Positions 1 to 64,000 of a DNA stretch of 64,000 bases are shown piece after piece (the first letter of the stretch is position 1; each line of letters opens with the position of its first letter). A program made the translations under genes and the position numbers. Under the pieces are notes generated by a model, which saw only the letters and a list, made by a program, of their open reading frames with translations, was not told the origin of the DNA and made no database searches. This stretch comes from an uncultured Pseudomonadales bacterium. Its GTDB lineage: Bacteria; Pseudomonadota; Gammaproteobacteria; Pseudomonadales; Porticoccaceae. The stretch is taken from contig CALSRZ010000003.1 of NCBI GenBank assembly GCA_943788895.1, positions 285,310 to 349,309 of the forward strand. Direction: 5' to 3'.

Positions 1-1
1 C

Positions 2-2257
2 AAAGAAAGTGCCCTCAAGTACCACACAGATTCGACACCAGGTAAGCTCGAAATTCGCCCCACCAAGCCACTGGCCAATAAGCGCGATCTCTCTCTCGCC
101 TATTCACCCGGTGTTGCCTATGCCTGTGAACTGATTGAAGAGCGCCCCACGGCGGCCGCCGAGGTAACTGCGCGAGGTAATCTGGTTGCCGTAATCACCA
201 ATGGTACAGCGGTGCTGGGTCTCGGCAATATAGGCCCGCTGGCCTCCAAGCCGGTAATGGAGGGCAAGGCGGTTCTGTTTAAAAAGTTTGCCAATATTGA
301 TGTCTTTGATATTGAGATCGATGAAACCGATGTCGATAAGCTGGTAGATATTATCGCTTCACTGGAACCGACCTTTGGCGGGATCAACCTCGAGGATATC
401 AAGGCCCCCGAATGTTTTATGGTCGAACAAAAACTTCGCGAGCGCATGAAAATTCCGGTCTTCCACGACGATCAACACGGCACGGCAATTGTTGCAGCGG
501 CGGCGATCTACAACGGCCTGCGGATTGTTGAAAAGAAATTCGAAGAGGTGAAACTGGTGGTCTCCGGCGCTGGTGCCGCGAGTATTGCCTGTGTCGATCT
601 GCTGGTGAGCATGGGGCTGCAGAAGAAAAATGTGCGCATGATTGACCGCACCGGGGTTATCTATGCCGGCCGTAAGGATGGCATGAATCCCTGGAAGCAG
701 GGCTACGCGGTGGAAACCAGTGACCGCACTATTGAAGATGCGATTGAAGGTGCAGATCTGTTTATGGGCCTCTCGGGCCCGGGCGTTTTAAATGGCGAGC
801 TGGTTAAAAAGATGGGGCCAAAGCCAATTATTTTGGCGATGTCGAATCCAATCCCGGAAATTATGCCTGAGGAGGCCATGGCTGCGCGCCCAGATGCGAT
901 TCTGGCCACGGGTCGCTCGGACTACCCCAATCAGGTCAACAATGTTCTGTGTTTCCCGTTTATCTTTCGCGGCGCACTGGACTGCGGTGCTTCGACGATT
1001 AATGAAGAGATGAAAATGGCGGCGGTTAAGGCGATTGCCGATCTGGCGCTTAAAGAGACCTCGGATGTGGTTGCCGCTGCCTACAGTGGCGAGAAATTGC
1101 GCTTTGGCCCCGACTATCTGATTCCCAAACCCTTTGACCCGCGCCTGATTGAAGATGTGCCAATGGCAGTGGTTAAGGCGGCAATGGCCAGCGGTGTCGC
1201 AACCCGCCCGATCGAAGACTTTGATGCCTACCGCCAAACATTGCATGAGTTTACCAATCAGGCCGGCCTGTTTATGCAGCCGATTATTGAGGTGGCGAAA
1301 AAAGCGCCGGCGAAAATTGTCTATGCCGAGGGTGAAAATGATGATGTATTGATGGCCGTTCAAGCGGTGATTGATGAACGTATCGCCCAGCCAATCCTGA
1401 TTGGCCGCCGCGCCGGTATGGAGACAAAAATTGAGCGCCTCGGACTGCGCATTGATCTGGATAAGGATGTTGAAGTCTTTGATCCCAGTGATAATGACCG
1501 CCACGAGGAGTACGCAGCCTATTACAATGCTGTGGCTGGTCGCAACGGTGTCTCAGTGGATGCGGCACGCAAAATTATGCGCGATGACCAGACCGCTATA
1601 GCCGCGGTGATGGTGGCTCGCGGTGAGGCCAGCGGCTTAATCTGCGGCAAGGTGGGTCGCTTTGATTTCCACTTGCGGGAAATTATGCAATTACTGGGGC
1701 CAGAGAAAAAGGATCAGCTGGTCTCCTCTTCCGCAGTGCTGCTGCTCGACGATGGTCCGCTGTTTTTGGCCGATACCACCATGAATATCGATCCCAGTGC
1801 TGAACAGCTGGCGACTATTACTGAGGCCTGTATGGATCTGGTGCGCCACTTTGCTCTTGAGCCAAAAGTAGCCCTGCTCTCTCATTCAAACTTTGGTACA
1901 TCGAATGCACCCTCGGCGAAAAAAGTTCGCGCCGCCGCAGAAATTTTGCGCGCCAAGCACGACGAGATTGAGATTGATGGTGAGATGCATGTACTCAGCG
2001 CGTTAAACCCGACTCTGCGCAAGACAGTTTATCCCCAGGCTAACCTGAGTGGTCGTGCCAACGTTCTGGTGATGCCCAATCTGGATGCGGCAAATATTGC
2101 CATGGGCCTGATTCGCTCACTAACTGATGGACTGTTGATCGGGCCCTTTATCAATGGTCTGGCAAAACCTGCGCATATTGTTCTGCCCTCGGTAACATCG
2201 CGGGGAATATTTAATATGACCGCTTTAACCGTTGCCGATATTCAGCACAGTAAATAG
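2..2257 (+). CDS. maeB: NADP-dependent malic enzyme with C-terminal phosphotransacetylase-like domain (5' partial, starts before window)
   Basis: Frame open from base 2; malic enzyme motifs ([17 protein letters not shown]) followed by PTA-like C-terminal half. Confidence 0.95.
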
Positions 2258-2262
2258 AAGTT

Positions 2263-3108
2263 TTATTTTTTTAGTTCCATAGCCATTTGGTAGAACTGCT
2301 TTTTATCGCCGCCAGTGATTTTTGCGGTCAGTGCCGCAGCCTTGGCGGCAGGCAGTTCAGCCAATAACAGACGCAGCACTTTTTCACCGTCAACTGTACT
2401 GCTGGTGCCGGCTTTAGCGCTGCCGGCCAGTACCAGAACGATTTCACCGCGCTGTTGATTGCTATCGGCCTCGACCAGCGCAACCAGCTCGTCGAGACTG
2501 CCGTGGAGATAGGTTTCAAAGGTTTTGCTGATCTCTCTGGCGATAAAGCCAATATGCTCAGCACCAAATATTTCCCGCGCATCTTTAAGCGATTCGAGTA
2601 TGCGGTGTGGCGCCTCGTAAAACACCATGGTTTCATTGACGGCCTTAAGCTCGCTAAAGGCTTTTTTACGCTGACTGCTCTTGGCCGGTAAAAAACCGAT
2701 AAATCTAAATTTATCTGTGGGTAATCCCGCGACACTGAGGGCGGAGATCACGGCGCTGGCACCGGGAATTGGCACTACTGCGTAGCCCTCCTCGCGAGCC
2801 GCAAGCACCAGTCGGTAGCCGGGATCTGAAATCAGCGGTGTACCAGCATCGGAAATTAATGCAATATCATCCCCTGAGGCGAGTCGCTTGAGAATTTTAT
2901 AGCTGCTCTTCTTGTCGCTGTGATCGTGATAGGCCACAAGGGGCTTATCTATGCGAAAATGATCCAACAATTTTTTGCTGTGACGGGTATCCTCACAGGC
3001 TATGGCTGCCACGGATTGTAGTGTCTCGATTGCACGAGGCACCATATCACCCAAATTACCTATGGGTGTGGCGACAATATATAACGTACCGGATTGATTT
3101 GAGTTCAT
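2263..3108 (-). CDS. rsmI: 16S rRNA (cytidine(1402)-2'-O)-methyltransferase
   Basis: GTLYIVATPIGNLGD, SDAGTPLISDPG motifs; divergent from lpoA as is typical. Confidence 0.95.
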   Translation of the reverse strand: MNSNQSGTLYIVATPIGNLGDMVPRAIETLQSVAAIACEDTRHSKKLLDHFRIDKPLVAYHDHSDKKSSYKILKRLASGDDIALISDAGTPLISDPGYRLVLAAREEGYAVVPIPGASAVISALSVAGLPTDKFRFIGFLPAKSSQRKKAFSELKAVNETMVFYEAPHRILESLKDAREIFGAEHIGFIAREISKTFETYLHGSLDELVALVEADSNQQRGEIVLVLAGSAKAGTSSTVDGEKVLRLLLAELPAAKAAALTAKITGGDKKQFYQMAMELKK

Positions 3109-4966
3109 GAATACAAAGCTTTTTCTGTCGATATTTTATGCTGGATGCATCTTAGCCTTTATCGGGGCCTGTGCGCCAATATCTACGCAAGATTCGGTAA
3201 TACCGCGAATTACCGCCAGCCCTCAGGACAGCGATTCGAGTCGCTCAATTGTGCGTCAGGCTGAGCAGATAGTTATCCGCGCCCAGTCCTCCGATACACT
3301 GCAGAGAGACTCCCTGCTCCTCGACGCTGCCATTCTGTTTGCCCAGGCCGGTGATATTGCCAACAGTCGAGAGACGCTGGACTTGATCAGTGCCAACAAT
3401 CTCGGCAATGCACTTTTTATTGAATACAGTCTGTTAGGTCTGGAACTTGATATTGCCAGCCACCTGCATACAGATGCACAGCAGTGGTTAATACAACCGC
3501 GCTTTGTGGCGGTTAGATCCACACTGAGTATTAATTTTTCTCGGCGCATACTGAGCCTGGAAAGCGACCTTAACTATGCAATGGGTGATCTGGAAACCAG
3601 TATCGGCAAGCTGATTGAGCTCGGCGAATCGTACAGCCAGAGAAAAATACTCGGGCAGGGTTCCATCGCACTTATCCACGACAAGATCTGGCGACAGCTC
3701 AATGAACTGCCCTTTCAAACCCTGCAAAAAACTCAACCGGGTGATCGCGATACCCTAGCAGGCTGGTATAAATTGGCCGCCGCGGTTCGTTACCAGCAGG
3801 GAGACCCAGCTGCCCAGAAGAGCCGTTCTACTATCTGGCAGCAGCGCTGGAAAAATCACCCCGGGGCGAAGAAGCCACCCTCGGCACTAACCGGCCGCAT
3901 ACAGAGTCGGCCACCGAAAAGTATTGCCCTGTTACTGCCATTGCAGGATGAATATGAAATCCCCAGCAACACTCTGCTGAACGGCTTTATGAGTGGCTAT
4001 TACCAAAAGCTGGCTCAGGGTAGCACTGTGCCCAATGTGAATATTTATGACACCTCTGGCGTGCCAGTAACCGATGTTTATAACCGTGCGGTCAACGCTG
4101 GCGCGCAACTGGTTATCGGCCCTATGCGCCAATCCCAGGTAGAGGAGTTGCTCTCACTGCCTGAGCTGGATGTACCGACCATGACCCTTAATCGGGTCGA
4201 CAAAAGCATTGAAAACCCGCCAGAGAATTTAATTCAATTTGGCCTCTCAGCTCTCGATGAAGTCGAACAGATTGCCGATCGTGCATGGCTTGAGGGTCAA
4301 ACCAATGTTCTGCTGATAGCGCCTGACAGTGGCTGGGGTCAGCGTGCCACCAACTATTTTATTGACTCATGGACAGCTAGAGGCGGTCTGGTGACTGGCG
4401 CTATTACCTATCCATCGACAGTTAAGGATTTCACCAAGCTGCTCAAGGCGCCGCTGGAGATCGATCTCAGCGAGAAGCGCGGCCTTGAAATGCGTCGCTA
4501 TATCAACAGCAGCCTGAGTTATACCGCACGTCGTCGCAACGATATAGATCTGGTTGTTGTCCTTGGCTACTCGGAAAAAGTCCGTCAGATAAAACCCTCA
4601 TTGGATTTTCTCTACGCCGGCGATATCCCTGTCTACGCGTCGTCACATATCTACAATGGCACCCAGCAGATTGAGCTCAACCGCGATCTCAGCGGCATTC
4701 AATTCAGCGCGATGAACTGGACACTCGACGGCCATATGCCGCGACCGCTAAAACCGGATCAGCGTCTGCCCACGGCCTACAGACAACTCTATGCACTGGG
4801 TCACGATGCCTTTATGTTGCATGCAATGCTCGGTGAAATGGATAAGCCGGAAGCTCTTCCAGTTTTTGGCTCTACCGGTATGCTGACTCTCTCTGAGGGT
4901 GTTATAAAACGCCATGAGAAATGGGCTGTATTTAAAAAAGGTAAGGCGGTACCAGCCAGACCATAG
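3107..4966 (+). CDS. lpoA: Penicillin-binding protein activator, LpoA family lipoprotein
   Basis: Lipobox-like IGAC, periplasmic binding protein-like fold (SIALLLPL...), position between rsmI and yraN. Confidence 0.88.
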   Translation: MNTKLFLSIFYAGCILAFIGACAPISTQDSVIPRITASPQDSDSSRSIVRQAEQIVIRAQSSDTLQRDSLLLDAAILFAQAGDIANSRETLDLISANNLGNALFIEYSLLGLELDIASHLHTDAQQWLIQPRFVAVRSTLSINFSRRILSLESDLNYAMGDLETSIGKLIELGESYSQRKILGQGSIALIHDKIWRQLNELPFQTLQKTQPGDRDTLAGWYKLAAAVRYQQGDPAAQKSRSTIWQQRWKNHPGAKKPPSALTGRIQSRPPKSIALLLPLQDEYEIPSNTLLNGFMSGYYQKLAQGSTVPNVNIYDTSGVPVTDVYNRAVNAGAQLVIGPMRQSQVEELLSLPELDVPTMTLNRVDKSIENPPENLIQFGLSALDEVEQIADRAWLEGQTNVLLIAPDSGWGQRATNYFIDSWTARGGLVTGAITYPSTVKDFTKLLKAPLEIDLSEKRGLEMRRYINSSLSYTARRRNDIDLVVVLGYSEKVRQIKPSLDFLYAGDIPVYASSHIYNGTQQIELNRDLSGIQFSAMNWTLDGHMPRPLKPDQRLPTAYRQLYALGHDAFMLHAMLGEMDKPEALPVFGSTGMLTLSEGVIKRHEKWAVFKKGKAVPARP

Positions 4967-5020
4967 CTTCTAATAGAGAGCCTGTAATAGAAAGCTTGCA
5001 ACAAAAAGCCCCTAACAAAA
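4965..5020. repeat. 14-bp degenerate tandem repeat x4 beginning inside the lpoA stop codon
   Basis: agcttctaatagag / agcctgtaatagaa / agcttgcaacaaaa / agcccctaacaaaa. Confidence 0.85.
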
Positions 5021-5049
5021 AATCAATAGCATTTATTCAAGGAACGATA

Positions 5050-5424
5050 ATGCACAGGGACAGCAGTCTAAGCGGCGCGGATGCCGAACAGCTAGCGCGG
5101 GATTACCTGCAACAGCAGGGTTTAAAGTTTCTCGCGAAAAACTTTCGCACCCCGAGGGGCGAAATCGATCTGATTATGCGGGATAATGCCTATCTGGTTT
5201 TTGTTGAAGTGCGCTTTCGTCAAAGCAGTGATTTTGGTTCCGCTGAGGAATCAATTACTCAGCAAAAATGCCGACGCCTGACCGCGGCGGCACTGGCTTA
5301 TATGCAGAGCCAGAAATTGACCAACAAATTAAGTGCCAGATTTGACGCTGTAGCTATCAGTCCGCCACCGGTAAAATCGGCAACAGGTTTTAGCATCAAC
5401 TGGATAAAAAATATTCTGCAGTAA
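5050..5424 (+). CDS. YraN family (UPF0102) putative endonuclease; start chosen at internal ATG
   Basis: GADAEQLARDYLQQQGLKFLAKNFRTPRGEIDLIM motif; ORF itself opens at 4996. Confidence 0.88.
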   Translation: MHRDSSLSGADAEQLARDYLQQQGLKFLAKNFRTPRGEIDLIMRDNAYLVFVEVRFRQSSDFGSAEESITQQKCRRLTAAALAYMQSQKLTNKLSARFDAVAISPPPVKSATGFSINWIKNILQ

Positions 5425-5493
5425 GAATTAAAGTAAGACCAACTAAACGGTCAGATTAAAACTGCAGACAATTGTTAAAGTAAAAGCAGGCTG

Positions 5494-6066
5494 TTGGACG
5501 CGATGGAAGAGAAAATTTTTAATCATTTTCAAAAAATGATCGAAGCCACAATGCACAACGGTGAGTCCCATACCGAGGCTATGGCTGGCGCCGCCGAAAA
5601 AGTCGCCTCTGCTCTGCTGGCGGGGAACTGTATCTTCACCCTCGGTGAAAAATCCGGCGTGCAAATTGCTCAACTTTTTTCCGATTACCTGGCGCTGGGC
5701 TACGATATAGACCGACCCGGTTTTCCCTCGATCAATCTCAATCAGATCACCCAAAACAGTAGTGACAACGAGCGCTACAACCAGGCACTCAACACCCACG
5801 GCAAGGGCGGCGATATACTGGTTGTGGTCAGCGCCGACAACAGTGAGCCGTTGCTTATCAGTGCACTGAACAGTGCTGTGAACCGCGGTATGACCATTGT
5901 GCTGCTATCTGCCGCAAACGATGAGTCGCTGGTCTCAGCCGTCAGCTACAATGATATTTATATAAGCAGTGCAGAACTCTCTGCGCCGCTGGCAACACAA
6001 TCCCAACTTCAGGTTATTCAGTGCATCTGCGGACTGATTGACAGCCATATTTTCGGAGGCGAATAA
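5494..6066 (+). CDS. SIS domain protein, DiaA / phosphoheptose isomerase-like
   Basis: SIS domain sequence; located between yraN and BON lipoprotein as in other gammaproteobacteria. Confidence 0.88.
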   Translation: MDAMEEKIFNHFQKMIEATMHNGESHTEAMAGAAEKVASALLAGNCIFTLGEKSGVQIAQLFSDYLALGYDIDRPGFPSINLNQITQNSSDNERYNQALNTHGKGGDILVVVSADNSEPLLISALNSAVNRGMTIVLLSAANDESLVSAVSYNDIYISSAELSAPLATQSQLQVIQCICGLIDSHIFGGE

Positions 6067-6633
6067 ATGCGTCAAATCACAGTTATTCTTTCACTACTTT
6101 TTGTCCTTTCGGGCTGTACTTCGCTGGTTAACAGTGTCGTTAAAGAGCCGATTAATCCAGACCCAACCTCGACAACCATTGGCTCGGATATCAATGACTT
6201 AAAGATGGATACCTTTATCGGTGTGAATATCAAAAAAGCCTCTCCGGCACTGAAAAAATCCCATATCAATGTGCATGTCTACGATTCAGTGGTGCTGTTG
6301 ACTGGTGAGGTTCGAAACAAAGATTTGAAAAATCTTGCAGGGAAGACCGCCAACGCCTATACCGGCGTGCGCTTGGTTTACAACGAACTCTCTATTCGCC
6401 CTAACTCTTCAATTGTCTCGCGTACCAATGACACGCTTATTACTGCGAAGATAAAAACCAAACTGACTTTCGACAAAGAGATTGAGTCGTCAAATATTGA
6501 GGTCACTACAGAAGATAGCGTGGTTTATCTGATGGGCAAGGTGCGACGACTCAGTGGCGAAAAGGCCACCGCTACTGCCAGTGACACTAGCGGCGTGCGC
6601 AAAGTGGTTAAGGTATTTGAGTACGTAGACTAG
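6067..6633 (+). CDS. BON domain lipoprotein (DolP/YraP-like)
   Basis: Lipobox LSGC; two BON-like repeats (INVHVYDSVVLLTGEV; IEVTTEDSVVYLMGKV). Confidence 0.9.
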   Translation: MRQITVILSLLFVLSGCTSLVNSVVKEPINPDPTSTTIGSDINDLKMDTFIGVNIKKASPALKKSHINVHVYDSVVLLTGEVRNKDLKNLAGKTANAYTGVRLVYNELSIRPNSSIVSRTNDTLITAKIKTKLTFDKEIESSNIEVTTEDSVVYLMGKVRRLSGEKATATASDTSGVRKVVKVFEYVD

Positions 6634-6638
6634 ACTTT

Positions 6639-6662
6639 CTAACACTCAACCTAGCACTCAAC
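6639..6662. repeat. 12-bp tandem duplication between convergent stop codons
   Basis: ctaacactcaac / ctagcactcaac. Confidence 0.8.
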
Positions 6663-7886
6663 CTAAAGCAACTCTATTGCCATGGCGGTGGCTTCTCCAC
6701 CGCCAATACAGAGACTCGCAATACCCTTCTTACCGCCGTGCTGTTGCAAGGCATAAATCAAAGTCACCAGTATTCTCGCACCGCTGGCACCAATCGGATG
6801 TCCCAGGGCACAGGCGCCACCATGAACATTGAGTTTGTCATGGGGAATGCCAATCTCATGCATGGCGGCCATAGCGACCACGGCAAAGGCTTCATTAACT
6901 TCCCATAGATCTACTTCATCAACAGCCCAGCCAACCCGTTCAAGGGTTTTATTAATCGCTGTTACTGGTGCGGTGGTAAACCACTCTGGCTCCTGGGCGC
7001 ACTGATCAAAACCATGAATTAGCGCCACTGGCTTTAAGCCCTGCGCCTCGGCTTCATCTGCCAGCATTAAAGTTAGTGCCGCCGCGCCGTCGGAAATTGA
7101 GCTGGCATTGGCCGCGGTGACTGTTCCGTCTTTTTCAAAGGCTGGTTTTAACTGGGGAATTTTTTCCGGTCGCGCACTGCCGGGCTGCTCATCGGTGTCG
7201 ACAACTGTATCGCCACGACGGGAAGAGATGGTCACCGGGGCAATTTCATCTTTAAACCAGCCATTATCTATAGCTCGATTGGCGCGGCGCAGCGATTCTA
7301 TAGCGTAAGCATCCTGATCTTCGCGGCTAAAGTTATATTTGTTCGCGCAGGTCTCGGCAAAGTTGCCCATTGCGGTGCCCTGATAGGCATCCTGCAGGCC
7401 ATCGAACTGCATATGATCGAGCATCTGTGCATGACCAAATCTGTAGCCCTGTCGCCCCTGGGGAATCAGGTAGGGGGCGCGACTCATACTTTCCATACCA
7501 CCGGCCACTATGACTTTTGACTGGCCGGCACGCAGTGCGTTGGCGGCCATCATCACGGCTTTCATTGCCGAGCCACAAACTTTATTGATGGTGGTACAGG
7601 GCGTTGCGCGATCCAGCCCTGCTGCCAGAGCAGCCTGTCGAGCTGGTGCCTGACCGACACCTGCGCTGAGTACACAGCCCATCAGCACTTCATCAATTTG
7701 GTTACTCTTGAGTGCGGATTTTGACAGTGCATCGCGGATGGCGGTTGCACCCAGTTGTGGGGCACTGGCAGTGGAAAGGGTTCCAAGCATGCCGCCCACG
7801 GGCGTGCGCGAAGCTGAAAGTATGGCGATTGGCTGTGATGCAGCACTTGATGAAGTGTTTGATGAAGTGTTTGATGATGGTGACAT
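6663..7886 (-). CDS. Acetyl-CoA C-acetyltransferase (thiolase)
   Basis: CTTINKVCGSAMKA, NVHGGACALGHPIGASGAR, CIGGGEATAM motifs. Confidence 0.95.
   Translation of the reverse strand: MSPSSNTSSNTSSSAASQPIAILSASRTPVGGMLGTLSTASAPQLGATAIRDALSKSALKSNQIDEVLMGCVLSAGVGQAPARQAALAAGLDRATPCTTINKVCGSAMKAVMMAANALRAGQSKVIVAGGMESMSRAPYLIPQGRQGYRFGHAQMLDHMQFDGLQDAYQGTAMGNFAETCANKYNFSREDQDAYAIESLRRANRAIDNGWFKDEIAPVTISSRRGDTVVDTDEQPGSARPEKIPQLKPAFEKDGTVTAANASSISDGAAALTLMLADEAEAQGLKPVALIHGFDQCAQEPEWFTTAPVTAINKTLERVGWAVDEVDLWEVNEAFAVVAMAAMHEIGIPHDKLNVHGGACALGHPIGASGARILVTLIYALQQHGGKKGIASLCIGGGEATAMAIELL
7849..7884. repeat. 12-bp tandem repeat at the 5' end of the thiolase gene
   Basis: gatgaagtgttt x2 plus gatgatggtgac; encodes SSNTSSNTS. 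Confidence 0.85.
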
Positions 7887-7940
7887 TGTGGCTCCTCCTG
7901 AGAATATGTCTGCTTTCTAATAGCTTGCTCTAAAAGAAGT

Positions 7941-8384
7941 TTATTTGATAACCCGCAAAGAGGGTTTGGGCTTTTTCGGACCCTTATCTTTAGGCTCAGC
8001 AAGTGGTTTATCCGATGATTTGGTTTTCACTGCTTTCGGACCGCGCGGCGGGGTTGGCGGCTGATCTGGATCTTCGCGTTCAAACACTGTGCCCTGACCA
8101 TTCTCATGACTGTAGATACCAACAACGGCAAAGACCGGCACCTTGATATTAATAGGGACACCACCAAAGCGTGTTGAAAAGGCAAGGATTTCAAGATCGA
8201 GAACAAAGTTGGTTACCGCTCGGGGAGCGATATTCAGGACTATCTGACCATCGGTCACATAGTCCTGAGGAACCTCAACACCCGGATAATGGGCATCGAT
8301 CGCCACATAGGGCGTGCAATCGTTGTCCACTATCCAGTCAAAAAAGGCTCTCAGGATATAGGGTCGGTTGGACCTCATATTCAT
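7941..8384 (-). CDS. sspB: ClpXP protease specificity-enhancing factor SspB; start chosen at internal Met
   Basis: SNRPYILRAFFDWIVDNDCTPYVAIDA motif; directly downstream of sspA. Confidence 0.92.
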   Translation of the reverse strand: MNMRSNRPYILRAFFDWIVDNDCTPYVAIDAHYPGVEVPQDYVTDGQIVLNIAPRAVTNFVLDLEILAFSTRFGGVPINIKVPVFAVVGIYSHENGQGTVFEREDPDQPPTPPRGPKAVKTKSSDKPLAEPKDKGPKKPKPSLRVIK

Positions 8385-9007
8385 CGCAGGGGACGAATCT
8401 CTTGTTCGAGATCTGTAAGACTTTCCTGGAATGAAGGTCGATCGAAAAGACGCTCCATATAGTCGAGTAGAGGCTTTACCTGACGGTTGTTGGGCAGTTC
8501 GATACCGAGCTGCGGCAAACGCCACAGGATAGGACCGAGACAGCAATCAACTAGGGTAAATTCTTCACTCATAAAGTACGGCATATCGGTGAAGATACTG
8601 GCAATGCTGATCAGCGACTCGCGGAATTCCTTGCGTGCCTCTTCAGATTTTTTACTTTCTGGGCTATTGATAATCTGGGCAATCAGACCGCCCCAGTCTT
8701 TCTCAATGCGGTGAACCCAGAGACGGCTCTGCGCTCGCGCGACTGGATAGACCGGCAACAGCGGTGGATGTGGGAAGCGTTCATCCAGATATTCCATAAC
8801 CACTTTTGACTCGTAGAGAGCCAGGTCGCGATCAACCAGGGTCGGCAATGTGCCGTAGGGATTCGCTTCAAGAATCTCTTCTGTAATGGCGCTGGGTTCA
8901 ATATCTTCGATTTCAACCGTAACGTCTTTCTCGGCTAAAACAATACGAACTCTATGGCTGTACTGGCATGTAGGGTCGGAAAATAATGTCATCGACGATC
9001 GTCGCAC
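8381..9007 (-). CDS. sspA: Stringent starvation protein A (GST-fold)
   Basis: MTLFSDPTCQYSHRVRIVLAEKDV; adjacent to sspB. Confidence 0.94.
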   Translation of the reverse strand: MRRSSMTLFSDPTCQYSHRVRIVLAEKDVTVEIEDIEPSAITEEILEANPYGTLPTLVDRDLALYESKVVMEYLDERFPHPPLLPVYPVARAQSRLWVHRIEKDWGGLIAQIINSPESKKSEEARKEFRESLISIASIFTDMPYFMSEEFTLVDCCLGPILWRLPQLGIELPNNRQVKPLLDYMERLFDRPSFQESLTDLEQEIRPLR

Positions 9008-9109
9008 ATCAACCTCTCAATTTTAAAGTAATTAGGGGGTAGCAAATCGCTACCCCAAATAGACAATCCATGCCTTTATATGGTCTGTCCTGAATAAAAC
9101 TGTCTAATC

Positions 9110-11146
9110 TTAGTGAATGCCTTTCCAGTACTCGCGGTTCAGCAATACAACAAAGACTAATAATAGTAACAAAAATAACAATACCATTCGGCCGATATGC
9201 TTGCGCTCTTCAGCCATTGGCTCTGCAATATAGGCGAGGAAATTCACCAGGTCATACATCGCAGCATCATACTCTTCGGCGGACATGGTTCCCGCTTCAG
9301 GAATTACAAAACGACCACAGGGGTCATCGAGAATATCTTCACCGGTCAAACGGTCGCGTTTAATACCACCGTTGTAGGCCAATACAGGCCCGGGAGCGCA
9401 TTCAGGCAAACCCTGTAAGTCGAGCAGAGCGTGGGGCATGCCCACATCTTTAAACACTCTGTTGTTGACACCCAGAGGGCGACTTGGGTCTGCATAAAAG
9501 TTACGCAGATAAGTATAGACCCACTCCGGAGAACGCGAGCGAGCCACCAGCGTCAGATCCGGGGGTACAGCGCCAAACCAATCTTTGGCGCCATCTTCAG
9601 GCATTGAGATTTCCATCAGGTCACCAATCTTCTGGCCGGTGAAAATCATATTGTCGAGCATCATCTGATTGGGGATACCAGCATCATTGGCAACGCGCTC
9701 CCAGCGGGAGTACTTGAAAGAGTGACAGCCCATGCAGTAGTTAACCGCAAGCTTTGCACCATTCTGCAATGAGGCATGGTTGGTAAGATCTGCTTCAAAG
9801 GGGTCACAGTCAATAGCACCACAAGACTTGCCGCTCTCAGCACCCACTGCCTTGAGTGGCAGAATAACCAGAAGCAGCACTATTATCAGTCCACCGATAG
9901 ATTTCCAGAAACCCATGCCGCCATCCATCGTGATGCGGTCGGGCTCCGGCTTGGTCTTTTCAATACGAGTCCAGAAGTAGATACCGATAAAGTAGCTGAA
10001 GTACAGAACTGTACAAATCTGAGCCAGAATGGTCCGCGCTGCTGTCGGCGCTTTAACACCCAGGTAACCGAGAATAATAAAGCAGGCAGCAAATACCAGA
10101 ATAGCTGCACGGCTAAAGGTTCCCTTGTAGCGCATTGAGCGAACCGGACTGCGATCCAACCATGGCAATACATAGAGAATAGCGATTGCAGCAGCCATAG
10201 TGATAAAGCCACCGAGCTTGTCGGGAACTGCACGCAGCATTGAATAGTATGGTGTGAAGTACCAGACCGGCGCGATATGCTCAGGGGTCTTCAGCGAGTT
10301 GGCAATCTCAAAGTTTGCGTGCTCGAGGAAGTAGCCGCCCATCTCTGGGGCAAAGAACAGAATGGCGCAGAAGACAAACATGAATACAACGATAGGCACC
10401 AGATCGTGAATTACAAAGTATGGGTAGAAAGGAATGCCATCGACTGGATTACCTTTATCATCTTTGTACTTCTTGATGCTAACGCCGTCCGGGTTGTTTG
10501 AACCCACATCGTGCAAGGCAATAATATGCATCACCACCAGTGCGATCAAAATGATCGGCATGGCGACAACGTGCAGCGACATAAAGCGGTTGAGGGTAAT
10601 ACCAGAAATCAGGTAGTCACCGCGTATCCACTGAACAACATCTTCACCAATCACCGGAATAGCGCCAAACAGCGAGATAATCACCTGCGCACCCCAGTAG
10701 GACATCTGACCCCAGGGCAGAACATAACCGAGGAAAGCCTCAGCCATCAGTGCCACATAGATAGTCATGCCGAAAATCCACACCAGCTCACGAGGGGCTT
10801 TATAAGACCCGTAGATCAGGCCTCGGAACATATGCATATAGACGACGACAAAGAACGCCGAAGCACCCGTAGAGTGGGCGTAGCGAATAATCCAGCCCAT
10901 ATCCACATCGCGCATAATATATTCAACAGAGGCAAAGGCCTGTTCCGCAGAACCCTGGTAGCTCATCAGCAACCAGATACCAGTGACCAGCTGGATAACC
11001 AGCACGACCATTGATAAAACACCAAAGTAGTACCACCAGTTAAAATTCTTTGGTGCGTAATACTCGGCCATATGCCGGTTCCACTCACGCTTGAGTGTTG
11101 GCATACGTGAATCAATCCACTCGGCTAAAGCAGCTACTTTACTCAT
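9110..11146 (-). CDS. Fused ubiquinol-cytochrome c reductase cytochrome b / cytochrome c1
   Basis: 678 aa uninterrupted: cytochrome b (SYWGAQVI, PEW/PPE-type motifs) then hydrophobic segment and c1 with heme motif CMGCH (about 9722-9736) and C-terminal anchor. Confidence 0.93.
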   Translation of the reverse strand: MSKVAALAEWIDSRMPTLKREWNRHMAEYYAPKNFNWWYYFGVLSMVVLVIQLVTGIWLLMSYQGSAEQAFASVEYIMRDVDMGWIIRYAHSTGASAFFVVVYMHMFRGLIYGSYKAPRELVWIFGMTIYVALMAEAFLGYVLPWGQMSYWGAQVIISLFGAIPVIGEDVVQWIRGDYLISGITLNRFMSLHVVAMPIILIALVVMHIIALHDVGSNNPDGVSIKKYKDDKGNPVDGIPFYPYFVIHDLVPIVVFMFVFCAILFFAPEMGGYFLEHANFEIANSLKTPEHIAPVWYFTPYYSMLRAVPDKLGGFITMAAAIAILYVLPWLDRSPVRSMRYKGTFSRAAILVFAACFIILGYLGVKAPTAARTILAQICTVLYFSYFIGIYFWTRIEKTKPEPDRITMDGGMGFWKSIGGLIIVLLLVILPLKAVGAESGKSCGAIDCDPFEADLTNHASLQNGAKLAVNYCMGCHSFKYSRWERVANDAGIPNQMMLDNMIFTGQKIGDLMEISMPEDGAKDWFGAVPPDLTLVARSRSPEWVYTYLRNFYADPSRPLGVNNRVFKDVGMPHALLDLQGLPECAPGPVLAYNGGIKRDRLTGEDILDDPCGRFVIPEAGTMSAEEYDAAMYDLVNFLAYIAEPMAEERKHIGRMVLLFLLLLLVFVVLLNREYWKGIH

Positions 11147-11751
11147 TACGCAATCTCCGAATCTATACCGATAATAATAATGTCGTCCGACTCATAGGAG
11201 TGAGGCGGAACCTCGAGGTTAGTCGGCGCAGGTACGCCAGCAAAAACTCGTCCAGAGAGATCAAACTTGGAACCGTGACAGGGGCAGAAAAAGCCACCGA
11301 GCCAGGAGTCTCCACCGAGATCCTTGGCACCCACATCGGGGCGATACATCGGCGCACAACCCAGGTGCGTACAGAGACCGACCAGAATCAGATACTCTTC
11401 CTTGCCAGCCAGTGTGCGCGCTGAACCAGCCACATAACCGGGCTGCGAGGCGCTCTGCGAATCAGCATCTCTAAGGATACTAGTATCTATGGCATCGATA
11501 GCGGCCAGAGCCTCAGCGGTACGGCGCACGATATAAACCGGCTTGCCACGCCACTCGACAACCAGACGGCCGCCAGACTCAAGCTTGGAGATATTAACTT
11601 TAACCGGCGCACCAGCAGCTTTAGCTTTGGCGCTTGGTTGCCAGGATGAAACGAAAGGTACTGCCGCACCAACTACACCAGCTCCACCGACAACAGCGGT
11701 AGCACCAGTAAGAAATCGGCGGCGACTATGGTTGACACCGTCACTAGTCAT
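11146..11751 (-). CDS. petA: Ubiquinol-cytochrome c reductase Rieske iron-sulfur subunit
   Basis: Tat-like RRRFLTG, Rieske CTHLGC...CPCHGS; start at internal Met of ORF. Confidence 0.95.
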   Translation of the reverse strand: MTSDGVNHSRRRFLTGATAVVGGAGVVGAAVPFVSSWQPSAKAKAAGAPVKVNISKLESGGRLVVEWRGKPVYIVRRTAEALAAIDAIDTSILRDADSQSASQPGYVAGSARTLAGKEEYLILVGLCTHLGCAPMYRPDVGAKDLGGDSWLGGFFCPCHGSKFDLSGRVFAGVPAPTNLEVPPHSYESDDIIIIGIDSEIA

Positions 11752-11894
11752 GACGTTCTCCCTAAAACAGCAAAATTGGATGTTAAAACACGCGGGTTCG
11801 CGCGCAATTAAAAGGCGCTGCATTCTAACGGAAAGCCGCATTTTACGCAACCGGGAGAGTGCCAAATAAACCCTTAACCAGCTGTTTTTAATGG

Positions 11895-11934
11895 CAAAAA
11901 AAAACCCGACTGAAGAGTCGGGTTTTGTTTTTTT
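11895..11934 (-). terminator. Rho-independent terminator (potentially bidirectional) downstream of rpsI
   Basis: aaaacccgac-tgaaga-gtcgggtttt stem flanked by A- and T-rich tracts. Confidence 0.85.
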
Positions 11935-11945
11935 CCAACGCGCGA

Positions 11946-12338
11946 TTAACGCTTGGAGAATTGTGGACGCTTACGTGCTTTACGCAGACCCACTTTCTTA
12001 CGTTCAACCTGTCGAGCATCGCGAGTCAGGAAGCCTGCTTTGCGCAGTGGGCTACGAAGATTCTCATCGTATTCCAACAGTGCACGAGCAATGCCGTGAC
12101 GAATCGCACCAGCCTGACCGAAGTTACCACCACCATTTACGGTGATCTTCATATCAAACTTGTCGACCAGATCAACAACCTCAAATGGCTGGCGAACAAT
12201 CATTCGCGCCACTTCACGACCGAAGTAAACTTCGATTGAGCGATCGTTAATTGTAATATTGCCTTTTCCTGAAGTTAGGAAAACGCGCGCGGCTGACGTC
12301 TTGCGACGACCAGTACCATAAAATTGAGATTCTGCCAT
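11946..12338 (-). CDS. rpsI: 30S ribosomal protein S9
   Basis: [14 protein letters not shown] ... [13 protein letters not shown]-terminus. Confidence 0.99.
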
Positions 12339-12353
12339 GATAATCGCTGTCCG

Positions 12354-12782
12354 TTACAGTTCTAGAACTTGAGGTTGCTGTGCAGTATGAGGATGCTCAT
12401 TACCGACATAAACCTTGAGTTTTCTAAACATTTCCCGACCTAGTGGTCCGCGGGGCAACATACCTTTAACCGCTGATTGGATAACACGCTCAGGCGCTTT
12501 CTCCAAAAGCTTGTCAAAAGTAATATCCTTAAGACCACCGGGGTAACCGGTGTGAGAGTAATAGGTTTTCTGTGTGGCTTTGTTACCAGTCACGCCAATT
12601 TTTTCGGCGTTAACTACCACGACGTAATCGCCGGTATCAACATGCGGAGTATATTCCGGCTTGTGTTTGCCACGTAATCTTGTAGCAATTTCAACGGCCA
12701 AACGTCCAAGGGTTTTGCCCTCAGCGTCTACGATATACCAGTCACGTTGAACTGATTCTGTTTTAGCACTATATGTTTTCAT
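12354..12782 (-). CDS. rplM: 50S ribosomal protein L13
   Basis: [19 protein letters not shown]...; adjacent to rpsI. Confidence 0.99.
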
Positions 12783-12894
12783 TCTTATCCTGCCTGGCTT
12801 TGGGGTATCCCAAAAAAGGGTGCGAATTGTAATGATCGTCCGCGCCTATTACAAGGGGGGATTTGAGCAAATTTAAAGTTTTTTGCAGATAAGC

Positions 12895-14022
12895 TTATGG
12901 ACGGTGCGGACAAGCCAAATACTCACGGCTCTGCATCTCCAATAATCGGCTCTCTGTGCGCTGGAATTCGAAGCCTAATCGACCGCCTGTATAGAGCTCA
13001 TTGATAGGCGCGGCGGCGGATACAGCCAATTTCACGCTGCGGTCATAGAACTCGTCAACCAAATTTATAAAGCGTCGGGCGGCATCATTATTCAATGCGG
13101 TGAACAGAGGAACATTGGCAATCACCACCGAATGAAACTCTTTCGCCACCTCAATATAATCGTTTTGACTGCGCGGTCCCTCGCAAATTGCCGCAAAATC
13201 AAACCAGACTAAATCCTCCGCCACCTTGCGGGCGGGAATCAGGCGGCCCTCTATATCGAGACTTACATTGAGTTTAATCTCCCCCTCGAGCACCACCAGA
13301 CTATCAAAGGTTGCACTGATAGCCCGCTCAGCTGCATCTCCCAGCGGCGAGTAATAGAGCTCTGCCTTTTCCAGCGCACGCAATCGGTAATCGCGACCGC
13401 CGTCGACATTAACCACTTCGCAGTGCTTGTTAAGTAGCTCGATAGCCGGGAAAAAGCGCTGGCGCTGCAAACCATCGCGATACAGCAGATCGGGAATAAT
13501 ATTAGAGGTAGCTACCAGAGTGACACCGCGTGCGAACAGCCCCTCCAGCAACAGCGCCAGAATCATCGCATCGGTGATATCACTGACAAAGAACTCGTCA
13601 AAACAGATTACCCGCGCCTCACTGGCAATTGACTCAGCAACAATATCCAGCGGATTGGCCTGGCCTTTATGACGCTCAAGATCCTGATGTACACGGCGCA
13701 TAAAGCGGTGAAAGTGAACACGCATTTTCTTTTCAAATGGCAGGCTCTCGTAAAAACTGTCCATAAGGTAGGTTTTGCCGCGACCGACACCACCCCAAAA
13801 ATACAGCCCCTTTTCCGGCGCGCGATCTGACTCGCGGGAAGAGCGTAATAACTTCGCCATCAGGCCGCCCTTCTTGCCGCTGTTGCGCTCTATCAGCCGG
13901 TGAAACAGATCGTCGAGCTGATCGACCGCAAATGCCTGCGCATCATCCGCCACAAAGCCCTGTCGAGCCAGATCATTTTGGTAACGCTGTTTCGGGGATA
14001 ACATCGAATATGGTAGGATCAA
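12895..14022 (-). CDS. zapE: Cell division protein ZapE (AFG1-like ATPase)
   Basis: GLYFWGGVGRGKTYLMDSFY Walker A; CFDEFFVSDITDAM. Confidence 0.94.
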   Translation of the reverse strand: MILPYSMLSPKQRYQNDLARQGFVADDAQAFAVDQLDDLFHRLIERNSGKKGGLMAKLLRSSRESDRAPEKGLYFWGGVGRGKTYLMDSFYESLPFEKKMRVHFHRFMRRVHQDLERHKGQANPLDIVAESIASEARVICFDEFFVSDITDAMILALLLEGLFARGVTLVATSNIIPDLLYRDGLQRQRFFPAIELLNKHCEVVNVDGGRDYRLRALEKAELYYSPLGDAAERAISATFDSLVVLEGEIKLNVSLDIEGRLIPARKVAEDLVWFDFAAICEGPRSQNDYIEVAKEFHSVVIANVPLFTALNNDAARRFINLVDEFYDRSVKLAVSAAAPINELYTGGRLGFEFQRTESRLLEMQSREYLACPHRP

Positions 14023-14163
14023 CTGTTAAAGGCAGACTGTAACTATCACAGCGCCCTAAAACAACTAAAAAAATCAATCTAAAAGCATTGATTCGGGAAC
14101 CACCTTTGGCGACACTTAGACCGGCAGCCCAAAGGTTATAAAAAGCTTATTAGGAGAATACAT

Positions 14164-14688
14164 TTGACAACATTGACCTCAATTCTGATCGCAGCAGCGT
14201 TTTTCGCTATCGGAGCCGCTGTCGGCCATCTCTTTTCAAAAAAGGTTGATCAGGGGGATAAATCTGTCCGCGATCTGGAAAAGAAACTCGAGAAAAGCGA
14301 GCAGAAACTCAAACGTTATCAGCAGGAAGTAACCGAACACTTTGTTGCGGTTTCACACCTGACCAGCAATGTAGCTCAGAGTTACAAGCAGATTCACGAG
14401 CATCTGGCGACCAGCGCGATTCGCCTGGCCAGCCCGGAAGTCGGTCGCCAACTTCTCAAGTCAGGCGGCAGCGACCTCAATATGCTCGATTCCAACGGCA
14501 ATCCGCTGGTTGATATCGACGATATAGAAGTACCCAGAGACTATGCCCCCAGCGTACCCGGCGGCGTCCTCAGTGAAGGCTATGGCCTCGGTGAAAACGA
14601 TCAGAACAAAGAACAGCCAGATACTGCCGCTAACAATATTGCCGCGGATGACGATGAAGAGGCCGACCCAACCCAGAGTGTTGGCTAA
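14164..14688 (+). CDS. YhcB/DUF1043 family membrane protein (ZapG-like), TTG start
   Basis: N-terminal TM and coiled coil, characteristic HFVAVSHLTSNVAQSYKQIHEHLATSA. Confidence 0.85.
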   Translation: MTTLTSILIAAAFFAIGAAVGHLFSKKVDQGDKSVRDLEKKLEKSEQKLKRYQQEVTEHFVAVSHLTSNVAQSYKQIHEHLATSAIRLASPEVGRQLLKSGGSDLNMLDSNGNPLVDIDDIEVPRDYAPSVPGGVLSEGYGLGENDQNKEQPDTAANNIAADDDEEADPTQSVG

Positions 14689-14801
14689 TAGTTAAAGAGG
14701 AAGCAGTTTTAGCGCAAGCAGGGAGGTTTGCCATCACAACTACAGCCAACTATTCAATACTTGATCGAACATTACCCCATCTTCTACCCAGCCGCTGCTC
14801 A

Positions 14802-15521
14802 ATGTGCCGCGGCGCGCTGGAAACCGTCAACCAGTGTATCTGCGATGCCTGCGTCAGCGAACTGCCGTGGCTGGAAGACTGTTGCCAACAGTGTGCCGTT
14901 CCTCTAACCACTGATGCCCTGTGCCCAGACTGCCAGTCAAAAGCGCCCGCTTACCGCCGCTGTATCTCTGCGTTTATCTATCAGGCACCGATCGACAATA
15001 TTATTCTGCGTTTAAAAAAAGATCCCTATGTCGCCGAGATCAAACAGCTGACCGCACTGCTGGCCGAGCGAATTCTTCGCTGCTATCAGTCCACTGAACA
15101 AAAACAAGAGCAAAAGCCATCCCTGCCAGAGCTGGTAATCCCAATGCCCCTGCACTGGCGAAAAATAGCCCAGCGCGGATTTAACCAGAGCCAGATAATC
15201 GGCAATCTGCTATCCAACTATTTTTTGTATGAGCACAAAACCCCGTTAAAAGTACTCAGCGATATCTGCCAACGCACCAGCAATAGCCAGGCTCAGCAGG
15301 CACTGGATAAAAAGCAGCGCGCCAGAAGCGTTAAAGATGCCTTTTCCATAGACGCAGGATCAGACTTTAGCCTTAAAGGAAAAACCGTCGCCATACTGGA
15401 TGATGTTGTGACCACCGGCGCCACAGCAAATGCCCTTGCCAGCAAGATCGTAGATGCCGGAGCCGATCAGGTGGATATTTGGTCTCTAGCGAGAACAAGC
15501 TGGAATAATTCGAGCCAGTAA
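14802..15521 (+). CDS. ComF family protein (phosphoribosyltransferase-like)
   Basis: CxxC zinc-like pairs and PRTase motif VAILDDVVTTGATA. Confidence 0.9.
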   Translation: MCRGALETVNQCICDACVSELPWLEDCCQQCAVPLTTDALCPDCQSKAPAYRRCISAFIYQAPIDNIILRLKKDPYVAEIKQLTALLAERILRCYQSTEQKQEQKPSLPELVIPMPLHWRKIAQRGFNQSQIIGNLLSNYFLYEHKTPLKVLSDICQRTSNSQAQQALDKKQRARSVKDAFSIDAGSDFSLKGKTVAILDDVVTTGATANALASKIVDAGADQVDIWSLARTSWNNSSQ

Positions 15522-15527
15522 CTCAGA

Positions 15528-16376
15528 ATGGCACCTATAAAACTATCCACAGAGAATTCATCCAGAGTGAGCATATCTACAGTGAACTCATCTTCACAAG
15601 AGCCAGACAAAATCTGGCAGCAGATTTATCAACAGGCGCAAACTGCCGCCCGCGATGAGCCCATACTGGCGAGCTTTTTCCAATCGACCATTCTCGATCA
15701 CCAGAGTCTCGGCAGCGCCCTTAGCTACCATCTGGCCAATAAGCTGGCCAGCAGTGCAGCGCCGGCATCCATGCTGCGCAAGCTGATGGATAGAGCCTTC
15801 TCAACCGATAACATTATTCAGGCAGTAGCCGCCGATCTTCAGGCCACCGTCGCCCGCGACTCAGCCTGCAATCTCTATCTAACACCCTTCCTCTACTTTA
15901 AGGGATTTCTGGCCGTGCAATCCTATCGCGCCGCGCACCAGCTGTGGCTCGAAGATCGCCACTCTCTGGCGCTGCTGCTGCAGTATCGTATCTCGCTAAA
16001 GTTTGCCGTGGATATTCACCCGGCGGCACAGATTGGCAGCGGGCTTTTGGTCGATCACGCCACCGGGCTGGTGATTGGTGAAACTGCGGTAGTCGAAGAC
16101 TGCGTCTCAATTATGCAGTCGGTAACCCTTGGCGGCACCGGTAAAGTCTCCGGCGATCGCCATCCGAAAATTCGCAAAGGTGTACTGATTGGCCCCGGAG
16201 CAAAAATACTGGGCAATATTGAAGTGGCTGAGGGTGCGATGGTGGCTGCGTCGAGCGTGGTATTAAAACCTGTTCCGGCCCATGCGATTGTTGCCGGGGT
16301 TCCCGCAGCGGTGATTGGCGATACCAGAAGCACAGAGCCATCCCGAACTATGGATCATTATTTTAAGTGCGACTAG
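15528..16376 (+). CDS. cysE: Serine O-acetyltransferase (copy 1 in window)
   Basis: Hexapeptide repeat protein; DIHPAAQIGSGLLVDHATGLVIGETAVV. Confidence 0.9.
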   Translation: MAPIKLSTENSSRVSISTVNSSSQEPDKIWQQIYQQAQTAARDEPILASFFQSTILDHQSLGSALSYHLANKLASSAAPASMLRKLMDRAFSTDNIIQAVAADLQATVARDSACNLYLTPFLYFKGFLAVQSYRAAHQLWLEDRHSLALLLQYRISLKFAVDIHPAAQIGSGLLVDHATGLVIGETAVVEDCVSIMQSVTLGGTGKVSGDRHPKIRKGVLIGPGAKILGNIEVAEGAMVAASSVVLKPVPAHAIVAGVPAAVIGDTRSTEPSRTMDHYFKCD

Positions 16377-16395
16377 AGTGCACAATTAGAGAGAC

Positions 16396-17350
16396 CTAAC
16401 AGCGATCCCAGCTAAAGGGCATCACCTGATCCAGGGAGGCCGCACCCTCAATCTGCATCAACAATCTATCCACCCCCAGAGCGACACCAGAACAGTCCGG
16501 CAATCCTGACTCAAGGGCTGCCAGCAAGTGCTGGTCAATCTCCATTGGCGGCTTGCCCGCTATTTTCCGCGCCTGCTGATCCTCGGCAAAACGACTCGCC
16601 TGTTCCTGCCCATCGGTTAATTCAAAATAGCCATTGGCCAACTCAACACGATTTAGAAAAGCCTCGAAGCGACGACTGACATTGCGCCCCTGAGAGTCGC
16701 TGTAACATCTCGCCAGCGCCGCCTGACAGGCCGGATAGTCATAGACCAGCACCAAGCCATCACTGAGCTGAGGCTCAATAACAACGCTAAACAACAGGTC
16801 CAGGCAGTTGGCGCGACTATCATCAGACCAGGCACTTGATCCCGCCTCGACGGCGAGCTTTTGCAGGCTGCTCAGCTCTGCCTGATGGGGATCAATATTG
16901 AAGTATTTGGCAAACAGCTCGGCATAGCTGTACTTATTAATCGCGATAGTGGGCAGCAGAGTTTCAATCAGTTCGCCGAGCTCAGTCATCAACTGGTGCT
17001 CATCCCAACCGCAGCGATACCATTCAAGCAGGGTAAATTCCGGATTGTGGCGGACACCCGCTTCGCCACTGCGAAACGCTTTTCCCAGACAGAAGATATC
17101 GCCACTGCCCGCGGCGAGCAGCCGTTTCATAAAATATTCAGGAGAGGTTTGTAGATAGCTTTTTACAGCAGAGGCTCCTTGAAGAGTAGCAATACTTTCT
17201 ATATTGCGATCGGTAACCGATGTTGTAGACAACACCGGCACATCCACTTCAAGTAAATTGCGCTGTTGGAAAAAACCGCCGCAGCTCGGCCAAAACCCGA
17301 CTGCGTTGACGCAGTCTGTCGAGACTAATACCGGGCTGCCAATCTGTCAT
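16396..17350 (-). CDS. epmA: Elongation factor P lysine ligase (EpmA/GenX/PoxA), apparently frameshifted near 17270-17277; open C-terminal part is 16396..17247
   Basis: MTDWQPGISLDRLRQRSRVLAELRRFF in one frame continues as QQRNLLEVDVPVLSTTSVTD... in another after a six-T run; C-terminal class II synthetase-like part intact. Confidence 0.85.
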
Positions 17351-17378
17351 CAGCGCAATCCGCCTTTATCTACAGGGG

Positions 17379-17951
17379 TTATTTACTGCTAACGCGACCC
17401 TGATATTCACCGGTGCGCGTATCGACACGAATAACTTCGCCCTCATCGAGAAACAGCGGCACCTTAACCACAGCACCAGTGCTCAACTTGGCAGGCTTGT
17501 TGCCGCCCTGAGCAGTATCGCCGCGTAGACCCGGATCGGTTTCAACAATTTCCAACTCAACATGGTTGGGCGGTGTTACCGAAAGCGGTGAACCGTTGTA
17601 CAACGTCACCACGCAAATATCCTGCTCACTCAACCACTGCAGCGCATCACCAACCGCATTCTCAGTTGCCTGATGCTGCTCAAAGGTGTCCGGCTCCATA
17701 AAGCACCAGAAATCGCCATCGTTATAGAGATACTGCATATCAGCATCCATCACATCAGCCGCTTCCACAGACTCACCAGATTTAAAGGTCTTCTCTAAAA
17801 CCCGTGCGGTTTTTAAATTGCGCAGTTTGACGCGATTAAACGCCTGTCCCTTACCGGGCTTCACAAGCTCATTTTCCAAAATTGAACAGGGGTCGCCGTC
17901 AAGCATCACTTTTAATCCGGGACGGAATTCATTGGTAGAATAATTAGCCAT
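17379..17951 (-). CDS. efp: Elongation factor P
   Basis: [38 protein letters not shown]; internal Met start. Confidence 0.96.
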
Positions 17952-18177
17952 GGGTCTCTTATCTCGATTATCTAAAAAGGCCGATATGATACCCGAACTG
18001 CTCAGCAAATTGAGCAGTTTGTCCTATTGATTAGTAAATTATTCAATTGCACGGCTTAACCGGGAAAGTTGACTACACTTAAAAAAGTACGGAGAGAGAA
18101 ATATAACTTAGTCACTCGCCCGGGTATCAGCCCCTCTCAGCGAATCCTAGAGGCGATACAATCGGAATGCCTTGCAG

Positions 18178-19842
18178 ATAAAATTTATGACTTCTATTTC
18201 ACTGGATAATATCGCAGCCCTGCTGGACATCATCAAGCCCGACATTGCCGACCAGCTTCTCAGCGACGCAAACTTTAACCTGCGTAACAAGGCATCCACC
18301 GAACAGTGGATTGGCAATCTATCAGCCACCAGCTTCGCCAACAATTCAATAGAACTCTATCGCGTGCTACCCATAGCCACAAAGCTAGATATAGACCCGA
18401 ACACCAAGATGGATATTCTCGACAGCCTGACACCCACAGTCATCCGGTCTACGGAATGCCTGCTGCAATCCCAGCTCAACCAGGACACCGCCAAGGCAAT
18501 CTCACTCGGTCAGGCACTGATCCGCCAGGTTTACGAAGGCTATAAACTGGTTATCTACCAGCTTGGCAACCAGCCGAATATCACCAGTGAAACCAGTATT
18601 GCCGCGCTCGCCAAAAGCATCCTTAGCGCCTGCAATGTACTGGCTAAAATCCAGCTCAACAGCCTTAGTCACTACCTGCAGCAGCCAAGCTTTTTTTGGC
18701 GTGAACTGCACGCGCTGCACCTGCTGGCGCAACAGCTGGATATAGCCGATCTGGATATACCCAATCCGATGGGCATCAATACCTCGATCAATAAAGTCTA
18801 TTTAAAACTGTTGCTGTTTAACTGCACAAGGCCCAACCATTTCTCAAACTATGAATTGCGCTTTGTCTACACCGAACTGGATTTCTGGTCCTCGCTCGCG
18901 GAGCTGCACAGGGGAAATAAGGGCGGGCTGTTTGCCATAGATCCCTCCAGTGATCGTGGCGCCGTCTACACCGATGAGATTGAACAGCGACCCGGCAATA
19001 TTATTTTGGATACCTTTAATCTGGTCAAATTTCTCAACAGTATTCTGGTTGAAAATAATGACACATTATTTTCCGACCGTATTTCCCGACGGGTAATTAA
19101 AGATCTGGTTCGCCAGTGGGGCGAAAAGATAAAACGTCAGGAAACCCATATTAGAGATCATGCAGAGGTCACTATCACCCGCGGCTTCACCTCAATTATC
19201 TGCATGCTGTCGAGAACCGATTCCTTTGAAAACTTTCTGTTGCTCTGCGGACAAAAACCCTCAGCACCGGACACCGGGGTAAGAGGCATCAACAGAACCG
19301 ATGATGTCTGGGGAACCTCGTTTGAACCCATCGACAGCCATCCCGGCGACCCGGTTATCTTCACCCCGGTGCGCAACAATAAAACCAAATTGAGACTGAT
19401 ACGCGGCATACGAAACGATATCAGCCTGAATGGTGCCTGTATTGAACTGGCCGATGACAAAAACGAACTACAGCCCGGCGAACCCATTGCCATTCGCACC
19501 AAGGGCAGCGCCAAATGGGTAGCCGGCATTATCCGCTGGAAACATATCTCGCCATCATTGAGCACAGTCTGCGGTCTGCAGTTTCCGGCGCGCAACTGTA
19601 TCCCCGCAGCCATTCGCGGCAACCCCAGGGAGCAGCAGTCCGAGCGTCAGTTTATGAAGGCGATAATACTTTCAAAAAAGAAAGATCTCAGCGGCGAAAT
19701 CACCCTGCTCTGCCCACCATTGCGCTACACCGAGGGCAGTAAAATCTATCTGCTGACGCCCCAGAAACAAACAGCGGCAATCCTTGGCGAAGAGCTGGAA
19801 ACCACTGAACACCTATCACATTTTAAAATCAGATTTTGTTAA
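18178..19842 (+). CDS. PilZ-like domain protein, FimX-neighbour (PA4958-like)
   Basis: C-terminal PilZ-like RGIRNDISLNGACIEL; immediately upstream of FimX-like gene; ORF opens at 18172. Confidence 0.7.
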   Translation: MKFMTSISLDNIAALLDIIKPDIADQLLSDANFNLRNKASTEQWIGNLSATSFANNSIELYRVLPIATKLDIDPNTKMDILDSLTPTVIRSTECLLQSQLNQDTAKAISLGQALIRQVYEGYKLVIYQLGNQPNITSETSIAALAKSILSACNVLAKIQLNSLSHYLQQPSFFWRELHALHLLAQQLDIADLDIPNPMGINTSINKVYLKLLLFNCTRPNHFSNYELRFVYTELDFWSSLAELHRGNKGGLFAIDPSSDRGAVYTDEIEQRPGNIILDTFNLVKFLNSILVENNDTLFSDRISRRVIKDLVRQWGEKIKRQETHIRDHAEVTITRGFTSIICMLSRTDSFENFLLLCGQKPSAPDTGVRGINRTDDVWGTSFEPIDSHPGDPVIFTPVRNNKTKLRLIRGIRNDISLNGACIELADDKNELQPGEPIAIRTKGSAKWVAGIIRWKHISPSLSTVCGLQFPARNCIPAAIRGNPREQQSERQFMKAIILSKKKDLSGEITLLCPPLRYTEGSKIYLLTPQKQTAAILGEELETTEHLSHFKIRFC

Positions 19843-19878
19843 TTAACAACTGCAACAGTCCAGGGACGGAAAAAATTT

Positions 19879-21966
19879 ATGCACAACAATGAGCCACTGC
19901 ATATTCTAATCGTGGATAAATCCAACGATGAGGCAAACCGCTTTATCAGTATTTTGCGCAGCGCCGATTTTAAAGTTGATGCCAAACTGGCGACCACTGA
20001 AGAGGAATTGCAGAAATCTATTTCCATGCGCAACTGGGACCTGTTGATCGCCGCGCAGAACTACAAAAAAATTCCCGCACAGAATATTTTTCAACGCATC
20101 AGACGTGCCGAACGAGATGTGCCGGTTATTTTAATCAGTGGCGAATATGATCCCAAAGCGCTGATCGAAGGACTGCGCCTCGGCGCCGTCGATGTAGTCG
20201 TCGAAGATCAGGATCAGCACCTGATCAAAGTTGTCGAGCGTTCTATCAAAGCAGTTTACGACCGCCGCCAATCTCGCGAGTGGGAGCGCAAGCTCTCAGT
20301 TGCCGAAAAACGCTCACAACACCTGATGAATATCTCGCGCTTTCCGATTGCGATTATTCAAGAGGGAACCTACGTCTACGCCAACGATGCCTGTGCCAGT
20401 ATCTTTGGCTTTTCCGGCCCCGAAGAGATGCTCTGCCTGCCGGTGATTGACAATATCGCCAGCAGAGATCGCGACAAACTCAAAGCCTATATGGTGCCAC
20501 TGGAAAGCAATCACGAGATTATGCCCTTCGAAGCCATGGTTAAAACACTGGACGCTGAGGACAGTGAGAGCGACGCATTTTTAGAGATCCACCAGATTCA
20601 GTATCAGGGTGAGCCAGCACTGCAGTTCACCATTAACAAAGACAAACAGTTTGATGCCTCAATAACCCATAGCGATGTCCAGCAGAGTGCCGAATACAGT
20701 GCTATCCAACCCCATCTGGTCTACGACCTTATCAGCCGCGGCATCAGCCGTTCAGTCCAGAGCGGGCAGGACTGTATGCTGTTAAATATCCAGGTGGATC
20801 GATTTAACCAGTTAAAAGAAGATCTCGGCATTGCCAAGGCAGAAAAAATCGCCCACTCGCTGGTGATGTTTATCGTGCAGATCTTTGATCACAATCTCGA
20901 ATGCGGACGGATTTCAGAAAACTGTTTTGCCATTGTGCTCCCCGAGACCACCGAGGAAAAAGTTCTCGAGCTGGCCAACAATATTACTCACCAGATCAGC
21001 AATAAAGTCTTTGATATAGATAATGAAAGCTTCTCATTAACCACCTCGATCGGCATTACATTGCTCAATGAAAATGTCCCCTCAGTAGAGCGCGCACTGG
21101 AACGCAGTCAGGAAGCTATAGACCAGCTGCGCGATCAATCCGAGGTCGGCAATGGGGTAAAACTCTATGTTCCCGATATTCATTCCGATGAAGTTTCAAA
21201 AACCGAAGCGGTAGCAATTACCGCCAAACGGTTACTTGGCGAAGATGGCTTTTCAATTCGCTACCAACCCATAGTCGCCCTGATGGATGGCGGCAGCGGC
21301 AAGGAGTATTACGAAGTTATTCTCGGGGTCAGCAAAGAGGTGCCCAGAGATAATATTCCCGATGACTTTATCAACAATCTATTTAAATCCGATATAGCCG
21401 CCGAGGTCGATCAATGGGTTATTAGCCAGGCACTGGAATCATTAGGCGAAAAATTAAACACCAATCCCGAGACACAGTTATTTATTAATATTAGCGCCCA
21501 GTCATTTTCCGATAAGACATTTTTACCCTGGCTGGCCAATGTGCTTGACGCAGCGCAACTACCGGCCAACTCGCTTATCTTTCAGTTTCGGGAAATCGAT
21601 GCAGTGCGCTTCCTAAAACAGGCCGCGGCTATTTGTGAGCAGATGAAGAAATCAAAAGGCCAGGTCAGTATTACCAATTTTGGGTTGGCTATTAATCCAC
21701 TAAAAACCCTTGAGCGAGTCGCCGCCGATTTTGTCAAAGTGGATCGCCTGATTGTCGAGAAACTTGAAAAGGGTGAAAGCGGAAAAACCGAGTTTCAAAA
21801 ATTAATGGGTGGTATGACCGGCACTGGTGTGGATGTGATTGTGCCCTTTGTGGAGAAGGCGACAATCATTCCTACTTTGTGGCAGCAGGGTGTGCAGTAT
21901 ATTCAGGGGCACTATATTCAGAAGCCGGCTTTTGAGATGGATTATGATTTTTCCGAAGGACCTTAA
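19879..21966 (+). CDS. fimX: FimX-like REC-PAS-GGDEF-EAL protein with degenerate motifs
   Basis: EVIL replaces EAL, ENCFA replaces GGDEF, receiver lacks usual Asp (LLIAAQ); serB neighbour as for PA4959. Confidence 0.8.
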   Translation: MHNNEPLHILIVDKSNDEANRFISILRSADFKVDAKLATTEEELQKSISMRNWDLLIAAQNYKKIPAQNIFQRIRRAERDVPVILISGEYDPKALIEGLRLGAVDVVVEDQDQHLIKVVERSIKAVYDRRQSREWERKLSVAEKRSQHLMNISRFPIAIIQEGTYVYANDACASIFGFSGPEEMLCLPVIDNIASRDRDKLKAYMVPLESNHEIMPFEAMVKTLDAEDSESDAFLEIHQIQYQGEPALQFTINKDKQFDASITHSDVQQSAEYSAIQPHLVYDLISRGISRSVQSGQDCMLLNIQVDRFNQLKEDLGIAKAEKIAHSLVMFIVQIFDHNLECGRISENCFAIVLPETTEEKVLELANNITHQISNKVFDIDNESFSLTTSIGITLLNENVPSVERALERSQEAIDQLRDQSEVGNGVKLYVPDIHSDEVSKTEAVAITAKRLLGEDGFSIRYQPIVALMDGGSGKEYYEVILGVSKEVPRDNIPDDFINNLFKSDIAAEVDQWVISQALESLGEKLNTNPETQLFINISAQSFSDKTFLPWLANVLDAAQLPANSLIFQFREIDAVRFLKQAAAICEQMKKSKGQVSITNFGLAINPLKTLERVAADFVKVDRLIVEKLEKGESGKTEFQKLMGGMTGTGVDVIVPFVEKATIIPTLWQQGVQYIQGHYIQKPAFEMDYDFSEGP

Positions 21967-22015
21967 GTGTGGCCTTAAAGATGGACATTGAAAATGCCCC
22001 CATTCACTTAAGCCA

Positions 22016-23236
22016 CTAATCCAAAATCAACGTATCCTTATCACTGTATCCCAACAGATAGAGAATCCCATCCAGACCCAGATTGGAAATTGACTGCTCA
22101 GCAGAGGCCTTCACCAGCGGCTTGGCTCTGAAGGCAATACCCAAGCCGGCAATCCCCAACATCGGCAGGTCATTGGCTCCATCACCCACAGCAATTACCT
22201 GCTGCAACTTAAGACCCTCTTTTGCGGCAATCTCGCGCAGCAGTTCGGCCTTGCGCTGACCGTCAATAATATCGCCAGATACCTGACCGGTAACCAGACC
22301 ATCTTTAATATCCAGCTGGTTGGCATAGACATAGTCCACCCCCAGGCGCTGCTGCAGATACTCGCCAAAGAAGGTAAAGCCACCGGAGACAATCGCGGTT
22401 TTATAGCCAAGTTTTTTCAAGGTGGAGATCAGATGTTCGGCGCCCTCATTTAAGCGCAGACGCTCGGCGACTGATTGCAGTACCGAGGTATCCAGCCCCT
22501 TAAGCAGGGCCATACGCTGAGTAAAGCTCTGCTTAAAGTCTATCTCGCCCTGCATGGCCGCTTCGGTAATCGCAGCCACCTGTTCGCCAACACCTGCTTC
22601 GATCGCCAGCTCGTCGATAACCTCGGCATCAATGAGTGTAGAGTCCATATCAAACACTACCAGGCGACGGTTGCGTCTAAAGATGCTGTCCTCTTGATAG
22701 GCGACATCAATATCGTATTTGCTCGACAGTTCGAGAAGTGCATTTTTCAGTTGCAGGGCATTTTCAGGTTCGCCACGCACCGAGAATTCGACACAGGCGC
22801 GACCGAGCTTTTCGGTCTCGTCGAGCTTAATTCGCCCGGAGAGTCGGACAATTTTATCGATATTCAATCCAAAATCACTGGTCACTGTGGTGACGGCGGC
22901 GAGATGCTCGGAGTTAATCTTGCGCGCCAGCAATGTCACTATATAGCGTGACTTGCCCTGCTGTTCGACCCAGTCCTGATAGCGCTTATCGGAGATTGGC
23001 AGGAATTGCGCCTGCATATCCAGATCGAGGAGTTTTGTCTGGATATCTCTGATCATGGTTTCGGAGTTATCGCTCTTTGGCACTGAAGCGAGAATACCCA
23101 GAGTGAGCTGGTCGTGGATTACCGCCTGACCTATATCGAGCACGGTGACATCGAAGCGCGATAGCACAGCGGTAACCACACTGGTGACACCGGGTTTGTC
23201 TTGTCCCGACACGTTTATCAGTAATATATCTTTCAC
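22016..23236 (-). CDS. serB: Phosphoserine phosphatase SerB, likely GTG start
   Basis: VVFDMDSTLIDAEVIDELA, GDGANDLPML HAD motifs; ACT-like N-terminus. Confidence 0.94.
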   Translation of the reverse strand: MKDILLINVSGQDKPGVTSVVTAVLSRFDVTVLDIGQAVIHDQLTLGILASVPKSDNSETMIRDIQTKLLDLDMQAQFLPISDKRYQDWVEQQGKSRYIVTLLARKINSEHLAAVTTVTSDFGLNIDKIVRLSGRIKLDETEKLGRACVEFSVRGEPENALQLKNALLELSSKYDIDVAYQEDSIFRRNRRLVVFDMDSTLIDAEVIDELAIEAGVGEQVAAITEAAMQGEIDFKQSFTQRMALLKGLDTSVLQSVAERLRLNEGAEHLISTLKKLGYKTAIVSGGFTFFGEYLQQRLGVDYVYANQLDIKDGLVTGQVSGDIIDGQRKAELLREIAAKEGLKLQQVIAVGDGANDLPMLGIAGLGIAFRAKPLVKASAEQSISNLGLDGILYLLGYSDKDTLILD

Positions 23237-23345
23237 AGAATCCAGCCAAAGTAATTTTAAGAGCGCTATTATATAAAAGCTGCGGGAATAGGATAGAATA
23301 CTCGCCAATTAATTTTCAATCAGGCAATAATTTAAGGATTTCGGG

Positions 23346-24545
23346 ATGCATCGCCAATTCTCCATGGCCAGGAAATTACCCGCTACTGTATTGTCTGCCT
23401 GTCTAATCTTCGGTCTGTTCAGCTGGATTGTTCTCTTTAGTCATGCCACCAGTGTTAGCAAAGATACATTGCAGGAAAAAGGCGAACTGACTATTGGCCA
23501 GCTGGTCGAGCTGGTTCGCGCCCCGCTATTCAACAATGACAACATCAGTATTCAGGTGGCGCTGCAAAAAGTCACCGAAGATCCTTCCATTATCAGCGCC
23601 AGTGTCGAGGATGTTGAGGGACAGCTTGTAGCCCAGAGTAAAAAAACCACTATCGAGAAAGTTATCGCCAACAGCTTTAGCCGCGATATTGTTTTTCAGG
23701 ATACGCTGGCGGGCAAGGTTCGCTTAACCATTAACAGCCAACCGATAAAGCAGCGTTTCAATCAGGTGGTGAGGAATTGGCTGCTGCTCTGGGTTCTATT
23801 TAGCGCTGTCTGCACCTATCTTACCCATAGGTATGCCGAGCAGCTGTCGCGACGCCTTCGTCTGCTGACCAAGCGCCTGCCCGGTGGCTCGGATAATATT
23901 GTCGACGAGATTGTCGCCCTGGAGACCAGACTGCAACCACTGCTCGCCAAGGGCGGTGACGAGGAGCTGCCAGAGACCAGTTATTACTGCTCGCTGGTAA
24001 CCGCGACCATCAAGAATCGTCAGCGCCTCGATACGCAGCTCAATCGCCAGAATATGACCATGCTATTGGAGAAGATTGATTACTGCACATTGCGCACGCT
24101 GGAGCTCTATGGCGGCAAGCGAATTGAGGGCGGCAACGGCTGTATTAATTTTTATATCCGCTCCACACAGCACTCCAAACAGCATCTGCTGGTCTGCCTG
24201 ATGGCGGTCTATTCACTGCAGCAATTGCTCAAACAGCTCTCTGGGCAGTTGGGTATTGATCTGGATATTGCCTGGACCCTGTGCAGTGACAATCTACCGG
24301 CGGCACCTCTATTCCAATACCACGAGGGGCTGGATCGTTTAAAAGGTCAGGCTTCGGTGTTGGCTGAGCAGCTGGATAAGGGCGCTATTGGTATGCAGTC
24401 GAAAGAGTATGATATTGATCAGCTGTCTTCTATTGCGCGCTTTCTGCCGTTTACTGAGGACTGTTATCTGTTGCAGGGTTTTCCCGAGGGACGGCAGTTA
24501 CTGCTGGAAAAACAGATTCAACATTTGGCAAGTATCTGTTTTTAA
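23346..24545 (+). CDS. AhpA/YtjB (Smp) family membrane protein
   Basis: N-terminal TM, Smp-like periplasmic region, divergent from serB. Confidence 0.75.
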   Translation: MHRQFSMARKLPATVLSACLIFGLFSWIVLFSHATSVSKDTLQEKGELTIGQLVELVRAPLFNNDNISIQVALQKVTEDPSIISASVEDVEGQLVAQSKKTTIEKVIANSFSRDIVFQDTLAGKVRLTINSQPIKQRFNQVVRNWLLLWVLFSAVCTYLTHRYAEQLSRRLRLLTKRLPGGSDNIVDEIVALETRLQPLLAKGGDEELPETSYYCSLVTATIKNRQRLDTQLNRQNMTMLLEKIDYCTLRTLELYGGKRIEGGNGCINFYIRSTQHSKQHLLVCLMAVYSLQQLLKQLSGQLGIDLDIAWTLCSDNLPAAPLFQYHEGLDRLKGQASVLAEQLDKGAIGMQSKEYDIDQLSSIARFLPFTEDCYLLQGFPEGRQLLLEKQIQHLASICF

Positions 24546-24580
24546 GGGGCTGTTTCTAAAGGCGCTTTATTTCTCCTGGC

Positions 24581-25123
24581 TTACTCCAGGGTTAAATGCG
24601 AAGTATCCACAACGACCGGTTCGATTGTCTCAGCTTCGTCCTCTTCGACAATATTGCTGCCTATGGGCTCTAAGCCCAGATGATCGACCGGGATCGATTC
24701 CTGATTCTGCTCTGGCGTAGCAGCGCCCTCTAATACATCACTGCCCAAAGGGGCTAGGGTAAAGGCTTTATTGGCATCTTGGTCAGCTGTGCTTTCGTTA
24801 GCAGGCTTGTTACTTGGATTGCTTTTATTTGAAGCACTCTTATTTGAAGTACTCTTATTTAAAGCGCTAGGCACTATCTTAGCCACAGCGCCCGCCTCGG
24901 AAAGTCGCTGGTATATACGCTCTGCAGTGGCTCTATCAATATTGCGTTTCAGGCTGACAACCGCCCCCGAAAAAAGTTGCTCTACTGCGGCTTCGTCCAG
25001 TTTAAAGCTCTCGGCAACTCGTGCCTGGACCTGCTCAAGACTGTTACCCGGGGTGAGCTCACCGCGAAATAATATATCGAATGTAGTGTCAGTATTTTCC
25101 TGTTCTTTTCCTTCGTTGGCCAT
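24581..25123 (-). CDS. Uncharacterised protein with N-terminal FRGELTPG domain and SNK-rich linker
   Basis: Complete ORF with start; low-complexity KSTSNKSASNKS linker. Confidence 0.7.
   Translation of the reverse strand: MANEGKEQENTDTTFDILFRGELTPGNSLEQVQARVAESFKLDEAAVEQLFSGAVVSLKRNIDRATAERIYQRLSEAGAVAKIVPSALNKSTSNKSASNKSNPSNKPANESTADQDANKAFTLAPLGSDVLEGAATPEQNQESIPVDHLGLEPIGSNIVEEDEAETIEPVVVDTSHLTLE
24825..24869. repeat. 15-bp imperfect tandem repeat x3 inside coding region
   Basis: ttatttgaagcactc / ttatttgaagtactc / ttatttaaagcgcta. Confidence 0.85.
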
Positions 25124-25181
25124 AACGCAACCTCCTAGTCGCCTATTCTTCTACCTTCACTGTACCTTCCATTTCAGGCAG

Positions 25182-25556
25182 TTAAAAATTCTCCGCTACA
25201 ACAATCCCCCAGACAACAAAGAACAGTATTATCGACAGGGAGACTGCCGCTGAACCCATATCCTTGGCGCGACCGGATAACTCATGTCTATCCAGCCCCA
25301 CTCGATCGACCACTGCCTCGACAGCGGTGTTTAGCAGTTCGGTTATCAAAACCAGAAAGATGGCGCCAAACATCAGGATCAATTGCACATAGTTTGCAGA
25401 AATCATAAAGGCCAATGGCACCAATAAGACCGACAGGAATACATAAACCTGGAATGCCTCTTCGGTCATGATGGCCTGTCGCAGACCGCGCCCGGAGTTT
25501 ACTGTTGCGCCCACTAAACGTCGGTAAAGCAGTCCCGAAAATCCACTTTTAGCCAT
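25182..25556 (-). CDS. dgkA: Diacylglycerol kinase (prokaryotic, membrane)
   Basis: ELLNTAVEAVVDRVGLDRHELSGRAKDMGSAAV. Confidence 0.95.
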   Translation of the reverse strand: MAKSGFSGLLYRRLVGATVNSGRGLRQAIMTEEAFQVYVFLSVLLVPLAFMISANYVQLILMFGAIFLVLITELLNTAVEAVVDRVGLDRHELSGRAKDMGSAAVSLSIILFFVVWGIVVAENF

Positions 25557-25579
25557 AATCTGTTCCGCCTAGCGGTCTA

Positions 25580-26374
25580 TTAGTTAACCGATTTGTCGCT
25601 GATATATTGGTCCATCTCAAGGGCCGGTTCTGCCTCGCGAGGTGTACCTACAACTTTTGCCGGTACGCCGGCAACGGTGACATGTTCCGGCACCGATTCC
25701 AGCACCAGGCTGCCCGCTCCTACTTTCACCCCATCGCCAACCGAGATATTGCCAAGGATTTTTGCCCCAGCAGAAATCAGCACACCATTGCCAATGGTTG
25801 GATGGCGGCTGCCAGTGGCACAGCCACTGCCACCCAGAGTCACCGAGTGGAGTATGGAAACATTGTCACCGACCACAGCGGTCTCGCCAATCACCAGCCC
25901 GGTGGCATGGTCAATCATAATTCCGGAACCCAGCTTGGCGCCCGGATGAATATCGACGGCAAACACTTCCGATATCTGGCTTTGAAAAAACAGCGCGAGA
26001 ACAGTGCGCCCCTGAGACCACAACCAGTGAGCCACTCGCTGCAGTTGCAGTGCCTGAAAGCCCTTAAAATAAAGTATAGGCATAAAATGGGTTTCACAGG
26101 CGGGGTCGCGATCAAAACAGGCATTGATATCCCGGCGGGTACGCTCGCCAATCGAGGCATCCTGCTGCAGAGCTTCGGCGATTACATCGCTGACCACCTG
26201 CGCCGACACCACCGCACTGCCCATCTGCTGTGACAGATTAAAACACAGCGCCTGCTCAAGGCTCGCGTGACTGAGAATAGCGGCAGCAAAGAAATCGGCC
26301 ATCACTGACTCTTGCGCCACTGCCCGGCGAGCCTCGTCGCAAATTTCTTCCCATAGAGGGTCTTTCAATTCCAT
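25580..26374 (-). CDS. cysE: Serine O-acetyltransferase (copy 2 in window)
   Basis: Full-length CysE; DIHPGAKLGSGIMIDHATGLVIGETAVVGDNVSILHSVTLGG. Confidence 0.95.
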   Translation of the reverse strand: MELKDPLWEEICDEARRAVAQESVMADFFAAAILSHASLEQALCFNLSQQMGSAVVSAQVVSDVIAEALQQDASIGERTRRDINACFDRDPACETHFMPILYFKGFQALQLQRVAHWLWSQGRTVLALFFQSQISEVFAVDIHPGAKLGSGIMIDHATGLVIGETAVVGDNVSILHSVTLGGSGCATGSRHPTIGNGVLISAGAKILGNISVGDGVKVGAGSLVLESVPEHVTVAGVPAKVVGTPREAEPALEMDQYISDKSVN

Positions 26375-26410
26375 ATTTAAGCTATTCCTAATTTGGTCCT
26401 GTCTGAAGCC

Positions 26411-27148
26411 CTATTCGGGCAACTGTATATAACGCGGGTAAATCTTATCGAGATTTTGCAGCACTGTATCCCGTAAAGCTATCTCAGTGTTGAGCAGACG
26501 CTCGGCAATTACCTGCTGAGTTAATCTGCTTGCAAACTGCTTCGCCACCGGCCGATAACTGATATGCCAGCGCTCGGGGGCAACACCGCCTGAGTCTTTG
26601 GCGTAGGGGCGATAGAAGCCACTGCTCTCAATCACTGTATCCAGCCAGTTGTGGAATGGAGCAAATACACCCTCGCCTTCAACCTCCTGAGGACTCAGTT
26701 GCAGCTGATAACCCTGATCGATGGCGGCGGCATCATAGATATCAAAATCTGTTCCCCAATGATGTCGCGATGCGCCCGGCAGTGCTGACCAGCGCATTAT
26801 TGCCTGAACCTGCTGCCATTCATCGAGTTGCTGTAAATCTATTTGTGCGCCGCTGTTAGCGTAAACCGGACGCTGGCCGCCGACCTTTTCATTCCAAATA
26901 ATTAGCTGCCGATCAAAGCTGCGAAAACTGCTGCACAGCCGCAGATCAAAACCCTGTTGACCAGCCAGTCGGCGCAGCTCTGTCAGTGGTGCTGCCACAG
27001 CGGGGTGAATTGCATAGGGGCTGATGGGAATCGACGAGTTGAGGCTATTACCTATATCCACAGCATCCGCTGACCAGTCCACCAGATGATTCTGGGAAGA
27101 CCCAGTTAAGCTGCTACTGTCGATTAAAAATTTATTACCAATTTGCAT
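26411..27148 (-). CDS. M15 family D-alanyl-D-alanine carboxypeptidase (VanY-like)
   Basis: SxxR, SRHHWGTDFDIYD, ERWHISY zinc peptidase motifs; start chosen at internal Met to avoid overlap with htpX. Confidence 0.88.
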   Translation of the reverse strand: MQIGNKFLIDSSSLTGSSQNHLVDWSADAVDIGNSLNSSIPISPYAIHPAVAAPLTELRRLAGQQGFDLRLCSSFRSFDRQLIIWNEKVGGQRPVYANSGAQIDLQQLDEWQQVQAIMRWSALPGASRHHWGTDFDIYDAAAIDQGYQLQLSPQEVEGEGVFAPFHNWLDTVIESSGFYRPYAKDSGGVAPERWHISYRPVAKQFASRLTQQVIAERLLNTEIALRDTVLQNLDKIYPRYIQLPE

Positions 27149-27352
27149 AGCGTTGTTATACCTGCGCTTTAGCCTATAAGTAAAGGCTGATTTATCTTCC
27201 AAGAATAGTACGCCGCTTAATTGGCATAACATAAACTTATGCCTGGCATTGAAATATGCGCGCTCGACCGCATTATTAACGGTAGAATTCAAAACCATAA
27301 ACAGGGTATATCCCCTGTCGCTAACAACTTTATCTGCCAAGAGGAAAATCAG

Positions 27353-28246
27353 GTGCTAAGGATTGGGTTATTTCTTTTAACAAATCTGGCAATTATTTTT
27401 GTCGCCAGTGTTTCACTCAGCTTGCTGGGTTTCAGCGGCATTCTCGCAGAGAACGGCATGGATCTTAATCTGCCGTCACTGCTGATGTTTTGCGCGGTGT
27501 TTGGCTTTGCCGGTTCGTTTATCTCGCTACTGCTCTCAAAGTTTATGGCCAAGAGGTCGAGCGGCACGAAAATTATCGATCAGCCGCAGAATGAAAACGA
27601 GCGCTGGCTGATGGCGACGGTTGCCGAGCTGGCTAAAAAGGCCGATATAGGCATGCCTGAAGTGGGTATTTTCCCCGCCCAGCAATCCAATGCCTTTGCC
27701 ACCGGCTGGAATAGAAATAACGCTCTGGTTGCGGTCAGCGCCGGCCTTTTGCAGCGCTTTGATCGGGATGAGGTGCGCGCGGTTCTGGCCCATGAAATTG
27801 GTCATGTTGCCAATGGCGATATGATTACTCTGAGTCTGGTGCAGGGTGTGGTGAATACCTTTGTGATGTTCTTCGCCCGGCTTATCGGATTTTTTGTCGA
27901 TCGCGTGGTACTTAAAAATCAGCGCGGTCTGGGGCTTGGTTACTGGATCAGCACTATCGTTGCCGAGATATGCCTGGGCATTCTCGCCTCGACTATCGTT
28001 ATGTGGTTTTCGCGCAAACGCGAATTCCGTGCCGATGCCGCCGGTGCAAGCCTGGCCGGACGCACGTCGATGATCAATGCACTGCGCAAGCTTCAGGCGG
28101 AGACTCAGGCACAGATGGAAAATCAAATGCCCGACACTCTGACTGCCTTTGGTATCTCCTCGGGCTGGAAGCAGCGCAAATCGAAACTGTTTATGACCCA
28201 CCCGCCATTGCAAGAGCGAATTGAGGCACTGCGTTTTGGACAGTAA
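27353..28246 (+). CDS. htpX: Protease HtpX (GTG start)
   Basis: [17 protein letters not shown]-terminus; HEIGH zinc motif. Confidence 0.94.
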
Positions 28247-28653
28247 TTCTCAGGCAGCAAAAACTGTGATTGAAAATGATTTTTTCCTCTGCCTGCTCAG
28301 CGATCTCGAGGAGATGCAGACGATTGAGCTGACTCTTGAAGAGCGCCAGCTGTTTGCTATCCGTCAGGACAATCAGCTTTACGCCTACTGGAACAGCTGT
28401 CCACATATGGGCATACCGCTCAACTGGATGCCGGAGAAATTTCTCGATCTGGACGGTATTTTTCTGCAGTGCTCATCTCACGGCGCACTGTTTCAAATTA
28501 GCAGATGGTGAATGTGTCGGCGGCCCCTGTGTCGGTGATCACCTGTCTCCAGTGACCCTTAAACGCGACGGCGATCAGTATTTTATCGCTGCCGGTCAGC
28601 CGCTGCCGCCGCCACTGGTTAACCTGCGCGCCGCGGCACTGCGAGACCTCTAA
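28221..28653 (+). CDS. Rieske 2Fe-2S ferredoxin-like protein, apparent frameshift near 28495
   Basis: CPHMGIPL...CSSHGALF in frame 1, then [29 protein letters not shown] in the +1 frame. Confidence 0.8.
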
Positions 28654-28664
28654 TCGGATTCTAG

Positions 28665-29372
28665 CTAGATAACTAAAGGCAGCGGGCGCTGCAGGCGAAT
28701 AGTCTGGTCACTGAGATCTGCCTGCCACACCAGTACTTCAACGCCAGCGTCCATGGCCGCAGACAATGTCTCGGCATAGAGCGGGTCTATATGACCGGCA
28801 ATCGATACAGTTTCAACACCAGTCAACTGAACGCAAAAAAACAGCACCGCTCTGTGACCCTCGGCAACCATAGCCATTAGTTCGCGCAGGTGCTTTGCAC
28901 CCCTTGAAGTGACCGCATCGGGAAACTGTGCACGACCTTCACCGCAATCCAGGGTGACATTTTTAACCTCGATATAGCACTGCCCCTTATCTTCGTCCTC
29001 AAGCAATAGATCGATACGGCTTTTTTCTGCGCCGTAGCGCACTTCGCTGCGCATGCTCGGGTAGCCACGCAGCTCGGGAATAAGCCGATCTTCGATGGCC
29101 TGCCTGACTATATGGTTGGGTCTGGCCGTATTGACCCCGGCCAGATTGCCAAATGAGGTGGTAACTATTTCCAGGGTTCCGGGCAATTTTCGCTTGGGAT
29201 TATCTGATAGTGAGTACCAACAGCGGGAATTCTCGACCTGACAATTTTTCATCGATCCGGTATTTGGGCAGTGGACTGTTAACAGCTCGCCCTGCTCAGT
29301 GCGAATATCGGTAAAGAAGCGTTTGTAGCGTTTAACGAAGGTTGCTGGCAACAGCGACAGGTCTTTTTTCAT
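28665..29372 (-). CDS. sfsA: DNA/RNA nuclease SfsA
   Basis: FVKRYKRFFTDI, HCPNTGSM, YIEVKNVTL, FPDAVTSRGAKHLREL. Confidence 0.95.
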   Translation of the reverse strand: MKKDLSLLPATFVKRYKRFFTDIRTEQGELLTVHCPNTGSMKNCQVENSRCWYSLSDNPKRKLPGTLEIVTTSFGNLAGVNTARPNHIVRQAIEDRLIPELRGYPSMRSEVRYGAEKSRIDLLLEDEDKGQCYIEVKNVTLDCGEGRAQFPDAVTSRGAKHLRELMAMVAEGHRAVLFFCVQLTGVETVSIAGHIDPLYAETLSAAMDAGVEVLVWQADLSDQTIRLQRPLPLVI

Positions 29373-29632
29373 TGATATATTTTCACTCTATAAGTGGCAA
29401 TATTAATAGTTTATGTTATGAATTAGAGATATAAAAAATGTGCGTTGAAAAAATTTAACGAGCTATTTAATCGCTAATACTCCTTAATCACCGGCTAATA
29501 TTAGTTAGCGATTATTTTAAGTCGAGGAAGTTTATAAGCTTTAGTTGTAAATTTCTCTTGAAAAATTGCTCCAAAATCTCTATAAACGCACGTCCTGTAT
29601 TCTCTGCTCACAACTTACTGTGGATTTTAGGA

Positions 29633-30106
29633 ATGGCAACAGCAAAAACAAAAGCAAAACCTGCAGCAACTGCCGATAAAGGCGCTGCGCAAACTATTCA
29701 TGGTCTTAGCCCCTACCAGGCGAAGAAAAATGAAGAGTACATGAATGAAAAGCAGCGTGAACACTTCAAGCAGATTCTCCACGCCTGGCGTCGCGAATTG
29801 ATGGAAGAAGTGGATCGCACCGTGACTCATATGAAAGATGAAGCGGCTAACTTCCCTGACCCGGCCGACCGCGCCACTCAGGAAGAAGAGTTCAGCCTCG
29901 AGTTACGTACCCGCGATCGCGAGCGCAAGCTGATCAAGAAAATTGATAAAACTCTGGTGCGCGTTGAAGAAGATGATTACGGCTTCTGTGACCAGTGTGG
30001 CGTAGAAGTCGGTATACGCCGACTGGAAGCTCGCCCTACAGCTGATCTCTGTGTCGACTGTAAAACCCTCGACGAAATCAAAGAAAAGCAGATCACTGGC
30101 GGCTAA
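29633..30106 (+). CDS. dksA: RNA polymerase-binding protein DksA; start chosen at internal Met
   Basis: Coiled-coil and [26 protein letters not shown] zinc finger. Confidence 0.96.
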
Positions 30107-30108
30107 TC

Positions 30109-30142
30109 AAATAACCTCGCTATCGGCGAGGTTATTTTTTTC
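30109..30142 (+). terminator. Rho-independent terminator after dksA
   Basis: ataacctcgc-tatcg-gcgaggttat followed by T-run. Confidence 0.92.
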
Positions 30143-30157
30143 AGCGGCAAGCATCTC

Positions 30158-31093
30158 GTGAAAACAGCCATAAAATCAGCCACCTATATTGGACGGTTTG
30201 CCCCTTCTCCGACAGGGCCGCTGCACTTTGGCTCGCTGGTCTGTGCACTCGCCAGCTTTCTCGATGCCCGATCCCATTCGGGTCGCTGGCTGGTTAGAGT
30301 CGAAGATATTGATCCTCCTCGGGAAATTCCTGGCGCCACCACAACCATCCTGCAACAACTTACTGACCACGGCCTGATCTGGGATGGAGAACTGCTCTAT
30401 CAAAGCACCAGAATAGAAGCCTATCGCGATGCTATTGAAAATCTGCAGCGCTCCGGTGTAGCTTACAACTGCGACTGCCCGCGCCAGCGAATAACTGCCC
30501 TGGGCGGTATCTATGATGGCCACTGCCGCGATCGCCAGGTTATCGAGAATGCAGCTGTGCGCCTGCGAGTGCCTGCACAATCTGAGTCTACTCAGAGTTT
30601 TAGGGATCTGGTGATGGGTGACTACAGCCAGAATCTCGCAACTGAGGCTGGAGACTTTGTTGTTCAGCGTCGCGATGGGTTGTTTTCATACCAGCTTGCG
30701 GTCACCGTCGATGACCAGTTTCAAAATATCAGCCATATTATTCGTGGCGCCGATCTTATTGATTCCACGCCTCGGCAAATCTATCTGCAAAACTGTCTGA
30801 ATTTTTCCGCTGATAGTTCGCCAACAATAAGCTCGCCCGCATTAACTTATGGCCACCTGCCCATGGCAACCAATGCTGAGGGACAGAAGCTCAGCAAGCA
30901 GAATCATGCGGCGGCTTTAATCGCTGGCGAAGAGTCACAGAACCTATGGCTGGCACTGGAGTGGCTGCAACAGCAACCTCCGGCGGAGTTAAATGCTGAA
31001 TCTGTCGAACGAATTCTCGACTGGGCCATCGGCAACTGGTCGATTGAGAGCATTCCAAAGCAGATAGCGCTGCCAGCGCCAAAGCATTACTAA
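30158..31093 (+). CDS. gluQ: Glutamyl-Q tRNA(Asp) synthetase
   Basis: GRFAPSPTGPLHFGSLVCALASFLDAR; QKLSKQN; follows dksA. Confidence 0.96.
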   Translation: MKTAIKSATYIGRFAPSPTGPLHFGSLVCALASFLDARSHSGRWLVRVEDIDPPREIPGATTTILQQLTDHGLIWDGELLYQSTRIEAYRDAIENLQRSGVAYNCDCPRQRITALGGIYDGHCRDRQVIENAAVRLRVPAQSESTQSFRDLVMGDYSQNLATEAGDFVVQRRDGLFSYQLAVTVDDQFQNISHIIRGADLIDSTPRQIYLQNCLNFSADSSPTISSPALTYGHLPMATNAEGQKLSKQNHAAALIAGEESQNLWLALEWLQQQPPAELNAESVERILDWAIGNWSIESIPKQIALPAPKHY

Positions 31094-31111
31094 CAGAGCA
31101 CTACTAAGAGA
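31084..31111. repeat. 14-bp tandem duplication spanning the gluQ stop codon
   Basis: gcattactaacaga / gcactactaagaga. Confidence 0.8.
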
Positions 31112-31210
31112 GCTATACCACGGATCAGGTTTGCTTTGCCGCGCCAGCTTCAATACCATCAATGCACAGCCCAACTTTATTAGCCAAGATTCTAACCACC
31201 GAGCTCGCAG

Positions 31211-31387
31211 ATGCTTAACTACCGACTGGTCGCAGTTCTAATTTTTCTTAGCAGTGTCGTTATACCTCTGGCCTCTAAATGGGCCATCGAGCCACAGGGC
31301 AGCTGGTTTAGACCCTTTGTCGTATGGGCAATAGTCGTCTTTGCCGCCTATATTCTGCAGCGCCACAGGAATACCAATGAGTCTTGA
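31211..31387 (+). CDS. 58-aa small membrane protein upstream of CbrA-like kinase
   Basis: Not in ORF track; [58 protein letters not shown]; stop overlaps next start. Confidence 0.7.
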   Translation: MLNYRLVAVLIFLSSVVIPLASKWAIEPQGSWFRPFVVWAIVVFAAYILQRHRNTNES

Positions 31388-34238
31388 TATAGCCACTGCT
31401 GCGGCCGGCTTTATTATCCTTGGCGCACTCTGCTCATACCTGCTGGCACGCCACGGCGGCAGAGTCAGCAACAACCTGATTTTAGTCCTCGCACTGTTTG
31501 CCGGCAGTGGCTCACTGCTGGCCACCGGTACTATTGAGATGGCTGGCCGCTATGGTTACAGCACATTGCTGGCGCTGTTCGCATTCACCATGGTGTTTAT
31601 CTTTTCGCCATTGATTTTCTATCCGATTCGCAGGCTCAGCGCGATTATTCGCTTTGCCTCCCTGGTGGACTTTTTAACCTTTCGCTTTCGCGGCAAGAAC
31701 GTTGCCAGAGTCGCCTGCAGCTGCCTGATAATCGCCACCATACCGCTGTTTCTGGCGCAGTTGCTGGCGCTTGAGTCGGTGCATGATTTTCTCTTTGATA
31801 GCAATAAGGTGTTCTTCTGGCTGTTTATAGTCTTGGTTATCACCAGTATTAACTGGCGCACCATTGAGATCAGCCCGGTGCAGAACCTGCGCTGGATTAT
31901 GGCCGCTGCCGGTCTTTTATTACTGCCGGCTCTGGGGCTGGCGGCGCTGGTTTCAGTGCAGTCAATTTTTGGCAGTGTTGGCGAGATGAACAGCTGGGTA
32001 GCGGATAGCGGGCAGCGATTTATCGTTCAGCGTATGGACTCTTCCTACAGTCTGTTTATTATTTTTCTGGCGGCGAGTTTTGCCCTGCCGGTTAACTTTA
32101 CGATTGTTATCTCTGAGCATATCTCCAATCGACAGGCTGGGCTGACCGTCTGGGCCTATCCCCTGCTGATGCTGTTGGCGAGCATACCGGTGTTCCCTCT
32201 ACTGTGGTCGGGCATCGCAGTTCAATCCGCGTCGCCACTCCAGGATTATTTATTCGCTCTGCCCGCTCTGACAAATCACCCGATAATATCCGGGCTCGGC
32301 GCGGCGAGTATTATTCTAATTTCTATCGCGCTGCTCTGCAGCATGTCGACCATGCTGGCGAGAATGGCTCTCAACAGCTTTGTCCTGCCCAGCAAACCAC
32401 TTCAGGATCAGCCTCGATTGATTCGCTGGATCAATCTGCGCCTGTTATTGATTTCCTCAAGCATTCTGCTGACTGCGGTACTGCTCAGCCTGGTTATCAA
32501 AGAGCACAGCATCACCGATTTATACCTGGTTGGCTTTGCCGGTCTGGCGCAATTGACACCGGGCATGCTGGCTTCTATTTATCTTCCCAAAGCCAACCGC
32601 AGGGGCTTTATTGTCGGCCTGCTGGGTGGCCTATCAGTCTGGTTGATCGGATTGGCTCTGCCGCTGTTAGTGGGCGACTGGCAGTGGCAGATCCCGAGCA
32701 CAGAGAGGGTATTGATTTTCGGTATGGAGAGCTGGGATACCTGGGCCTTTGAAGCGCTGATGGTCAATATTGTGCTCTGCACACTGTTCTCGGTATTCTC
32801 CAAAATGGATAAACAGGAACAGTTATTCGCGCGACTCTGTATGGTCGACAATATTTATATTCCGGCACGAGTGCAGCTCCACCAGAACTCTGTTGCGGAG
32901 ATCAATCACAGTTTGCGCAATTCCCTCGGCGATGAAGCTGATTTGGTTATCGACCGGGCCCTTAACGCGCTGGAGCTGGATAATAGTGAAACCAGGCCTG
33001 CGGCGCTGAGAAAAATTCGCGACCATATCAATTCTTCCCTGACACTGCGTTTCGGGGTGCTGGCCGCCGACCGCATCATGGAGGAATCGATTCCGCTGGC
33101 TGCGGCGGCAGCGCAGGAGTCGGATGATATTTATCTTATTGAATCGGTTTTAGCCATTCACAGTGATCGCCTGACTGGTATTGCCAGCGAGCTCAACAAG
33201 CTGCGTATTCACCATCGAGAGATTCTCGACAACCTCCCTGTTGGCCTAGTGGCTCTGGGTCAGAGCGGTGAGATTCACAAGTGGAACAGCACCATGGCCA
33301 AGTACACCGAGATCGATGAAAACAGCGCTAGAGGCGCCCTGGTCGACGATCTGCCAGAGCCTTGGAGCTCGACTATCAATCAATTTCTCAGCAGCAATAA
33401 CAGCAGAGAAGAGAATCTACAGATTGAACTGGAGGGCCGCCCTCGCTGGTTTAGCCTGCAGAAATCGGCAGACCAAAGTACCGATAATGACTCCATCCTG
33501 CTAATTGAAGAGAGCACCAATTCGGTGCTGCTAACCCAGAACAGCATTAACAATGAACGCCTCGCCTCGGTGGGTCGACTGGCGGCTGGAGTGGCCCACG
33601 AGATTGGCAATCCGGTAACCGGTATCGCCTGTATAGCGCAGAACCTGCAACATGAAACTGAAGCCGCTGAGATTCAACTATCTGCCGAGCAGATTCTCTC
33701 GCAAACCGATCGTATCAACCAGATTGTGCAGTCGCTGATCAACTTCTCCCGTGGCGAGCGAAGCCTGCAAAATGCACTGCAATCGGTCAATGTGCGCGAT
33801 GCCATTGAGGAGGCTATAAAACTGCTTAGCCTGAGTAGTAAACAGCTGGAAGAACAATTTATCTGCAGCCTGAATGCAGACAGCTACATCCTTGGCGATC
33901 ACCACCAGCTGGTACAGGTGCTGATCAATTTATTGAGCAATGCCCGCGATGCCTCTACAGAGGAAAGCCCTGTCACCATTGAGGCTGAGCTCGAGGGGCA
34001 GAAGCTGACAATTATGATCAGTGACAGTGGCACTGGTATCGACAATAATATTCGTGATCGTATCTTTGAGCCCTTTGTGACCTCAAAGCAGCCTGGAGAG
34101 GGGACCGGCCTTGGTCTGTGGATTGTATTTAACCTGGTGAAAAATCTTGGTGGCGAGATCAATCTGTCAAGCCCAGCGGTCAATAGTGATTGCGGTACTA
34201 CAGTCCGACTGCAGTTCACAATTCACCAGCCAAAGTAA
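31377..34238 (+). CDS. CbrA-like sodium:solute symporter/PAS/sensor histidine kinase
   Basis: Multi-TM SSS-like N-terminus; [11 protein letters not shown]-box; [19 protein letters not shown] ATPase motifs. Confidence 0.9.
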
Positions 34239-34326
34239 GCACTGTTTACGGCTTGTTTCCACAGCGCTTCAGAGTAACAATAGCTATTATAAATAGTACT
34301 CAACAATCCCGAGCTACAAAACTGTT

Positions 34327-34878
34327 ATGAGCAATACCGCACCAAAAAGTCATATCCTTATCGTTGAAGACGAAGAGATTATCCGCGGCTCTCTGCGCAA
34401 GCTGCTCGAGCGCCATGATTTTCTGGTCAGCGATGCCGTGAGCATCAAATCTGCTCATGAACTGTTCGACCTCTCCTGTTTTGACCTGATTATTAGTGAT
34501 CTGCGATTACCCGGACAGCTCGGCACTGACCTTATCCAACTGGCTAAGCCGGTTCCGGTGCTGATTATGACGAGCTATGCGAGCCTGCGTTCAGCGGTTG
34601 ATACCATGCGTCAGGGCGCAGTGGATTATATTTCCAAGCCCTTTGATCACGATGAGATGATGGTTTCAGTGCGACGGATTATCGACTCGCCAAAAAAACC
34701 GGTGGAAGTACCTACAGACCTATCATTGGAAGGTTATTTCACCCGGTTTGTGCTTGAAAATCAGGATCACATGAGCGAGACAGATCTGGCTAAAAAACTT
34801 GGTATTAGTCGCAAGAGCCTCTGGCAACGACGCAATAAAATGGGCATTAACCGAAAAAAAACTGCAATAAAACTGTAA
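34327..34878 (+). CDS. Response regulator with REC and Fis-type HTH only (RegA/PrrA-like), no AAA+ domain
   Basis: HILIVEDEEIIRG, LIISDLRLPG, HTH SETDLAKKLGISRKSLWQRRNKMGI; 183 aa. Confidence 0.9.
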   Translation: MSNTAPKSHILIVEDEEIIRGSLRKLLERHDFLVSDAVSIKSAHELFDLSCFDLIISDLRLPGQLGTDLIQLAKPVPVLIMTSYASLRSAVDTMRQGAVDYISKPFDHDEMMVSVRRIIDSPKKPVEVPTDLSLEGYFTRFVLENQDHMSETDLAKKLGISRKSLWQRRNKMGINRKKTAIKL

Positions 34879-34884
34879 TTACAC

Positions 34885-34922
34885 TTGTAAGCAGGGTTGA
34901 TTGGGATACAATCATCCAATCA
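34885..34922 (+). promoter_or_regulatory. Candidate sigma70-type promoter with overlapping inverted repeat
   Basis: TTGTAA-N16-TACAAT; TGATTGGgatacaatcatCCAATCA inverted repeat spans the -10. Confidence 0.4.
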
Positions 34923-35090
34923 GATCCATGAGATTTGATCATAATAATAATAAAAAATAAAAATAATAAAATCCGGATGGATACGAAAGGAGCTTTCTAC
35001 GGCCCTATAGCATTAAGTTGAAATAGCCGCAGAAACAGTTAGGGGGGGCTGTCTTAGGACACCCCTTATTTACACTCTTTTTATTACCTG
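34919..35090 (+). ncRNA. Candidate CrcZ-like structured sRNA between response regulator and pcnB
   Basis: A-rich AATAATAATAAAAAATAAAAATAATAA, hairpin ttctacggc...gccgcagaa, stem agggg...tgtc-ttag-gaca-cccct; position equals Pseudomonas crcZ locus. Confidence 0.4.
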
Positions 35091-35228
35091 CTTTTCATTA
35101 CACGCTTTCAAATCTTAATTACACCTCTTTTTTTTATTCAATATCAGCCTATGGCATCTTAGTTTTCCGAAAACAGAGTTCCTCTGTTAAACTCTCGAAT
35201 CTGATCACAACCTAATCGGCAGCACTTA

Positions 35229-36614
35229 ATGCTGGAACGCATAAGCAAGTTTTTCAAAACTGATAAAAATTCAAACAGCGCTGGCGCCTATGTCTATGGC
35301 CCAAGCGAACATTGCCTGTCGCCTGATATGATCAATAGGGATGCCTACAATGTCGTTGATGTGCTGCAAAAAGCTGGATTTGAAGCCTATGTGGTCGGCG
35401 GTTGCGTTCGCGATCTGCTACTTGGATTAAAGCCTAAAGATTTTGACGTCGCGACCAGCGCCAAGCCCTCGGAAGTGAAAGCACTGTTTCGTCGATCGCG
35501 AATTATCGGCCGTCGCTTTCAAATTGTGCATGTGCAATTTAGTCGTGAAATTATTGAAGTTACCACTTTTCGCTCAAACGAAAAACAGAGTGGCAGCAAG
35601 AGTAGCAATAAAAATCAGCGCCAGCAGACCGATAGCGGCATGCTTACCAGGGACAATGTATTTGGCAGCGTAGAGGAAGATGCTTCACGCCGCGACCTCA
35701 CTGTTAATGCCCTCTACTACGATCCCAGTGATAACAGCATCCACGACTTTACCAATGGCCTCGACGATATAGATGATCGTATTATTCGGATTATTGGCGA
35801 CCCTTCAACGCGCTTTCGTGAAGATCCGGTGCGCCTGTTGAGAGTCGCGCGCTTCGCGGCAAAGCTCGGCTTTGATATAGAGGCCCGCACGGCGAAACCA
35901 ATGAAACATCGGGCCGGCGATTTGCAGCAGGTTTCACCGCCGCGGCTGTTTGATGAAACATTAAAATTATTTATGAGCGGCAATGGCCTGGATACCTTTA
36001 AGCTACTGCTCGATCACAAACTCTTCGAACATATAGTTCCGCAGTTGAACCCCATGCTTAACGACAAGCAGGGAGAACCCGTGAAGCTGGTCCGTCAGGC
36101 ACTTGTCAACACCGACAAGCGAATTCGCAATAAACAGCGAGTGACTCCGGCATTTATCTACGCCGCACTGCTCTGGCCTGTGGTGCAGCGACTGTCGAGC
36201 AACTACGAGAAGAATGGCAACTCCCCGCCCTATGCCCTGAGCAAAGCCGCTGGAGATATTATTGCCGCACAGATTCCCGTGACGGCAATTCCCAAACGCT
36301 TCACTATTCCAATGCGCGAAATCTGGGATCTGCAGCTGCATATGAAGCGTCGCGGCGGCAACCGCGCCAAGCGTCTGGCCGAGCATCCTCGCTTTAGAGC
36401 CGCCTATGATTTTATTTTGCTGCGCGAACAGGCCGGTGAAGATTTAAAAGGTCTCGGCGACTGGTGGACGAAGTACCAGGATGCCAATGAAGATCAGCGC
36501 CAATCTATGGCTGAAGAAATATTGAGCAACGACAAACGACCCAAGAGACGTCGTCGCCGTCGCAATAGCCCTAAGCCAGATAATAGCAGCAGCCCTAAGC
36601 CCGAAAATGGCTGA
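35229..36614 (+). CDS. pcnB: Poly(A) polymerase I
   Basis: YVVGGCVRDLLLGLKPKDFDVAT, RRDLTVNALYYD. Confidence 0.95.
   Translation: MLERISKFFKTDKNSNSAGAYVYGPSEHCLSPDMINRDAYNVVDVLQKAGFEAYVVGGCVRDLLLGLKPKDFDVATSAKPSEVKALFRRSRIIGRRFQIVHVQFSREIIEVTTFRSNEKQSGSKSSNKNQRQQTDSGMLTRDNVFGSVEEDASRRDLTVNALYYDPSDNSIHDFTNGLDDIDDRIIRIIGDPSTRFREDPVRLLRVARFAAKLGFDIEARTAKPMKHRAGDLQQVSPPRLFDETLKLFMSGNGLDTFKLLLDHKLFEHIVPQLNPMLNDKQGEPVKLVRQALVNTDKRIRNKQRVTPAFIYAALLWPVVQRLSSNYEKNGNSPPYALSKAAGDIIAAQIPVTAIPKRFTIPMREIWDLQLHMKRRGGNRAKRLAEHPRFRAAYDFILLREQAGEDLKGLGDWWTKYQDANEDQRQSMAEEILSNDKRPKRRRRRRNSPKPDNSSSPKPENG
36567..36614. repeat. 24-bp imperfect tandem duplication ending at the pcnB stop codon
   Basis: agccctaagccagataatagcagc / agccctaagcccgaaaatggctga. 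Confidence 0.8.
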
Positions 36615-37095
36615 GGTCTATATTGCGCTTGGCAGCAATATGGCGGGTCCCCACGACCAGCTCGATCGCGCCTTGAAAAGCCTCGCCTCAATACCCGAAA
36701 TTCAAATAGTAGCGGTCTCCGATCGCTACCAAACACCTGCTATTGGGCCCAGCCAACCGGACTATATCAATGCCGCTGCCCAGCTGCAGACCTCGATGTC
36801 GCCAGAATCCCTGCTCGATACACTGCAGTCCATAGAACAGCATCAGGATCGAGTGCGCACAGTGCGCTGGGGACCGAGAACATTAGATCTGGATATTCTT
36901 CTCTACAACAGTCTTGTTCAGGATACACAGCGTCTGACCATTCCCCACCCACGTATGGCCGAGCGCGCTTTTGTGCTGTTGCCACTGGCAGATATTAATG
37001 GCGAGCTGAGACTGCCCTGCGGAAAAACTGTCAGCCAACTATTGGCAAACTGCTCTGTGCAAGGTATTGTCAAATCAACTTCAGGCAATAATTAA
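36607..37095 (+). CDS. folK: 2-amino-4-hydroxy-6-hydroxymethyldihydropteridine pyrophosphokinase
   Basis: YIALGSNMAGP, RWGPRTLDLDILLY, HPRMAERAFVLLPL. Confidence 0.96.
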   Translation: MAEVYIALGSNMAGPHDQLDRALKSLASIPEIQIVAVSDRYQTPAIGPSQPDYINAAAQLQTSMSPESLLDTLQSIEQHQDRVRTVRWGPRTLDLDILLYNSLVQDTQRLTIPHPRMAERAFVLLPLADINGELRLPCGKTVSQLLANCSVQGIVKSTSGNN

Positions 37096-37134
37096 AAGCG
37101 GCGGTAATTTTAACTGCTGATTTGGGAGATCAAT

Positions 37135-37821
37135 GTGGAACAAACTGTTCTTAGCGAATTCGACCTCGACCTGGCTACTGTTTCCATTCCTAAATATATT
37201 GCTATTGAAGGCCCAATCGGTATCGGCAAAACCACATTGGCGAAACGTCTGGCCAGTTCATTTAATTATGAAACCCTGCTCGAAGACGCCGAAGAGAACC
37301 CCTTTCTCGAACGTTTCTACGAAGATCGCCGTGGCAATGCCCTGCCAACCCAGCTGTTTTTTCTGTTTCAGCGCATTCGCAAATTGGAAGCCCTGCGCCA
37401 GGGAGATATTTTCCAGGAAGTGCGCATCTCGGATTTCCTGATCGACAAGGACCCGCTGTTTGCGCGAATCACATTGGATGATGATGAGTTTCGACTCTAC
37501 CAAACTGTCTACGACAATATTATTAGCGACCTGCCAAAACCGGATCTGGTGATCTATCTGCAGGCGCCCACAGAAACCCTCTACGATCGTGTTCAGATGC
37601 GCGGCCATGCCAGCGAAAAGTCCATAGAGCAAAGTTATCTGCAACAGCTCAATGATGCCTACACCCAGTTTTTCTATTATTACGACGATACACCCCTGCT
37701 GATCGTTAACACCGCGGCAATAAATCTGGCTGAAGGCAGCCACGACTACAATAATCTGGTGCAATATATGCTGCAGATCAACTCTGGTCGCCACTACTAC
37801 AATCCTCACCCCCTGCAATAA
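37135..37821 (+). CDS. Deoxynucleoside kinase family protein (GTG or alternative start)
   Basis: IAIEGPIGIGKTTLAKRLA P-loop; DLVIYLQAPTETLYDRVQMRG. Confidence 0.9.
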   Translation: MEQTVLSEFDLDLATVSIPKYIAIEGPIGIGKTTLAKRLASSFNYETLLEDAEENPFLERFYEDRRGNALPTQLFFLFQRIRKLEALRQGDIFQEVRISDFLIDKDPLFARITLDDDEFRLYQTVYDNIISDLPKPDLVIYLQAPTETLYDRVQMRGHASEKSIEQSYLQQLNDAYTQFFYYYDDTPLLIVNTAAINLAEGSHDYNNLVQYMLQINSGRHYYNPHPLQ

Positions 37822-37867
37822 AACCGCTATACTCGCACCTGTAACCTTTTGAGATCGGATCGATAAG

Positions 37868-38659
37868 ATGAAAACTACTACTGTCAGCAGCCTCTCGGCA
37901 ATGAAAGCCAATGGCGAAAAGTTTGCCGTTATCACCGCTTACGACTTCACCTTTTCTAAACTGATTGAAGATGCGGCTATCGAAGTGGTTCTGGTCGGCG
38001 ACTCACTGGGCAATGTTATTCAGGGCCGCGACAGCACTATTCCGGTCACTGTCGATGAAATGGCCTATCACACAGAGGCGGTCAAGCGCGGCAACAACCG
38101 CGCCCTGCTGGTGACTGATATGCCGTTTATGTCCTATGCAACAGAGGCTCAGGCGCTGGAAAATGCCGCCGTGCTGATGCAGGCCGGTGCGCAGATGGTT
38201 AAGCTGGAGGGCGGCGAATGGCTTGCCGATACAGTGCATCTGCTCAGCGAACGAGGCATACCTGTTTGCGGTCATGTCGGCCTTACCCCTCAGTCCGTGC
38301 ACAAGTTGGGCGGCTATAAGGTTCAGGGCAAAGAGGAGCAGGCTGCGGCACAGATGATTGCCGACGCCAAGGCGCTGGAAAGCGCTGGAGCCGAATTAAT
38401 TGTTGTCGAATGCGTACCCTCATCTCTGGGTCGCGAACTCTCCGAGGTATTGGATATTCCAGTGATCGGCATCGGTGCCGGCCCGGATACAGATGCTCAG
38501 GTGCTGGTGTTGCAGGATATGCTGGGCATTTCCCAGCGGCTGCCACGCTTCTCGAAAAACTTTCTCGAGGATAATTCGTCCATTGCAGAGGCTATTTCTG
38601 CCTATGGCAATGCAGTTCGCAACGGCAGCTTTCCGGCACCAGAGCACTGCTTTAAATAA
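37868..38659 (+). CDS. panB: 3-methyl-2-oxobutanoate hydroxymethyltransferase
   Basis: VITAYDFTFSKL, VGDSLGNVIQG, HVGLTPQSVHKLGGYKVQG. Confidence 0.96.
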   Translation: MKTTTVSSLSAMKANGEKFAVITAYDFTFSKLIEDAAIEVVLVGDSLGNVIQGRDSTIPVTVDEMAYHTEAVKRGNNRALLVTDMPFMSYATEAQALENAAVLMQAGAQMVKLEGGEWLADTVHLLSERGIPVCGHVGLTPQSVHKLGGYKVQGKEEQAAAQMIADAKALESAGAELIVVECVPSSLGRELSEVLDIPVIGIGAGPDTDAQVLVLQDMLGISQRLPRFSKNFLEDNSSIAEAISAYGNAVRNGSFPAPEHCFK

Positions 38660-38679
38660 GAGCTTTAACTAAGAGCTAT
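38654..38679. repeat. 13-bp tandem duplication spanning the panB stop codon
   Basis: aaataagagcttt / aactaagagctat. Confidence 0.75.
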
Positions 38680-38683
38680 AAAA

Positions 38684-39163
38684 ATGACCAACTCCATCTA
38701 CGATTACAGCGTACCAAACAGTGCTGGAGAAGAGATTTCTCTGCAGGACTATCAAGGCAAAGTCATGCTGATTGTCAACACCGCCAGCAAATGCGGCTTT
38801 ACCTCTCAGTACAGCGGCCTGCAGGAACTCTACGATCAATTTAAAGATCAGGGGCTGGTGGTTATCGCCTTGCCCTGCAACCAGTTCGGTGGTCAGGAGC
38901 CGGGATCCAATGCCGAGGTTCAGGAATTCTGCCAACTTAACTACGGCCTGAGCTTTCCGGTGATGGGTAAAATTGAGGTCAATGGCAATGGCCAGCATCC
39001 TCTCTACAGCTTTCTAAAAAGTCAGGCTGGCGGTCTGCTCAACGACAATATCAAATGGAACTTCACAAAGTTTTTAGTCGATCGTGAAGGCAATGTCGTT
39101 AAGCGTTACGGCTCAATTCGCAAACCCCAGGTGATTGCAGCGGATATACAGACGCTTTTGTAA
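38684..39163 (+). CDS. Glutathione peroxidase family protein (Cys form)
   Basis: IVNTASKCGFTSQYSGLQELY, PCNQFGGQEPG, WNFTKFLVDREG. Confidence 0.94.
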   Translation: MTNSIYDYSVPNSAGEEISLQDYQGKVMLIVNTASKCGFTSQYSGLQELYDQFKDQGLVVIALPCNQFGGQEPGSNAEVQEFCQLNYGLSFPVMGKIEVNGNGQHPLYSFLKSQAGGLLNDNIKWNFTKFLVDREGNVVKRYGSIRKPQVIAADIQTLL

Positions 39164-39164
39164 A

Positions 39165-40196
39165 TCAATCCACAAGCTGCGGCCAACCCTGAGTTTCGAC
39201 AAAGTCCTTGAGGTTTTTCGGTCGGTATTTATCGTCTGCCTGCCAGCGCTGCTTTACCGATCGATGGATTAAAACCTCTCCGCTATCGTGATCTATGGGC
39301 CGGTGAAATGGCCGCTTAGAGCGATAGATATGCTTTCTCGACTGATAAATCTTCGCTGTGGCACTGGGCTGTAAGCTGGTGGCCAGATGCTGTTCGATTT
39401 GCAGCCCTTCCTCCCTGGCCTGCTTTGCCATCCACTGCATGGGAATATCTGAGAGTAACCCGCCATCTGTATCCGCCGGATAACTGCCACCAACATTGCT
39501 ATGCACACCGCTAAACCACACCTGCTTTAGGCTCATCCCCGGTCGCGGCTGCCAGATAGTCGGTTCAAAGTCCGAGCGCAACTCATCGATTGCCAACGCA
39601 TGTCGGGCAACCTTTATATTAGCGCCCATCTTGGTATCGTGAAATTCATCCTCGCGGTCCATTAAGCCGAGAAAAGAAAACGGCACACCCAGCGCGCCGA
39701 CCGTATCCCAGACCCCGACAAAGGCAATATTGCGGTTGGCATGAGAATGCTGACTGCGAAATTTAACCGAGGCTTCACCGCCGGGCCGAAAAGCTTTACC
39801 GGGCTTTTTATAATGGGCAAAGGCACTTTCGATCAGGCGCGCATTGGGACGCTTGAGAATACCGCAGTTATTGATCAGTCCACAGAGACTGCGAACAGTG
39901 TAAGCACCGCGGCTAAAACCAAACAGATAGATCTCATCTCCGGGACTGTAGTTCTGCACTATATAACGGTAGTCATCCATAATATTTTTATTGATGCCCT
40001 TGCCAGTGATGCCACCACCCACCGAAGAATAGTACGAACCCACTCCCCAGTCGTAAAAAACCTGTTGCGGCATTCCATCCGACGCTATTGGTTTAATGCT
40101 GCGAGCGAGCTTTAAGACATTGGTGGGCTGATCTTTTTCGAGGTCTTTTTCCGGGCGATTCCATGTGCCATCAGCACAGATAACAATACGCTTCAT
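39165..40196 (-). CDS. DUF2235 domain protein (predicted alpha/beta hydrolase)
   Basis: KRIVICADGTWNRPEK, FGFSRGAYTVRSL (GxSxG). Confidence 0.88.
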   Translation of the reverse strand: MKRIVICADGTWNRPEKDLEKDQPTNVLKLARSIKPIASDGMPQQVFYDWGVGSYYSSVGGGITGKGINKNIMDDYRYIVQNYSPGDEIYLFGFSRGAYTVRSLCGLINNCGILKRPNARLIESAFAHYKKPGKAFRPGGEASVKFRSQHSHANRNIAFVGVWDTVGALGVPFSFLGLMDREDEFHDTKMGANIKVARHALAIDELRSDFEPTIWQPRPGMSLKQVWFSGVHSNVGGSYPADTDGGLLSDIPMQWMAKQAREEGLQIEQHLATSLQPSATAKIYQSRKHIYRSKRPFHRPIDHDSGEVLIHRSVKQRWQADDKYRPKNLKDFVETQGWPQLVD

Positions 40197-40276
40197 AATA
40201 TCTCCTGCTTCCCTGAGGATTGATAATTAATAAGGCCCATCCCGATTGCTTTGATGGGGATGGGAACTGCAATCTG

Positions 40277-40612
40277 CTAACAGGCAGCGGCGCGAACCAG
40301 CCAGGGCCAGGAGGCCTTAAGTGCGGCATAGGTGGGAAAACCATAAGTGGCAGCGGCACCAGCGGCATTGGCTGCGTAGTGAGCTTTAATCGCACAGGTC
40401 AATGCATGAAAGGCGGCGACGCCAATTAGCGCAAGCAGTGCGGCGGCACCGAGCACAATCAGGGCAATGATTAGCGGTGGCAGCGCGGCGAACAGAATAA
40501 CCGCAGCTATCACTAACAGCGCGATAGCGACCCGATAGACTACTTGAAACAGAGCAGGAATTTTTGCAGAAATATCGAATTGGGACTCTTCGTTTAACGA
40601 ATTGTTTGACAT
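40277..40612 (-). CDS. Small Ala/Leu-rich membrane protein upstream of DUF2235 gene
   Basis: 111-aa complete ORF with long hydrophobic segment, same strand as DUF2235 gene. Confidence 0.65.
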   Translation of the reverse strand: MSNNSLNEESQFDISAKIPALFQVVYRVAIALLVIAAVILFAALPPLIIALIVLGAAALLALIGVAAFHALTCAIKAHYAANAAGAAATYGFPTYAALKASWPWLVRAAAC

Positions 40613-40791
40613 AGCACTTCTCCTTTGAAAAAAATTGAGTCAATGGACCTAATTTATTGTTGCTCTCACCACTGACCAACAATCTTCAAAAGAAGATGCT
40701 GCAGCGGTGATTCCATAAGCAGTTCAAACGAGTCTAGTTGAGTAGTCTGGAGATTTCCAAAGCATCCGACGAACGGTAGGAGAGAGGCTGA

Positions 40792-41199
40792 TCAGTCCAG
40801 CGGTTTTACATAGAGAACCAGGTTGTGGCCGACCAGCTGATAGCCATTTTTGGCGGCAATGCGCTCTTGCAGCTTTTCAATTTCAGCATCGTGAAACTCA
40901 ATAACCTTGCCAGTCTCGGTGCACACCATATGGTCGTGGTGCTCACCCCGATCAATCTCATAGACCGCCGGCCCATTATCAAAATTATGCCGCTCGATAA
41001 GACCCGCCGCTTCAAATTGAGTGAGCACACGGTAGACCGTGGCAATACCCACATCTTCACCGGCATCACGCAGTGCCTGATAAATATCTTCGGCTGTCAT
41101 ATGACGATTAAGGCAGTTTTCGAGGATTTGTAAAATTTTAATTCTCGGTACGGTGACCTTGAGACCGACTTTTTTTAATTCTTGATCTTCTAGAGTCAT
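40792..41199 (-). CDS. fur: Ferric uptake regulator
   Basis: GLKVTVPRIKILQILE, DIYQALRDAGEDVGIATVYRVLTQFE, HHDHMVC. Confidence 0.97.
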   Translation of the reverse strand: MTLEDQELKKVGLKVTVPRIKILQILENCLNRHMTAEDIYQALRDAGEDVGIATVYRVLTQFEAAGLIERHNFDNGPAVYEIDRGEHHDHMVCTETGKVIEFHDAEIEKLQERIAAKNGYQLVGHNLVLYVKPLD

Positions 41200-41269
41200 G
41201 GTTACCCCTTCTCTATGTTAGTCGCTTTGGGTATTATCCCCATTCGCGCAACCAACTGGAAGCCCATCG

Positions 41270-41623
41270 ATGCGATTAGTTCTACTTTGTTTGATCAGTT
41301 TGTCTCTTTTTTCCACCGGCTGTAGCTGGGTAAAATTCCCCGGCGTACACAAAGTCGATGTTCAGCAGGGCAATATCGTCGACCAGGAGATGATTGATAA
41401 GTTGCTCCCGGGGATGACCAAATCTCAGGTTCGCTTTGTTCTGGGGACACCACTGGTGGTGGATACCTTTAATCAGTCGCGCTGGGATTACTATTACAGT
41501 CGGGTGACATCTCAGGGAAAAGAGACTCAGGAACAGGTGACAATCTTTTTTAATGCTGAAGATAAGCTCGAGCGCATAACGGGTGATTACCTGCCGACCA
41601 CTGCAATGCCCGAAGCCAAATAA
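41270..41623 (+). CDS. bamE: Outer membrane protein assembly factor BamE
   Basis: Lipobox STGC; VRFVLGTPLVVDTFNQSRWDYYYS; divergent from fur. Confidence 0.95.
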   Translation: MRLVLLCLISLSLFSTGCSWVKFPGVHKVDVQQGNIVDQEMIDKLLPGMTKSQVRFVLGTPLVVDTFNQSRWDYYYSRVTSQGKETQEQVTIFFNAEDKLERITGDYLPTTAMPEAK

Positions 41624-41648
41624 GCACTATCTGCCAGGCTTTCTACTG

Positions 41649-41999
41649 TTAGGCATCCTGCTGCTTTTTTAACTTGGCCTCTTCGGCTCGGCGGCGGCGA
41701 ACTTCTTTGGGGTCGGCAATCAGCGGACGGTAGATCTCAACCCGATCGCGGTTCTGCAGCTGATAGATATCCGGCTCTGGCAGGCCCTTGGTGCCAAGCA
41801 CCTGAGAGAAGATACCCATCTTGGCAGTCGCCAGATCGATTTCGGGAAAGCTCTGCACAATACCCGACTGCTCCACAGCTTGATAAGCAGTGGTACCAGT
41901 CGCCACATCCAGTTTGATCAGCTTCTGTTTTTCCGGCAATCCATAAACCACTTCTACGCTGATAGTTGTTTCATTGCCGCTTGTTTCATTAAGAGTCAT
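41649..41999 (-). CDS. RnfH family protein (RatB); start chosen at internal Met
   Basis: VEVVYGLPEKQKLIKLDV, DRVEIYRPLIADPKEVRRRRA. Confidence 0.9.
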   Translation of the reverse strand: MTLNETSGNETTISVEVVYGLPEKQKLIKLDVATGTTAYQAVEQSGIVQSFPEIDLATAKMGIFSQVLGTKGLPEPDIYQLQNRDRVEIYRPLIADPKEVRRRRAEEAKLKKQQDA

Positions 42000-42435
42000 T
42001 TGTGTTTCCATAAACCTCGTCGGCTCGACGACAGAGTGAGTCGACAAGTTCGTTGGCCATAGTAGAGAATAGTTTCGCTGCAGCCAAGCCTACTGCCATA
42101 TTATTAAATTCAAATTCCAAATCCAGACTTACCTTGCAGGCCTCGGGGGTCAGCGACTTAAATGTCCACACCCCTTTTAAACGTTTAAACGGCCCATCCT
42201 CGAGATTCATCTCAATCATCGAGGGTGCCTGCAACCGATTTCTGGTCATAAAACTGGTCTTTACGCCGCCCTTTTTTAAATCCAGCCGCGCAACCATTTG
42301 CTGGTCGCTATGCTCAAATACCTCCGCCGTCTGACAGCCTTCCATAAACAGTGGATAGCTGGCCACATCATTGACCAGATCGTACATGGCTTGATCCGAG
42401 TGCATTACCAGAGCGGAGCGTTGAACAGTATTCAC
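41989..42435 (-). CDS. ratA: Type II toxin-antitoxin-like RatA family protein (SRPBCC)
   Basis: SALVMHSDQAMYDLVNDVASYPLFMEGC; adjacent to RnfH. Confidence 0.92.
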   Translation of the reverse strand: MNTVQRSALVMHSDQAMYDLVNDVASYPLFMEGCQTAEVFEHSDQQMVARLDLKKGGVKTSFMTRNRLQAPSMIEMNLEDGPFKRLKGVWTFKSLTPEACKVSLDLEFEFNNMAVGLAAAKLFSTMANELVDSLCRRADEVYGNTNDS

Positions 42436-42442
42436 AGAAGCC

Positions 42443-43816
42443 TCAAGAGAAAAACTTATCGTAGATACCCATCACAAACACCGCGGAGATGGCTATAGGG
42501 GCTATATAGCGCAGGGTAAAGCGCCACAGCTGCATGACTACTGGCGGTGTACCCTGCATCTCATCATCGACAAATTGCTCTTTCATCACATAGCCAACAA
42601 AGATGGCGATTAGCAATCCGGATAGAGGCAACATTACGTTAGAGGTTAAGAAATCGAGGAAATCAAAGAAGGTAAAGCCGGCAACTGTTGCCTCTGACCA
42701 GATATTAAACGAAAAAACACTGCCCAACCCCAGCACCCAGGTACCACCGGCAATCAGCAGATTGGCCTGGACACGGGTCATATTTTTCGCTTCGATCAGC
42801 CAGGCAACAGCGGGTTCGAGTAGGGAGATCGCCGAGCTCCATGCGGCAATGGTCACCAGCACAAAGAATGCCGAACCGATCAATAGACCGCCGGGCATAC
42901 TGCCAAAGGCCACTGGCAGACTGATAAACATCAGTCCCGGGCCAGCGCTAGGCTCTAGGCCTGGAGTGGCAAAAACAATCGGAAAAATCACCAGACCTGA
43001 AATAATCGCCACCATGCTGTCGAAAAAGGCCACCGTTAAAATAGTCTTACCTATATTGGCGTTCTGGGGCATATAGGCACCGTAGGCCATAATCGCACCC
43101 ATACCTATGCTCAGGGTAAAGAATGCCTGACCCATAGCCTCGAGCAGACCGCGTCCGGTCAGGGCGTCGAGATTAAAGCTAAACAGAAAATCCCAGCCAG
43201 CCTGAAAGTTGCCACGGAAAATACTAAAGCCGAGCAGCACAAATAACATCACAAAGAGCAGCGGCATTAATATTTCAACAGCGATGCCCAGACCTTTTTT
43301 AACCCCGCCAACCACTACGCCGACACAGAGAATCATAAAAAATGTCTGCCAGCCTATCAGTCGAATCGGGTCAGCCAGCAGATTGCCAAATACTGCAGAG
43401 GCGGCATCACCGTTGGCGCCACGCAACTCACCAGAGGCCATGGCAAAAATATAGTCCAGCGCCCAGCCGGCAATTACTGCATAGAAAGAGATAATTAACA
43501 TGCCGGCGAGAACACCGAGCCAGCCAAGGTTGCGCCAGGCGGAGTTGGCGCCGCTCTCGGCAACCAGTTCGCGCACCGAGTTAATCGGGCTTTGGCGTCC
43601 CCGGCGACCAATAGTCACCTCGGCCATCATCACTGGCACACCGATTAATAGAATACAGGCGAGATAGGCGAGAACAAATGCACCGCCACCGTTGTTGCCA
43701 GCGACATAGGGAAACTTCCACATATTGCCGAGCCCAACTGCCGAGCCAGTGGCCGCCATAATAAATGTCCAGCGACTAGCCCAGGTTCCGTGCATCCCTT
43801 TTTGTTGCAAGCCCAT
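42443..43816 (-). CDS. Sodium-dependent (SNF/NSS family) transporter
   Basis: WTFIMAATGSAVGLGNMWKFPYVAGNNGGGAFVL. Confidence 0.96.
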   Translation of the reverse strand: MGLQQKGMHGTWASRWTFIMAATGSAVGLGNMWKFPYVAGNNGGGAFVLAYLACILLIGVPVMMAEVTIGRRGRQSPINSVRELVAESGANSAWRNLGWLGVLAGMLIISFYAVIAGWALDYIFAMASGELRGANGDAASAVFGNLLADPIRLIGWQTFFMILCVGVVVGGVKKGLGIAVEILMPLLFVMLFVLLGFSIFRGNFQAGWDFLFSFNLDALTGRGLLEAMGQAFFTLSIGMGAIMAYGAYMPQNANIGKTILTVAFFDSMVAIISGLVIFPIVFATPGLEPSAGPGLMFISLPVAFGSMPGGLLIGSAFFVLVTIAAWSSAISLLEPAVAWLIEAKNMTRVQANLLIAGGTWVLGLGSVFSFNIWSEATVAGFTFFDFLDFLTSNVMLPLSGLLIAIFVGYVMKEQFVDDEMQGTPPVVMQLWRFTLRYIAPIAISAVFVMGIYDKFFS

Positions 43817-43929
43817 AAAACCCCTCCAATTTTTAACCTGAATTGTAACTCTATCCCCAGAGCGTTCCCAATAAAAAACGTCCCGGCGCGGCGCATTTGT
43901 TTATGATAAATAGACCAGCCGACGTATAA

Positions 43930-44412
43930 TTGACCACTATGAGTAAAAAGAAACCCAAAGCCCTATCGAATACTATCGCCCTAAATAAAAAGGCGAAGCA
44001 TAACTATTTCCTTGAACAAAAGTTTGAGGCGGGGATTGCATTGATGGGTTGGGAAGTGAAAAGTCTGCGCGACGGCAAGGTTAACCTAACCGACACCTAT
44101 GTTCTGATACAGAATGGAGAGGCCTGGTTGATCGGCACTAATATTACTCCTCTGAAAACCGCCTCGACCCACTATGTCACCGAGCCTATCCGCTCACGCA
44201 AGCTGCTGCTCAACCGCCGCGAACTCGACAAGCTTGAGGCCGGGGTTAACCAGAAGGGGCATACCTGCGTCTGCACCGCGCTGTACTGGAAGAACCATCT
44301 GGTGAAGTGCGAGATCGCTCTAGCCAAGGGCAAGGCGGACTTCGATAAACGTCAGGATGAAAAAGAGCGCGACTGGGATCGCCAGAAACAGCGGATTATG
44401 CGCCACTCTTAA
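43930..44412 (+). CDS. smpB: SsrA-binding protein
   Basis: [54 protein letters not shown]. Confidence 0.98.
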
Positions 44413-44460
44413 TCACTTGCTGTCGCGCAACCATTGAGTGTCGAGCTATTTTCTATAAAT

Positions 44461-45186
44461 CTACTTTCTATCAAATAGCCCTTTCAGCGCGCCGGCTTTT
44501 TCCTTAACCTGATCTTCCAGCGACTTGCCAAAATCTTTAACCGCCCCTGACTCGCTGATCGCATTGCCAGCGGCAGCTACAATCGCATTGATGATCTCTG
44601 CCGCCGCCTCGGCGCCAGACACTCCACCCTCTGACTGACCTATACCGGTAAGATGTAAATCTGGCAGCGCCAAATCAATTCCCTTGCCGTTGAGAATGGC
44701 GTAACTAACCTTGCCGTCGGTAATTCTCAGGTCGCGGATTATAAATTTTTTGCCGCCCTGCGCCGTACTGCTCTGCTCATCATCTGCACCGAGGTAGCTG
44801 TTTATATTGGACTGAATGCGATCGAGATTACTGCGCCCATCTGCGCGCTCCATAGTAATTTCTGGTGCCACAATACGCAGGGAATCAATAATAATTGTGT
44901 CACTGGCCAGCGAGTCCGCATCCATAGCAAAGCTGATCTCGCCGAGGCTAAATGCGTCAGCCGCAGCAAAACCCTCGGGGTTGGCCACCCGCAATCCAGA
45001 AAAACTGCCCTTGGCGGTGGTTAACGAGAGATCCACCGAGTTTAGGCTAACCGATGACTGAGTCATCTCTGGACCAATGGTTTCGACCGCTGTCTTTATG
45101 CCGCGATCCAGATTTATCACCACAAATACCAGCAGCGCAATCATTACCAAAATAATGACCGATACAATTTTACTAATCTTTTTCAT
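44461..45186 (-). CDS. AsmA-like/uncharacterised inner membrane-anchored protein
   Basis: N-terminal TM then AsmA-like SLTTAKGSFSGLRVANPEGF. Confidence 0.65.
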   Translation of the reverse strand: MKKISKIVSVIILVMIALLVFVVINLDRGIKTAVETIGPEMTQSSVSLNSVDLSLTTAKGSFSGLRVANPEGFAAADAFSLGEISFAMDADSLASDTIIIDSLRIVAPEITMERADGRSNLDRIQSNINSYLGADDEQSSTAQGGKKFIIRDLRITDGKVSYAILNGKGIDLALPDLHLTGIGQSEGGVSGAEAAAEIINAIVAAAGNAISESGAVKDFGKSLEDQVKEKAGALKGLFDRK

Positions 45187-45296
45187 ATTCCTGTCCTGTG
45201 AAAATTATCCATGGAAAACAACAGTTAGCTAAAGCATAGATGCTATTCTGTTATCTGTAAAAATTAGCACTGACACCGCTGAGGGCCAAACCAACA

Positions 45297-46046
45297 ATGA
45301 CAAGCAAACTGTCTCCGCTCGCCACCCCCTCGCTGATTATCGAGGGCTTGAAGCTGCTCTGGCATCCGCGTATTCGCTGGCTGGTAATTATTCCGCTGCT
45401 GATTAATATTCTGCTGTTCTCTGCGGTTACCTGGGTTGCCGGCATCTGGGTTGGCGACTGGCTCAACTGGTTAACTGCCTCTGTACCGGAATGGCTGCAG
45501 TGGCTGGCATGGGTTATCTGGCTGTTATTTGCCCTGCTGGTGCTGGTTATCTACTCGTTTACCTTTACTCTATTTGCCAACCTGATCGGCTCGCCGTTTT
45601 ACGGGATTATTGCCGAGCGGGTTATTGCTATGCAGCGCGGCGACAGCGATCCAACACCCCAGACCTTAACTGTATTGCTGGCGATAGCTCGAGATAGCTT
45701 TATTCGCGAGTTACAGATACTGGCCTATCTATTGCCTCGCACTATTGGGGTGTTATTAGTGACTTTTATTATTAGCTTTATACCGCTGATCAATATCGCA
45801 GCGCCTTTAATCGCTGGCAGCTGGGCGGCCTGGACACTGGCGATACAGTATTTTGATTATCCTGCGGATGCAGATCAGGTGGCATTTAGAGAGGCGCGAA
45901 AGATGGCCGGGAAACAGCGTTGGCTATCACTGGGGTTTGGATTTTCCGCGCTTGGTGCTGCAGCGATTCCAGTCCTTAACTTGCTACTGCTACCGGCAAC
46001 AGTGATCGGCGGCACCCTGCTCTGGTGCCGCGAGTATTCAGATTAA
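45297..46046 (+). CDS. CysZ/EI24 family membrane protein
   Basis: GLKLLWHPRIRWLVIIPLLINILLF; TLFANLIGSPFYGIIAERV. Confidence 0.85.
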   Translation: MTSKLSPLATPSLIIEGLKLLWHPRIRWLVIIPLLINILLFSAVTWVAGIWVGDWLNWLTASVPEWLQWLAWVIWLLFALLVLVIYSFTFTLFANLIGSPFYGIIAERVIAMQRGDSDPTPQTLTVLLAIARDSFIRELQILAYLLPRTIGVLLVTFIISFIPLINIAAPLIAGSWAAWTLAIQYFDYPADADQVAFREARKMAGKQRWLSLGFGFSALGAAAIPVLNLLLLPATVIGGTLLWCREYSD

Positions 46047-46069
46047 AAAACGCTTGTGTCGGCTGAGGA

Positions 46070-47743
46070 TTACTCGGCTGTCTTTTTCTGATCGCCCTGA
46101 CTGTCTTGAGACGTTTCCTCTGCTGGGGCTTCTGCTACTGGAGCTTCTTCCTTAGGTGTTTCTTGAGCAGGCGTTTCTTCGGTTACAGGCTTTTCGGTTA
46201 CAGGCTTTTCGGTTACAGGCTTTTCGGTTACAGGCTCTGTTTTTGCAGGTTCTTCTGCTACCGGCGTTTCCTTTACAGCTTTTTCTTCTACCGGCTTTTC
46301 TTTAGCTTCAACAGTTTCATTTTCAACGGGTTCGGCCACAGGCGCCTGTTCTTGAGAGGCTTCTTCTTTAGGCGCTTCTTTTTTAGGCGCATCTTTCTTA
46401 GCTGGGGGACGTTTGCGCGCTGGCGCAGGAACATCGACCAAAAGTGCTTCATCGGGCATGGTGCAGGGCAGCTTCATATCCAGCAGTTTTTCAATCGGCT
46501 CCAGCAGAAACGCATCGTCTTCACAGGCAAAGCTTACCGAGATACCTGTCTGTCCAGCACGACCGGTGCGGCCAATACGGTGAACATAGTCTTCAGGCTC
46601 TTCAGGCAGGGTAAAGTTAATCACGTGGCTAACGCCATTTACGTGAATACCACGACCGGCAACATCGGTGGCAACCATCACTTTAAGGCTGCCATTTTTA
46701 AATGATTCGAGGGTTTTCATACGACGATTCTGCGGCACATCACCGGCGATCAAACCAACTTTAAAGCCTTTCTTTTTTAAACGCTCATAAAGGGTTCGGC
46801 AAATATCCCGGCGATTAGCAAATACCATCACACTCTCAACTGCATCATCCTTAAGGATATTCTGCAGCAGATTAAACTTCTCACTGGCAGTGGTAATAAA
46901 TATCTTCTGCTCTACGGTATCTGTAGCAACGCGCTCCGGCTCCATCTCGAGCATCACTGGCTTATCAGTCCACTGTTCAGAGAGACGCAGAACTTCAGGG
47001 GTAAAGGTCGCAGAGAATAATAATGTCTGGCGATCTTCGCGAGGTGGTGTCAGTCGCACCAGTCGGCGCACCTGGGGAATAAAGCCCATATCGAGCATAC
47101 GGTCGGCTTCGTCGATCACCAGCACTTCAACCTGATCTAGGTGAATATCTCGGTTGTTGGCAAAATCCAACAGGCGGCCCGGTGTTCCAACCAAAATATC
47201 ACAATGATTCTTTTGGACTTTCTGCAGCTGTTTGGCGTAATCCATACCGCCAACCAGAGTATGTACTTTAAGATCAGTGTGCTTAACTAACTGCTCGGCA
47301 TCTTCGCCAATCTGAATTGCTAGCTCTCTTGTCGGCGCCAGAATTAGGGCGCGCGCTTCACCCATATAGCGCTCATCTTCGATAGGGTGCTTTAATAAAT
47401 CACTGATCGTACTGACCAAAAATGCGGCGGTTTTACCTGTGCCGGTTTGCGCCTTGCCAACCATATCGTGGCCGCGCACTGTGTGGGGCAGAGAGGCACC
47501 CTGAATCGGTGTGCAGAAGGAAAAGCCAGCATCTTGAATACCACGCATAAGCGACAGCGGCAAATCAAAGTCATGGAAGCGAACCTTGCCCTCTTGAGGC
47601 TCAACGACAAACTGATCGATAGACCATTTTTTATTGCCACCACGACCGCGACCGCGGCGTCTGCCACCCCGTGATGAGGAGTTTGATGGCTTGCTATTGG
47701 CGTTATTAGCGGATGTCTCTTTAGTATCGGTAGTTTCAGTCAA
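46070..47743 (-). CDS. rhlB: DEAD-box ATP-dependent RNA helicase, RhlB-like, with long repetitive C-terminal tail
   Basis: [46 protein letters not shown] tail. Confidence 0.9.
46181..46240. repeat. 15-bp tandem repeat x4 encoding VTEKP units in RhlB tail
   Basis: ggttacaggcttttc x3 plus ggttacaggctctgt. Confidence 0.95.
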
Positions 47744-47921
47744 GGTAAGGTACGCATTGTTGGACAGGTTGAATGCACAGAAAACGTCATTAAAAGATCA
47801 TCGAGAGATCAACAATAAGGGCATCTGCGCTCATAATTGCGCGCGAATTGTAGCAGAATTGTCGTCGGCCCGTTTAGTTTAATAAACGGGCCCTGTTGAT
47901 AGATGAGCAACAGCAGCGCTG

Positions 47922-48575
47922 TCATCCCTTACAGAAGCGTTTCGCGAGCCAGTAATCAACACTGACCCAGCGCCCAGCGCCGCTAAATAAAAGCATCAGC
48001 AGCATAATAAAATAGGTTGCCGCAAATTCGATGCCGTTATTTAAAATAACAAAATTACCCTTTTCAGTGAGCCAGCTGTAATTGCCGTGCCGACGTAAAA
48101 TGGATTTTGCCGCCGAGACTCGCTCACCGACGCCAACACTGTTTTCCAGACTTCTCTGTGCCGCGGGAATACCTACCGTGGCCAGTACTTTAGCGGTGCT
48201 GGTATCGGGATCACCCGGGGCGATGGCAAACCAGCCATTTTCCCAGTGGGCAGTTCCAGCCGCCACGATCATGGTCATCATCAGTGGAATTACCACCAAT
48301 CTTGTTGCAGCACCCAGCAGCAGAGCCAAACCACCAAACAGCTCCGCGCTGGCGGCCAGAAAAACCATCAGTGCCGGCGCTGGCAGGCCGAGGCCCCAGT
48401 CCGGGTTGCCAAACCAGGCCACCATATCATCCCAATTGGCAAACTTGTGGGCGCCGACACCAATAAAAATGGGTGCCAGGTAAAGGCGCAGCGCCAGGGG
48501 CCCGAGCCAGTCGATAGCTTTTAATTTTTCAGTAAATAGTGCGTATAACGAGGCGAGGTTTTGCATTTTGATCAC
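47922..48575 (-). CDS. DoxX family membrane protein
   Basis: RLYLAPIFIGVGAHKFANWDDMVAWFG; multi-TM. Confidence 0.9.
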   Translation of the reverse strand: MIKMQNLASLYALFTEKLKAIDWLGPLALRLYLAPIFIGVGAHKFANWDDMVAWFGNPDWGLGLPAPALMVFLAASAELFGGLALLLGAATRLVVIPLMMTMIVAAGTAHWENGWFAIAPGDPDTSTAKVLATVGIPAAQRSLENSVGVGERVSAAKSILRRHGNYSWLTEKGNFVILNNGIEFAATYFIMLLMLLFSGAGRWVSVDYWLAKRFCKG

Positions 48576-48744
48576 TCCATTGAATCTGTTGATTTTTTAT
48601 AACGGCAAATTAGATTGCCTAAGAGTAAATAAATTCCGGGGATCAAACAACTAACCAATAACTCTGTATATATTCTGCGAATAGTTTGTCTTTTTGCTCG
48701 CTTTGCCGCCGCAATTAAACGAAGATAAACCCTAACAAAAAACA

Positions 48745-50178
48745 GTGCCTTTCATGCTTTCCAAAAATACCCACAACTCAAAATTTATCGATAATGCGCG
48801 GCTACTTTGGCGCCTTGCCGGACCGTTGATTCTCGGTCAAATTGCTGTGGTCGGCATGAATGTTACTGATATTTATATGGCTGGCCAGGTCAGCGCCAAT
48901 GCCTTGGCGGCGGTGCAGCTGGGCGGCAGCATGTGGGCAGTAATCAATCTCGTAGTGATTGGCATAATGATTGGCAATAGCCCAATTATTGGCAATTACT
49001 GGGGGGCGGGAAAGCCGCATCTGGTGCGTTTTCAATTTCAACAGGCACTTTGGCTTGCACTGCCAATGGGGCTGCTAGTCAACTGCGGGGTTCTCAGCGG
49101 CATCTTTATTCTCGGACAGCTGGATATATCTGCTGAAGTCTATGATATTGGACGCCGCTATCTTATGCCGTTCCTTATTACCGGCTTAATGTTTCCCGCA
49201 TTCTTTGCTTTTCGCAGTACCTTTGAAGGGATTGGCGATATTCGCCCGGTGCTGATTTTTAATGCCGCTGCATTTCTACTCAATATTATTTTAGATTACG
49301 CATTTGTATTTGGGCACTTTGGCTTTCCCGCTATGGGCGGCGAAGGTGCTGGCTGGGCAACCGCTACAGTGATGACATTTCTACTGCTGTGTATGGCAAT
49401 CTATGCTCAGCGTTCGCGGACTATGCGCGCACTCAAGCTCTACCATCAATTTGCTCGCGCCAATCTGGCGGCCATTGCAAATATCCTCAAGCTAGGCATT
49501 CCTATCGCCCTGAATATCTTGGCGGAAATTTGTTTCTTCGCAATTATTCCCCTATTGATAGCCCATTTGGGTGCCAACGTTGTCGGCGCACATGCTATTG
49601 CTATCAATATCGATTCACTGGCATTTATGGTACCGCTGGGAATGGCTCAGGCACTGACGATTAAGGTTGCCCATGCCGAGGGCGCCAACAATCCAAAACT
49701 GGCCAGACAGATATGTCTGGTGGGTTTTAAACTGGTATTTTTACTCGCACTGTTAATGGCTGCTATCAAGATTGCTTTTAGCAGTAACTTCGCCAGTGCC
49801 TTTAGCGCCGACCCCAGTGTTCAAGCAATTGCTACCAACCTGTTCTTTTTCGCTGCAATACTAGGCTGTATCGACTGCTTGCAGATGTGTGCCAGTGGCG
49901 CGCTGCGCGGCTATAAGGATGTGCGCCTACCACTGTTGATTCAGGTGATTGCTTTCTGGGGTATCGCTTTCCCGATTGCCTACTCGCTGGCGCTAACGGA
50001 TTTCTGGGGAGAACCCCTAGGTGTTTACGGGTTCTGGGCGGGGATGATTATCGGTGCATTTTGCGCGGGAATTGGCCTGTTGAGTCGTTGGAATATTGTC
50101 TCGCGCAATAGAATTTATCTGGCAGCCAACTCAGAATCACCAAGCTCAGAATCACCAAGCCCAGAATCACCAAACTAA
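48745..50178 (+). CDS. MATE family efflux transporter
   Basis: LAGPLILGQIAVVGMNVTDIYMAGQVS; LGIPIALNILAEICFF. Confidence 0.95.
   Translation: MPFMLSKNTHNSKFIDNARLLWRLAGPLILGQIAVVGMNVTDIYMAGQVSANALAAVQLGGSMWAVINLVVIGIMIGNSPIIGNYWGAGKPHLVRFQFQQALWLALPMGLLVNCGVLSGIFILGQLDISAEVYDIGRRYLMPFLITGLMFPAFFAFRSTFEGIGDIRPVLIFNAAAFLLNIILDYAFVFGHFGFPAMGGEGAGWATATVMTFLLLCMAIYAQRSRTMRALKLYHQFARANLAAIANILKLGIPIALNILAEICFFAIIPLLIAHLGANVVGAHAIAINIDSLAFMVPLGMAQALTIKVAHAEGANNPKLARQICLVGFKLVFLLALLMAAIKIAFSSNFASAFSADPSVQAIATNLFFFAAILGCIDCLQMCASGALRGYKDVRLPLLIQVIAFWGIAFPIAYSLALTDFWGEPLGVYGFWAGMIIGAFCAGIGLLSRWNIVSRNRIYLAANSESPSSESPSPESPN
50131..50175. repeat. 15-bp tandem repeat x3 abutting the MATE stop codon
   Basis: tcagaatcaccaagc x2 and ccagaatcaccaaac. 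Confidence 0.95.
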
Positions 50179-51002
50179 GAGCAGCCCAGCGTAATACGCT
50201 CGAGACCGTTGAGATCAGCGCGGGTTTCCACTGCGCTAAAACCCGCCTGACGAAATAATTCGCGAACTGCAGGGCCCTGTTGATAGCCATGCTCGACCAT
50301 CAACCAGCCTCTGTCGGCAAGGTAATTGACACTCTCGGCTATCAATAGCCGCAGATCATCTAAACCATCAGACCCTGAGACCAGCGCCGAAGCGGGCTCA
50401 AAACGCACATCGCCCTGAGTTAAATGCCGGTCGCCATCTTCTATATAGGGAGGGTTGCTAACAATCAGATCAAAGCGCTGGGCTGGAATTTCTGCAAACC
50501 AACTACTCTGGAATATCTCTACATTTTCAAACTCGTAGCGCTGACAGTTGGCGCTGGCAAGCTGCACCGCTCTCGGCATCAGATCCACGGCGCTAATCTG
50601 CCACTGGCTGCGCTCACTGGCCAGCGCCAGGGCAATAGCGCCAGTACCGGTGCCAAGATCAAGAGCTTTAGCCTGCCGGGGAAGATCCAAATCAAGGGCA
50701 GTTTCTACCAATAATTCAGTTTCCGGACGCGGTATCAATGTGTCTGGCGAAACCTTTAGGTCGAGGGTCCAAAAACCCTGAGTGCCAATCAGATAGGCAA
50801 CCGGCTCACCCTCGATACGCCGCTCTAGCAGCTGCTCAAATTGCTCTTCAACAGCACTGCTGAGTTCGCGATCGGGCCAGGTTTTAAGATAGCTGCGATC
50901 GACATCGAGCACATGGCAGAGCAATAGTTCGCAATCCACTGTTGCTGTGTCGCTGAGATAGTTACGCTGAACAGCAGATTGAAGAACCTGAGAAATATTC
51001 AT
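50175..51002 (-). CDS. prmC: Peptide chain release factor N5-glutamine methyltransferase
   Basis: LIPRPETELLVE, LDLGTGTGAIALAL, IVSNPPYI. Confidence 0.97.
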   Translation of the reverse strand: MNISQVLQSAVQRNYLSDTATVDCELLLCHVLDVDRSYLKTWPDRELSSAVEEQFEQLLERRIEGEPVAYLIGTQGFWTLDLKVSPDTLIPRPETELLVETALDLDLPRQAKALDLGTGTGAIALALASERSQWQISAVDLMPRAVQLASANCQRYEFENVEIFQSSWFAEIPAQRFDLIVSNPPYIEDGDRHLTQGDVRFEPASALVSGSDGLDDLRLLIAESVNYLADRGWLMVEHGYQQGPAVRELFRQAGFSAVETRADLNGLERITLGCS

Positions 51003-52084
51003 TAGTCGGCAAGGCTGGCTAACTGCTCCGCCTGAAACTCACTGACCAGTGGCTGAACAATCTCATTCAGGGAGCCTTCCATCACTTCAGCTAATTTGTA
51101 GAGAGTAAGGTTGATACGATGGTCGGTGACTCTGCCCTGGGGGAAGTTATAGGTGCGAATACGCTCGGAGCGATCGCCGCTGCCGACCAGACTTTTGCGC
51201 TGCTCAGACTGCTCTTGAGCCGCTGCCTCATCCTGTGCAGCCGTCAGACGAGCCTGGAGTACCGACATAGCTTTGGCGCGATTTTTATGCTGTGAACGCT
51301 CATCCTGGCATTCCACCACGAACCCAGTGGGCAAGTGCGTAATACGGATTGCCGAATCAGTTTTGTTCACGTGCTGACCACCAGAGCCCGAGGCGCGGAA
51401 GGTATCCACACGCAGATCGCCTTTATTGATCTCAATAGCATCTTTCTCGTCGGCTTCGGCCATAATCGCCACGGTGCAGGCAGAGGTGTGAATGCGCCCC
51501 TGGGATTCAGTGTCCGGCACGCGTTGAACCCGGTGCGCACCAGACTCAAACTTAAGCTTGGAGAACACCCCCTGACCAACAATGCGCGCGATAATTTCTT
51601 TGTAGCCTCCGTGGTCGCCCTGGTTTTCGCTGATCACTTCAACTTTCCAGCGTTGGGTTTCAGCAAAGCGGCTGTACATACGGAATAGATCACCGGAGAA
51701 AATCGCCGCTTCGTCGCCGCCAGTTCCGGCGCGAATTTCCAAGAAGACATTTTTCGAATCGTTGGGATCTTTGGGCAACAAGAGCTTTTGCAAATCCAAC
51801 TCCAGCGCTTCGCGCTGAGCTTCACCGCTGCGCATCTCTTCCTGGCCCATCTCGCGCATCTCTGGATCGGAATCCTTGAGCAGCAGCTTGGCCTCGTCAA
51901 TATTCTCCACGACTGCGAGATAGCTCTGGTAGCTTTTAACTACCGGCTCGAGCTCGGCATACTCTTTTGAGAGATCGCGAAAGCGATTCTGGTCGCTGAT
52001 GATATCGCCGTCACTCAGCAGTGCGCCGACTTCTTCATAGCGGTCAGAGAGGTGATCCAGCTTGGATAGAATTGATGCTTTCAT
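51002..52084 (-). CDS. prfA: Peptide chain release factor 1
   Basis: [25 protein letters not shown] (GGQ). Confidence 0.98.
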
Positions 52085-52189
52085 TGATTTTCCGTATTTC
52101 GTTAATTGGCCAGCTGGCCACGATAAAAATAGTTAAATGGGTTCATCTTCTAATGAGAGTTGCAGGGTCTGTCAGCTATTAAAACTTAG

Positions 52190-53446
52190 CTAACGCTTCT
52201 TATCTAGACCAAACAGCTCGTGGGTAGCGTGAATGGTTTCATCGCTGCCCTCTTCGCCGGCCTGTTTAAGGCGGGTGGTGGGTTTGTGCATCAGCTTATT
52301 GGTCAGGTTGCGCGCCAGCGTGGCGATAACCGACTCTGAGTCCTGGCCTTTCTGTAAAGCGGTTAACGCCTTATCAACTTCTTCATCACGAATTTTTTCG
52401 ACACTGTCGCGGAAGGCGCGAATGGTATCCACAACTGCCAGTGAACGCTGCTGACGCGACCAGTCCTCGGCTTCCTGATCAATAATTTCCTGGGCAACAT
52501 CGGCGGCGGTCTGACGGGCGCGAAGGTTGTCCTGAATCACTTCCTGGAGATCGTCCACTGTATATAAGTAGACGTCAGCCAGCTCCTCGACTTCGGGTTC
52601 GATATCTCGCGGTACGGCGATATCGACCATAAAGATCGGCTTGTGTTTGCGTTTTTTAAGCGCCGACTCTACCGCGCCCTTGCCGAGAATCGGCAACTGG
52701 CTGGCGGTTGAAGAGATAACGATATCGGCCTGGGGCAGATAATCGGGAATATCGGATAATAGGATCGCATCGGCAGAAAAGTCCGCTGCCAATTCCTGAG
52801 CGCGGTTAAGGGTGCGATTGGCCACGGTAATGCCGCCGATGTTTTTATCACTCAGGTGCCGGGCAACCAGTTCAATGGTTTCGCCGGCACCAATTAACAG
52901 TGCATGGGCGTCTTTTAAGTCGGCGAAAATCTGTTCTGCGAGGCTGACTGATGCATAGGCGACCGAAACCGGGTTTTGACCTATGGCTGTCTGCGAGCGC
53001 ACGCGCTTGGCAGCGGCGAAGGCATATTGGAAAATCTGGTTTAGGAAGGTTGAAACTGTGCCCGCTTCGCGGCCCACAGCATAGGCAGATTTGATCTGGC
53101 CAAAAATTTGCGGCTCACCCAACACTAGTGAGTCGAGGCCACTGGCGACGCGCATAATATGGCGCACAGCTTGCTGATCGCGATGACAGTAGTAACAGGT
53201 CTGCAACTGCTCAACATCTATATTTTTGTGGTCTGCCAGCCAGGCTAACAGCTGCTCGTCACTGACTTCACCAGAGAGGTATATCTCGGTGCGATTACAG
53301 GTTGAGAGCAGTGCAATTTCATCACCATCTAAATGCGTTAGCGCTTGCTGGAGTGATTCGATAACAATTTCCGGGGCAAAGGCAACCCGCCCGCGGAGAT
53401 CCACGGAGGCGGTTGTATGATTGATGCCAAATGCCAGAATACTCAT
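52190..53446 (-). CDS. hemA: Glutamyl-tRNA reductase
   Basis: FGINHTTASVDLRGRVAF, STCNRTEIY, GEPQIFGQIK. Confidence 0.97.
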   Translation of the reverse strand: MSILAFGINHTTASVDLRGRVAFAPEIVIESLQQALTHLDGDEIALLSTCNRTEIYLSGEVSDEQLLAWLADHKNIDVEQLQTCYYCHRDQQAVRHIMRVASGLDSLVLGEPQIFGQIKSAYAVGREAGTVSTFLNQIFQYAFAAAKRVRSQTAIGQNPVSVAYASVSLAEQIFADLKDAHALLIGAGETIELVARHLSDKNIGGITVANRTLNRAQELAADFSADAILLSDIPDYLPQADIVISSTASQLPILGKGAVESALKKRKHKPIFMVDIAVPRDIEPEVEELADVYLYTVDDLQEVIQDNLRARQTAADVAQEIIDQEAEDWSRQQRSLAVVDTIRAFRDSVEKIRDEEVDKALTALQKGQDSESVIATLARNLTNKLMHKPTTRLKQAGEEGSDETIHATHELFGLDKKR

Positions 53447-53755
53447 CGCTGCTCTTTTTGCTTACCACTCTCTATTCAATGCTATTTCTTGCCACTTACT
53501 ACCAGCTCTTATAGCAGTCTATACTTTCCATACTGTTTAGCATGTATCGACTTAAGCTCTAATCAACAGGTTGTAATTTCAATGGCGGCTAATTTTACAC
53601 GAGTTTTACCTGACTCAGGCCAGCATCGTTAGAAATACAATAAAAAAATAGGTTTGTTCGAGACTAGGCTAATCTTTTATAACAAAAATTGTCACAACTA
53701 CTGCTATCCCAAATAAACTGTAATTAAAATTAAAGGTATTTTCCGAAACTATACG

Positions 53756-55633
53756 ATGAAAAGCCGCCAGACTATTATTTCAGCCCAGCGAGTATTTCTC
53801 ACTCTCGGCATCACAGTGCTGCTGTCGGCCTGTGCAACGGTTTCAGAGACTGTTGATCAAGGGGAGAGCAACATCCATGAAACCACCTCCGAAAGTACTC
53901 TTTATAACAAACCAGATAACAAAGCGGATAACAGCATAAACAGTCCCTTGGAGCCCGCCGAAGTAGCTTTTCCTGAAGAGGTGCTCTATCAACTGCTGGT
54001 AGCCGATATTGCCCTTATCCGCGGTCAGTTTGAATTTTCCCTGGAAAAGTACCTACAGCAGGCCCGCGAAACCCGCGATCTAGCTGTTATTGAGATGGCC
54101 AACCGCATAGCCAGCCATCAGGGTAATACTGAGGCGACAGTGGAAACTGCTCTGCTGTGGCTGGAGGTAATACCCAATCAGGCCATCGCCCACCGTGCGG
54201 CTTTACATGCCTATGCAATGCAGGCGGATCCTCTAAAAGCTCTGCCCCACGCCTATTGGCTATATAAAAATAACGATGATATTGAGGCTTTTTTGGCGGT
54301 GACCAGCATCAGTGAGGGCTCTAAACAGAAACTGTTAGCGTCGCTTATTGAAGCCTATGAAAACCTTGCACTGGAGGCGGACAAGCAGCCCATGGTGAAA
54401 CTGGCCCAGGCGATTTTATACCTTGAGAGTGGCCAGCTTGATACTGCGATTAAAACTGTTGAGCAGTTTTTGCTGCTGGCGCCAGATAATCAGCGCGGCC
54501 TGCTGTTTTTAGTTCAAACACTGCAGCAGCAGGACAGAATGACCGAGGCACTGAGCCGCCTTGAACAGGCCCTGCAGCGAATGCCAGACAACCACAGTCT
54601 GCGCCTGCAATATGCGCGGTTCTTAACAGTCACCGATCGCCCGCAGGCGATTGTTCAGTTTGAAATGCTGCGGCTAAAGAATCCTGATAATCAGCAGGTA
54701 AATTTTTTGCTCGGACTGCTGTATTTAAACCAGGGGGCAACTGCGCCGGCAGTGGATCTGTTTAAGCAGGCATCCAGCGACCCCTCTCTGTATGCAGATG
54801 CCCAGTATCATCTCGGCAGCATTGCCGCTCAACAGGGCGATATAGCTGACGCACTGGCTCACTACCAGCAGGTTCGCAGCGGGCGCAATTACCTGACCTC
54901 CGCTTCACGCTCCGCGCTATTGCTAGCCGAGCTGCAGAGTATGGATATCGCGCGCAACTACCTACAGCAACTTCGCGCCGAACAGCCGGGGCAATCGCCC
55001 TCTCTGTTTCAGATTGAGTCCAATCTTTTACTCGGCAATGACCAGCCGAACCTGGCCTTTACAGTTCTTAGTGATGGCCTGCAAGCCCATCCCAATAACA
55101 CTCTGCTGCTCTACGCGCGATCCATGGTTGCCGAACTGGAGGATAATTTCGAACTTGCAGAACGGGATCTGCGCAATCTGCTGGCTCAGGATGCGGATAA
55201 TTCGGCGGCCTTAAACGCGCTCGGCTACACCATGCTTGTGCATACTGATCGTTATACTGAGGCACACAAATTAATTAAGCGCGCCTATCTGCTCAATCCG
55301 GGGGATCCGGCTATTCTGGATAGTCTCGGATGGGTGCTGTTTGTTCTCGGCGATGCCCAGCAGGCGCTGCCCTATTTGGAGAAAGCCATGGCGATTATGG
55401 TGGATCCTGAAATAGCTGCTCATCTGGGCGAGGTGCAGTGGTTTCTTGGCGATCGACAGGCCGCTGTGCAAACCTGGAAACGCGGGCTTGAGCAGGATCC
55501 AAACCACAAAGCTATTAAAGAGACAATTGAGCGTCACAGAAAACATGCCGAGGATGCACTTGAAGTCGAAGCTTTTGGTATAGAATCTACGCCAACTATT
55601 ATAAATAAGCCCAGTGGCGAGAAAACTCCGTGA
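53756..55633 (+). CDS. Tetratricopeptide repeat lipoprotein
   Basis: Lipobox LSAC; repeated TPR-like helices; upstream of lolB. Confidence 0.9.
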   Translation: MKSRQTIISAQRVFLTLGITVLLSACATVSETVDQGESNIHETTSESTLYNKPDNKADNSINSPLEPAEVAFPEEVLYQLLVADIALIRGQFEFSLEKYLQQARETRDLAVIEMANRIASHQGNTEATVETALLWLEVIPNQAIAHRAALHAYAMQADPLKALPHAYWLYKNNDDIEAFLAVTSISEGSKQKLLASLIEAYENLALEADKQPMVKLAQAILYLESGQLDTAIKTVEQFLLLAPDNQRGLLFLVQTLQQQDRMTEALSRLEQALQRMPDNHSLRLQYARFLTVTDRPQAIVQFEMLRLKNPDNQQVNFLLGLLYLNQGATAPAVDLFKQASSDPSLYADAQYHLGSIAAQQGDIADALAHYQQVRSGRNYLTSASRSALLLAELQSMDIARNYLQQLRAEQPGQSPSLFQIESNLLLGNDQPNLAFTVLSDGLQAHPNNTLLLYARSMVAELEDNFELAERDLRNLLAQDADNSAALNALGYTMLVHTDRYTEAHKLIKRAYLLNPGDPAILDSLGWVLFVLGDAQQALPYLEKAMAIMVDPEIAAHLGEVQWFLGDRQAAVQTWKRGLEQDPNHKAIKETIERHRKHAEDALEVEAFGIESTPTIINKPSGEKTP

Positions 55634-56262
55634 TCCGTATTAGCCTTGTTGCAGTAATTATTCTCCTCAGCACTGCCTGCAGCATGCAGCCGCAAACAGT
55701 AAGCTCGTCATCTTCGGACAACTGGCAGCAACACCAACAGCGTATAGCTCAGCTGCAGGATTGGAAACTGTCGGGAAAACTTGGCTTTCGCGCTCCTCAG
55801 CAGGGAGGCAGTGCCGCTCTGAAGTGGACTCAGGAGAAAGATAATTATCAGCTATTCTTATCCGGGCCCTTTGGCGTCGGCAACGCAAAAATTGTTGGCG
55901 ACGACAAAACTGCCGAGATGCTCTATGGGGATACCCTGTATCGCCAACCTCCAAAACAACTGGCGATGCAACTGACCGGACTGCCACTACCTGTAGACGC
56001 ACTTAGCTGGTGGGCGCGCGGCCTGCCATCACCAACTCAGCCGGCGGCGACAGCTTTGACCACCGGTGCCGATGGGCTGGCTGTCGGCTTTGACCAGGCT
56101 GGCTGGCAGCTTTCATTTAGCCGCTACCGGCAGACCGATGGCGGACTCCTGCCGGGAAAAATAACCGGCAGTCTCAATACAGGTGTAAACAGTAGCAGCG
56201 AAGATAGGAGCTACTCCTTTAAACTGGTAATATCGGGCTGGAAATTTCTCGAAGAAGAATAA
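55630..56262 (+). CDS. lolB: Outer membrane lipoprotein insertase LolB
   Basis: Lipobox LSTAC; LQDWKLSGKLGFRAPQQGGSAALKW; between TPR gene and ispE. Confidence 0.93.
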   Translation: MIRISLVAVIILLSTACSMQPQTVSSSSSDNWQQHQQRIAQLQDWKLSGKLGFRAPQQGGSAALKWTQEKDNYQLFLSGPFGVGNAKIVGDDKTAEMLYGDTLYRQPPKQLAMQLTGLPLPVDALSWWARGLPSPTQPAATALTTGADGLAVGFDQAGWQLSFSRYRQTDGGLLPGKITGSLNTGVNSSSEDRSYSFKLVISGWKFLEEE

Positions 56263-56264
56263 GT

Positions 56265-57140
56265 TTGGCCATGATCCCATCAATCACCCTGCCGGCACCG
56301 CCAAAATTAAACCTGTTTCTACATATTACAGGTCGCCGTGACGATGGTTATCACAACCTGCAAACACTCTTCCAAATACTCGACGGTGGCGACGAGCTTA
56401 CTTTTACGCCGACCCGTGACGGGGAAATCAGCCTCTCACCACAGATTGAAGGAGTCGCCGAGTGCGACAATTTAATCGTTCGCGCAGCTCTGGCACTGCA
56501 ACAGCAGAGTAATTGCTCTCAGGGCTGTATTATCCATCTCGACAAGCGTCTGCCCATGGGTGCCGGGCTCGGCGGCGGCAGCAGCAATGCGGCAACCACA
56601 TTACTGGCCTTAAATAAATTGTGGGGCTGCGACTTAGCGATCGAGAAACTCGCCCAATTAGGCGCGCAACTGGGTGCTGATGTGCCGGTTTTTGTCGAGG
56701 GTTACAGCGCCTTTGCCGAGGGAATTGGCGATCAATTGACGCCAGTGGAGATCCCTGAAAGTTGGTATTTGATTATTACGCCCAATTGCACTGTGTCGAC
56801 AGCGAAAATATTTTCACATCCTCAATTGACAAGGAACACTTCACCCATCAAAATACGCGCCCTCTCAGAGGAGCAGTACAGGAATGACTGCCAGGCTATT
56901 GTTGAAAAGCTCCATCCACAGGTTAAAGAGGTCGTGGATTGGCTTAAAGCATATTCTGAGCCTCTGATGACAGGAACTGGAGCTAGTGTATTTTGTCGCT
57001 GGGCTACTGAAGCTCAGGCCAAAGAGGTTTTATCTAGGGTTCCGCAGCACTGGAATGCGTTTATTGCGCGGGGTGTAAATCACTCTCTGGTGCATCAGAA
57101 GTTGAAAGAGTTTTTTATTGGGGCGTCGCCAAGTGGTTAA
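56265..57140 (+). CDS. ispE: 4-(cytidine 5'-diphospho)-2-C-methyl-D-erythritol kinase
   Basis: PAPPKLNLFLHITGRRDDGYHNLQTLFQ; PMGAGLGGGSSNAATTL. Confidence 0.96.
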   Translation: MAMIPSITLPAPPKLNLFLHITGRRDDGYHNLQTLFQILDGGDELTFTPTRDGEISLSPQIEGVAECDNLIVRAALALQQQSNCSQGCIIHLDKRLPMGAGLGGGSSNAATTLLALNKLWGCDLAIEKLAQLGAQLGADVPVFVEGYSAFAEGIGDQLTPVEIPESWYLIITPNCTVSTAKIFSHPQLTRNTSPIKIRALSEEQYRNDCQAIVEKLHPQVKEVVDWLKAYSEPLMTGTGASVFCRWATEAQAKEVLSRVPQHWNAFIARGVNHSLVHQKLKEFFIGASPSG

Positions 57141-57193
57141 GGCACCGGGTTTTGATCCCGGCATCGGAGGTTCGAATCCTCCCGCCCCAGCCA
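57119..57193 (+). tRNA. tRNA-Gln (anticodon TTG), CCA encoded
   Basis: Acceptor TGGGGCG/CGCCCCA, T-loop GGTTCGAATCC, anticodon loop TTTTGAT. Confidence 0.95.
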
Positions 57194-57225
57194 ATTACTA
57201 AAACTATGATACTAGGAATCCGCTC

Positions 57226-58167
57226 GTGGCAAGATTAATGGTCTTCTCTGGAAATGCGAATCCAGAACTGACAAAGCAAATCGCTCGGCAGTTAGGTGTT
57301 GCACCTGGCAAAGCTACCGTTGATATCTTTTCAGACGGCGAAATAAATATTGAGATCCACGAGAATGTTCGCGGAAACGACGTATTTGTTGTGCAGCCAA
57401 CCTGTGCTCCAACCAACCGCAATCTCATGGAATTAGTTCTGATGATCGACGCGCTGCGTCGCGCATCAGCAGCACGTATCACCGCAGTTGTACCCTACTT
57501 TGGCTACGCTCGCCAGGATCGCCGAGTGCGCTCCGTACGTGTACCTATCAGCGCTAAAGTCGTCGCTGATATGCTCTCTAATGCAGGTGTTGACCGGGTA
57601 CTTACCGTCGACCTCCACGCAGAACAGATTCAGGGCTTTTTCAACTGTACAGTTGATAACGTCTATGGCGCCCCCGTATTGCTCGGCGATATTGAGCGTC
57701 AAAACCACAAAAATTTACAGGTTGTCTCTCCAGATATCGGCGGTGTTGTTCGCGCCAGAGCTGTGGCTAAACATCTGGGCTGTGATCTGGCGATTATCGA
57801 CAAACGTCGTCCCTCAGCTAACCAGACTGAAGTGATGAACCTGATTGGTGAGGTTACTGACCGCACCTGTGTATTGGTCGATGATATCGTCGATACTGCC
57901 GGCACCCTGTGTAAGGCTGCCGAAGCACTGAAGAAAAACGGTGCCACTAAAGTTGTTGCCTACGCCACTCACGCAGTTTTGTCTGGCGGCGCAATTGATA
58001 ATATTAAAAACTCTCAGTTGGACGAATTGGTAGTTACCAACAGTATCCCACTGAGTGATGAAGCTAAAAAATGCGGCAAGATTCGTACACTGCAGCTGGG
58101 CAAATTGCTCGGTGAGTCCGTTCGTCGCATTAGCAATGAAGAATCTATCAGTGCAATGTTTGATTAA
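57226..58167 (+). CDS. prs: Ribose-phosphate pyrophosphokinase
   Basis: [49 protein letters not shown]. Confidence 0.98.
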
Positions 58168-58287
58168 GACGTTTGACTAAATCTTCGGATTAGCCAACAA
58201 ACACTGTTACAAACGCCTCATTCCGAGGCAATAAAACTCCATTACAGGTCTGGTCGCGGTCTGTTTTGGCATAACTTGGAGACTATT

Positions 58288-58947
58288 ATGTCTACTGATT
58301 TAACGTTACAAGCGAAAGGTCGCGAGGATACAGGGAAAGGTGCGAGCCGCCGCCTGCGTCGTCTGGCCGGAGAAATCCCAGCCATCATTTACGGTGGTGG
58401 TAAGAAAAAACCAGCTCAGATCACTCTGGTCCACAAAGATGTGATGAAATCACTCGAGAACGAAGCATTCTACTCACAGATTCTTACTCTCGATGTCGAT
58501 GGAAAATCTGAAGAAGTAATTCTTAAAGATGTTCAGCGTCACCCGGCAAAGCCTATTGTTTTGCATATGGACTTCCTGCGCATCAGCAAGAATACTCAGC
58601 TGACAACTAAAGTGTCTATCCACTTTATCAATGAAGATGTTTGCGTAGGCGTTAAAGTTGGCGGCGGTATTGTTGCTCACAGCATGACCGAGCTGGATAT
58701 CCAGTGTCTGCCAAAAGATCTGCCTGAATTTGTCGAAATTGATATGGCTGAAGTAGACCTTGGCCAGACTCTGCACATCTCAGATATCACTCTACCTAAG
58801 GGTGTTGAGAGCGTTGCCCTGAGCCATGGTGCTGATCACGATCTACCCGTTGTATCTGTCAACAAGCCTAAGGCTGCTCCTATCGAAGATGATGAAGTAG
58901 CACCTGAAGCTGAAGAAGGCGATACTGAAGAGGCAAGCGAAGAGTAA
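58288..58947 (+). CDS. rplY: 50S ribosomal protein L25 (CTC-type long form)
   Basis: LTLQAKGREDTGKGASRRLRRLAGEIPAIIYGGG; acidic C-terminal tail. Confidence 0.95.
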   Translation: MSTDLTLQAKGREDTGKGASRRLRRLAGEIPAIIYGGGKKKPAQITLVHKDVMKSLENEAFYSQILTLDVDGKSEEVILKDVQRHPAKPIVLHMDFLRISKNTQLTTKVSIHFINEDVCVGVKVGGGIVAHSMTELDIQCLPKDLPEFVEIDMAEVDLGQTLHISDITLPKGVESVALSHGADHDLPVVSVNKPKAAPIEDDEVAPEAEEGDTEEASEE

Positions 58948-58956
58948 TCTTCTGAC

Positions 58957-59562
58957 TTGCCCATCAAGCAGGCCCTGACATTGGACACGCCCGTTGAGTT
59001 AATCGTAGGGCTGGGAAATCCCGGCTCTAAATACGATCGGACGCGTCATAATGCCGGGGCCGACTTGGTTCTGGAATTCGCGAAATCCCAGCATGTCGAA
59101 CTCAAGCAAGAGAGCAAGTTCTTTGGTGACACGGCAAAAGTCAGCATAGATAACAGAGATGTTCGACTGCTGATTCCGAGTACTTTTATGAACCTCAGCG
59201 GCCAGTCAATTGCCGCCCTAGCGGGTTTTTACCAGATACCGCCAGCAGCTATTCTGATTGTTCACGATGAACTGGATTTGTCCCCGGGTACTGCGCGCTT
59301 TAAAAAAGGTGGCGGTCACGGCGGTCATAACGGTTTGCGGGATAGCATACAGAGACTCGGCAACAGCAAAGAGTTCGCACGATTGAGAATTGGTATAGGC
59401 CATCCCGGCAATGCCAAACAGGTTGCCGACTATGTGCTTAAAAAGCCATCGCCGAGCGATCAACAACTTATCAGCAACAGCATAGATGATGCACTGCGCG
59501 CCCTACCCCTAGCCATTAGTGGTCAGTGGGAAAAAGCCATGCATGAGCTTCACACTGCTTAA
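58957..59562 (+). CDS. pth: Peptidyl-tRNA hydrolase (TTG or internal start)
   Basis: LIVGLGNPGSKYDRTRHNAGADLV; GGGHGGHNGLRDSI. Confidence 0.96.
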   Translation: MPIKQALTLDTPVELIVGLGNPGSKYDRTRHNAGADLVLEFAKSQHVELKQESKFFGDTAKVSIDNRDVRLLIPSTFMNLSGQSIAALAGFYQIPPAAILIVHDELDLSPGTARFKKGGGHGGHNGLRDSIQRLGNSKEFARLRIGIGHPGNAKQVADYVLKKPSPSDQQLISNSIDDALRALPLAISGQWEKAMHELHTA

Positions 59563-59598
59563 ATACAAAGCCATATAACTTGGCACAAGGAATTTACT

Positions 59599-60690
59599 AT
59601 GGGTTTTAACTGCGGAATTGTGGGCCTTCCCAATGTCGGCAAATCAACGCTGTTTAATGCATTGACCAAAGCTGGCATCAGTGCCGAGAACTTCCCGTTC
59701 TGCACCATTGAGCCCAACACCGGCATTGTGCCGATTCCCGATCCCCGTCAGGACAAAATTGCCGCGATCGTCAACCCCGAACGTCTGGTTCCAACCAGTA
59801 TGGAATTTGTTGATATCGCCGGCCTGGTTGCTGGAGCCTCTAAGGGCGAAGGCCTGGGCAACCAGTTTCTCGCCAATATTCGTGAGACCGATGCTATCGC
59901 CCATGTGGTGCGCTGCTTTGACGATGAAAATGTTATTCACGTCGAGGGCACTATCAGTCCCCCAGACGATATTGATGTTATCAATACCGAACTGGCCCTG
60001 GCCGATCTCGACAGCGCGGAAAAAGCTCTGCTGAGACTCTCCAAAGCCGCCAAAGGCAAAGATAAAGATGCGGTAGCTCTCAAAGAGGTGGTAGACAAAA
60101 TCCTACCCCACCTCAATGAAGCCAAACCACTGCGCTCTTTAGCGCTGACAGAAGACGAGTTAAAGCTGCTCAGACCCCTGAGCATGCTAACCCTCAAGCC
60201 GACCATGTATATTGCCAATGTCGACGAGGAAGGTTTTGAAAATAACCCCTATCTCGATGCGGTAAGAGCGATTGCCGAGCAGGATGGCTCCATCGTTGTG
60301 CCAATTTGCAATAAACTCGAAGCGGAAATTGCCGAACTCGAAGATGACGAGAGAGATGAATTCCTCGAAGAGATGGGCATGGATGAACCGGGACTCAACC
60401 GCGTAATTCGCGCCGGTTACGGCCTGCTTGGACTGCAGACTTACTTTACCGCCGGCGTCCAAGAGGTTCGCGCCTGGACAATTCCAGTGGGCGCAACAGC
60501 ACCACAGAGTGCAGGAAAGATTCACACAGACTTCGAAAAAGGCTTTATCCGCGCCGAAATTATTGGTTACGATGACTATATCGACGGCAATGGTGAACAG
60601 GGAGCAAAAGATGCGGGCAAATGGCGTCTTGAAGGCAAAGACTATATTGTTAAAGACGGAGACGTTATCCACTTCCGCTTTAATGTCTAA
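59599..60690 (+). CDS. ychF: Redox-regulated ATPase YchF
   Basis: [36 protein letters not shown]. Confidence 0.98.
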
Positions 60691-60708
60691 ATACGCCTGG
60701 CGTATTCT

Positions 60709-61632
60709 ATGAGCCGAGTTTCCGGACGCTGGAAACTCGGGCTTCTACTGGCCTTAACCACGGCCTGCCTGTGGGGTGTTCTACCCATTGCCCTCAAAGG
60801 CGTAATGGTAACTCTGGATCCGATCACCACAACATTCTTTCGCTTCGCTATCGCCGCAGCGCTATTGAGTCCCTATATCGTTTTCCGATTGCGGATCAAA
60901 ACTGCTCTTAACCCCGGCCGTTTTCGATCAGGAAAGCTTTTACTGCAACTGCTAGTCGCCGGGTTACTGCTAACTGGCAATTATGGCTTGTATATTCTCG
61001 GCCTAAACAGAACCACTGCCGAAGCCACCCAGTTAATGATTCAAGTGGCCCCGATGCTGCTGTTGCTCAGTGGTCTCTGGGTATTTGGCGAGCGCTTCTC
61101 ACGCGCCCAGTGGTTAGGGTTTTCGACCTTCTTCAGTGGCCTGCTAATGTTTTTCTACCCGCACTTTTACGGGCTGTTTGTCGCCATGAATGACTACGGT
61201 GTGGGTGTGCTAATGGTGCTTTTGGCCGCGGTGTTATGGACCGGGTACGCTATCCTGCAAAAATTTCTGCTGCGGGAATTTAGCTCCCAAGAAACCATGC
61301 TGGTGTTTTACTGGATTGGCGCACTGGCATTTTTGCCATTTACCGATTTCAGCAGCCTGCCACAGCTAACCAACCTGCAGTGGTGGCTCTTGCTGTTCTG
61401 CGGCCTAAACACCTTGATTGCCTACGGCAGTTTTGCCGAAGCCATGGTGCATATCGAAGCCTCCAAGGTAAGCACTGTACTGGCACTAACACCGCTGATT
61501 ACCTTCGCGATAGTACATACAATTCCATTTAGCGGACTGGCTGTCGAACCCTTAACCCCACTATCAATAAGCGGTGCCATTTTGGTGGTGGTTGGCTCTA
61601 TGGTCACTGCGCTCAACAAAGTAAAAGGCTAA
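60709..61632 (+). CDS. EamA/DMT family transporter
   Basis: Ten-TM hydrophobic pattern; TTACLWGVLPIALKGVM. Confidence 0.92.
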   Translation: MSRVSGRWKLGLLLALTTACLWGVLPIALKGVMVTLDPITTTFFRFAIAAALLSPYIVFRLRIKTALNPGRFRSGKLLLQLLVAGLLLTGNYGLYILGLNRTTAEATQLMIQVAPMLLLLSGLWVFGERFSRAQWLGFSTFFSGLLMFFYPHFYGLFVAMNDYGVGVLMVLLAAVLWTGYAILQKFLLREFSSQETMLVFYWIGALAFLPFTDFSSLPQLTNLQWWLLLFCGLNTLIAYGSFAEAMVHIEASKVSTVLALTPLITFAIVHTIPFSGLAVEPLTPLSISGAILVVVGSMVTALNKVKG

Positions 61633-61677
61633 ACTGCAATTTCGAACTGCTGATTTAATAACCAAAGGCCTCTATCA

Positions 61678-62883
61678 ATGATTAAAAAGCTAGTACTTAC
61701 TCTTTCCCTAATCGTTGTCATCCTTATAAGCCTTATTGCCATTAAAAGCCCCGGCGGGTTGAGCGGCTTCTGGGTCATACTCAGCTCTGTCACCGGGCTT
61801 AATACCACAGAGCCCCCGGCTGATATCTCCAACGGCAGCTTCCAACTTCCCCCCGGCTTTTCTGTCAGCCTCTATGCAGAAGATCTTGTAGCGCCAAGAT
61901 TTATTGTTCCGACTGAGGCAGACGATATTATTGTCAGCTCTACCAGCGAAGGAACCATCAAGCTTTTAAGAGATTTAGATGCTAATGGCAGTGCTGAGAT
62001 AGTCACAGTCCTGATCTCTGGCTTAAATGCGCCACAGGGACTGTTATTTGATGACGACTGGCTTTACTTCAGTGAGCGGGATAAGGTCAGCAAGGTGCGC
62101 TACAGCCATCAGAGCGGCACTCTCATTGGCAAGCCACAATTAGTAATTGAGAATCTGCCCTACGGCCATCCCTATCAAACCCACAACACCAAGACCATCG
62201 GCATCTCCCCGGATCGAAAGCTCTATATTACCGTTGGATCCCCCTGCAATATCTGCGAACCAGAGGATCCCCGCTACTCGGCAATTCTGCGTGCTGAACT
62301 GGATGGCAGCGGCCTGCAGATATACGCCAGCGGGTTGCGCAACAGTATCGGTTTCGATTGGGCACCCTGGTCAGGCGAGTTATATGCAACCGTTAATGCA
62401 CGAGATCTTCTCGGCGATGATTTTCCGCCAGACGAGCTAAACAGGGTTGTTGAAGGCGGCTTTTATGGCTGGCCCTACTACAATGGCGACAATATTCCCG
62501 ATCCTGACTATGGCGATAAACGCCCCGACCTTCTAAGTAGTGCAATCCTGCCTATCTTTAAGTTTAGGGCTCACAATGCGCCGCTTGGCATCCACTTTCT
62601 AACTAGCACTTCGACATTACCAGATAGCCTCAATAGGACAGCACTGGTCGCCCTGCACGGCTCGTGGAATCGCTCATCACTGGATGGTTATAAGGTAGTG
62701 GCACTGCACTGGGATAAGGAGGGTAATATCAGCAGTAGTGACTTTATGAGTGGATTCTTAACTGAGGCTGGTGTTTCTGGCAGGCCGGTTGATATTACCC
62801 AAGATTCCGGGGGCAACCTGTATATCAGTGATGATTTAGCTGGGAGAATTTATCAGGTGAAATATACATCTGCTGTTGAGTAA
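61678..62883 (+). CDS. PQQ-dependent sugar dehydrogenase / sorbosone dehydrogenase-like beta-propeller protein
   Basis: LYITVGSPCNICEPEDPRYSAILRAELDGSGLQIYASGLRNSIGFDW. Confidence 0.88.
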   Translation: MIKKLVLTLSLIVVILISLIAIKSPGGLSGFWVILSSVTGLNTTEPPADISNGSFQLPPGFSVSLYAEDLVAPRFIVPTEADDIIVSSTSEGTIKLLRDLDANGSAEIVTVLISGLNAPQGLLFDDDWLYFSERDKVSKVRYSHQSGTLIGKPQLVIENLPYGHPYQTHNTKTIGISPDRKLYITVGSPCNICEPEDPRYSAILRAELDGSGLQIYASGLRNSIGFDWAPWSGELYATVNARDLLGDDFPPDELNRVVEGGFYGWPYYNGDNIPDPDYGDKRPDLLSSAILPIFKFRAHNAPLGIHFLTSTSTLPDSLNRTALVALHGSWNRSSLDGYKVVALHWDKEGNISSSDFMSGFLTEAGVSGRPVDITQDSGGNLYISDDLAGRIYQVKYTSAVE

Positions 62884-62912
62884 GGAATAAACAAAGAAGC
62901 AGCTTGTAAATA

Positions 62913-63072
62913 AAAAAGCGCCCCTGACCGAAAATTCCCTCAACCGTCGCCTGTTACAAGGCCGACAACTATGTTGAAACACTGAGACTTCTGGACATCC
63001 TGGTGTAATCGAAAACCATAAATGCCGACCCCACAGCTTTGGTAACCCCGGTCAGAGGCTGGGGCTATTATG
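62913..63072 (-). ncRNA. Candidate structured small RNA with terminator-like 3' end
   Basis: Long-range CTGACCG/CGGTCAG pairing, internal gtcgcct-gttaca-aggccgac hairpin, minus-strand 3' end GGGGCGCTTTTTTATTT, no ORF. Confidence 0.35.
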
Positions 63073-63245
63073 CAAAGCTTAGAGGTTAATTTTATGACTT
63101 GGATATCAGTACGGGATAAGCCGCTGAGGACTTGCTAAAAATGTGACACAGGTCATTATAAAACGTTAACTCTGCCATCTTCAGCTGACCTTGCTTGTAG
63201 TGCTTAATAGAGCTTTAAATAGAACCTTAAATAGTCTTCAAACTA

Positions 63246-63274
63246 TTGACAAATTGGCTATCTCTAGCCAAAAT
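63246..63274 (+). promoter_or_regulatory. Candidate promoter of tRNA-Met with GC-rich discriminator
   Basis: TTGACA-N17-CAAAAT followed by gcgcgcccc. Confidence 0.5.
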
Positions 63275-63308
63275 GCGCGCCCCTACATCAGGGTCTGTAT
63301 CAAATCGT

Positions 63309-63385
63309 GGCTACGTAGCTCAGCTGGTTAGAGCACAGCATTCATAATGCTGGGGTCGGTGGTTCAAGTCCACCCGTAGCTACCA
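63309..63385 (+). tRNA. tRNA-Met (anticodon CAT), CCA encoded
   Basis: GGCTACG...CGTAGCT acceptor, anticodon loop TTCATAA, T-loop GGTTCAAGTCC. Confidence 0.95.
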
Positions 63386-63455
63386 TACAGACCCTTCCAA
63401 GAATATCAATCCCGGCCAAAATCAAACCAAATAGCATTTAAAGCCAGCTAGTACA

Positions 63456-63764
63456 TTAATGGTCGCTATGTTGCTGCAATCTTAGCTGTAACAACCAGCT
63501 GTCATGACGACGCTCTGCATCGTAGAAAACTGCTGCCGTGAAAGTCAGCATAAACAGTAGAATAAAATGCGCTGCCAGACTGATGCCCATATAGATAACA
63601 CTGCCGACGTAGAGGCCGAACACAATCGACCACATCCAAGCTAGTACCGTCATTATCCACATTCTGGAGAGTGGGTCAGGAATATGTCTTAAAGGATTTT
63701 TATTGTGGTTCATAACAGCATTGTAAGCGTCGTAGAACCAAAGAAATGCGAGTTTAGTTTTCAT
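63456..63764 (-). CDS. Small uncharacterised membrane protein
   Basis: 102-aa complete ORF with two hydrophobic segments. Confidence 0.6.
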   Translation of the reverse strand: MKTKLAFLWFYDAYNAVMNHNKNPLRHIPDPLSRMWIMTVLAWMWSIVFGLYVGSVIYMGISLAAHFILLFMLTFTAAVFYDAERRHDSWLLQLRLQQHSDH

Positions 63765-63925
63765 TTGATTACCCTCTGTAGTCTTTAATTATTTGTTTTT
63801 TTAAGTCACTACCTTAGTTGTTACGAGGGTTTAATTTTTTTGGATCATATATCCCAACCTGGACTTTCTTCCAATATCTAAGAACAGAATCCTATTCTGC
63901 AGAGATTCTTGTATTAACTATCGGG

Positions 63926-63966
63926 CATAAAAAAACTCGCCATGGTTGCCCATGACGAGTTCTTAG
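63926..63966 (-). terminator. Rho-independent terminator for a minus-strand gene entering from the right edge
   Basis: aactcgccatg...catgacgagtt stem preceded on + strand by A-run (T-run on minus). Confidence 0.7.
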
Positions 63967-64000
63967 TCTTTCTATTAGCGCGAATTAAGCAGCGCAAGCA

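Follow-up and report, generated by a model that had tools for sequence, protein, structure and literature searches.

The window, a stretch of 64,000 nucleotides, probably encodes a free-standing small RNA of ~155 nt at positions 34919–35073, which would be a CrcZ-like decoy of Hfq that descends from a sigma-54/CbrB-driven RNA and has been rewired to sigma-70. The reading rests on sequence, namely on the conservation and covariation of the RNA, the synteny, the joint change of promoter and regulator, the absence of Crc, and the persistence of the RNA without cbrAB, while transcription, Hfq binding, the decoy function and the target class are what we infer.

The window comes from a genome of 1.95 Mb, in a genus whose named members are the marine SAR92-clade/HTCC2207 Porticoccaceae. 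The gene order is sfsA, dksA, gluQ, a CbrA-like kinase, a response regulator, a gap, pcnB and folK. The gap between the regulator and pcnB (34879–35228, 350 bp) contains no ORF of at least 60 aa, in line with an earlier sequence-only reading, which had described ~350 bp without a convincing ORF. The features considered are the following.

31377–34238, + strand: CbrA-like transceptor kinase (SLC5/SSS, STAC, HisKA and HATPase); the ORF is listed from TTG 31341, with the first ATG at 31377
34327–34878, + strand: CbrB-like response regulator, 183 aa, REC and Fis-type HTH; Response_reg is the only domain found
34885–34912, + strand: candidate sigma-70-type promoter TTGTAA-N16-TACAAT (TTGTAA 34885–34890, TACAAT 34907–34912); position and N16–17 spacing recur in nearly all SAR92 loci
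34919–35073, + strand: CrcZ-like sRNA, ~155 nt, a held-out covariance-model match with inferred 5' and 3' ends
34919–34939, + strand: 5' hairpin SL1, from the MFE fold; all 6 modelled pairs have double changes in 39 sequences
34943–34971, + strand: A-rich single-stranded tract AATAATAATAAAAAATAAAAATAATAAAA, unpaired in the fold, a putative Hfq distal-face (A-R-N) site
34973–34989, + strand: conserved linker CCGGATGGATACGAAAG (GGATGGATTGCGAAAG in most relatives), kept in congeners and in sigma-54-type loci of other genera
34995–35034, + strand: hairpin SL2, from the fold; the inner stem covaries
35043–35067, + strand: 3' hairpin SL3, from the fold, likely an intrinsic terminator with tail UUAUUU; 8 of 12 pairs have double changes
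35180–35193, + strand: pcnB promoter-like element TCCTCTGTTAAACT, 3' of the terminator, kept in almost all SAR92 loci, including those without the sRNA
35229–36614, + strand: pcnB, poly(A) polymerase (TIGR01942, E=1.9e-157)

The HisKA/HATPase part of the kinase was found by domain match, and residues 38–574 match the SLC5-STAC structure of Pseudomonas CbrA (PDB 10ED, E=4.6e-58). The protein is 33% identical over 913 aa to the syntenic kinase of Amphritea. To judge from these comparisons, it is a true CbrA homologue, in which an SLC5-STAC transporter part is joined to a histidine kinase. The CbrAB-like system that had been noted upstream of the gap is genuine on the side of the kinase, but the regulator consists of REC and HTH only, without AAA+, so that this is no ordinary CbrAB pair.

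The four sequence elements pointed out in the earlier reading are all present in the gap. The TTGTAA-N16-TACAAT arrangement lies at 34885–34912, although the match alone is at chance level (1 found against 1.7 expected in shuffles). The A-rich tract resembling Hfq distal-face sites does not occur once in 100 shuffles, and its A positions are nearly invariant across 31 congeners. The imperfect hairpin is formed by TTCTACGGC (34995–35003) and GCCGCAGAA (35026–35034), with 8 of 9 positions paired, and the terminal GC stem corresponds to the GC-rich hairpin SL3. The latter fails the terminator rule of the scanner because its U-run is poor (UUAUUU) in the window's species, as compared with U5–U6 in most relatives. 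The single-sequence fold of the window RNA is only moderately stable (z = −2.2; −3.6 for a close relative).

Conservation within the genus

The regulator-pcnB gap was extracted from 40 congeners. The arrangement seen in the window, that is, promoter-like hexamers, SL1, A-rich tract, linker, SL2 and SL3, is present in 30 of them and in one more that is cut by a contig end. Automatic consensus folding of the full MAFFT alignment recovered the terminator only, because SL1 and SL2 were misaligned, and it was replaced by a cleaner subset of 21 alignable sequences, with the window excluded, and a structure written by hand from these same sequences. In this set, 94.5% of the base-pair cells are paired and 12 pairs have changed on both sides. 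None of 500 shuffles reaches the observed values on any measure; the sliding control somewhat favours a structure drawn from the same sequences, and kinship among them can make the shuffle control look too favourable.

A covariance model built from the 21 sequences finds the held-out window with 59.8 bits (E=8e-8), and also its two nearest relatives, which were likewise held out. Searched against whole genomes, it returns the window sRNA as a single held-out match (E=1.6e-6) and exactly one copy in 37 of the 50 congeners, window included. Of the 25 pairs, 19 have double changes when 39 sequences are aligned to the model, and no shuffle among 500 does as well on any measure; this alignment is itself fitted to the model. 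The proposal to look for the locus in relatives and to examine covariation has thus turned out in favour of an RNA: the locus is conserved, the covariation is strong, and the loss of the A-rich tract or the stems in relatives, named beforehand as evidence to the contrary, is not what is found.

Two kinds of exception were noted. In HTCC2207 and six further genomes (G002, G018, G026, G033, G041 and G042), the regulator is kept, but the stretch from its stop codon to the pcnB promoter has lost the RNA. The gap in these loci is 89 bp, and the cultured model HTCC2207 (L122) is thus without the RNA; a covariance-model search of whole genomes revealed no second or relocated copy in this clade. The SAR92 isolates H921 and H231, on the other hand, do have it. 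In five small genomes (G009, G010, G031, G032 and G049), the order is instead gluQ, RNA, pcnB, with cbrA and cbrB gone from between, and no close homologue of the regulator was found elsewhere in them. The RNA is therefore kept there without a neighbouring two-component system. A literature search on SAR92 sRNAs returned nothing relevant.

Regulator, promoter and Crc

We now turn to the regulator. The REC and HTH parts of the window protein are ~77% and ~80% identical to the two ends of congener proteins of 422–486 aa, and the GAFTGA loop is absent from all congener regulators of the genus, these longer forms included. On a tree of REC and HTH, the AAA+ domain is lost three times (G000/G029/G048, G011/G014, and genus g102), and one of these deletions is placed by the tree in the ancestor of the window's species. 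The clade of g1, g4 and g102 (support 91/86) is likely rather than certain to be a unit. Loss of sigma-54 itself was considered and rejected, as rpoN is present in 47 of 50 congeners. The rpoN of the window genome (L212, G000:C1:65800-68400) is frameshifted and intact in relatives, which is probably an assembly error or recent damage.

NtrC proteins that lack GAFTGA are known to act at sigma-70 promoters (PMC10274813). The SAR92 case resembles those of Rhodobacter and Caulobacter in that an NtrC-type regulator without the sigma-54 loop is tied to sigma-70 promoters (PMC10274813). It differs in that AAA+ has also been removed outright three times in SAR92 and its relatives, and in that the regulated gene encodes an sRNA, from a promoter that changed along with the regulator. 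Compared to the CbrA/CbrB system, the kinase has the same SLC5-STAC and histidine kinase parts and the regulator has related REC and HTH parts, but GAFTGA is missing genus-wide and the whole of AAA+ in the window.

The promoter region is consistent with such a change. Nearly all SAR92 loci carry a TTG-type −35 and a TANAAT-type −10 element directly 5' of SL1, almost always 16–17 bases apart, and no sigma-54 promoter (TGGCAC-N5-TGC-type) was found upstream of the A-tract in any SAR92 locus, window included. Many congeners have a palindrome, TGTTTC-N5-GTAACA, upstream of the sRNA, and in nine of them the distance from its centre to the end of the −10 box is constant at 82–83 bases. The halves resemble the CbrB subsites TGTTAC and GTAACA (PMC8871633), but where they are kept they stand 5 bp apart, while those of CbrB are 12–14 apart. 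The window's species and its two relatives with a short regulator showed no such palindrome ahead of the RNA. A palindrome TGTTACATTAGGTAACA is located elsewhere in the window genome (L270, G000:C5:366530-366546), between folA and a DUF3450-exbB-type operon. It is also present in other SAR92 genomes, including those in which the sRNA palindrome is gone, and could possibly mark a second target of the regulator.

In other genera of the Porticoccaceae, the regulator at this locus has 460–484 aa and bears GAFTGA, and it is accompanied by half-sites like those of CbrB, an A-rich tract and a sigma-54 promoter such as TGGCACGCTTCCTGCT. Several of these loci share the linker GGATGGATTGC with the SAR92 RNA, and the SAR92 covariance model finds the best of their RNAs at E about 1e-5. 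Moraxellaceae-type genomes and an Amphritea japonica plasmid carry loci of a similar kind, with GAFTGA or GSFTGA, CbrB half-sites, a sigma-54 promoter and up to 23 overlapping AAnAAnAA matches. Among 65 loci with an A-rich gap (G198, with a frameshifted regulator, was left out), GAFTGA or GSFTGA and the sigma-54 promoter are both present in 26, both absent in 39, and never mixed. It is important to point out that this complete coincidence spans related genomes, with about one or two independent losses and a tree that needs only two changes, so that a Fisher p on the 65 loci is no test of independent events and the events are too few for a sign test for correlated loss. Of the loci counted as GAFTGA-negative, two (L145 and L154) have GAFSGA, that is, the loop is not deleted. 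These two and L171, all from other Gammaproteobacteria, have regulators with GAFSGA or with the loop lost and no sigma-54 promoter, and nonetheless A-rich gaps with TGTTAC/GTAACA sites; they are possible parallel promoter switches.

Crc was searched for with the P. aeruginosa protein, checked against PDB 4jg3. It has relatives in the majority of genomes of the order and in 38 of the 112 genomes of the family, where the proteins of the 40–48% class show, as aligned, the degenerate nuclease motifs of Crc. The sister genera have it, but none was found in g1, g4, g93 and g102 at E ≤ 1e-20, nor in the 50 SAR92 genomes, in which the ~27% matches inspected are catalytic ExoIII. Because the genus has no Crc, a part played by the RNA in carbon catabolite repression is only presumed. 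Hfq is retained, with hfq in 49 of 50 congeners, and the protein of the window genome is canonical except for Y25F at the distal residue Y25. Four genomes of the family genus g100 (G229, G230, G231 and G233) have two sRNA copies ~270–330 nt apart; Crc is present in them and no close CbrB orthologue was found.

Proposed function and alternatives

In Pseudomonas, CrcZ uses A-rich stretches to bind the distal face of Hfq and titrates Hfq, which is thereby kept from mRNAs (PMC4063720). The SAR92 RNA has much in common with CrcZ, CrcY and CrcX of Pseudomonas and Azotobacter (RF01675): the cbrA-cbrB-RNA-pcnB position, A-rich AAn repeats suited to the distal face, no ORF, and a terminator 5' of pcnB. 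It is, however, only ~155 nt long with one compound A-tract, compared to 407 nt and six A-rich stretches in CrcZ, and it has a sigma-70-type promoter, a regulator without AAA+ and no Crc in the genus. The Rfam CrcZ model, which had been suggested as a check, fails to match the window even with the cut-off relaxed to E ≤ 10 and finds nothing in the sampled genomes of its genus or family, while it does find Pseudomonas-type genomes at E about 1e-90; no other relevant Rfam family was found, either at the gathering threshold or at E ≤ 10. Of the earlier proposal of a diverged carbon-catabolite sRNA in the place of CrcZ, the conserved sRNA between cbrB and pcnB thus stands, but the Rfam match, the sigma-54 promoter and Crc do not accompany it. 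As these, together with the several A-sites, all fail, the RNA is not filed as CrcZ, but as a diverged, compact and rewired relative, orthologous in position, which probably works like it. Another RNA of interest is sRNA99 of Acinetobacter baumannii, which the part of the source used here (PMC12802169) describes as A-rich with CrcZ-like behaviour in Hfq RIL-seq, while stating there no link to a cbrAB locus.

The mechanism that we propose is as follows. By filling the distal face of an Hfq hexamer, the unpaired A-rich tract would free mRNAs whose ribosome-binding regions are A-rich from translational repression. The ancestor of the RNA would be an A-rich sRNA driven by sigma-54 and CbrB, of the kind that sister genera still have at this locus. 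Among SAR92 and its relatives (g1, g4 and g102), the CbrB-type regulator would have lost the sigma-54 contact loop, the sRNA promoter would have become sigma-70-type and Crc would have been lost; deletion of AAA+ would have followed on three or more occasions, one of them in the ancestor of the window's species. This species probably transcribes the RNA at a basal level from sigma-70, and the short REC-HTH regulator may adjust it.

The Hfq hexamer has six A-R-N pockets. With one unpaired A-rich tract of 29 nt, long enough for all six, a decoy that would act in the absence of Crc, with expression that is basal or modulated only weakly, is therefore favoured. With one tract only, against six in CrcZ, its titration power may be low. 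The Y25F change in Hfq and the poor U-tract in the window's species likewise speak against a decoy. A pure decoy does not explain the linker beside the tract, which is kept beyond the genus and is a possible seed or second protein site.

The strongest rival takes the linker as its starting point. In a class II-type, Hfq-dependent base-pairing sRNA similar to ChiX, the A-tract would dock on the distal face of Hfq and the linker GGAUGGAUUGCGAAAG would be the seed for target mRNAs. Many folds leave the linker unpaired, and it is better conserved than the stems are, in sister genera too, and an A-tract (here with the A-R-N motif) plus a terminator tail is the class II layout, although the U-tail is weak in the window's species. 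The CrcZ position, the association with CbrAB and the A-rich homologues in Moraxellaceae, with their many AAnAAnAA matches, point instead to titration, which makes base pairing the less probable main role, by a clear distance; it is compatible with the decoy, and the two are not exclusive.

It is quite improbable that the region is merely a 5' leader or attenuator of pcnB, a possibility raised at the outset. The RNA does lie directly 5' of pcnB in the same direction, with a weak U-tract in the window's species. However, the terminator hairpin covaries and ends in U5–U6 in most relatives, its distance to pcnB varies widely, and the conserved element TCCTCTGTTAAACT intervenes between the two and stays where the HTCC2207-type clade has lost the RNA. 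Even less probable is binding of CsrA/RsmA through GGA motifs in the linker: GGATGGAT and AAAGGAGC occur at 34975–34993, but there are only one to three such motifs, they lie outside hairpin loops, and the most conserved feature is the A-tract. A short protein-coding gene starting from the ATG in GGATGG, preceded in some species by a purine-rich stretch, can practically be dismissed, as several congeners have no ATG there (GTTGGATTGC), no reading frame is conserved across it in the congener gap sequences, frames shift by one base between neighbours, the peptides are short and unrelated, and the covariation is of the RNA type.

Returning to the Hfq decoy, we regard it as an evenly balanced matter whether the RNA has outlived its whole control system, with Crc and sigma-54 control lost and the RNA staying under sigma-70, while the regulator lost first its loop, then AAA+ (three times), and cbrAB finally disappeared in the smallest genomes. 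If this is true, Hfq titration would stand by itself as a basal function of marine oligotrophs. The genomes themselves provide a stepwise natural series, from sigma-54 enhancer control, through loss of the loop with a sigma-70 promoter and no Crc, to loss of AAA+ and then of kinase and regulator, with the RNA staying. With such a series, one can test whether the Hfq decoy is the ancestral, indispensable part of the CrcZ circuit and whether Crc, sigma-54 and CbrB are the parts that can be exchanged. The locus also offers a concrete sRNA to seek in SAR92-clade metatranscriptomes.

Finally, CbrAB has been described as unique to Pseudomonadaceae (PMC8871633, PMC6296734); the CbrA-CbrB locus with an A-rich sRNA extends, by the present comparisons, to Porticoccaceae, Moraxellaceae-type and Amphritea genomes. 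The Amphritea japonica locus (L178) is on pJCM14782, a 94-kb replicon labelled as a plasmid, in the order dksA-gluQ-cbrA-cbrB-(A-rich gap with sigma-54 promoter)-pcnB-folK-panB-panC, and this block from dksA to panC is normally chromosomal.
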